DNA from: Bdellovibrio sp.
Lineage (GTDB): Bacteria > Bdellovibrionota > Bdellovibrionia > Bdellovibrionales > Bdellovibrionaceae
Reading direction: 5' to 3'
Assembly (NCBI GenBank): GCA_020720425.1
Contig: DYOP01000004.1
Location: forward strand, 27,960-60,779
DNA length: 32,820 bases
A program made the translations under genes and the position numbers. Within the stretch, counting starts at the first letter, position 1. Every line of letters begins with the position of its first letter. Shown here one piece after another: positions 1 through 32,820 of this stretch. The notes under the pieces are model-generated. The model was not told the DNA's origin, made no database searches, and saw only the letters and a list, made by a program, of their open reading frames with translations.

Positions 1-520
1 CATAGTCTTCGGAGGCAAAAGTAAGAATGTAATGCTTTCTCGACTTAAACTGGACTTTGTGTGGTAAAAATTCAGAATACGAAATAATGCCATTTTTAAC
101 AAACGAGGCTTGCTCAGAATTGTTAGATGTTACTAATAAGGTGGCTTGTTGGTTTAAGCGAATATAAGAGTTTGAAATTGATAAAAGGGCTCCGCCAGCC
201 GACAGGCTAATCACATGGCCATGGTGGGCATGGGGGCCTTGAGTTAAGTAACATTTAAAATTAACCTCATATCGAGGATGTACCCTCATATAGGCACCCT
301 GGGTTTGGGGCGTTACCTTTTTAAAATTATCGATATAAAATAATCGAGTCCACACACCTAAATCAGAACTCCAAAGATAATCATGATCATGCAAAAGTTT
401 ATTTTGTTTTTTATTTATTATTTGATCGGGTGTAAAGGGCCCTTCAGGTTGATTATCATTTAAAATATACCATTGGTTTTGAACCTCTGATTGAATCCTG
501 TTTTCGGTTTCCATTTTCAT
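1..520 (-). CDS. GYF_2-PilZ two-domain protein (3' end outside window)
   Basis: The gene starts at ATG 520-518 behind AAGGAG and stays open for 173 codons to the left edge, so the C-terminus is missing. Residues 15-65 look like a GYF_2 domain (WYILNDNQPEGPF, then a WSSDLGVWTRL segment). Residues 77-130 look like a PilZ domain: R79-x3-R83 (RVHPR) followed by ISLSAGG at 104-110. PilZ domains bind cyclic di-GMP through the RxxxR and [D/N]xSxxG motifs. Here the first position of the second motif is Ser105 rather than Asp or Asn, so binding may be altered. No signal peptide or membrane segment is visible, so it is probably cytoplasmic. It lies 26 bases after the VWA lipoprotein stop and is probably co-transcribed with it. 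The domain calls are by eye; PilZ is firmer than GYF. Confidence 0.8.
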   Translation of the reverse strand, partial: MKMETENRIQSEVQNQWYILNDNQPEGPFTPDQIINKKQNKLLHDHDYLWSSDLGVWTRLFYIDNFKKVTPQTQGAYMRVHPRYEVNFKCYLTQGPHAHHGHVISLSAGGALLSISNSYIRLNQQATLLVTSNNSEQASFVKNGIISYSEFLPHKVQFKSRKHYILTFASEDY

Positions 521-546
521 AAAAAAAATCTCCTTGTTAATAATAA

Positions 547-1608
547 TTAGTTAGTAAAGGGGTCTTTGGGTTGATAAGAAATTTTAATTATCCCGCCCTC
601 TCCGATAAGACGAGCGCTGCTGCCATGAAGGGTTACTGTTAAAGCCGAGCTTTCAAAGGTAAACCCATCAACGGAGTCTTCATTTATAGCCTGCTTATCA
701 ATATACACTTTTAATGTGTCATCAGCAGGGGCTTTGGTTAATAAGTAAGAGGTAACAGGGGGTCTTTTTTCGATAATTGTATCAGCAATAAATTCGAGAG
801 AGTCACCAAAATCAGAACATAAAGAGCTATTTACTCCGCCAGTTAGGTTAACAAGCTCATGGTAACGTTTTGCAATTTTTCTTCCGGTATAAGAAGTGTT
901 TAAATCAGCGCGGCATGCCTCATCGAGTATTGAAATTGAGAACACGCTAAAATTATTTTCACCTGCGTAAGAATTTAAAAAATCCCGATAAAATTGGGGC
1001 GTAATAAGAGAAGGGTCTGCGTACTGACCATCTTTGCTGTAAGAGGCATTATGTGAAAAATCATCTTCATCGCTTACAATAATTATGGCTAAATAGGCAT
1101 CAGGGCGTCTAAAAATTTGATTTTCAGCGTTGTTTAAAACGCTTTCAATGCTCTGAAACGCTCTTTCGTCGCCGCTTCCATTGATTCCGACTTGAATTGT
1201 TTCAATAAACTGTTCTTCAATGTTTTGAGTCTGAGGAGTAAAAAAAGATTCATTATCGGGAGTTTTTATAAGCAGGCTTTTGTAGGCTAAGCTTTGGTTA
1301 AATCTTTCGCGATAGGCATCGGTTGTAGTAACTGCAATTCGATAGTCATATTTTTTTTGAGTAAAGTTAGTAATAAAACTTGAAAAATTATTTGCTAAAT
1401 TTGTTTGTGAAGTTTCCATAGATCCCGAATTATCAACAACCCACAAAACATCAATTTTTTGAGGGGCTTCGATCAGAAGAGGGGATACGGTAAAAAGCTC
1501 CTCACTGCTTGCTAAATTAAATGAGGGATCTGCTTTTTGACAACTTCCCACAGCCAGGCCTAGAGTTATCAACAGGCTAGATCGAAGAATTAAGTTTTGA
1601 GTAAGCAT
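547..1608 (-). CDS. VWA-domain lipoprotein
   Basis: Predicted 353-residue exported lipoprotein. The chosen ATG (1608-1606) has a strong AAGGAGGT upstream; an in-frame extension to 1635 would place the ribosome-binding site inside the gene. The N-terminus is a hydrophobic signal (LLITLGLAVGSC) with a lipobox ending at Cys23. A von Willebrand factor A fold begins near residue 50: IDVLWVVDNSGSM carries the MIDAS motif DxSGS (Asp59, Ser61, Ser63), and later acidic SDEDD and polar TTTDA segments fit the other metal-site loops. VWA proteins of this kind bind ligands or other proteins on the cell surface in a metal-dependent way; the partner is unknown. The C-terminal 80 residues are beta-rich and unassigned. 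It heads a probable two-gene operon with the GYF-PilZ gene. Confidence 0.85.
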   Translation of the reverse strand: MLTQNLILRSSLLITLGLAVGSCQKADPSFNLASSEELFTVSPLLIEAPQKIDVLWVVDNSGSMETSQTNLANNFSSFITNFTQKKYDYRIAVTTTDAYRERFNQSLAYKSLLIKTPDNESFFTPQTQNIEEQFIETIQVGINGSGDERAFQSIESVLNNAENQIFRRPDAYLAIIIVSDEDDFSHNASYSKDGQYADPSLITPQFYRDFLNSYAGENNFSVFSISILDEACRADLNTSYTGRKIAKRYHELVNLTGGVNSSLCSDFGDSLEFIADTIIEKRPPVTSYLLTKAPADDTLKVYIDKQAINEDSVDGFTFESSALTVTLHGSSARLIGEGGIIKISYQPKDPFTN

Positions 1609-2022
1609 AAAATAATACCTCCTTGTGTGACTCAATTAGTTTACGTGTAAAATCCAAAACCAGCGAAATTTGAATTAACCTATTTATTTTAATAGCTTTA
1701 TTTATTGTTCATGGGCCTCAAATCAAATCTATTTAGTCGAGAGAGAAAAATTGACCCTTTTCATTTTTTATTTAATTTTTTATATATAATCCGTAGATTG
1801 TTTTTTGAAATATCAAACTCAGAATCAAATTAATTTATTAATTTATGTCTCATTTTGCCAAAACTTTTAACACTTTCGTGCTGTGTGGGGAGGGTATAGG
1901 GGGTAGCCTTATAGAAATCCTAAAAAACCACTCAAGTCCTATTAATTAATTTTTATTTGGTTTTCATCTTGTTTTCATTTAATATGAGCTGGCATACATT
2001 AAACACAACGGAGGCACACAGT
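1609..2022. other. AT-rich divergent intergenic region
   Basis: 414 bases between the divergent VWA lipoprotein and HiPIP genes. It is very AT-rich and holds a good plus-strand promoter near its right end (listed separately) and the lipoprotein Shine-Dalgarno at its left end. A perfect TATAAT sits at 1785-1790 but has no good -35 at normal spacing. I see no convincing small gene, RNA or repeat. Confidence 0.6.
1957..1985 (+). promoter_or_regulatory. Sigma70-like promoter for the HiPIP gene
   Basis: TTGGTT (1957-1962), a 17-base spacer, then TAATAT (1980-1985). Both hexamers are close to consensus. The site lies 38 bases upstream of the HiPIP start codon on the same strand. Confidence 0.55.
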
Positions 2023-2412
2023 ATGAATCAAAACAGACGTGAATTTTTTAAAAAAGTTATTATTGGTGCGGGTTCAGTGGCAGCAGCAGCCGCTTTACCT
2101 GAAACTGTTATAGCTCAAGGCCGAAGAGGAAAAGAGGCCGCCGTAGCTGGGGGTAGTGATTTACCATTAGTAACACCTGGTCAAGGTATGGCTGCCAGTG
2201 TAAATTATCAGCATAAGGGTTCTGACATTAAAGATGCTAAATTAAAAACTGACAGACAGGGTGTTAAATTTACAGACCAAAAGTGTGCAAACTGCATGCT
2301 TTATACAAAACACGCAATGCAAGGGAGCGAAGAAGTGGGTAAATGCCAACTATTTGCTAATCAGCTCGTTAAATCTACTGGCTGGTGTACTTCTTGGGCT
2401 AAAAAAGCCTAA
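2023..2412 (+). CDS. High-potential iron-sulfur protein (HiPIP), Tat-exported
   Basis: 129-residue small electron carrier. The ATG at 2023 has GGAGG at 2010-2014; an in-frame start at 1957 falls inside the predicted promoter and would bury the signal peptide. The N-terminus is a twin-arginine signal (NRREFFKK, then a hydrophobic stretch to about residue 32), consistent with folding and cofactor insertion before export. The C-terminal domain has four cysteines (88, 91, 108, 122) and ends CQLFANQLVKSTGWCTSW, matching the HiPIP pattern in which a cysteine is followed by G-[YW]-C-x2-[FYW]. Four Cys ligate one [4Fe-4S] cluster. In known systems HiPIPs shuttle electrons in the periplasm between cytochrome complexes and reaction centres or oxidases; the partner here cannot be read from the neighbourhood. 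Its stop overlaps the stop of the convergent rodA by 4 bases. Confidence 0.93.
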   Translation: MNQNRREFFKKVIIGAGSVAAAAALPETVIAQGRRGKEAAVAGGSDLPLVTPGQGMAASVNYQHKGSDIKDAKLKTDRQGVKFTDQKCANCMLYTKHAMQGSEEVGKCQLFANQLVKSTGWCTSWAKKA

Positions 2413-3542
2413 AACATATATCGTCTAAAGGCGATTCCAGATAAAATTCCTAGGGCGCTCATTGTTGTTAAAAGCGATGAGCCGCCATAGCTAAATAGGG
2501 GAAGTGGCACCCCAACAATTGGTAACAGGCCAATAACCATGCTAATATTAATAAACACATGCCAAAATAAATAAGCCAGTACGCCAACAGCCAAGAGAGC
2601 CGAACTTTTATCGGTGGCCGTAGCAGCAATTCTAAGCCCTAATGTGAAAATAATAAAAAATACACTGATTACACCGAGGCTGCCCACAAAGCCATGTTCT
2701 TCACTTAATACGCTAAAAATAAAATCGGTATGTCTTTCAGGTAAAAACTCAAACTTAGCTTGGGTCCCATTTTGAAATCCTTTACCTAAGATTTGCCCTG
2801 AGCCAATCGCAATTTTCGATTGAATCGAATTATAACCCGATCCTTTTGGGTCTTTTCCGGGCGAAATAAAAGTATAAACTCTTTGTTTTTGATAATCATG
2901 TAGCACAAACTGCCAAGCCATAGGGATTGCCACAAGGGCAAGGGTAATTGTGGCGATAAGTAATGAGGTTCTAATCCCAACAAATAATAAAAGGGTGCCG
3001 CTAATTAAAAGTAAAAGCATAGCCGTACCTAAGTCGGGCTGTTCAACAACTAAAATAAAGGGCAGTCCAATAATAATTAAAGGCCAAAGTAAAGACTTAA
3101 AACTGAGTCCACGAGGGTCAATCGGGAGATGCGATAAAACTCGAGCTAAAATAAAAATTAAAGCTAGCTTCATTGTTTCTGAGGGTTGGTAACTAAAAAA
3201 GCCAAGGTTAATCCACCGTTGAGCACCCAGTGCGACCTTGCCGAAAAAGGTAACATATAAAATAGCTACTAAGTTAAGGCCATAAAGCACATAGGCAAAG
3301 CGAGTTGGCCAGCGAGGCCCTGTAAATGTAAAAGTAAAAAATAAAATCCAACCTACAAGATAAAAAGATGATTGTTTTATAAATAAATCAGCGACTTCCT
3401 CTGAAGAGGCTCCGTGGGTTGCACTATAAAGATTAATAAGCGATATGATGGTTAAAGCAATCAGTGTATAAATCAGAGGCCACTCTAATTTTTTAAAAAG
3501 GTGACGTCGCTCGCTTGAGTCAAGATTAGTTACTAGGGGCAT
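2409..3542 (-). CDS. rodA: Rod-shape SEDS peptidoglycan glycosyltransferase RodA
   Basis: 377-residue polytopic membrane protein of the SEDS family. It polymerises glycan strands from lipid II during lateral wall growth, paired with PBP2. Diagnostic segments are ALGAQRWINLGFFSYQPSE and the C-terminal GVPLPLFSYGGSS, with about ten hydrophobic segments; the length is typical. It starts at ATG 3542 with AAAGGA just upstream, 14 bases after the mrdA stop, and is the last gene of mreC-mreD-mrdA-rodA. Family and partner are secure; activity is inferred from family knowledge. Confidence 0.97.
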   Translation of the reverse strand: MPLVTNLDSSERRHLFKKLEWPLIYTLIALTIISLINLYSATHGASSEEVADLFIKQSSFYLVGWILFFTFTFTGPRWPTRFAYVLYGLNLVAILYVTFFGKVALGAQRWINLGFFSYQPSETMKLALIFILARVLSHLPIDPRGLSFKSLLWPLIIIGLPFILVVEQPDLGTAMLLLLISGTLLLFVGIRTSLLIATITLALVAIPMAWQFVLHDYQKQRVYTFISPGKDPKGSGYNSIQSKIAIGSGQILGKGFQNGTQAKFEFLPERHTDFIFSVLSEEHGFVGSLGVISVFFIIFTLGLRIAATATDKSSALLAVGVLAYLFWHVFINISMVIGLLPIVGVPLPLFSYGGSSLLTTMSALGILSGIAFRRYMF

Positions 3543-3556
3543 AGGAGTCCTTTTTA

Positions 3557-5545
3557 TTACTCACCTTCGGAGGGAGGGGTTGGTGCATATAGGGGTTGAG
3601 GTATTTTTACATTCATTTCGGGATGATATTTTTCAAAATATTTTTTCATGATAGCCCTGACAATGGGGCCAGCCCCACTTGATCCATGGCAAGAGTGCTC
3701 AGCGATAACGGCAACCGCAATTTCGGGCTTATCAGCAGGAGCATAGCCAATAAACCATCCATGGTGGCGTAAATGAAGAGGTCGATTTTCGCATTTTAAA
3801 AAAAGCTCTGAGGCCGAAAAGCCTCTGACTTGAGCGGTCCCTGTTTTTCCGGCAATCTCAACCCCATCAAGTCTAACTGTGTTTCGGGCCGTGCCCCGTG
3901 TCCCATTTACAACCCGCCTGAGTCCTTCTTTTACGGCTGCATAATTGTGAGGATCTATAAGAGGAGGTTCTCCATTGACGGGTTCTGAAAGATGACGAAC
4001 CACTTGCGGCGGATACTCGGTTACCACTTGGCCCTCTTGATTTAATATTTTTTTAATTAGAAAAGGTTTAACCACTCGTCCCTCGCTTCCAATAGCTAAA
4101 TAAGCAACGGCCATTTGTAAGGGGGTCGTTTCGATAAAGCCCTGGCCAATAGCTACACTTAAGTTTTCTCCGGGGTGCCAATCTTCGTTTCGATTTTTCT
4201 TTTTCCATGCCGATGAGGGCATAAGCCCGGGGGCCTCGCGAGATAGCTCAATCCCTGTTTTTGAGCCAATTCCCATGGCTGAAATATATTTGTGCATTTT
4301 ATCAACACCTAACGAAATGCCTAGTTTATAAAAAAAGACATTTGATGATCTTTCAAGGGCTTCTAAAATAGTAATGTTACCAAAGCCCGATTTTAAATGA
4401 TCATGAAAAAAGCGGTTACCAAAAGGCAGAGCTCCGGGGCAATAAACAACCGATTGGGGTGAAATCACTTTTTCTTGAAGGGCCGAAAGGGCAACTAAGG
4501 GTTTAAAGGTTGAGCCCGGAGAAAAATAATCTTGAATGAGTTTATTTCTAAGGGGCCGATGGGGATCGTTAATAAGGTTTTTCCAGGTATCAGAGGGGAC
4601 CCCACCTAAAAAATCATTGGGGTTAAAGCTGGGGGTTGAGACAAGGGCTAAGGTTTCGCCATTGGCACCTAATACGACTGCGCCACCAATTCTTTGATTT
4701 TCGGTAAATGCGTCCCATGCTGCTTTTTGAAGATCAAGATCTATGGTTAAAACAACGCTTTTTCCGGGAGTTCCTTTTTGAGCTTTAATATAGCTACCAA
4801 AAATTTGTTGGGACTCTTTTGAAGAAAGGCTTGATTCAGATGCGATTTCTCGTCCAAAGGCATCGACTTGGCTTAGTCTAACCCCATTTTCACCGTGAAG
4901 CTGTTCCTCGATTAGCTCTTCTAGGCCAAATTTACCAACGGTATCGCCTTGTTCAAAATTAATGGAAGGGTAAAGTTTTTTATAAAGTGGTAGCTGCCTT
5001 TCTGAAATCTCGCCCACATATCCAAAAATTTGGGCGCCATTTTGATTGAGTAAATAATTTCGGGTCACAGTTTCTCTGATGTCAAGGCCCGCAATTGTAA
5101 GCCTTGCACGCTTGAGACGAAAAACTTCTTCGAGCGACAGATTGTCTTTCAGCTTAACGGGTTTAAAGCGACCTATTTGCTTTCTGATTTTTTTTACTTT
5201 TAAATTTAATTTATCAGGAGTTGTTCCAATCAAAGGGGCAATTGTATTAATGGTTTGATCCCAGTCAGTTATAAATTGAGATTGCAAATAGGCTTCATAT
5301 CCCAGGCGATTTTCAACGATAGCTCGCCCTTCTTTATCGAGCATAAGGCCCCTTGGGGCTTGAATTTTGATTTGCTTTAAATGGTTTCGCTCAGAGAACT
5401 CGCGCAGGATTGGACCTTGGTAAATTTGTAAAAACCAGATTCGTAAAAGTAAGGTTAGAAAGGTAACAAATAATCCGCCATAAAAAATGCGAAATCGTGG
5501 TAGCAGTGTTTTAACTTCTTCGGGATTATTTAAGATTTCATTCAT
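3557..5545 (-). CDS. mrdA: Penicillin-binding protein 2 (peptidoglycan D,D-transpeptidase)
   Basis: 662-residue class B PBP that cross-links new peptidoglycan in the elongasome. An N-terminal membrane anchor lies at about residues 20-42 (GGLFVTFLTLLLRIWFLQ). The pedestal/dimerisation domain follows from about 60 to 240, with the RGLMLD motif. The transpeptidase domain has all three active-site motifs: Ser345-x-x-Lys348 (SPGSTFKP), Ser400-Ser-Asn402 and Lys567-Thr-Gly569. Length is close to other PBP2s. The start ATG overlaps the mreD stop by 8 bases, indicating translational coupling, and rodA follows 14 bases downstream, the usual PBP2-SEDS pairing. Confidence 0.97.
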   Translation of the reverse strand: MNEILNNPEEVKTLLPRFRIFYGGLFVTFLTLLLRIWFLQIYQGPILREFSERNHLKQIKIQAPRGLMLDKEGRAIVENRLGYEAYLQSQFITDWDQTINTIAPLIGTTPDKLNLKVKKIRKQIGRFKPVKLKDNLSLEEVFRLKRARLTIAGLDIRETVTRNYLLNQNGAQIFGYVGEISERQLPLYKKLYPSINFEQGDTVGKFGLEELIEEQLHGENGVRLSQVDAFGREIASESSLSSKESQQIFGSYIKAQKGTPGKSVVLTIDLDLQKAAWDAFTENQRIGGAVVLGANGETLALVSTPSFNPNDFLGGVPSDTWKNLINDPHRPLRNKLIQDYFSPGSTFKPLVALSALQEKVISPQSVVYCPGALPFGNRFFHDHLKSGFGNITILEALERSSNVFFYKLGISLGVDKMHKYISAMGIGSKTGIELSREAPGLMPSSAWKKKNRNEDWHPGENLSVAIGQGFIETTPLQMAVAYLAIGSEGRVVKPFLIKKILNQEGQVVTEYPPQVVRHLSEPVNGEPPLIDPHNYAAVKEGLRRVVNGTRGTARNTVRLDGVEIAGKTGTAQVRGFSASELFLKCENRPLHLRHHGWFIGYAPADKPEIAVAVIAEHSCHGSSGAGPIVRAIMKKYFEKYHPEMNVKIPQPLYAPTPPSEGE

Positions 5546-6062
5546 AGATTATTTCCCCCCAGGTCGGAAAGGGAAAGCGAGCCGTGATAAACTCTAAAAC
5601 TCTTCGCAACACAGGATAAGTGGCTACCGAAAGTACAACGGTAAGAGCAAGGTCTGATAGCGATAATTGAAAGGGTTGCTGATACCAGTAAGAATAAAAA
5701 ATTTCTTGAGATATATAAAAAACCAAATGAAAGGCGGCTAAAATAAAAATTAAACTTTTTTTGCGAACTAAAAAAGTATTTGAGCGAATTAGAGTTAAGG
5801 CGGTATAAACAAGAGCTCCTAAAAATAGCCAGTAACCATAGCCTAAAGCAGAAAAGGGGGCGACCCATATCCATACAAAAAAATGGGGTCCGCGGTAGGG
5901 CTTATGTAATAAAAAACTAATGGCTATAACGCTATTAAGGGCGAGTTGCGGGGCAGAGAGCTGGCCAAATAAAAAAGGCCAAACCGTGGCTTCGATAGTT
6001 AAAAGAAAAATGGAACAAAGGCTCCAAAAAAAATAAAAAAGAACCCACTTATAAAGCGCCAT
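5538..6062 (-). CDS. mreD: Rod shape-determining membrane protein MreD
   Basis: 174-residue, very hydrophobic protein with about five or six predicted membrane segments, typical in size for MreD. Sequence conservation in this family is weak, so the call rests mainly on position: it lies between mreC and mrdA, overlapping mreC by 14 bases and mrdA by 8. MreD links MreC and the wall synthases in the inner-membrane elongasome. A shorter overlapping ORF in another frame is a shadow. Confidence 0.88.
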   Translation of the reverse strand: MALYKWVLFYFFWSLCSIFLLTIEATVWPFLFGQLSAPQLALNSVIAISFLLHKPYRGPHFFVWIWVAPFSALGYGYWLFLGALVYTALTLIRSNTFLVRKKSLIFILAAFHLVFYISQEIFYSYWYQQPFQLSLSDLALTVVLSVATYPVLRRVLEFITARFPFPTWGEIIYE

Positions 6063-6921
6063 TAGGCTCCTCGCCTGTTTGTGACCAAAAAGAGTGGTCT
6101 TGGTCTGAGTTAGATAGAGAAATAAAAACTTCTTCTAGCTGATTAGGCTCAAATTTAAGTTCAATAATAACTTTGGGGAGCCCCGTTTCGGTATCGGTTT
6201 CAATTGATTTTACAGAGCCAATTTTTATCCCCTTAGGAAATACATTATCAAGGCCGCTTGAGACTAAATTATCATTGGGCAAAAGGTCTGTTACCTGAAT
6301 AAATGATTTAAAAATAGCTTGATTATTTCCGATGCCCTCAATGATACCCTTGGCGCGAGTTCTTTCGACGAGAGCATCTATAACCGAAAATCGATCTGAT
6401 AAAATTAAAACTTGGGCGTGATCATTAAGCGTTCTTATGATCGAGCCAACAATTGTCGTATTAGACAATACTGCTTGCCCAAGCTTTACGCCTTGCTTAG
6501 ATCCTTTGTTAATCCAAAACGATGTATGTGTCGGGCCACCCGCGTTTAATGAAATAATCTGAGCAGCTAAAAGGCTTAAAGGGCTTTGGCTTTGAAGGGA
6601 TAATAATTTTTTAAGTCGATTGTTTTCAAGATAAAGATCATTCATTTGGGATTGCATGAGTTTAAGCTCTGCGTTTTCTTTGGCCAAAATAATATTTTTA
6701 TTTTTTGTATCAATAAGATCAAAATAAAAAGTAAAAAATTTGGATGTGCTAGAAAATAAAAAATAAATTGCGTTTTGAGAGTTGGCTACCAAGTAACTGA
6801 TGGGTTTATCAAACCATTGATCATAAGGGGGTCGCTCTTGAGTTTTAATGGCAGCAAGAGGGAGAGTTACCCAGAGTAAAATTTGTATGATTTTTTTAAA
6901 ATTAATATTCAGCCAGTTCAA
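6049..6921 (-). CDS. mreC: Rod shape-determining protein MreC
   Basis: 290-residue bitopic periplasmic scaffold of the elongasome. An N-terminal membrane helix (about residues 10-26) is followed by a coiled coil at about 75-110 (NIILAKENAELKLMQSQM onward) and the beta-rich MreC core, with conserved-looking segments such as ISLNAGGPTHTSFWINKGS and NDNLVSSGLDNVFPKGI. The start is TTG (6921-6919) with GAGGGGG just upstream. It is the first gene of the operon, behind a candidate promoter. mreB is not adjacent; the upstream neighbour is the divergent ppiD-like gene. Confidence 0.94.
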   Translation of the reverse strand: MNWLNINFKKIIQILLWVTLPLAAIKTQERPPYDQWFDKPISYLVANSQNAIYFLFSSTSKFFTFYFDLIDTKNKNIILAKENAELKLMQSQMNDLYLENNRLKKLLSLQSQSPLSLLAAQIISLNAGGPTHTSFWINKGSKQGVKLGQAVLSNTTIVGSIIRTLNDHAQVLILSDRFSVIDALVERTRAKGIIEGIGNNQAIFKSFIQVTDLLPNDNLVSSGLDNVFPKGIKIGSVKSIETDTETGLPKVIIELKFEPNQLEEVFISLSNSDQDHSFWSQTGEEPNGAL

Positions 6922-6946
6922 AAAGCCCCCTCTTTGATAAACTCAT

Positions 6947-6976
6947 ATTTTAAACGCTGACTTTAAAAAAATTCAA
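6947..6976 (-). promoter_or_regulatory. Candidate promoter of the mreC-rodA operon
   Basis: On the minus strand TTGAAT (6976-6971), an 18-base spacer, then TAAAAT (6952-6947), 25 bases before the mreC TTG. Both hexamers resemble sigma70 consensus; there is no other evidence for use. Confidence 0.45.
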
Positions 6977-7059
6977 AACATTTTTTCTTGCTTAATAAAG
7001 GGACTCGGGTTGAGATAGATAGGCCAACTTTTAAAGCGGTTATGAAAAGGGGTTAAGAA

Positions 7060-8586
7060 GTGAAAAAAACATTATTTGAAGAATTAAAAAAAGATCTAAG
7101 CCTAAGGCAGCTTTCGTTTAAGCAAGTCGCAGCTTTTATTATACTAGTCATGATTGTTATGGTTTTTGTATTTTTTGGGTATTCCTCAAAAAACAGTATA
7201 GGTATGGGTTCTGCGGCTGAAGTTAATGGAGTTATTTTGTCTCAGGCTGATTACCAAAGAGAGTACGCTCGCTTAGAGCAAATGTATTCGTCTGTTTTTA
7301 AATCGCTCGGCAACTCGATGGGCCAACAGGGATTTTTAAAATCTCAGGCTATGGAGAGTTTAATCAGCCAAGAACTTAATTTTCAGGCCTCGGTAGATTT
7401 AGGGGTCAGAGTCAGTGATGCCGAGATTTTAGAATCAATCACGCAAGAAGTGGATGCATTTAAAGACGCAGGGCGCTTTCAAAGAGAGCGTTATGAAGCT
7501 GTTTTAAAAGCCAATCATTGGAGTCCTGCGGAGTTTGAAAAGCAAGTCAGAAAAGAAAAATCAGTTCAGCATATGCGAAGACTGTTTGAGTACGGCATGG
7601 GCCCAAGTCAACTGCAGCTAGCTCAAGAGCAGTTGATGGCTTCGGTTCAAAAAAATATTGGTTACCTAAGCTGGAATACAGATGAGTATGCTCAAATGCG
7701 AAATTTGGCTGATTCGGTTGTAAATGCAGAACTACAAAAACCCGAATTTAAGACCCGCGTTGAGGCCGAATTTGATGCTCGAAAAGCAAGCTTAATGCAG
7801 CCAGAAAAAGTAAAAGCCCGTCATATTTTAATTAAAATTAACCCCGAAGACCCAGGCTCAGAAAAAAATGCTAAAATAAAGATCGAGGATGTAAAAAAGC
7901 AACTGGGTGAAAAGCAAGATTTTGTAAAACTAGCAAAAAAATACTCCGAAGATATGGGGACTAAAGATAAAGGCGGGGATTTAGGTTATTTTTCTAAAGG
8001 GCAAATGGTACCTGAGTTTGAAAAATCAGCATTTGAACTTAATAAAGGTGAGATGAGTGAAATTATTAAAACTCAGTATGGCTACCATATTCTTCAGGTA
8101 ACCGATAAGCAGGGGGCCATTAGCCCTAACTTTTCGGAATGGGAAAAGAAAATTGCCAAAGATCTCGTGGTTAAAGACGAATACGAAAAAAACATTAAAG
8201 AACTCGAAGATCTGCTCGTTGCCAAACAGGGCGATCAGGCCGAGGCTCTTTTATCAAAATGGGGCTTTAACAAATGGACAGAGACAGGTTTGTTTTCTCT
8301 AGCTGACAAACAGGCGGGCCAAATTAAAAGTGAGTATATAAAACAAGCGGCCTGGGGACTGACGGTTAATCAAAAATGGCCTCAAAAACTATATCGCGAA
8401 GAAAACCGAATTTATGTTTTAAAATTCTTAGAAGAAAAACAAATAACCCCTGCCGTTACTCAGTCAGAACTCAAAGCTCAATTGACCCAAACTCAAGCGG
8501 GGGCTGTGAGTTCGGTTTTTGTTAAAGAGCTTCAAAACGATTCGGAGATTCAAAAAAATAGCGCTTTATTGGGAAGCCCACTTTAA
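7060..8586 (+). CDS. Membrane-anchored periplasmic peptidyl-prolyl isomerase (PpiD/SurA-like)
   Basis: 508-residue chaperone/isomerase. The GTG start at 7060 has AAAAGGGG upstream. One N-terminal membrane helix (about residues 23-41) anchors it in the inner membrane, giving PpiD topology rather than the soluble SurA form. A SurA-N-like helical chaperone region follows (about 55-235). A parvulin domain lies at about 248-350 (KARHILIKI, SEDMGTKDKGGDLGYFSKGQ, MVPEF, GYHILQV), then a C-terminal helical part. Proteins of this type help outer-membrane and secreted proteins fold as they leave the Sec translocon. It begins a probable operon, 14 bases before the next gene, and is divergent from mreC. 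Confidence 0.88.
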   Translation: MKKTLFEELKKDLSLRQLSFKQVAAFIILVMIVMVFVFFGYSSKNSIGMGSAAEVNGVILSQADYQREYARLEQMYSSVFKSLGNSMGQQGFLKSQAMESLISQELNFQASVDLGVRVSDAEILESITQEVDAFKDAGRFQRERYEAVLKANHWSPAEFEKQVRKEKSVQHMRRLFEYGMGPSQLQLAQEQLMASVQKNIGYLSWNTDEYAQMRNLADSVVNAELQKPEFKTRVEAEFDARKASLMQPEKVKARHILIKINPEDPGSEKNAKIKIEDVKKQLGEKQDFVKLAKKYSEDMGTKDKGGDLGYFSKGQMVPEFEKSAFELNKGEMSEIIKTQYGYHILQVTDKQGAISPNFSEWEKKIAKDLVVKDEYEKNIKELEDLLVAKQGDQAEALLSKWGFNKWTETGLFSLADKQAGQIKSEYIKQAAWGLTVNQKWPQKLYREENRIYVLKFLEEKQITPAVTQSELKAQLTQTQAGAVSSVFVKELQNDSEIQKNSALLGSPL

Positions 8587-8600
8587 AAAGGTATTTAGTC

Positions 8601-9161
8601 TTGGATAATAATGAGGTTACCATTTCATCGCAAACAGTGGCTGTTTTTTGTATTAGCGAGCAGCATGATCTTTATTCTTTGAGTTTGTCTTTTCGCGGGG
8701 TGCCTGACCAAGCAACGGGTATGGTTATTAACTTATCCGTGGTTGAGTATTGGTTAAAGCAAATAAAAATTTTAACTGAGAGTCGGGGATTTGATACTCT
8801 TAAAAAACTATTTGAAACTATACAAGATTATTTGATAGGCCAAGCCAAAGGCTACTCCTGCCAAATTGAAAGTATCGAAATTGGTCAGCCCTTTACGCAG
8901 GTGTACTTTAAATACAAGCAAGATAAGATATTCGTAACCTTAGTTAAAAACATGAGATATCAAAATCAATTTGGCCTTGCTAAGGTTGGGTTTGACTACG
9001 AATCGTATAATAAAATTCCTGACCGAGAGCGCAGGCAAGATGTTTGGATGCTATCTATGGCTGAGAATGCCGCCCTTGCTCTTAAAGGCAGGTTTCCGCT
9101 TGCTCTTTTTTGTGAATTCAAGGACCTTGTCACGGGTCAACTGATTCGATTTGAAAGGTAA
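8601..9161 (+). CDS. PTPS/QueD-like protein, apparently lacking the full zinc-His site
   Basis: 186-residue protein, start TTG 8601 with AAAAAGG upstream. It is not a standard enzyme, but two segments line up in order with the 6-pyruvoyl-tetrahydropterin synthase/QueD fold: HDLYSLSLSFRGVPDQ followed by ATGMVINLSVVEYWLKQI (family pattern HGHNY...TGMVxDF.DLK), and SMAENAALALKGRF (family pattern PTAENxAxxI). Known members bind zinc through three His residues; here only the His of QHDLY is obvious. The resemblance is therefore to fold, and catalysis is doubtful. It sits between ppiD and the S1 protein, 14 and 4 bases from its neighbours, and is likely co-transcribed. The ORF is well supported; the family assignment is my pattern match and was not checked by profile search. 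Confidence 0.7.
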   Translation: MDNNEVTISSQTVAVFCISEQHDLYSLSLSFRGVPDQATGMVINLSVVEYWLKQIKILTESRGFDTLKKLFETIQDYLIGQAKGYSCQIESIEIGQPFTQVYFKYKQDKIFVTLVKNMRYQNQFGLAKVGFDYESYNKIPDRERRQDVWMLSMAENAALALKGRFPLALFCEFKDLVTGQLIRFER

Positions 9162-9165
9162 CCAC

Positions 9166-10368
9166 ATGAGTAAAAAAGATATTTTTGGCGATGAAATTGT
9201 AGAAAATAATAAAACAACTTTTGAAGAGTTTTTACAGAAATCATCTGATTTAAAAAGTCATAAAATGGGCCAAAGGGTAAATGGAAAAATTTTATCAATT
9301 TCAAAAGACACGGTGCTGGTTGATATCGGCTCACATGTTGATGGTGTGATGTCAAAATTAGAAATTATAAAAGACACGGGAGAATTGCTATTTGAGGTGG
9401 GTCAGAGCATTGATTGTGTTATAAAAAAAATTTCTCCCGATTCAATTTTACTCAGGTATGAGGGGAGTAAAATTGGTTTTTCAGAAGATGCCGATTTAGA
9501 AGATGCCTTTGATTACGAAACTCCTATTGAGGGTAAAGTTTTAGAAGAGGTCAAAGGAGGCTTTCGAGTTATGTTACCCGGAAGTGTTAAAGCGTTTTGC
9601 CCTGTCAGTCAGATAGATTTTCGGGTCACTGAGCCCAAAGATTACATTGGGCAAAAATTTGAGTTTATTATTATCCAGTACGCCCAAGGGGGGCGCAATG
9701 TGGTTGTCAGTCGCCGCAGAGCTTTGGACGCTCAAAAAGTTCAAATTGAATCTGAATTTTTAAAACAAACTAAGCCAGAGCAGTTACTTGGCGCTGAAGT
9801 GATAAGGCTTGAAAAATTTGGCGCCTTTGTAAAGCTTGAAGATTGGGGCCTCGAGGGCCTTATTCCTTTATCAGAACTTGCATGGAATCGGATCCGTCAC
9901 CCTGATGAAGTGGTGCAAATCGGAGCTAAAATTCAGGTGATGTTTTTAGGCTCTCAAGAAGATGACAGCGGGCGCTTAAAATTAAGTTTTTCTCTTAAAA
10001 AAGCGGGTGCTGATGGAGACCCCTGGGCTATGGCCTCTCTTAAGTTTGCGGTAGGCACGGTTATTTTAGGAACAGTAGAAAAAAAAGAAGCCTTTGGTTT
10101 ATTTGTTTCCCTTCAGCCCCAAGGGGGGGTAACCGGGTTACTTCCCAAATCAATGTGGAAAGATAGCCTCGAATTCAAAGATTTTGAAAATAAAAAACGA
10201 GGCGATCCACTCACAGTTGTTATTAAAGAAATCAATTACGAAGCCAAAAAAATTCTTTTAGGTATTCCTGGCGATCAAGATGAGCCTGTTTACCAAGAAG
10301 GACTAAAGTCTAAAAGCCTGGGCACTTTTGCAGATTTATTTAATAAAAATAATTCTAAAAAAAAGTAA
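9166..10368 (+). CDS. S1-domain RNA-binding protein with four S1 repeats
   Basis: 400-residue protein made almost entirely of S1 (OB-fold) repeats: about residues 34-95 (GQRVNGKILSISKDTVLVDI), 115-180 (ETPIEGKVLEEVKGGFRVML), 200-275 (GAEVIRLEKFGAFVKLEDWG onward) and 290-370 (GTVILGTVEKKEAFGLFVSL). It resembles ribosomal protein S1 but is shorter than the usual six-repeat form, so it may be a paralogue acting in translation or RNA turnover. The chosen ATG 9166 has AAAGG at 9154-9158; the in-frame TTG at 9151 overlaps the upstream gene. The short Lys-rich tail (NKNNSKKK) may add RNA contacts. It is the last gene of the three-gene plus-strand unit. Confidence 0.88.
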   Translation: MSKKDIFGDEIVENNKTTFEEFLQKSSDLKSHKMGQRVNGKILSISKDTVLVDIGSHVDGVMSKLEIIKDTGELLFEVGQSIDCVIKKISPDSILLRYEGSKIGFSEDADLEDAFDYETPIEGKVLEEVKGGFRVMLPGSVKAFCPVSQIDFRVTEPKDYIGQKFEFIIIQYAQGGRNVVVSRRRALDAQKVQIESEFLKQTKPEQLLGAEVIRLEKFGAFVKLEDWGLEGLIPLSELAWNRIRHPDEVVQIGAKIQVMFLGSQEDDSGRLKLSFSLKKAGADGDPWAMASLKFAVGTVILGTVEKKEAFGLFVSLQPQGGVTGLLPKSMWKDSLEFKDFENKKRGDPLTVVIKEINYEAKKILLGIPGDQDEPVYQEGLKSKSLGTFADLFNKNNSKKK

Positions 10369-10516
10369 GCTATTTTTTGCTTGGTCCTTTTTTGGGCGCT
10401 TAAAGAAAAGTTTGTTGGTAACCTGCCAGCCTAAAGCCTGCTCCGCACAGATGGTTTTACAGATAAAAATAAAAACGCCGTGACTGCTTTAGGTATAAAA
10501 CAGAAAATAAAAGTGG

Positions 10517-11878
10517 ATGAGATTATTTTTATTGTTGTTATTTTTTGTACTTAATGCGCCATTTATGCCCGTGTTATTATTGGCCCAATCTAATAAGCTT
10601 GCAGAGGCAGGCACAGGTCATTTTATAGACCACTTTGAGGCGGCCCAAAAATATTTAAATATTATTAAAGCCAATTATAATAAAAAAGATATTTCCAACT
10701 CGGCTTCGTTATTAAAGGCTCATCTAAAAAAATACCCAGTCAGCGCCTTTCTTTTGGGGGTTTCTGAAAAGCAGCTCATTGAGTACGAAAATATAGGCTA
10801 TGAGTCTGAGCTACAAGCTATAGTAAAAAGAGCTCAGCATGCCGCTCAGTACAGAGATATTAAAAAAGAGTTTGATGAATACCAAGCTATTTCGCAAAAA
10901 CTGGGTTTAAATGATGAAAAATTAAAATCAAATCTGAAGTCCGTCTTTGCCCCGCTATCACAAAAAGGGCGACAAGCTTTACAGCAAGAAAGCAAAAATT
11001 GCCAACCTGAAGTTGATATAAGTAAAAGTCTTGGCCCCCCAAGAAATCAAGATTCAGTGGGTTGGTGTGCCTCGTTTGCTGAAGCTGATTTAGTCAGCCA
11101 TAAATTAGGAAAAAAAATATCAGCCGCTGATTTAGCGATAAACTATGGCTTAAAAAACAATAGAAAGGTTTTAGCTAGTGATAAAGAAATCAAGGCTGCT
11201 CAAGCCATGGGGATAAAAGACTTACTTAGAAATGGCGTATTTCTAACTGAAAACCTTTATGAGGTTACGCTTGAAGCCAAAGGAGGCGTTTGCTTAGAAA
11301 AAGATTTTTCAAGTGAAGATAATTATGGAGGAGAGATCTTAGAAAATTATATAAAAATCAAAAAACAAAAATCGAGTTTTTTTAAATCCCCAGGCACTTG
11401 CCTTGCTACTTTAAACAAAATCTCACCCAATGTTACCAAAGCCCAAGCTGTGGATTTTTTAGAAAAAGCGACAACAGAAGAAGCCGTTAGCTATCTCAAT
11501 CAAATCAGTTGTAAAAAAAGATATAAGCCCGATCAAAAACTTATATCAAGAGCCTTTCCAGACTTTGCCAGCTTAGAAAATACCAACACCTATTTTAAAT
11601 ATATTAATGAAAATTTAAGCAAAAAAAATCCAACTATTATTGGCTATAACGCGGCCAGATTGCAAAACATCAATACTGAAGATTCAGAAAGGCACGCCTC
11701 TGTTATCGTCGGTAGAAGGTTTAATAAAGATGCCCAAAACTGCGAATACTTAATCAGAAATAGCTGGGGTAGCTCATGTGCTATGTACGACCCAGTGCTT
11801 GATTGTAAAGATGGTCATATTTGGGTGCCTAAAGAGATATTAACGCGCGATGAAGTGGGGATTAAATATTTTGAATAA
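10517..11878 (+). CDS. Secreted papain-family (C1) cysteine peptidase
   Basis: 453 residues. A signal peptide (residues 1-23, ending LLLAQ) implies export. Residues 24-165 are helical and Lys/Glu-rich and could be a propeptide. The catalytic domain has the papain set in order: Gln178 (oxyanion hole) and Cys184 in NQDSVGWCASF, His393 in ERHASVIVG and Asn415 in RNSWGSSC. About 200 residues separate Cys and His, longer than in papain itself, so an insertion is present. It has several extra cysteines. The start ATG 10517 has only a weak ribosome-binding site. It is likely a secreted digestive or processing protease; the substrate is unknown. Neighbouring genes do not suggest a pathway, and its stop lies one base from that of the minus-strand ORF downstream. 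Confidence 0.88.
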   Translation: MRLFLLLLFFVLNAPFMPVLLLAQSNKLAEAGTGHFIDHFEAAQKYLNIIKANYNKKDISNSASLLKAHLKKYPVSAFLLGVSEKQLIEYENIGYESELQAIVKRAQHAAQYRDIKKEFDEYQAISQKLGLNDEKLKSNLKSVFAPLSQKGRQALQQESKNCQPEVDISKSLGPPRNQDSVGWCASFAEADLVSHKLGKKISAADLAINYGLKNNRKVLASDKEIKAAQAMGIKDLLRNGVFLTENLYEVTLEAKGGVCLEKDFSSEDNYGGEILENYIKIKKQKSSFFKSPGTCLATLNKISPNVTKAQAVDFLEKATTEEAVSYLNQISCKKRYKPDQKLISRAFPDFASLENTNTYFKYINENLSKKNPTIIGYNAARLQNINTEDSERHASVIVGRRFNKDAQNCEYLIRNSWGSSCAMYDPVLDCKDGHIWVPKEILTRDEVGIKYFE

Positions 11879-11879
11879 A

Positions 11880-12098
11880 TTAAATATCCTTAACAAGCTG
11901 AGTAACCCTAGCGATACAAGTGACTTGAGTCATTTGATTGTTTCCAATGTTTGCTACGATTTTGAAAATTTTAAAAGCAATTTTAATTCTAGTAACCCCA
12001 TGATCTTGAGTAAATTTATTGGGACTTGCGGCGCTTTTAAAACATTCAAATCCACTCACTTTAAAATTTTCAGCAAGTCCACTGGCTTTAGCAACCAA
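11880..12098 (-). CDS. Small ORF or gene remnant of unknown function, start uncertain
   Basis: The minus-strand frame is open from 12143 to a stop at 11880-11882. TTG 12098-12096 is the only usual start and has no visible ribosome-binding site. Codons in this frame look coding (many purine-first codons such as GTT, GCT, GCC, AGT, GAA), giving segments like KASGLAENFKVSGFECF and NNQMTQVTCIARVTQLV, whereas the opposite frame gives odd residue content. Its stop is one base from the stop of the convergent papain-like gene. It could be a real small gene with a rare start, or the 3' remnant of a gene that lost its beginning. No family recognised. Confidence 0.35.
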   Translation of the reverse strand: MVAKASGLAENFKVSGFECFKSAASPNKFTQDHGVTRIKIAFKIFKIVANIGNNQMTQVTCIARVTQLVKDI

Positions 12099-12122
12099 TG
12101 TGGATACGGTAACACAACTTAT

Positions 12123-12566
12123 TTGATACGTTTTAATCGAAAATTATTATTTATTATTTTTAGTTTATTTTTTATTTCTCGATTTTTGTTTGCTCAAGAT
12201 CGGGTTGATAAAAACAAATGGCAGTGTGACCCAAATGCTAAAATCAAATGGCTTGAAAAAAGTAAAACATACACTCAGCCAGCTGGATTTTGTGTTAATC
12301 AAAATAAAAATATTTTTTTGGCTATTCAATGTCAAAATCAAAACTGCCCTGAGATTGAAAATCCAATGGTCTTTACATTTAAAGAGCTCAGCTCGCCCGT
12401 AGGTAACCCCAGTTTTAAGTTATGTCGCAATTTAGGCGGCCACCCACGGCTGGTTACTTATATTAGTCAAAAACTCAATATTAATACCTATTCTGATCAA
12501 TGCCTATGGCCATCGGGGGCTTTTACAAGTACCGATTATTTGATTAAAAAAAATATAATTAGGTAG
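12123..12566 (+). CDS. Secreted Cys-rich protein of unknown function
   Basis: 147 residues from TTG 12123, chosen because a classic signal peptide starts there (IRFNRKLLFIIFSLFFISRF, then LFAQ). The frame is open back to 11850, but that part looks non-coding in this frame and opposes a better minus-strand frame. No strong ribosome-binding site is visible. The mature part of about 120 residues has six cysteines (in WQC, FCVN, IQC, QNC, LCR and QCLW), an even number suggesting three disulfides in the periplasm or outside the cell. It lies downstream of the papain-like protease on the same strand, but about 245 bases away, so co-transcription is uncertain. No family recognised. Confidence 0.6.
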   Translation: MIRFNRKLLFIIFSLFFISRFLFAQDRVDKNKWQCDPNAKIKWLEKSKTYTQPAGFCVNQNKNIFLAIQCQNQNCPEIENPMVFTFKELSSPVGNPSFKLCRNLGGHPRLVTYISQKLNINTYSDQCLWPSGAFTSTDYLIKKNIIR

Positions 12567-12660
12567 CTCCCATGCATGCATAAACCTTTGTTAGCGAATG
12601 AATATTTTACCTGTATCCCAATTCCCTTTTAATTTACATATGGGCATTGTATAAGAAGGG

Positions 12661-12680
12661 CCTAAATTTTATTTAGGAGG
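12661..12680 (+). promoter_or_regulatory. Hairpin overlapping the Shine-Dalgarno of the 657-residue gene
   Basis: CCTAAAT (12661-12667), a TTT loop and ATTTAGG (12671-12677) make a perfect 7-bp stem. The 3' arm covers the first AGG of the AGGAGG ribosome-binding site (12675-12680), 5 bases before the ATG. It could limit initiation in the mRNA; there is no evidence of a ligand or factor. Confidence 0.4.
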
Positions 12681-12685
12681 TTCTT

Positions 12686-14659
12686 ATGCACGGCCAGCTT
12701 TCAAAGTCACTTGTGCCCCCTTCTCAGGTTTTGTCAATTTTTAGGCGGGTCACTTTTGTTGCTCTTTTGGGATTGTACTCATTTCCCTCAGAGGCGAGTT
12801 TTAAGTTTTTAGAAGAGCATAATATCTCAGAGCGAATCGACGAAGAAGTTGCGAAGCTTAAAATTGGAGGCAGCGTTGACCTGGTTGATGCTGATATTTT
12901 TGACGGAGTTGGGATTGCATTAAAGTATAGGGCTCAATCAGAACCTTCTTATACAAATGGTTACTATACGCGGTTTGATCACTACACTCTTCAGGGTGAT
13001 ATTGAGGCAGGTCAGTTACTTGATGGGCTGGGTCCATTTTCTTTTAATGTTAGTAAAAATGCAGAAATCATTTTTGCTCGTCAGTTTAAGTCTCAAAAAG
13101 ACTCGCTATTGGCCATTCCCTACACTTTAAAAAATATACCTATTAACGCAAAGGCCGCGATAAATAATCTTAACCCCGGAGATTTTGTTGGCTTGCAGGC
13201 GCAAATGACATTTATTATGAGCTTAAATGGTGTTACCCCCTTAAACGGGGTGCTAGAGCTTAAAGGCTCAACTCATGCCTTAGTGAGTGGAAATTTTTTG
13301 ATACATATTTTTAAGCTAAAAAATGATAAATTAAGAATCAAATTTATTGCAAATAAAGGACGAGGCGTAGGCGCCCAAGCAAGCTTGGGAATTATCCCCT
13401 CAGTTTTAGAAGTAACAGGTTTAAAAATTGTAGATGATAGAATTAAAGATATTATAGATGTCGATGTGGTTCAATTTGGAGCCGATTTAAACAATCAAAT
13501 TATTTCGGTATTAGACTATGTTATTGATCTTAAAGATGCAGAGGCCGTTCAAGCTTATAACAAAGTGATGTCAAAAAAAATGCGTTTTAGAACCCTAAAT
13601 GCTTTAAATCCACTTGACCGAGTTAATCAGTTAGACAGAGTCGTATTAACAGACTTATCTGAGTTTGAAAAGCTAGCCATAGCCGATACTAATAAATCAG
13701 CTGAACAAAAAAGGGTGGACCGCGTTTTTAAGGGGACTCAAAATCAAAATCAATTTGGAACTCGTTTGAAGTTTGGAATTAGTTTAATTAAATTTGAGCA
13801 AAACGCATCTTTTAGTGAATCAAAAATTGAAAGTTTTGACCTTCAGGAAAACAGAAGCACTTATTTGTTAAGCACCTTCCTATTAAAAGATAAACTTAAA
13901 TTATTATTTGGTTTGTACGGTGGTGAAACAGAAATAGTTTCTAACCTGCTATTTAAAGCTGATAATAATTGGCAACCCCAAAAGTTTGTTGGCCTTGCTT
14001 TAGAGCGTAATGTGAAATTAAAAAAAGTTTCTCAGGGCGATTTTGAATACTTAAAAGAAAAAGTTGCCGAATTTATTCCTCAGTCCGAGTTAAATCGCAT
14101 AAACTGGAGATCTGTTGAATCTCAATTTGTCGGCAAAGTTAACGCTTCATTTAGGCATGTATTGTTTTTCTTGCCCGAGGCATTAGCAAAGATGCCGTCA
14201 CTTAAGGCCGAAAATATAGAAAATAAATTTATTAATTATATCGAACCCTTTGAAAGTTTTATTACTAAAAATGTAGGTGTTAAATTTAAAGACCCCCTAT
14301 TAAGCTCGGAGTTTTCGTTTTGGCTTGATGAATATAGAAAAGATATTTTTGAGATTTCTAATCAGCTAGCCATTACCCTTAACCCTAAAAGTCTTTCGGC
14401 TGAAAGATATAAGGCCTTTGCGAGTTTAAAAGACATCCCCTTATGGCAAGAAAAAGGCATCGGATTTTTGTTGTCACTGTTACCTAAAAACCAAGCTGAA
14501 AAGCTGATTAGTTATGAGCTAAATATTGTCGCAAAAAATACCACGCCGTTAGAGTTTAAGTTTGGTAACTTTGCAGAAAAAGATATCTATAATTCAATTA
14601 TCTATGTGCAAAATGCAATTAATAACCGAAGCATTGATATGAGGCATGGGGATTTGTAA
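12686..14659 (+). CDS. Large exported protein of unknown family
   Basis: 657 residues, ATG 12686 with a perfect AGGAGG at 12675-12680. An N-terminal hydrophobic segment (about 20-36, VTFVALLGLYSFPSEAS) looks like a signal peptide with a long charged n-region; cleavage after SEA is plausible. Residues 50-300 are rich in short beta-type stretches with alternating polar and apolar residues and Gly turns. The rest is mixed, with Lys-rich helices and a second beta-type block (FGTRLKFGISLIKFEQ; LSTFLLKDKLKLLFGLYGG). No catalytic motif, Cys pair or repeat is obvious. It may be periplasmic or outer-membrane associated; I do not recognise the family. It stands alone, with a convergent neighbour downstream. 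Confidence 0.8.
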   Translation: MHGQLSKSLVPPSQVLSIFRRVTFVALLGLYSFPSEASFKFLEEHNISERIDEEVAKLKIGGSVDLVDADIFDGVGIALKYRAQSEPSYTNGYYTRFDHYTLQGDIEAGQLLDGLGPFSFNVSKNAEIIFARQFKSQKDSLLAIPYTLKNIPINAKAAINNLNPGDFVGLQAQMTFIMSLNGVTPLNGVLELKGSTHALVSGNFLIHIFKLKNDKLRIKFIANKGRGVGAQASLGIIPSVLEVTGLKIVDDRIKDIIDVDVVQFGADLNNQIISVLDYVIDLKDAEAVQAYNKVMSKKMRFRTLNALNPLDRVNQLDRVVLTDLSEFEKLAIADTNKSAEQKRVDRVFKGTQNQNQFGTRLKFGISLIKFEQNASFSESKIESFDLQENRSTYLLSTFLLKDKLKLLFGLYGGETEIVSNLLFKADNNWQPQKFVGLALERNVKLKKVSQGDFEYLKEKVAEFIPQSELNRINWRSVESQFVGKVNASFRHVLFFLPEALAKMPSLKAENIENKFINYIEPFESFITKNVGVKFKDPLLSSEFSFWLDEYRKDIFEISNQLAITLNPKSLSAERYKAFASLKDIPLWQEKGIGFLLSLLPKNQAEKLISYELNIVAKNTTPLEFKFGNFAEKDIYNSIIYVQNAINNRSIDMRHGDL

Positions 14660-14686
14660 TCCCCCCCCGCCGCCGCCCTTGCGGGC
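14648..14686. terminator. GC-rich double hairpin over the stop codon, possible terminator
   Basis: GGGGATT (14648-14654) pairs with AATCCCC (14658-14664) around a TGT loop that contains the first base of the stop codon. A C/G-only tract follows, then GCCC-TTGC-GGGC (14675-14686). A T-rich stretch starts only at 14691, so it is not a canonical intrinsic terminator for the plus strand. The local G+C is strikingly high for this sequence. Confidence 0.35.
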
Positions 14687-14701
14687 CATGTTACTTTTTT
14701 A

Positions 14702-15259
14702 TTATTTTTTAAGTGTGATTTCAAAGCTAGAAGCTGAAAAGGGCCCCTTCGTATAGCCATTGTCATTAGAGGGCGAAAGGGGGGCCACTCTCCAAAAAAT
14801 TTGCTCGGGGCTATCGCTTGTTAGGGCTAACTCAAATTGATGAGCTGTAATCGGGTTTTTCTCGACAATCAGCCATTTAAACTGAGGATCTTTGGCTATT
14901 TGAAGATGATAATTTTGAGTCTGATCTTGAGGGGCCCACTTTAATACAACAGAAGAACTTGAAATTTTTTCGAAGGGTTTTGGTTGTTCAATAATAACAG
15001 CGGGTGGCATTTGGGTTTTAGCCTTTACAGGCTTATGTGAGGGGTAAAAATTAAGATATTCTTTACCCGAGTGCCCATCAGAGTGTGAGCCACCATGAGT
15101 GCCTCCGTGAGAGCGAGAATGGTCATTGGTTTCGGCAGAGGCGGCGGCATCAGCTGTATCCGTATGATTGGCAGCGGCATCTCCCTCTGTGCTAGAAGCC
15201 ATGGCCACAGAAAAAGAAAGACTACTTAAAACACTTATTATGACAAATTTTAGCGCCAT
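14702..15259 (-). CDS. Secreted His-rich protein with an FnIII-like domain
   Basis: 185 residues, ATG with AAGGAG 5 bases upstream. Signal peptide at 1-21 (ending SVAMA). Residues 22-45 are Ala/Thr/Asp-rich, then a His/Gly/Ser-rich segment (HSRSHGGTHGGSHSDGHSGK, about 47-66) could bind metal ions such as zinc, copper or nickel. Residues 85-183 look like a fibronectin type III or related beta-sandwich: SSVVLKWAPQ, YHLQIAKDPQF, IFWRVAPLS and a final strand. The domain is of a binding type with no catalytic residues. It lies between the convergent 657-residue gene and the start of rnpB, apparently monocistronic. The specific role is unknown. Confidence 0.75.
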   Translation of the reverse strand: MALKFVIISVLSSLSFSVAMASSTEGDAAANHTDTADAAASAETNDHSRSHGGTHGGSHSDGHSGKEYLNFYPSHKPVKAKTQMPPAVIIEQPKPFEKISSSSVVLKWAPQDQTQNYHLQIAKDPQFKWLIVEKNPITAHQFELALTSDSPEQIFWRVAPLSPSNDNGYTKGPFSASSFEITLKK

Positions 15260-15419
15260 AAAGACTCCTTAAAAATAAGACCCATTTAATAATTACTTAT
15301 TAATATTAATTAATGCGTAACAGAGGCTTTAAGGATAGCAAAAAAATAATCAATGCCAAGAAAAAAAATTAGCAAACTGATTTCAGGGGTTGCCTTTAAC
15401 TCTTGAGTGTGAGAAGTCA

Positions 15420-15797
15420 ATTTGGGGTTTTAAATACAATTGCGTCAATTTTAACGAATTGCCGAGGAAAGTCCGGACTCTATCGGGAAGCGTAAGGGGT
15501 AACGCCCCTCGCGGGAAACCGCAGGAACAGTGGAACAGAGAGAATGTCCAGGGCCGTGATCCATTTATTGGCAAGGGAGATAGATGGGGAGCTGCTGGAG
15601 TGAAAACAGCCAAACTCTACGCGAGAGCAAGAACAAATAGGGAGGCGCTTTAAGTCTGTCCCAGGCGATGTCTCCGGGTTAGTTCGCTTGAAAAAATGGG
15701 TAACCATTTTTCTAGATGAATAATTGTAATACTCAATTAAACAGTAACTCGTTTATTGAGTAACAGAATCCGGCTTAATGAAAGCCCCATTAGAGTT
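15420..15797 (+). ncRNA. rnpB: RNase P RNA, bacterial type A
   Basis: Catalytic RNA that removes 5' leaders from tRNA precursors. The universal core is present: GAGGAAAGTCCGGACTC (15464-15480), AACAGTGGAACAGAGAG (about 15525-15541), GAGCAAGAACAAATAGG (about 15625-15641) and the 3' signature ACAGAATCCGGCTTA (15763-15777). Ends are set by pairing: P1 is TGGGGTTTT (15423-15431) with AAAGCCCCA (15781-15789), and P2 is TACAATT (15434-15440) with AATTGTA near 15722. A further hairpin, ACTCAAT/ATTGAGT, lies just before the 3' core. Length of about 378 nt is normal. Exact ends are uncertain by a few bases. No convincing promoter was found upstream. Three ORFs across this region are spurious. Confidence 0.96.
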
Positions 15798-15800
15798 ACC

Positions 15801-15828
15801 AAAAAAGCAGTTGAAAGACTGCTTTTTT
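15801..15828. terminator. Symmetrical terminator between rnpB and the helicase gene
   Basis: AAAAAAGCAG (15801-15810) is perfectly complementary to CTGCTTTTTT (15819-15828) with an 8-base loop. Read on the plus strand it ends rnpB in a T run; on the minus strand the same element ends in a T run too, so it can serve both convergent units. Confidence 0.85.
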
Positions 15829-15841
15829 GCTTTATGGCTAG

Positions 15842-15892
15842 AGCCCCCACAAAGTGGTAACATCAAAAAGTCTAACAGGGGGCGTGGGGGCT
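15842..15892 (-). terminator. Inverted repeat overlapping the helicase stop codon
   Basis: AGCCCCCAC (15842-15850) and GTGGGGGCT (15884-15892) are perfect 9-base arms around a 33-base loop. The right arm includes two bases of the helicase stop codon. No T run follows on the minus strand at once, so it may protect the mRNA 3' end or support the symmetrical terminator 14 bases further on. Confidence 0.4.
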
Positions 15893-17546
15893 AGTTGACG
15901 ATTTTTTTTATAAATTGGCTCATCTTTTGCCATAAGCTGGTGGGCTTATTTTGTGGTGTAGGTTTTTTATAAGTATAAGTTTTTTTAGTATGGCTGTGAG
16001 CCGATGAACTTGCCTTATTGGGATTAGATTTTGATGAGCCTGGTTTTACATAAGCCCCCGATTTTGGCCCTATAGAAGCTTTTGTGTGGCCCGAAGTGGC
16101 ATGGTGCGCTGTTTTTTTTAAGGCAGGTCTTTCTGAGGGCGACTTGTAACCAGCCTTGTGGGCGGTTTTGTGATCAGCCGTATGAACAGAATTTGGATCA
16201 GCTTTAGTATCTTTTTTTCGGTTGGGATCGTAACCCGAAGAGGGGGCATTTTTTTTGCCGGGTTGGTAATTTGATTTTTGATACCCCGATTTTTTAGGGG
16301 CAGAGCTTTTTGCAAAGCCATAATGAGGCGTATGCCTTTGAGCCTCTGATAGGGTAACTTCAGGTGTTACCAGATCTTTCCCTTCGATATAATCTATTTC
16401 AATTTTATTTTTTAAATAAGCTTCGATCCTTTCAAGCGAATCAACATCTCGGTCACAGGCTAGCGAAAAGGCAAGTCCTGTCGTGTGAGCGCGTCCTGTG
16501 CGGCCAATCCGGTGTACATAAGACTCCGAATCCTGTGGGAGTTCGTAATTTATTACAAGATCCACTCCGGTCACATCAAGACCTCGGGCGGCCACATCCG
16601 TGGCCACTAAAATATGAGACTGGTTAGGATCTTTGAACTGGGCCATGACTTTTTGTCTTTGGCTTTGTGGTAACAAACTAGAAATTCCAAGGGCGGGTAT
16701 TTGGTTTTTCCTCAAAAAAGCCGCAATTCCATCAACTTGATTTTTAAAGTTAGTAAAAACAATGGCCTGTTTAGGCTTATGAATATGAATTAAAGATAAA
16801 AGAAACTGGGGCTTTTCTTCGTGCGAAAGATGAATTAACTTATCAGTCACATTTTCTGATTTTACGAGAGCCGAAGAAAGGTTGATTTCTGTTGGTTCAG
16901 AGCCATACTCGTAAGCCGTTTCAAGTACCTCAAAATTGAGAGTCGCACTTAAAACCAAAAGCTGTCTCTGAGCGGGCGTTCGATTGAGGATATATTTCAT
17001 ATCATCTTTAAAACCCATGTCAAAAAGCCGATCGGCCTCGTCAAAAACGATGCAGCGAACCTGTTTAAGATCGACGTTATGAGATTTGTACAAATCAATG
17101 AGGCGCCCAGGCGTTGCAAAAATAAACTCAACCCCTTGATTTATGGTAGCGATTTGCTTATCCATATTTTCGCCGCCAACAATTGAAATTCCTTTGATAA
17201 AAGTATCTTTTGTCCAGCTTAGAAAAGCTTTAAACACTTGGTCAGCTAACTCCCGAGTGGGTAATAAAACCAAAATAAAGTGCCCCTTTTTCCAGTTCGA
17301 AAATCCCGAATGGGGGTCTTCTGAGGCTCTAAGAACTCGGTCTAAAAGAGGTAATAGGTAGGCTCCCGTTTTTCCGGTCCCTGTTGGGGCTAAAGCAGCA
17401 ATGTCACTTCCTTTTAAAATAAGGGGAATAGACCTGCTTTGCACAGGGGTAGGGGTTAAAAACCCGAGCTCTTGAATGTTTTTTAAAATTTGAGGGTGCA
17501 GTGAAAAATCATTAAATGTATTTATAGTCATAGTCATTTGTGACAC
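15891..17546 (-). CDS. DEAD-box ATP-dependent RNA helicase (RhlE-like)
   Basis: 551 residues. All core motifs are present: Q motif (TPTPVQ, about 31-36), APTGTGKT (53-60), PTRELA, TPGRL, DEAD (169-172), SAT, FTNF, ATDVAARGLD and HRIGRTGRA. The core unwinds or remodels RNA using ATP; likely roles are ribosome assembly, cold adaptation or mRNA decay. Residues from about 400 are a low-complexity basic tail rich in Lys, Ser, His, Thr and Gly, ending in an amphipathic LWQKMSQFIKKIVN. The start is GTG 17546; ATG 17537 is an alternative and neither has a strong ribosome-binding site. It begins 3 bases after the hydrolase stop, so the two genes are probably one operon. Confidence 0.95.
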   Translation of the reverse strand: MSQMTMTINTFNDFSLHPQILKNIQELGFLTPTPVQSRSIPLILKGSDIAALAPTGTGKTGAYLLPLLDRVLRASEDPHSGFSNWKKGHFILVLLPTRELADQVFKAFLSWTKDTFIKGISIVGGENMDKQIATINQGVEFIFATPGRLIDLYKSHNVDLKQVRCIVFDEADRLFDMGFKDDMKYILNRTPAQRQLLVLSATLNFEVLETAYEYGSEPTEINLSSALVKSENVTDKLIHLSHEEKPQFLLSLIHIHKPKQAIVFTNFKNQVDGIAAFLRKNQIPALGISSLLPQSQRQKVMAQFKDPNQSHILVATDVAARGLDVTGVDLVINYELPQDSESYVHRIGRTGRAHTTGLAFSLACDRDVDSLERIEAYLKNKIEIDYIEGKDLVTPEVTLSEAQRHTPHYGFAKSSAPKKSGYQKSNYQPGKKNAPSSGYDPNRKKDTKADPNSVHTADHKTAHKAGYKSPSERPALKKTAHHATSGHTKASIGPKSGAYVKPGSSKSNPNKASSSAHSHTKKTYTYKKPTPQNKPTSLWQKMSQFIKKIVN

Positions 17547-17549
17547 AGA

Positions 17550-18434
17550 CTAAGGTGGCAAGGCGCCTTTGTCAAAGTTTACAAATTCAAGAAGGTTTTG
17601 AACAAAAATTAAAGGCTGATCAAAGTGTACCCAGTGTCCGGCCTTTTTAATAACAACGCCACGAGAGTTTTTATTTGTTTGCAACATTTTGGTAAAGGTT
17701 GAGGACGCTAGGTCTTTAGAGTTTTCACCACGAATAACTAAAGAGGGGCATTTAACCGAAAACCACTCTTCCCATTGATTTTGAGATCGTCCAAGAGCTA
17801 TGGTTTCGAGCATGGCAGTTTTTGAAAAACGCCAGTCAGCGGCGGGAGCATGGCCAGAGACGTCTTGATCGCTCGTCCCACGGGCCGTTTCAGCGATATT
17901 TGAGTAAAGATATTGGGCTAGGGTAACCCCTCCCTGCTGGCCCCAAGGAGTTTTTAAAAAATCATTTAATAGCCATGTTTTTGCGGCTAATTTATTAACA
18001 AAAGGGGTGGGGATAGATTCAAGTAAGTGCTGATAAAAGGGGGTTGCCTCGGGCGAGGGCTCGGGCCCCATATCCTCTAAAATGAGGTGACTTAAATATT
18101 GTGGATAAGTGTGTGCATAAGACAGAGCATTGCGTGCGCCCATGGAGTGTCCTACAAGGATAATTGGGTTCCATTGAAGTTCTTGCCTAATCAATTCGAC
18201 ATCGGCGGCGTAATCTTTAGGCGCAAAGCCAGAAGTGGGATGAAATGATTTACCGTGCCCGCGCTGATCAAAAGTTAAACTCTGGTGGTCAGAGGGAAGT
18301 TGGGTAACAATGCGGCGCCAATTAAGTCCAAAACCCATAAGACCATGCAAAAATATCCAATTATGGGGGTGCCCTGATGGGGCCCCCTGGCCTTGAGTGA
18401 TTTGATAATTGAATTGAGATAAATATGATGTCAT
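17550..18434 (-). CDS. Alpha/beta-hydrolase (YbfF/ABHD11-like esterase)
   Basis: 294-residue soluble hydrolase. The fold is marked by FLHGLMG (oxyanion-hole loop), FDQRGHGKS, the nucleophile elbow GHSMG (Ser97), an acidic segment RGENSKD and the catalytic His267 in AGHWVHFDQP. The motif LILEDMGPEPSP after the elbow resembles the YbfF/ABHD11 subgroup of carboxylesterases. Substrate unknown, probably a short acyl ester or thioester. ATG 18434 is divergent from pcnB with only 12 bases between the two start codons. The DEAD-box helicase follows almost directly; no functional link is obvious. Confidence 0.88.
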   Translation of the reverse strand: MTSYLSQFNYQITQGQGAPSGHPHNWIFLHGLMGFGLNWRRIVTQLPSDHQSLTFDQRGHGKSFHPTSGFAPKDYAADVELIRQELQWNPIILVGHSMGARNALSYAHTYPQYLSHLILEDMGPEPSPEATPFYQHLLESIPTPFVNKLAAKTWLLNDFLKTPWGQQGGVTLAQYLYSNIAETARGTSDQDVSGHAPAADWRFSKTAMLETIALGRSQNQWEEWFSVKCPSLVIRGENSKDLASSTFTKMLQTNKNSRGVVIKKAGHWVHFDQPLIFVQNLLEFVNFDKGALPP

Positions 18435-18446
18435 AACTGAGCTACC

Positions 18447-19685
18447 ATGGAGGTTAAATCAATACCACGCCTACAGGCAAGCGACATCGACCCACGAGCC
18501 TTTGAGATTGTACAAAAACTACAATCCAAGGGTCATAAATCATTTTTGGTGGGGGGTTGCGTAAGAGATCTTTTGCTGGGCATTAGTCCCAAGGATTTTG
18601 ATATTGCTACTTCTGCAACGCCTCAAGAGGTCAGAAGAGCGGTGCCTTCAAGCTATTTAATTGGCCGAAGATTTAAACTTGTTTTAGCAAAAAGGGGAGT
18701 TGATCAATTTGAAATTGCAACCTTTAGACAGGGGGCACCTTCTCCCAACAATGAGTTAGAACAAGAGCTCTCCGAAACCCAAGAAGAACAAGAAGAAGCT
18801 AAATTTATAGATGATGATAATTATTTTGGCACACCCGAACAGGATGCCGTAAGAAGAGATTTTACAGTTAATGCCCTATTTTATGATCCAATTAAAAATG
18901 AGCTGATTGATTTTGTTAGGGCTCAGCAAGATTTAGAAGATAGGATTTTGCGCATCATCGGGGCTCCTGAGCGAAGAATTGTCGAAGATCCGATTCGTTC
19001 GCTAAGGGCCATAAGGCTGTCTCATAAAATTGGATTTACTATTGAGGCCAGTTTAAAAAAGGCTATTCAAAGCTATGCTCCGGCCGTTGCCCTAACGGCG
19101 TTACCAAGGCGAAGAGAAGAGTATTTAAAAATATTTAAATTAGAAAACCCATTGTTACCCCTGTTTGAGCTTTATGATTTGGGTTTAGTTCAAACCTGCC
19201 TTCCCTCTTTATGTCCGCTATTTGGCTCAGTTTATGGGCAAAATCTTTTGCGTTACCACTTTCAGAGTTTTCAAGACAAAAAAGAGCAGGGAGAGGCTGA
19301 TCCGCGATTTATATTTTTACCTATTGCTTTGGCTATTCGTGATTTTTATTCTGAAAAAGATCTTGATTGGATTGATTGGGTTTTGCGAACGGAGTTAGGT
19401 GCTTTTAAAAATGAGACTTTATTTATCACCTCTATTTTAGATGCTCAAAATAAGTTACCAAAGATAGATTCTTTTGTAAAGCGTAGCCGAAAGCGGCAGT
19501 TAAATCTTCTAAAAATGCCAGGCTTTGATTTTATCTATCGGGCGATTATTTATGATTATCAATTATCCGACTTCGATTTAATGAGATGGGAAAATGTTCT
19601 TTTGATGCTCTCCCAGCCAGAGGTTTTAAAACCAATGCCCACAGAAACCCAAGAGCCGTCCACAGAAGTGGTAACCGAGTTTTAA
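18447..19685 (+). CDS. pcnB: Poly(A) polymerase / tRNA nucleotidyltransferase family protein (PcnB-like)
   Basis: 412 residues, class II nucleotidyltransferase. The N-terminal catalytic domain shows FLVGGCVRDLLLG, the metal-binding Asp50-x-Asp52 (KDFDIAT), RRDFTVNALFYD and the neck segment EDPIRSLRAIRLSHKIGF. The sequence is closer to poly(A) polymerase I, which adds 3' tails that promote RNA decay, than to the HD-domain CCA-adding enzyme, but the two are hard to separate by eye. An acidic insertion (about residues 108-128, rich in Glu) lies between the metal motif and RRDFTVNAL. Start ATG 18447; a canonical ribosome-binding site is not evident in the 12-base gap to the divergent hydrolase. 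Confidence 0.88.
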   Translation: MEVKSIPRLQASDIDPRAFEIVQKLQSKGHKSFLVGGCVRDLLLGISPKDFDIATSATPQEVRRAVPSSYLIGRRFKLVLAKRGVDQFEIATFRQGAPSPNNELEQELSETQEEQEEAKFIDDDNYFGTPEQDAVRRDFTVNALFYDPIKNELIDFVRAQQDLEDRILRIIGAPERRIVEDPIRSLRAIRLSHKIGFTIEASLKKAIQSYAPAVALTALPRRREEYLKIFKLENPLLPLFELYDLGLVQTCLPSLCPLFGSVYGQNLLRYHFQSFQDKKEQGEADPRFIFLPIALAIRDFYSEKDLDWIDWVLRTELGAFKNETLFITSILDAQNKLPKIDSFVKRSRKRQLNLLKMPGFDFIYRAIIYDYQLSDFDLMRWENVLLMLSQPEVLKPMPTETQEPSTEVVTEF

Positions 19686-19731
19686 TGCTAATTTGGCGTT
19701 TGTTCGGAATTTATCACGTTGTTGTTTTTGA

Positions 19732-19780
19732 TAAAGCCTTTGCAGAAAATAACAACTTGTCATTTTCTACAAAGGCTTTA
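19732..19780. repeat. Long inverted repeat downstream of pcnB
   Basis: Arms of 19 bases (19732-19750 and 19762-19780) pair with a single C/A mismatch around an 11-base loop; the outer part is TAAAGCCTTTG/CAAAGGCTTTA. It could terminate pcnB transcription, but no T run follows on the plus strand. It may also mark the boundary of an inserted segment carrying the ATPase gene. Confidence 0.7.
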
Positions 19781-19808
19781 CAATAATATACAACTTGCTA
19801 CAAAAGTA

Positions 19809-19822
19809 GTTTATATATAAAC
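19809..19822. promoter_or_regulatory. Perfect 14-base palindrome, possible operator of the ATPase gene
   Basis: GTTTATATATAAAC is its own reverse complement and lies 12 bases before the ATPase start codon. It overlaps a weak -10-like TATAAA (19816-19821) that follows TTGCTA (19795-19800) at a short 15-base spacing. A small hairpin CTAC-AAAA-GTAG is adjacent on the left. A dimeric repressor site is plausible but unproven. Confidence 0.4.
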
Positions 19823-19834
19823 AAGGTAGATAAT

Positions 19835-21043
19835 ATGCCTCACATAAGACAAAGATATGTTACCAATCTGATCGAAAAGGCAAAACTATTGAGTCCTATT
19901 GTAGGGTTACTAGGACATAGGCAGGTTGGCAAAACGACAGTTTTAGAGTTATTAGCAAACTCTTACAGCACACTGGACTCAAAATCATTGCTTGATATGG
20001 CCAATAAATTTCCGGAAGAGTTTTTAGTAAATCATCATTCTGGGTTTCAAGCTATTGACGAATGTCAGCTGGCGCCGGCCCTGTTTCCGGCGCTTAAAGA
20101 GTGGGTAAGAAAAAAAAAACAACCCGGTCAATTTTTACTTTCTGGAAGTGTACGCTTTACGAGTCGAAAATTGATTCAAGAATCTTTAACTGGCAGAATC
20201 GTAAATTTTGAACTGCTACCACTTTCCGTGAGTGAAATAGCACAACTCGAGCTACCACAAACGCTTAAAATGATCATGACTAAGCTAACAATAGAAAAGG
20301 CCGCCTCCGCACTACTCAGTATTGAAAATTCAAATAAAAAAAAGAAGGAAAGCCATTACTACTATGATCGAGGGGGGCTACCCGGAGTTTGCTTTATTAA
20401 TGACCCTCGCTTAAGGGCCTTGCAAATTAAAGAGCAGCTACTGACTTTGCTAGACCGCGATGTCCGCCTCGTTTATCCAACTTCGGTTCCGTATTTACAA
20501 ATTCTAAATTTGGCTCAATTTATGGCGCGGCACCAAGGTGAACCCCTTAATTATACCAAAGCAAAAGTGGCAACCGGTCTATCGGTTTCCACCATAAAAA
20601 AGCTTCTGTATGCATTTGAAGCTGTGTTTTTGCTTCGACGTTTGCCTATAATGGGAGATCTGACCGGCGAGATCTATTATCTCGAAGATCAAGCCGAGGC
20701 CAACTTTTTAGCTGATGGCCAAATTGATGACCATGATCAATTTATTCACTTTATTTATCGAAATTTTAGAGTTCAATTTTATTATAAAATAGGCTCAAAC
20801 TTTCGTGAGTTTAGTTTTTTTTCTAGAGCTAAAATTCACATACCTTATGCGATTGAAGAAAGTGGAGTTAAATTAGGGATTCTCCCCATTCAAGAAATTT
20901 TGCCCTCAAGGCAAGAAAGATCAGCTGCTTCTAGTTTTTTAAAACGTTTTGGTAACGCAAAAATACTTTTTGTTAATCGAGGTCAAAAAGTCAAAGTTAT
21001 CAACGAAAGATCGCTACTGGCTCCCGTCGATTATTTTATTTAG
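19835..21043 (+). CDS. AAA_14/DUF4143-type ATPase
   Basis: 402 residues. The N-terminal P-loop domain has Walker A GHRQVGKTT (27-35), a Walker B-like FQAIDECQLAP, a sensor-type FLLSGSVRF and the SLTGRIVNFELLPLS segment typical of these STAND-like ATPases. A winged-helix-like LSVSTIKKLLYAFEAVFLLRRLP marks the DUF4143 part. In many relatives the C-terminus is a PD-(D/E)xK nuclease-like fold; here the residues (REFSFFSRAKIHIPYAIEES) do not show a convincing nuclease active site. The cellular role of the family is poorly known; members are patchily distributed and often horizontally acquired. It is a single gene preceded by inverted repeats and followed by a decayed subtilase gene, which fits an unstable locus. 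Confidence 0.82.
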   Translation: MPHIRQRYVTNLIEKAKLLSPIVGLLGHRQVGKTTVLELLANSYSTLDSKSLLDMANKFPEEFLVNHHSGFQAIDECQLAPALFPALKEWVRKKKQPGQFLLSGSVRFTSRKLIQESLTGRIVNFELLPLSVSEIAQLELPQTLKMIMTKLTIEKAASALLSIENSNKKKKESHYYYDRGGLPGVCFINDPRLRALQIKEQLLTLLDRDVRLVYPTSVPYLQILNLAQFMARHQGEPLNYTKAKVATGLSVSTIKKLLYAFEAVFLLRRLPIMGDLTGEIYYLEDQAEANFLADGQIDDHDQFIHFIYRNFRVQFYYKIGSNFREFSFFSRAKIHIPYAIEESGVKLGILPIQEILPSRQERSAASSFLKRFGNAKILFVNRGQKVKVINERSLLAPVDYFI

Positions 21044-21060
21044 TGGGCAGGCATTATTTG

Positions 21061-22817
21061 CTAGTTGCTGCAATTAGCAACATTCACCTTAATAGCCTTT
21101 GTAAGTTTTTTTGTAAGGCCTGAGCTTATTCTGGCTTGGTAGACACCCTTATCACTAAGTCCGATATTTTTAATGGTTAAGATGGATTGATTTTGATCAG
21201 AAATAACTTTGCCATCTTTAAGCCATTCATAATTCACTAACTCGGAAGATGAAGATGTTTTTCCAACTTTTAGTTGCAGATCGCTGCCCGTAGCCAGTCC
21301 TAAGCTTTCGGAGTGGCTCGCGATTTCAATCAGTCCCGCCGCCTGAGATCTGTCTAAATTAGAAGTTAAGGGTAACCCTGTGTCATCAGCAACCGAGTCC
21401 ATCAGTTTTTTTAAATCTAAAAGTTTTCCACCTATTGCAAAATTTGAAAAACTACTATCAACCTGTGAACCCCTAATAAAAAACTTTTTAACTTGTTCGG
21501 GGGTTATTGAAAACCCCCTTGATTCGGCAAGCCCAATGATCATAGCTGCGGCCCCTGCTACGACGGGTGAGGCCATAGAGGTTCCTTCCAAGCTACCATA
21601 TCCATTCGGAATTGTAGAATAAATTTTACCATAAGTGCTATCAGATCCTGGTGCCATTATATCGACATAGGTAGAAGAGTAATTTGAAAAGCTGCTCTTT
21701 TTTTTAGTTGAAGCATCAAACGAGCCCACACTTAACATGCCTGAAACATTAACTGTATAGGCTGCTGGATAAAATAAAAACGAAGAGTTAAGTTGCTTGC
21801 CATCATTGCCCGCGGCGGCAATGACAAAAACACCTTTTGAATTGGCATATTTAATCGCTTCTAAAAATGAAGAAGTTGTTTGGCCCCTCCCAGACTCATA
21901 TTGAAAACTTTGGCCCCATTATCAGCCGCCCAGTATATACCGTTAGTAACAGTAGACGTGTTTACACTTTGTCCATCGTTAGATACCTTGACGGGCATGA
22001 TTTTAATATAAGCCCCGGCTGTTCCGCTTATGCCCTGATTGTTGTTAGCTTGAGCGGCGATGATACCAGAGACATGGGTGCCATGAATTCCCGAATCCAA
22101 ATAGTTATCACTTGGAGCAACAACTTTTCCATTTTCCATAAGAATCATATTTGATAAATCGGGATGAGTAGTTTGAACGCCCGTATCAATAACGGCGACT
22201 CGTACTTCTTTGTTAATTCCGTTATTTGAGTTGTAGGCTTGGGCAAAAGCTTCGGGATGATGAATTGAGTTTAAATAATTTTGTTTAGAGTAAGAGGGAT
22301 CATTCGGGGCAGAGCTGACTATTTTAATTTGATAATCTCGGTCAATTTCAACAAGACATGAGTCTTTAAGCATTTCTTGGTAAACCTCAAGGCCCGAAAT
22401 TTTTTTGGAAACTTTATAACTAAACGTGGTGAATTTTGCATTGTGGGATAAAAGTTTTAGATTTTCAGTCAGGTCACTTTGGTGACCAAATTGAGTAAAA
22501 CATTCATTGTTTATTGTTACCAAAAGATCATCATCAGGATAAAAAGTTTCGTTTTTTAATTCTTCAGGAAATCGTTGTTTGGGTTCAGTCATTTCAATAG
22601 CAGCAATTTTATTAAACGATTTTGGTTCTGAGCAATTAACTTCGGGTCAGGGAGTCGTATCAATTTCAGGAGAAGGATTGTTTGGATCAATAATAGATGA
22701 GGCAGATAATTGCCCATCTTGATCTACTAAAAAACCTTGGCTGCAATTATTAAATAAAAATAAAAAGGGAACAATAAAGGCCAAATAAAATAATTTATAA
22801 TTTGACTTAATATTCAC
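21061..22817 (-). pseudogene. Broken subtilisin-like (S8) serine protease lipoprotein gene
   Basis: The intact gene would start at GTG 22817 behind GGGGGGAG and encode a lipoprotein signal (FLFLFNNC) followed by an S8 protease with the catalytic Asp (AVIDTGVQTTHPDL), His (GTHVSGIIAA), oxyanion Asn (IAAAGNDG) and Ser (GTSMASP), then a C-terminal Ig-like domain (YEWLKDGKVI, DKGVYQARI). Two lesions break it. An in-frame TGA at 22649-22647 follows DTTP, and coding resumes in the same frame with PEVNCSEPK. A one-base loss in the short T run at plus 21879-21881 shifts the frame after NMSLGGAK, so the His-containing part ends at 21861 and the Ser-containing part continues in another frame. Otherwise the sequence looks well preserved, suggesting recent decay or sequence errors. 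Read-through or recoding cannot be excluded. Confidence 0.85.
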
Positions 22818-23042
22818 TTTTAGCTCCCCCCTAAGAAAAAAAAGACTACCCCTTGATTTTAAGTGATAAAACATAAATTCTAAATAAAAATCCGAGAGTG
22901 TATTGTTTTAGTTCAATTTACAAAATACAATTTACAAAATGCTCATCGCTCAAAATGCATTTAAATAGTCGGTCTTAACTCTATTTTTTATTTCATGCCG
23001 AGTTGCCTCGTGTTCGTTTATCGCTAGAGCCGCTATTATTGG

Positions 23043-24122
23043 TTAAGCGGCCTTAGAGTTTGAGCTTAATAGAGCAATAAGAGCGGGCCCTATATCTGCT
23101 AGATCAAGAACATTGTCAACAGCGCCTAATTGAATAGCGGCATGGGGCATTCCAAATACAACGCAGGTTTTTTCTGATTGAGCAAAGGTAACAGCACCTT
23201 GTTGCTTCATACTAAGTAACCCTTGTGCTCCATCTTTGCCCATCCCAGTGAGTACAATACCGATCGCATTTTTTCCTAAAAGCTGAGCTACAGATTTCAT
23301 CATGTAATCAGCAGCAGGCCTAACTCCATGTAAAATAGGTTTTTGATTAAGCCTAACGCAAAGCTGGATCCCATTTTTTTCAAGCTCCATATGGTAGTTA
23401 CCAGGAGCGATGAGAACACGCCCCGGTAAAATTTTATCTCCATCCGCGCCCTCTTTAACCTCAAAAGGAAATTTGGTATTTAATGTTTCAGCATAAGTTT
23501 TTGTAAAAACGGGGGGCATGTGCTGAGTAATAATAATAGGAGGGGGATTGGGCGGTAGGGTTGATAGAAAAACCTTTAATGCTTCAGTCCCTCCGGTTGA
23601 TGAGGCAATAGCGATGAGTTTAGAATGAGTTTTTGAGTTAAAAGGAGTTACTCTTGATGTAGCACTATGATTATTCGTATGAGAAGTTTTAAGAGTATGC
23701 ACATGCTTAGAAATAATGCGAGCCTTTGCGGCCGATAAAACTTTTTCAACCATCGCGGGGGCAAGGGCATCAAGGTTACTCATTGAATCCATGGCGGGTT
23801 TTTCGAGTACGTCAATAGCCCCAAGTTCAAGAGCCTTAAGCGCGGTTTGCGAGTGCGCGGGAGCAACTCCACTAAAGATAAGAGTGCGGGTGGGCATAAA
23901 CTCCATAACTTTTTCAAGAAATGTTAATCCGTCCATTTTAGGCATTTCAATATCTAAAATCATAACATCAGGTTTGTTTTCAAGCATAATTTCACGTGCC
24001 ACAAATGGATCAGGGGCTTGGCCAATAATTTCAATTTGATCGGAATGCGAAAACATATGAGTTAATATTTTTCGCATAACGGCACTATCATCAACAATTA
24101 ATAATTTAACCTTTTGATTCAT
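23043..24122 (-). CDS. cheB: Chemotaxis response regulator methylesterase/deamidase CheB
   Basis: 359 residues. The N-terminal receiver domain has DD at 11-12 and the phosphoacceptor Asp57 (ILDIEMPKMDG). A linker of about 45 residues is rich in Ser/Thr/His/Asn. The C-terminal methylesterase has Ser175 (ASSTGGTEAL), His201 (TQHMPP) and Asp297 (TGMGKDGAQG). It removes methyl groups from receptor glutamates when phosphorylated by CheA. The start ATG overlaps the cheR stop as ATGA, implying translational coupling. It is the last gene of cheA-cheR-cheB. Confidence 0.97.
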   Translation of the reverse strand: MNQKVKLLIVDDSAVMRKILTHMFSHSDQIEIIGQAPDPFVAREIMLENKPDVMILDIEMPKMDGLTFLEKVMEFMPTRTLIFSGVAPAHSQTALKALELGAIDVLEKPAMDSMSNLDALAPAMVEKVLSAAKARIISKHVHTLKTSHTNNHSATSRVTPFNSKTHSKLIAIASSTGGTEALKVFLSTLPPNPPPIIITQHMPPVFTKTYAETLNTKFPFEVKEGADGDKILPGRVLIAPGNYHMELEKNGIQLCVRLNQKPILHGVRPAADYMMKSVAQLLGKNAIGIVLTGMGKDGAQGLLSMKQQGAVTFAQSEKTCVVFGMPHAAIQLGAVDNVLDLADIGPALIALLSSNSKAA

Positions 24123-24985
24123 GGTGACCTCTTTTGATAGACGGCTTGTTGAACCGATACAAGTTGTTTAGTAACAGATGTTCCCGATTCGGAGTGCCCC
24201 ACAACCAAGTGGCCCCCCGAGGTCAGAGTTGAAGCGAGCTGATTAATTACATTTTGAACTGTCGGAGGATCAAAATAAATTAATACATTTCGGCAAAATA
24301 TCAGATCAAATGATTTTGTAAATTTATATTGGCCTAGGACTAAATTAAATCTTCCAAAATCAATAAGTCCCATTAACTCCGGAAGGGCTTGGTAACCCGC
24401 TTGTCCCTTTATGATGGCTCGAGTAAAATATTTATTTCTTAAATGTAAGGGAAGTCCATCCATTTCGTTTTCGGTGTATAAGCCTGAGGCTGCTTTAGCT
24501 AAAACCTCAAGGTCGATATCGGTAGCTAAAATTTTAGATTTTGAAATTTGCGCAGGCGTTAAATTTTCGAGTAATGAAATAGCTAAGCTATAAGGCTCTT
24601 GTCCTGTCGAGCTTGCCGCACACCAAACCCTGAGTTCTTGCCGAGTATCACGATGAGATTTTAGCAACTTATTTAAAAAATCAAAATGGGGTTGTTCTCT
24701 AAAAAAGTGAGTTTTGTTTGTGGTAAGGCTTGTGACAAATTCATTTGTAAATTTTGGATTTGGTTTGTCAAAAAAACTTTTTAAATCAGAATAGTTTTTT
24801 AGCTGATAGGACCTGAGTAAGCGACTGAGCCTGTTTTGCATTAAAGAAATATTTTTTGGATTATATGGTAAATGAATACCTGTTAAATCATATATTTTTT
24901 TACTAAAAAATAAAAAATCATTTTCGCTAATTCCATTAGTCGTTGATAAGTCCGCAGATAATGATTTTGCCGCTCTTTGGCTCAT
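24119..24985 (-). CDS. cheR: Chemoreceptor methyltransferase CheR
   Basis: 288 residues. An N-terminal helical domain (FSKKIYDLTGIHLP, NRLSRLLR, SLTTNKTHFFREQPHF) precedes the SAM-binding domain (RVWCAASSTGQEPYSLAI; LATDIDLEVLAKA; FDLIFCRNVLIYFD). It methylates receptor glutamates, opposing CheB. ATG 24985 has AAGGGAA upstream, 15 bases after the cheA stop. No C-terminal TPR or receptor-binding pentapeptide partner is visible here. Confidence 0.97.
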   Translation of the reverse strand: MSQRAAKSLSADLSTTNGISENDFLFFSKKIYDLTGIHLPYNPKNISLMQNRLSRLLRSYQLKNYSDLKSFFDKPNPKFTNEFVTSLTTNKTHFFREQPHFDFLNKLLKSHRDTRQELRVWCAASSTGQEPYSLAISLLENLTPAQISKSKILATDIDLEVLAKAASGLYTENEMDGLPLHLRNKYFTRAIIKGQAGYQALPELMGLIDFGRFNLVLGQYKFTKSFDLIFCRNVLIYFDPPTVQNVINQLASTLTSGGHLVVGHSESGTSVTKQLVSVQQAVYQKRSP

Positions 24986-25000
24986 CAGATTCCCTTTTTT

Positions 25001-27106
25001 TTAAGCAGCCTGTGGTTGCTGACTGTTTTGTTTACTGTGTCCTCTTTGATTTTCAATTCCATTTAAGATAAGAGACTGAGGATCTATAATTAAAACTGTT
25101 TTGCCATCACCTAAAATGGCAGCTCCTGAGACTTCGGCAATTGTTGCTCCAAATTGCGCTGGTTTTACGACCACTTGGGCTTGCCCATTAATTTGCGAAA
25201 CAGGAAGTGCGGCCAACCCGTGGACCGAGTCCAAAATAAGCATCAATTGAAACTCATCTTTTACAAATAATGGTTCAGCATCATAAAATATTTTTGAAAC
25301 ATCAATAACAGGGATCATCTGATCTCGCACTCTAACAACAGTGCCCTTATCGGCCAAGTTAGTAACATCAACTTTGTTAAGTCGAACAATCTCTCGGATA
25401 GAATAAATAGGCAAAATATATTTTCCATTTCCTATGGTAACAATAATTCCGTCGGTAATAGCGGTGCTTAAAGGAATGGTTAACCTAAAAGTAGAGCCTT
25501 GGTTAGGTTTAGAAAAAATATCAATTTTACCGCGCGCTTTTTCAAGATTTGATTTTACAACATCTAAGCCCACACCTCTTCCTGAAAGATCAGTGACTTT
25601 TTCGGCCGTCGAAAACCCTGGTAAAAATATCATCTGAAAAACTTCTTCATCGGTATACGATTCAGGAAGTCTATCAATGGGAATTAAATTTTTTTCAATC
25701 GCTTTACTTAAAATTCGATCCCTATTGATTCCCGCTCCATCATCTTGGATGTCAATAATTACATTACCGCCCTGCTGTTGGGCGGTTACTTTTAAAATGG
25801 CTTTAGGAGACTTCCCTTTTTCGGCACGCTGAGCAGGGGTTTCAATCCCATGGTCTAAGGCATTTCGAACTAAGTGAACCATCGGGTCACCCAACAGTTC
25901 AAATACGGTGCGCTCAACTTCGGTTTCTTCACCCTGAACAACAAGCTCGACATCTTTACCGACTTGAATTGAAACATCTCGAACGATGCGCTGAATTTTT
26001 ACAAACATTGATTTTAAAGGTGTTAGCCTCATAGCCAGCGATCGATCATATAAGTCTCGAACAAGCTTATCGATTTGATCTACAATGCTTGCTAGTCGTG
26101 GACTTCCGGAGCTTTTAATTGTTTCATCATGGAGAAGTTGATTTTTTAAAACAACGATTTCGCCTACGGTATCAAGGACGCTATCAATTCGGCCCACATC
26201 TATTTTAATTGATGTGTTAGCCGTTGCCGCCTGCGTGGATGATTGACTTTTAGCTGTGGTGGGAGCGTTTACGGGGGCCGTCGCTGCTTGCGATACGGGC
26301 CCACTTGTTTGGGCTTGAGGTTGGATCACTTTGAGGGGAGGCGTAGGTGAAGGGCTTTCTGATGAAGCATTATTGGGGAGAGGGTTACCACCTAGCTGCG
26401 CTTGGAGCTCAGCAAGAAGTTCGTAGTTAGTTAAATCTAAAGCCTCATCATTTTTTGATTGGGGCAATGGTAACGCTAAGCTGTCATTTAAATTTGGACT
26501 TGAAAGACCCAAACTATGGGGGTTTGTCTCAAGGGTTTCAATAAACTCCTCATAACTTTTATGCACAGTGGGTTCAGCGGCATCGGTGTTTATATTTTCT
26601 TCAAAATTTTTTTCAATATTAACCGTTGTGCTACTTTCTGTATTAGCTGTTGAGTTACTTTCGGCAACTACTTCTGCCTTAGATTCTATTTTAACTTCAA
26701 GGCCAAGATACTCATTAAGTTCGTTGAGTTTAGTTTTTAAAGTTTGCTGAAGTTCTGCAATATCCCACTCCGTGCGCTGACCTGTTTTTAAAAATTCAAC
26801 ACGGCTTTTAAGGGCATCACCTGCTTTGAGTAACAAGCTGACTATTTCTGGATTTAAAATATGGGGATAAACCCTGAGAAGGGCTAATAAATCTTCAGCG
26901 ATATGAGCAAACTTATTTAAATCAATAAAACCAACCGCGGCAGCTCCCCCCTTGATCGAATGGGCCACTCGAAATATCAAGCTCATTGTTTCTTCGGCGG
27001 CCTGACCGGCCTCAAGTTGCAACATGGCTTCTTCGTATTGATCTAACAAAAAAGCACTTTCGATTAAAAACTCACCTTGCAGCTCTTCAAAAAAGTCATC
27101 ACTCAT
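25001..27106 (-). CDS. cheA: Chemotaxis histidine kinase CheA
   Basis: 701 residues from ATG 27106 (AGGA just upstream); an in-frame extension to 27130 has no better signal. Domains: P1/HPt about 1-105 with the phosphorylated His49 (RVAHSIKGGAAAVGF); a long Ser/Thr/Pro/Gln/Ala-rich linker at about 110-290 in place of a recognisable P2 CheY/CheB-binding domain; dimerisation P3 (RIDSVLDTVGEIVVLKNQL); the kinase domain with HLVRNALDHGIE (N box), DDGAGI (G1) and GRGVGLDVVKSN (G2); and a C-terminal CheW-like P5 domain. It autophosphorylates and passes phosphate to response regulators, here at least CheB. No cheW, cheY or receptor gene is in the window, so partners must lie elsewhere. Confidence 0.96.
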   Translation of the reverse strand: MSDDFFEELQGEFLIESAFLLDQYEEAMLQLEAGQAAEETMSLIFRVAHSIKGGAAAVGFIDLNKFAHIAEDLLALLRVYPHILNPEIVSLLLKAGDALKSRVEFLKTGQRTEWDIAELQQTLKTKLNELNEYLGLEVKIESKAEVVAESNSTANTESSTTVNIEKNFEENINTDAAEPTVHKSYEEFIETLETNPHSLGLSSPNLNDSLALPLPQSKNDEALDLTNYELLAELQAQLGGNPLPNNASSESPSPTPPLKVIQPQAQTSGPVSQAATAPVNAPTTAKSQSSTQAATANTSIKIDVGRIDSVLDTVGEIVVLKNQLLHDETIKSSGSPRLASIVDQIDKLVRDLYDRSLAMRLTPLKSMFVKIQRIVRDVSIQVGKDVELVVQGEETEVERTVFELLGDPMVHLVRNALDHGIETPAQRAEKGKSPKAILKVTAQQQGGNVIIDIQDDGAGINRDRILSKAIEKNLIPIDRLPESYTDEEVFQMIFLPGFSTAEKVTDLSGRGVGLDVVKSNLEKARGKIDIFSKPNQGSTFRLTIPLSTAITDGIIVTIGNGKYILPIYSIREIVRLNKVDVTNLADKGTVVRVRDQMIPVIDVSKIFYDAEPLFVKDEFQLMLILDSVHGLAALPVSQINGQAQVVVKPAQFGATIAEVSGAAILGDGKTVLIIDPQSLILNGIENQRGHSKQNSQQPQAA

Positions 27107-27433
27107 AAAATCCTCGTATAGTTGTAGCACCCTTGATGTCTTTGCGATTGGTCCTTAGTTTTTCTGTAGTCTTTTTCATTGGTTTTATATTTCCATTTTT
27201 AAATTCATATCGCTGAATCATAAACCTTGTCGGAGCCGGAGTAATAAAATTAAGCAAAAGCAGATAAATAAGTAGAACTCTTAACCTTTAGCTAGTTGAG
27301 GGGGGTCATCATAAAAAGATTCCCTGGCTTTAGGTCTAGTCAAGACCAACTCAGAATAAGACTTTGATTGTCGGTAAAAGAATAGGGATAATTATTTTAG
27401 AAAGCTCTCAAAATTGATTAAAAAGGAGTGCAC
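27107..27433. other. Divergent intergenic region cheA/prkA
   Basis: 327 bases. It contains the candidate prkA promoter (listed separately) and a small GGTCT/AGACC hairpin at 27333-27347 upstream of it. On the minus strand a 40-codon ORF (27221-27099) ends inside the cheA start region (see findings). No clear cheA promoter was recognised. Confidence 0.5.
27364..27392 (+). promoter_or_regulatory. Sigma70-like promoter of the prkA operon
   Basis: TTGATT (27364-27369), 17 bases, GATAAT (27387-27392), 41 bases before the prkA ATG. The match to consensus and the spacing are both good. Confidence 0.6.
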
Positions 27434-29515
27434 ATGAGTCATCAAACAAAATTTAAAGAAATAATTTCTGAAATTGCAAAAAAAAGTAAAAATGAAAATG
27501 TCCATTGGACAGGTACATTTTGGGAGTATTTAGAAATTGTAAAAGCCAATCCCAAAACCACTCGAAATGCATTTCAAAGAATGTACGATATGGTCTTAGA
27601 GGCGGGGACCGAAGAGTATGTCGATTTTAAAAAGCCTGTGATTCGATATAAATTTTTTGACGATCTTCCCAGTGCGGGCAAAGATGCCGTGTTTGGACTG
27701 GATGTGGCTTTAATGAAATTAGTTAACGTACTCAAGGCTGCGGCTCTTGGTTATGGACCAGAAAAAAGGGTTATTCTTTTGCACGGACCTGTGGGCTCTG
27801 CAAAATCAACGATTTGTAGAATGCTTAAAAAAGGGCTCGAGGCTTATTCAAAAACCGACAAAGGGGCTGTTTATACATTTGATTGGATTGATGAAAAAAA
27901 TGAACTCGTTGATTTATTTGGAAAAGGTCAAACCGTTTTTCCCAGTCCGATGCACGAAGAGCCCATGTTACTCATTCCCGAAGATCAGCGCGGAGCTTTA
28001 TTAGAAGAAATCAACCGAGGTCAAGAAGGCGAGTACCGGGTTAGCATCGAGGGAGAGCTTTGTCCACCAAGTCGTTATATTTTTAAACAACTGATGGAAC
28101 GTTACCAAGGTGATGTTGAAAAAGTATTAAATCATGTTCGAGTTAAACGATTATTTTTATCAGAGGCTGACCGAATTGGAATTGGCACCTTCCAGCCTAA
28201 AGACGAAAAAAATCAAGATTCAACCGAATTAACGGGTGATATCAACTATCGAAAAATTGCCGAATATGGTTCTGACTCAGACCCAAGGGCTTTTAATTTT
28301 GATGGCGAATTTAATGTGGCTAATCGAGGCGTTATTGAATTCGTAGAAGTATTAAAATTAGATGTGGCATTTTTGTACGATTTATTAGGAGCTTCTCAAG
28401 AGCACCGAGTTAAGCCAAAAAAGTTTGCTCAAACTCATATAGACGAAGTTATTATTGGTCACACCAATGAACCCGAGTACCGACGGCTTCAAGACAATGA
28501 ATTTATGGAAGCCTTAAGAGATCGAACTGTTAAAATTGATATTCCATATATTACAAAATGGAAAGATGAAGTAAATATTTACAAAAAAGATTTTAATCCT
28601 AAAAAAATAAGAGGCATTTCGATTGCCCCTCACACCATCGAAATGGCGGCCATGTGGGCCGTATTAACTCGCTTAGAAAAACCCAAAAAAGCCAATCTAT
28701 CAAGAATCCAAAAATTAAAACTTTACGATGGCAAGATGTTACCTGGATATACCGAAGACAATGTTAGAGAGCTTCGAAAAGAGACCTTACGCGAAGGGCT
28801 TGAAGGAATTTCCGCTCGGTATATACAAGATAAAATATCTAATGCGATTGTAAACGCACAACAATCAAACCGAGGTTCGGTTAATCCGTTTATGGTTTTA
28901 AATGAGTTAGGTTCGGGCCTAAAAAGTCACTCGCTTATTTCAAATGAAGAATTAAAAACAGATTATCTTGAGTTACTCGATACCGTGCGGGGCGAATACG
29001 AAGAAATAATTAAAGCCGAAGTGCAAAGGGCTATTTCTGCTGATGAAAGTGCCTTACACCGACTTTCTGGTAACTATATAGATAATGTAAAAGCCTTTAC
29101 TCAAAAAGAAAAAGTGAGAAATCCATTTACGGGCTTAAACGAAGAGCCGGATGAAAGATTAATGCGCTCAATCGAAGAGAAAATTGAAATTCCCGATTCG
29201 CGTAAAGAAGATTTTAGACGTGAAATAATGAACTACATCGGGGCCCTCGCTCTTGATGGTAAAAAGTTTAATTATAAAATGAACGAAAGACTGCATAAAG
29301 CCCTAGAACTCAAATTATTTGAAGATCAAAAAGATTCGATCAAACTCACTTCCCTTGTGAGTGCGGTTGTTGACAAAGATACTCAAGAAAAAATTGATAT
29401 CGTTAAAACAAGGCTAATTAAAGAGTTTGGGTATGATGAAATTTCGGCAACAGATATCCTCCACTATGTCGCCAGCATTTATGCACGCGGTGATGTAAAA
29501 AATAAAGGAGCCTAG
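27434..29515 (+). CDS. prkA: PrkA-family AAA+ serine protein kinase
   Basis: 693 residues from ATG 27434 with AAGGAG at 27422-27427; an in-frame GTG at 27428 overlaps that signal less well. The AAA+ domain has Walker [11 protein letters not shown] (about residues 117-126) and [17 protein letters not shown] further on; the C-terminal PrkA domain fills the rest. Length agrees with the family (about 640-690). PrkA/YeaG proteins are stress-related kinases, and some members have reported protease-like activity. It is the first gene of prkA-yeaH-spoVR, the same order as yeaG-yeaH with ycgB in other bacteria, which supports all three calls. Confidence 0.95.
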
Positions 29516-29519
29516 TTAA

Positions 29520-30623
29520 GTGTCCATATCGGAAGATCACAAACGCTTTAGAGATATAGTTAAAGGTAAAATTAAAGAAAACCTTAAAAAATATGTTTCT
29601 CAGGGTGAACTTATTGGCAAACGCGAAAAAGAGTTTGTTAAAATTCCTGTGCCCCAAATTGATATGCCGACATTTCGATATGGTCCTAAGCAGCAGGGCG
29701 GAGTAGGCCAAGGTCAAGGAAAGCCGGGCGAGGGACTTGGCCAAGACGGCGAAGAGGCAGGGCAAGGCCAGCAAGCGGGTAACGCTCCAGGGGAACACCA
29801 ATTAGAAATGGATGTGACTATGGATGAGTTGGCCGAAATTTTGGGCCAAGCTCTTGAGTTACCAAGAATCGAGCCAAAAGGTTCACATCAAATTAAGAGT
29901 CAAAAAAATAGATACTCAGGTCTTGCTCCTGTAGGACCAGAGGGATTAAAACATTTTAAAAGTGTTTATAAGCAGGCCCTTAAAAGGCAAATTGCATCGG
30001 GCTCTTATGATCCCCATAATCCTAAAATTTTACCGATCCGGCGTGATTTTAGATACCGAACATTTAAAACCGTAATGAAACCTCAAACCCAGGCCGTGAT
30101 TATATATATTATGGATGTGTCAGGTTCGATGGGTGATGAGCAAAAAGAAATTGTAAGACTCGAAAGCTTTTGGATTAATGCTTGGCTAAAAAAACATTAT
30201 AAGGGGTTAGAGTCGCGCTATATTATTCACGATGCTGCGGCAAAAGAAGTTGATGAAGAAACATTTTTTAAAACAGCTGAATCAGGCGGAACCTTAATTA
30301 GCTCGGCCTATAAATTAGCTAAAGAGCTAATCGAAAAAAAATACCCACCCCACGAATGGAATATTTATATTTTTCAGTTTTCTGACGGTGATAATTGGAG
30401 TGCCGATGATACTAAGCTATGCATGGATATGCTTAAAAATTACTTTCTAGTAAATACAAATTTGTTTTGTTATGGACAGGTAGAAAGTCGATATGGCAGT
30501 GGGCAGTTTTTAAAAGATCTAAACGCAGAGTTTTCTAAAGACGAACGAATGGTAACAAGCTCAATATCGAGTAAAGATAAAATCTTAGATTCGATTAAGC
30601 AGTTTTTAGGAAAGGGTAAGTAG
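29520..30623 (+). CDS. yeaH: YeaH/DUF444 family protein with VWA-like domain
   Basis: 367 residues, GTG start 29520, four bases after the prkA stop, with AAAGGAG overlapping the end of prkA. Residues about 58-100 are Gly/Gln-rich ([15 protein letters not shown]), typical of DUF444 proteins. The C-terminal half is VWA-like with the metal-site motif [11 protein letters not shown] and later FSDGDN. Members act with PrkA in stress and nitrogen-starvation responses; the biochemical function is unknown. It is the middle gene of the operon. Confidence 0.94.
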
Positions 30624-30625
30624 TT

Positions 30626-32197
30626 ATGGCTAACTTAACACCAGAGCTTGAGGGCTGGAGAAAAAAAATTGAAAAGGTCGCAAAAGACTATGGTCTTGAT
30701 TTTTTTGATACGGTTTTTGAGGTCATTACCTATGATCAAATAAGTCAATTTGCAGCTCGAGGCGGGTTTCCGGTGCGTTACCCTCATTGGAAATTTGGAA
30801 TGGAATACGAACAACTTTCTAAATCTTACGAGTATGGGCTATCTAAAATTTATGAAATGGTGATTAATACAGATCCTTGCTATGCCTACTTGATGGAAGG
30901 CAATTTGTTGATGGATCAAAAACTGGTTATGGCCCATGTTTATGGACATGCTGATTTTTTTAAAAACAATATTTGGTTTTCTAAAACAAACCGTAAAATG
31001 ATGGATGTTATGGCCAATCATGCCGTTCGAGTTAGAAGATATATTGACCGGTATGGATATGATGTTGTCGAAAACTTTATTGATAAAGCTCTATCACTTG
31101 AAAATTTAATTGATAGATATTCGGTATATACCAATCCCAGTGAAAGCTGGGAGCAAAACTCGGGTTCATCAAATGAGCTAAAGCAAAATGTTAATGAAAA
31201 CTCTCAAGGCCAAGCTGATAAGGCTTACGGGCAAGGGTTAGGGTTACTCAGATATAATAAAGAGTACATGAGAGATTACATTAATCCGCCTAAATTTGTT
31301 GCCGAGCAAAAACAAAAAATGGCAGATCAGGCACTTAAAAAAACTGTTCGCTATCCAGCAGAGCCTCAAAAAGATGTGCTTAAATTTTTAATTGAAAATG
31401 CTCCCTTGGCCGAGTGGCAGCAAGAAATTTTGAGCATGATACGAGAAGAGTCGTATTATTTTTCCCCCCAAGGGATGACAAAAACAATGAATGAGGGTTG
31501 GGCCTCTTACTGGCATTCGACTATTATGACTCAAAAAATTTTAACCCCTGATGAGTTTATTGATTTTGCAGATCATCACTCAGGGACTGTGGCCATGAGT
31601 CCTCAGGGTTACAATCCTTATAAGGTCGGCATCGAGCTTATGCGCGAAATCGAAGAGCGTTGGAATAAGGGGCAATTTGGTCGGGAGTGGACTGAGTGTG
31701 ATGATTTTAAAGAAAAAAAGAACTGGGATAAAAAGTTGGGATTAGGCCGAGAAAAAATTTTTGAAGTTCGAAAAATTTATAATGATGTTACTTTTATAGA
31801 TGAGTTTTTAACAGAAGATTTTGCTGTTAAATATAAAATGTTTGTTTATAAGTTTAATAAAAAAACTCAGAAATTTGAAGTTAATACTCGCGATTTTAAG
31901 GCGATTAAGGCTCAGTTACTTTTTCAAATGACAAACTTTGGTCAGCCAATTATCTCGGTTGTTGACGCCAATTTCGAAAATCGCGGAGAGCTTTTATTGG
32001 GGCACAGGTGGGAAGGTATCGATCTGCAGCCCGATTATTTAAATGAAACGCTTAAAAATATATTTTCTATATGGCAAAGACCCGTATGTTTAGTGACCGT
32101 CATGGACGAAGCTGAGGTGTTACTCAGGTTTGATGGCGAAAAGGTGCAATCGGTTAATATAAAAGCCACACTTCCCACTGACAATATCGCACCCTAA
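30626..32197 (+). CDS. spoVR: SpoVR/YcgB family protein
   Basis: 523 residues, ATG 30626, two bases after the yeaH stop. Diagnostic SpoVR segments are GGFPVRYPHWKFGMEYEQL, HVYGHADFFKNN and MNEGWASYWHSTIM, which carry conserved His and Glu residues that look metal-binding. In Bacillus SpoVR affects spore cortex formation; in non-sporulating bacteria YcgB-type proteins go with PrkA and YeaH, as here. The molecular activity is unknown. Its stop overlaps the stop of the convergent membrane-barrel gene by 4 bases. Confidence 0.95.
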   Translation: MANLTPELEGWRKKIEKVAKDYGLDFFDTVFEVITYDQISQFAARGGFPVRYPHWKFGMEYEQLSKSYEYGLSKIYEMVINTDPCYAYLMEGNLLMDQKLVMAHVYGHADFFKNNIWFSKTNRKMMDVMANHAVRVRRYIDRYGYDVVENFIDKALSLENLIDRYSVYTNPSESWEQNSGSSNELKQNVNENSQGQADKAYGQGLGLLRYNKEYMRDYINPPKFVAEQKQKMADQALKKTVRYPAEPQKDVLKFLIENAPLAEWQQEILSMIREESYYFSPQGMTKTMNEGWASYWHSTIMTQKILTPDEFIDFADHHSGTVAMSPQGYNPYKVGIELMREIEERWNKGQFGREWTECDDFKEKKNWDKKLGLGREKIFEVRKIYNDVTFIDEFLTEDFAVKYKMFVYKFNKKTQKFEVNTRDFKAIKAQLLFQMTNFGQPIISVVDANFENRGELLLGHRWEGIDLQPDYLNETLKNIFSIWQRPVCLVTVMDEAEVLLRFDGEKVQSVNIKATLPTDNIAP

Positions 32198-32820
32198 AAC
32201 AAGCTAAGCCCTCGAGAAGTCCACTTAAGTGTTAAGCTTGTTGTTTGACTTTGCGATAGCTCAATTGCGAGAGTTCCTATTTGGCTTTGAATGCCGCCAG
32301 CTAAAAGCGATCTAAAGTGCGAAAAATGCTCGGCTGTAGAATTAGGGTTTGCGGGATTTAGGCTGCTTTCAGCAAATTGCGCTTTTGAACTTGTTTGACC
32401 AAAACCCAAGTATAAAAAAATTTGAGACCAGCTCCATTGCGAAAAAAAGTCAGCCGATTGGGTTATAAAAATAACGGAATTAGATAAATTTGTGGATTTA
32501 CCACTTAAGGCCATTGAAAAATGGATAGGATACTTCTGCAATTCGTAGATTTGCCAACGTAAGCCCCCACCAAACCCGCTTAAGTTACCTACTTGATAAA
32601 TGGGTAGCATTGAAAAAAACATATCAACATTATAATAAAGTCCCTTTTCGATACTTAGCTCTATCGTATCAAGTCGATCTTTTTGAGATTCAGGTGAAAG
32701 TTGAATATACGAATAGCCTGCTCCCAAGTTAAACCCGTCATAGCCACCCAAGGGGTACAAGTTTTCGGCAAAGTGATAGGCTGTTTCGATAGATAATTGT
32801 TCAACTTGCTTTTGGCTGTA
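32194..32820 (-). CDS. Putative outer-membrane beta-barrel protein (N-terminus outside window)
   Basis: 208 visible residues ending at a TAG stop (32196-32194). The frame is open to the right edge, so the start is missing; the internal TTG at 32760 is not a convincing start. The sequence alternates polar and aromatic/apolar residues in short strands (FNLGAGYSYIQL, FGGGLRWQIYEL, SQIFLYLGFGQ) separated by Gly/Asn/Ser turns, and ends LTLKWTSRGLSLF with a terminal Phe, as in many outer-membrane barrels. Family not recognised; function unknown. Confidence 0.65.
   Translation of the reverse strand, partial: YSQKQVEQLSIETAYHFAENLYPLGGYDGFNLGAGYSYIQLSPESQKDRLDTIELSIEKGLYYNVDMFFSMLPIYQVGNLSGFGGGLRWQIYELQKYPIHFSMALSGKSTNLSNSVIFITQSADFFSQWSWSQIFLYLGFGQTSSKAQFAESSLNPANPNSTAEHFSHFRSLLAGGIQSQIGTLAIELSQSQTTSLTLKWTSRGLSLF

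Follow-up and report, generated by a model that had tools for sequence, protein, structure and literature searches.

What is encoded by the short gene that lies between ppiD and an S1-domain gene in Bdellovibrio, and can its product act alone? The window (i.e. the whole 32,820-nucleotide stretch of Bdellovibrio sp. DNA that was analysed) contains at 8601..9161 (+) an ORF of 186 amino acids with a TTG start. The original prediction had described the product as a PTPS/QueD-like protein with a degraded zinc site. The placement of the gene was confirmed: upstream, at 7060..8586 (+), lies the gene of a PpiD-type membrane chaperone/PPIase with SurA_N and rotamase domains, and downstream, at 9166..10368 (+), that of an S1-domain RNA-binding protein with four S1 stretches. 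For the latter an in-frame ATG at 9166 is a likelier start than the listed one (frame 9151-10368). An mreC-mreD-pbp2-rodA cluster, in which mreD was named from its position only, lies opposite. Elsewhere in the window, at 21061-22592 (-), a subtilase-type gene is present as two ORFs carrying the first and last parts of a Peptidase_S8 domain, the second also with Ig-like domains, suggesting either that the gene is broken or that the assembly is in error.

No Pfam or NCBIfam family matched the window protein at E 1, a PDB sequence search with this protein returned only three meaningless matches (E 1.5-1.8), and a scan of the genome contigs with the single window sequence confirmed no relative. 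A search of 59 relatives revealed one clear homologue (G015, 36% identity), likewise between ppiD and an S1 gene, together with three weak matches, of which two were directly behind ppiD and one was a genuine PTPS. Inspection of the frames immediately following ppiD at 30 loci produced 20 related ORFs (one of them short) with the common pattern FxR...[VI]DxxSGMxxNLxxxD, no related ORF being recognised in the other ten. The finding of related ORFs downstream of ppiD led to an orphan-gene reading being dropped. When 140 genomes from the order were scanned with a profile of 19 of these ORFs (A2), hits were obtained in 46 of the 66 genomes belonging to the window's family (f1). There were also hits in 31 genomes from other families, and many of these lay in genuine PTPS genes. 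A second profile (A3), searched in 368 genomes of the phylum, gave long matches in f1 and partial ones elsewhere, the sole long match outside f1 being to a frame with nine stops (G361); A3 missed G027, which was found by A2. Ten named records with homologues belong to Bdellovibrio, Bdellovibrionaceae or Bdellovibrionales (one being B. bacteriovorus kdesi), and chain lengths in the protein family range from 108 to 239 amino acids. Orthologues in Bdellovibrio exhibited dN/dS values of ~0.09 to 0.16 (three pairs with dS < ~1.1) and are under purifying selection. Given the low dN/dS and the recurrence of related ORFs at this location in different genera, the ORF at 8601-9161 is a real gene, beyond chance.

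The gene for PpiD is directly upstream in 46 of 46 genomes having a homologue (i.e. 45 genes, in 46 rows with one gene present twice and ppiD judged by profile, plus G014). In 25 of the 46 rows (45 genes) the ppiD frame overlaps the next one; in eleven of these 25 the overlap is of 61-67 nt and arises only from taking the longest frame. In the genus Bdellovibrio the adjacent PpiD homologues are mostly of 343-386 amino acids, with one open frame of 751, and the PpiD scanned in G036 (3,782,950 bases; L108:4646-5746) has SurA_N domains only, unlike that of the window. The original prediction had drawn a possible function from this protein-folding/RNA-binding neighbourhood, which was not borne out: within the flanks searched an S1 gene adjoins only 7 of 76 loci, in three genomes (the window's own, G015 and G018), leading to its rejection as a pointer to function, and presence of the ppiD-linked gene follows a distant, motif-complementary PTPS (see below). 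A repurposed scaffold, also suggested from the operon, would now take the form of a cytosolic adaptor on the cytoplasmic tail of PpiD, near the mre/rod wall genes. The invariable position behind ppiD and the frame overlap are consistent with this role. A ppiD match was, however, obtained in 57 of 59 relatives (36 of 36 from the same family), yet 20 of 66 family genomes lack the gene, whose presence tracks a PTPS encoded far away; it is also retained in G036, beside a chaperone showing no PPIase domain. We regard the adaptor as improbable, and the ppiD linkage may perhaps be mere inherited position.

Kinship with PTPS was assessed by profile-profile comparison. Alignment of 46 family members with five long-loop PTPS by hhalign gave a probability of 97.5% (E 5e-12) as compared to 57.5% with 24 QueD-like PTPS, and the window protein and its nearest relative alone reached 94.1% against the long-loop PTPS. 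Column-shuffled controls (100 each) gave ≤2.2% and ≤1.6% with long-loop and QueD-like PTPS, respectively, reversed controls 0.1% and 0.0%, and the cdd, maf and ppiD families, as unrelated comparisons, 0.1-0.2%. A profile (A4) built from eleven relatives and not including the window protein was compared with PDB sequences and ranked rat, human and worm PTPS (E 0.0015, 0.009 and 0.28) as the first three of four matches at E ≤10. Pfam PTPS (PF01242) itself matched one of 28 family members scanned (E 0.0057), the other 27, like the window protein, having no match at E 0.01.

AlphaFold2, run without templates, predicted two consecutive T-fold units for the window protein when supplied with ten relatives (pLDDT 71.8, pTM 0.60) and two full units for the B. 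bacteriovorus kdesi homologue (pLDDT 85.8, pTM 0.78), with a beta-beta-alpha-alpha-beta-beta topology occurring twice per chain and reduced helices in the second unit of the window protein. Whole-chain VIA-align comparisons with two-unit T-fold enzymes gave Z scores of 9.7-11.9 for the window protein (at the best Z, rmsd 3.4 over 166 of 186 residues) and 11.9-14.4 for the Bdellovibrio homologue (at the best Z, rmsd 3.8 over 202 of 207). The N-terminal halves aligned with PTPS, at Z 8.7 and rmsd 2.3 over 98 residues for the window protein (2dj6/2dtt) and at Z 10.2 and rmsd 1.6 for the homologue. With Foldseek neither model had a match at E ≤0.001, so that the structural case consists of the VIA-align results and the kind of matches obtained. 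The first unit (residues 13-106; 8637..8918, +), with strands and helices in the order strand-strand-helix-helix-strand-strand, is related to PTPS by AlphaFold2, VIA-align and hhalign. The second, degenerate unit (residues 109-185; 8925..9155, +) is a T-fold by fold similarity only: the C-terminal halves of 22 Bdellovibrio members gave 0.2 and 0.9% against the two PTPS alignments, and a sequence comparison of the two units found no tie (0.5%). The predicted T-fold and the profile-profile result both agree with the original prediction, neither a different fold nor an unrelated family having emerged.

The order HDLYSLSLSF ... ATGMVINLSVVEYWL, on which that prediction was based, is present and corresponds to strand 2 of PTPS and the beginning of helix 1. 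AENAALAL (residues 154-161) had been misassigned to the PTPS PTAEN helix, as it sits in the second T-fold unit. Degradation of the zinc site was upheld by the proposed alignment of metal and substrate positions: across 46 members the three zinc His columns contain His in 1, 0 and 0 cases, and the window protein has Ile, a gap and a gap. The place of the long zinc-binding loop of PTPS is taken by a turn, SEQH (residues 19-22; 8655..8666, +), and His22 lies within this turn, which is four residues long and joins strands 1 and 2. The catalytic Cys column has Cys in none of the 46 members (a gap in 44), and the catalytic Asp-His columns (LDH) have Glu-Ser in the window protein and most commonly Glu (24) and Lys, Ala or Gln (7 each) in the family. 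The earlier view that the protein is non-catalytic on its own is probably right. There is good support for the fold, the PTPS kinship and the loss of zinc. The motif T39-G-M-V-I-N-L45 (8715..8735, +), matching TGMxx[ND][LF], is retained; within this segment Met is present in 46 of 46 members, Gly in 45, Asn in 39 and the final Asp in 43 (replaced by Glu in the window protein). The substrate-binding Glu was less clear: the pterin-anchor position has Glu in 31 of 46 members, Asp in 4 and Gln in 3, with Gln in the window protein, where the strand register is uncertain. Glu is found in 23 of 23 members from the genus Bdellovibrio, and the nearest relative of the window protein has His. Single-unit zinc-less T-fold proteins of another family are encoded at L151:2472-2852 and L152:2521-2856, adjoining genes named by eye as ribonucleotide reductase-like and with no ppiD within the fetched flanks.

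The genome of the window has three PF01242 genes elsewhere than at 8601-9161. Two are divergent (G000:C133:5386-6233), an arrangement that recurs in many relatives. The third, at G000:C155:12189-12566, encodes a long-loop PTPS and follows the gene of a short-chain reductase. In a subset of f1, three PF01242 genes were present in 24 of 26 genomes with the ppiD-linked gene and none to two in 11 genomes without it. Across all 66 f1 genomes, 44 have both the ppiD-linked gene and the long-loop PTPS (hereafter the partner), two have the former only, none the latter only and 20 neither (Fisher p 5.7e-15, with relatedness ignored). The two exceptions, G025 (54% complete) and G072 (550 contigs), likewise show no match to the reductase that adjoins the partner. 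In an RpoB phylogeny covering 54 of the 66 genomes (support ≥0.9 at 24 of 48 internal nodes), the ppiD-linked gene is missing from eight clades, all of which also lack the partner; the partner is missing from nine in total, with G025 and G072 as the additional cases. Twelve genomes without an RpoB match were left out of the tree, eight of which have neither gene. The two genes are not adjacent. A reductase gene is just upstream of the partner in 28 of 30 loci by motif, with a 4-nt overlap in most, its identity being Pfam-confirmed in the window's genome only. As a control, reductase and partner were discordant in 15 of 66 genomes (11 with reductase alone, 4 with partner alone; E 1e-38), a count into which paralogues of this large gene family may enter. 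With discordance in 2 as against 15 of 66 genomes, co-occurrence with the partner is tighter for the ppiD-linked gene than for the partner's own neighbour.

Reading of all 44 partner chains showed zinc His at the three columns in 44, 44 and 44, Cys in 44, Asp in 43, His in 44 and the anchor Glu in 44. The TGMxxNL motif, kept by the ppiD-linked family, was found in none. Co-inheritance could indicate a shared pathway instead of a complex, with the ppiD-linked protein performing a separate step on a pterin; as this protein keeps none of the zinc ligands, Cys and Asp-His of PTPS, and complementarity with the partner would then be coincidence, a separate step appears very unlikely. GFRP controls GTP cyclohydrolase I, and a regulatory pseudoenzyme might similarly bind a pterin or purine in its retained half-pocket and control the zinc-type PTPS without completing the active site. 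Co-inheritance with the partner and the frequency of the anchor Glu, above all its constancy in the genus Bdellovibrio, would fit such control; loss by the partner of the very segment that the ppiD-linked family keeps would be left unexplained. The differing anchors of the window protein and its nearest relative also count against control by ligand binding, so that the ligand sensor of the original prediction is kept merely as a rival and the regulatory reading is rather doubtful.

PTPS chains outside f1 were also compared. The first 14 motif-bearing chains included ten picked by a motif-dominated profile and one by the window protein, and because of this bias the check was redone with the motif-lacking profile of the partner. 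A total of 51 chains was read, comprising 43 matched by this profile at E 1e-10 and eight more. Three zinc His were present in 26 of the 43, and 19 of these 26 (including all 16 from f4 and f6) also carry the motif, scored as G, M or L, N and D. The seven three-His chains without the motif are all from f10 (G046, G051, G055, G093, G095, G096 and G097), the motif being only partly changed in G096 and G097. A second chain, which carries the motif (Asn or Asp at the Asn position) but not the full set of zinc ligands, is present in six of these seven genomes; no motif partner was found for the zinc chain of G093. In G046, G051 and G055 (genera g30/g37) a zinc chain of 246-265 amino acids without the motif is accompanied by a zinc-less chain of 111-126 amino acids with it, the Asp-His pair being absent from both chains in G055. 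A further three f10 genomes (G058, G090 and G094) have one complete chain and, in addition, a copy that has lost one zinc His. The pattern outside f1 is not clean, as G093 and G055 depart from it and no three-His chain was seen among the chains read from nine genomes (G045, G089, G091, G103, G107, G112, G121, G136 and G270). A different division of the active site was observed in G050 (L145/L238) and G123 (L229/L240), where the main PTPS chain has lost Asp-His wholly or in part, the pair being kept by a second chain of 204-215 amino acids with incomplete zinc ligands. Chains of 243-313 amino acids at L223, L232, L233, L236 and L237 (f4, f6 and f10) resemble, by eye, two fused PTPS units with unequal decay.

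PTPS is a homo-oligomer. We propose, with a probability of roughly 60% and from comparison of sequences and predicted folds, that the gene at 8601..9161 encodes the zinc-less, TGM-bearing subunit of a heteromeric (i.e. split) PTPS-type enzyme. In Bdellovibrio-type predatory bacteria the ppiD-linked protein would probably work only together with a second protein. An ancestral long-loop PTPS may have held the zinc His, the catalytic Cys, Asp-His and GxxDPxTGMxxNLxxxD in one chain; one copy, the partner, would have kept the zinc and catalytic residues and lost the TGMxxNL segment, and the ppiD-linked copy, which has a second T-fold unit, would have kept this segment and lost the zinc. Active sites of PTPS are formed between adjacent monomers (PMC7546909), which is why assembly of both chains into a mixed T-fold ring is envisaged. 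The zinc subunit would perform the chemistry in a shared active site, to which the ppiD-linked subunit would add the missing barrel walls as well as the TGM segment. The reductase adjoining the partner suggests that the product would be a tetrahydropterin. A variant, T67M, is listed among those of PTPS-deficient patients (PMC9792861), and by our numbering human T67 would be the Thr of the TGM segment. The split enzyme is favoured by this variant together with PTPS kinship, predicted fold, co-inheritance, complementarity of the two chains and the motif/zinc pairs of f10. Against it, the partner has its own anchor Glu and may bind substrate unaided. The mixed pattern outside f1, the self-sufficient copies in G058, G090 and G094, the separate locations of the two genes and a possible link through a shared pathway also count against it.

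In other members of the order zinc ligands or Asp-His are divided between two chains, which suggests that a homo-oligomeric PTPS may have split into complementary subunits more than once. Tentatively, the common plan could be three T-fold units per ring, f1 combining one zinc unit with a two-unit chain and g30/g37 having the mirror arrangement, in which the second unit of the zinc chains is taken from their length only. Titles and abstract openings among the literature matches listed mention no split or pseudoenzyme PTPS, which is weak evidence of absence. If the split enzyme is real, this lineage has divided a shared PTPS site between two diverged chains and its relatives retain apparent intermediates, making visible a route from a homomeric enzyme to an obligate heteromer. 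An unannotated gene of predatory Bdellovibrio would also be explained and a tetrahydropterin route indicated in these bacteria.

Comparison with known systems places the ppiD-linked family nearest to the long-loop subtype of PTPS/QueD (PF01242), with which it shares the N-terminal T-fold unit, the GxxDPx[TS]GMxxNLxxxD segment and an Arg before strand 1 (44 of 46 members; Ser in the window protein). It differs from this subtype in its second T-fold unit and in not keeping zinc His, Cys and Asp-His. Urate oxidase and GTP cyclohydrolase IB also have two T-fold units in one chain and align structurally over the whole chain, but with 4-13% identity and lengths of 232-322 as compared to 108-239 amino acids; neither appeared in the PDB profile search, where PTPS was listed instead. 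A final likeness is to the GFRP-regulated GTP cyclohydrolase I, likewise a T-fold enzyme with a partner protein (for the association itself, see PMC7546909), the difference being that here the partner protein would itself be a T-fold derived from the enzyme family that it serves.
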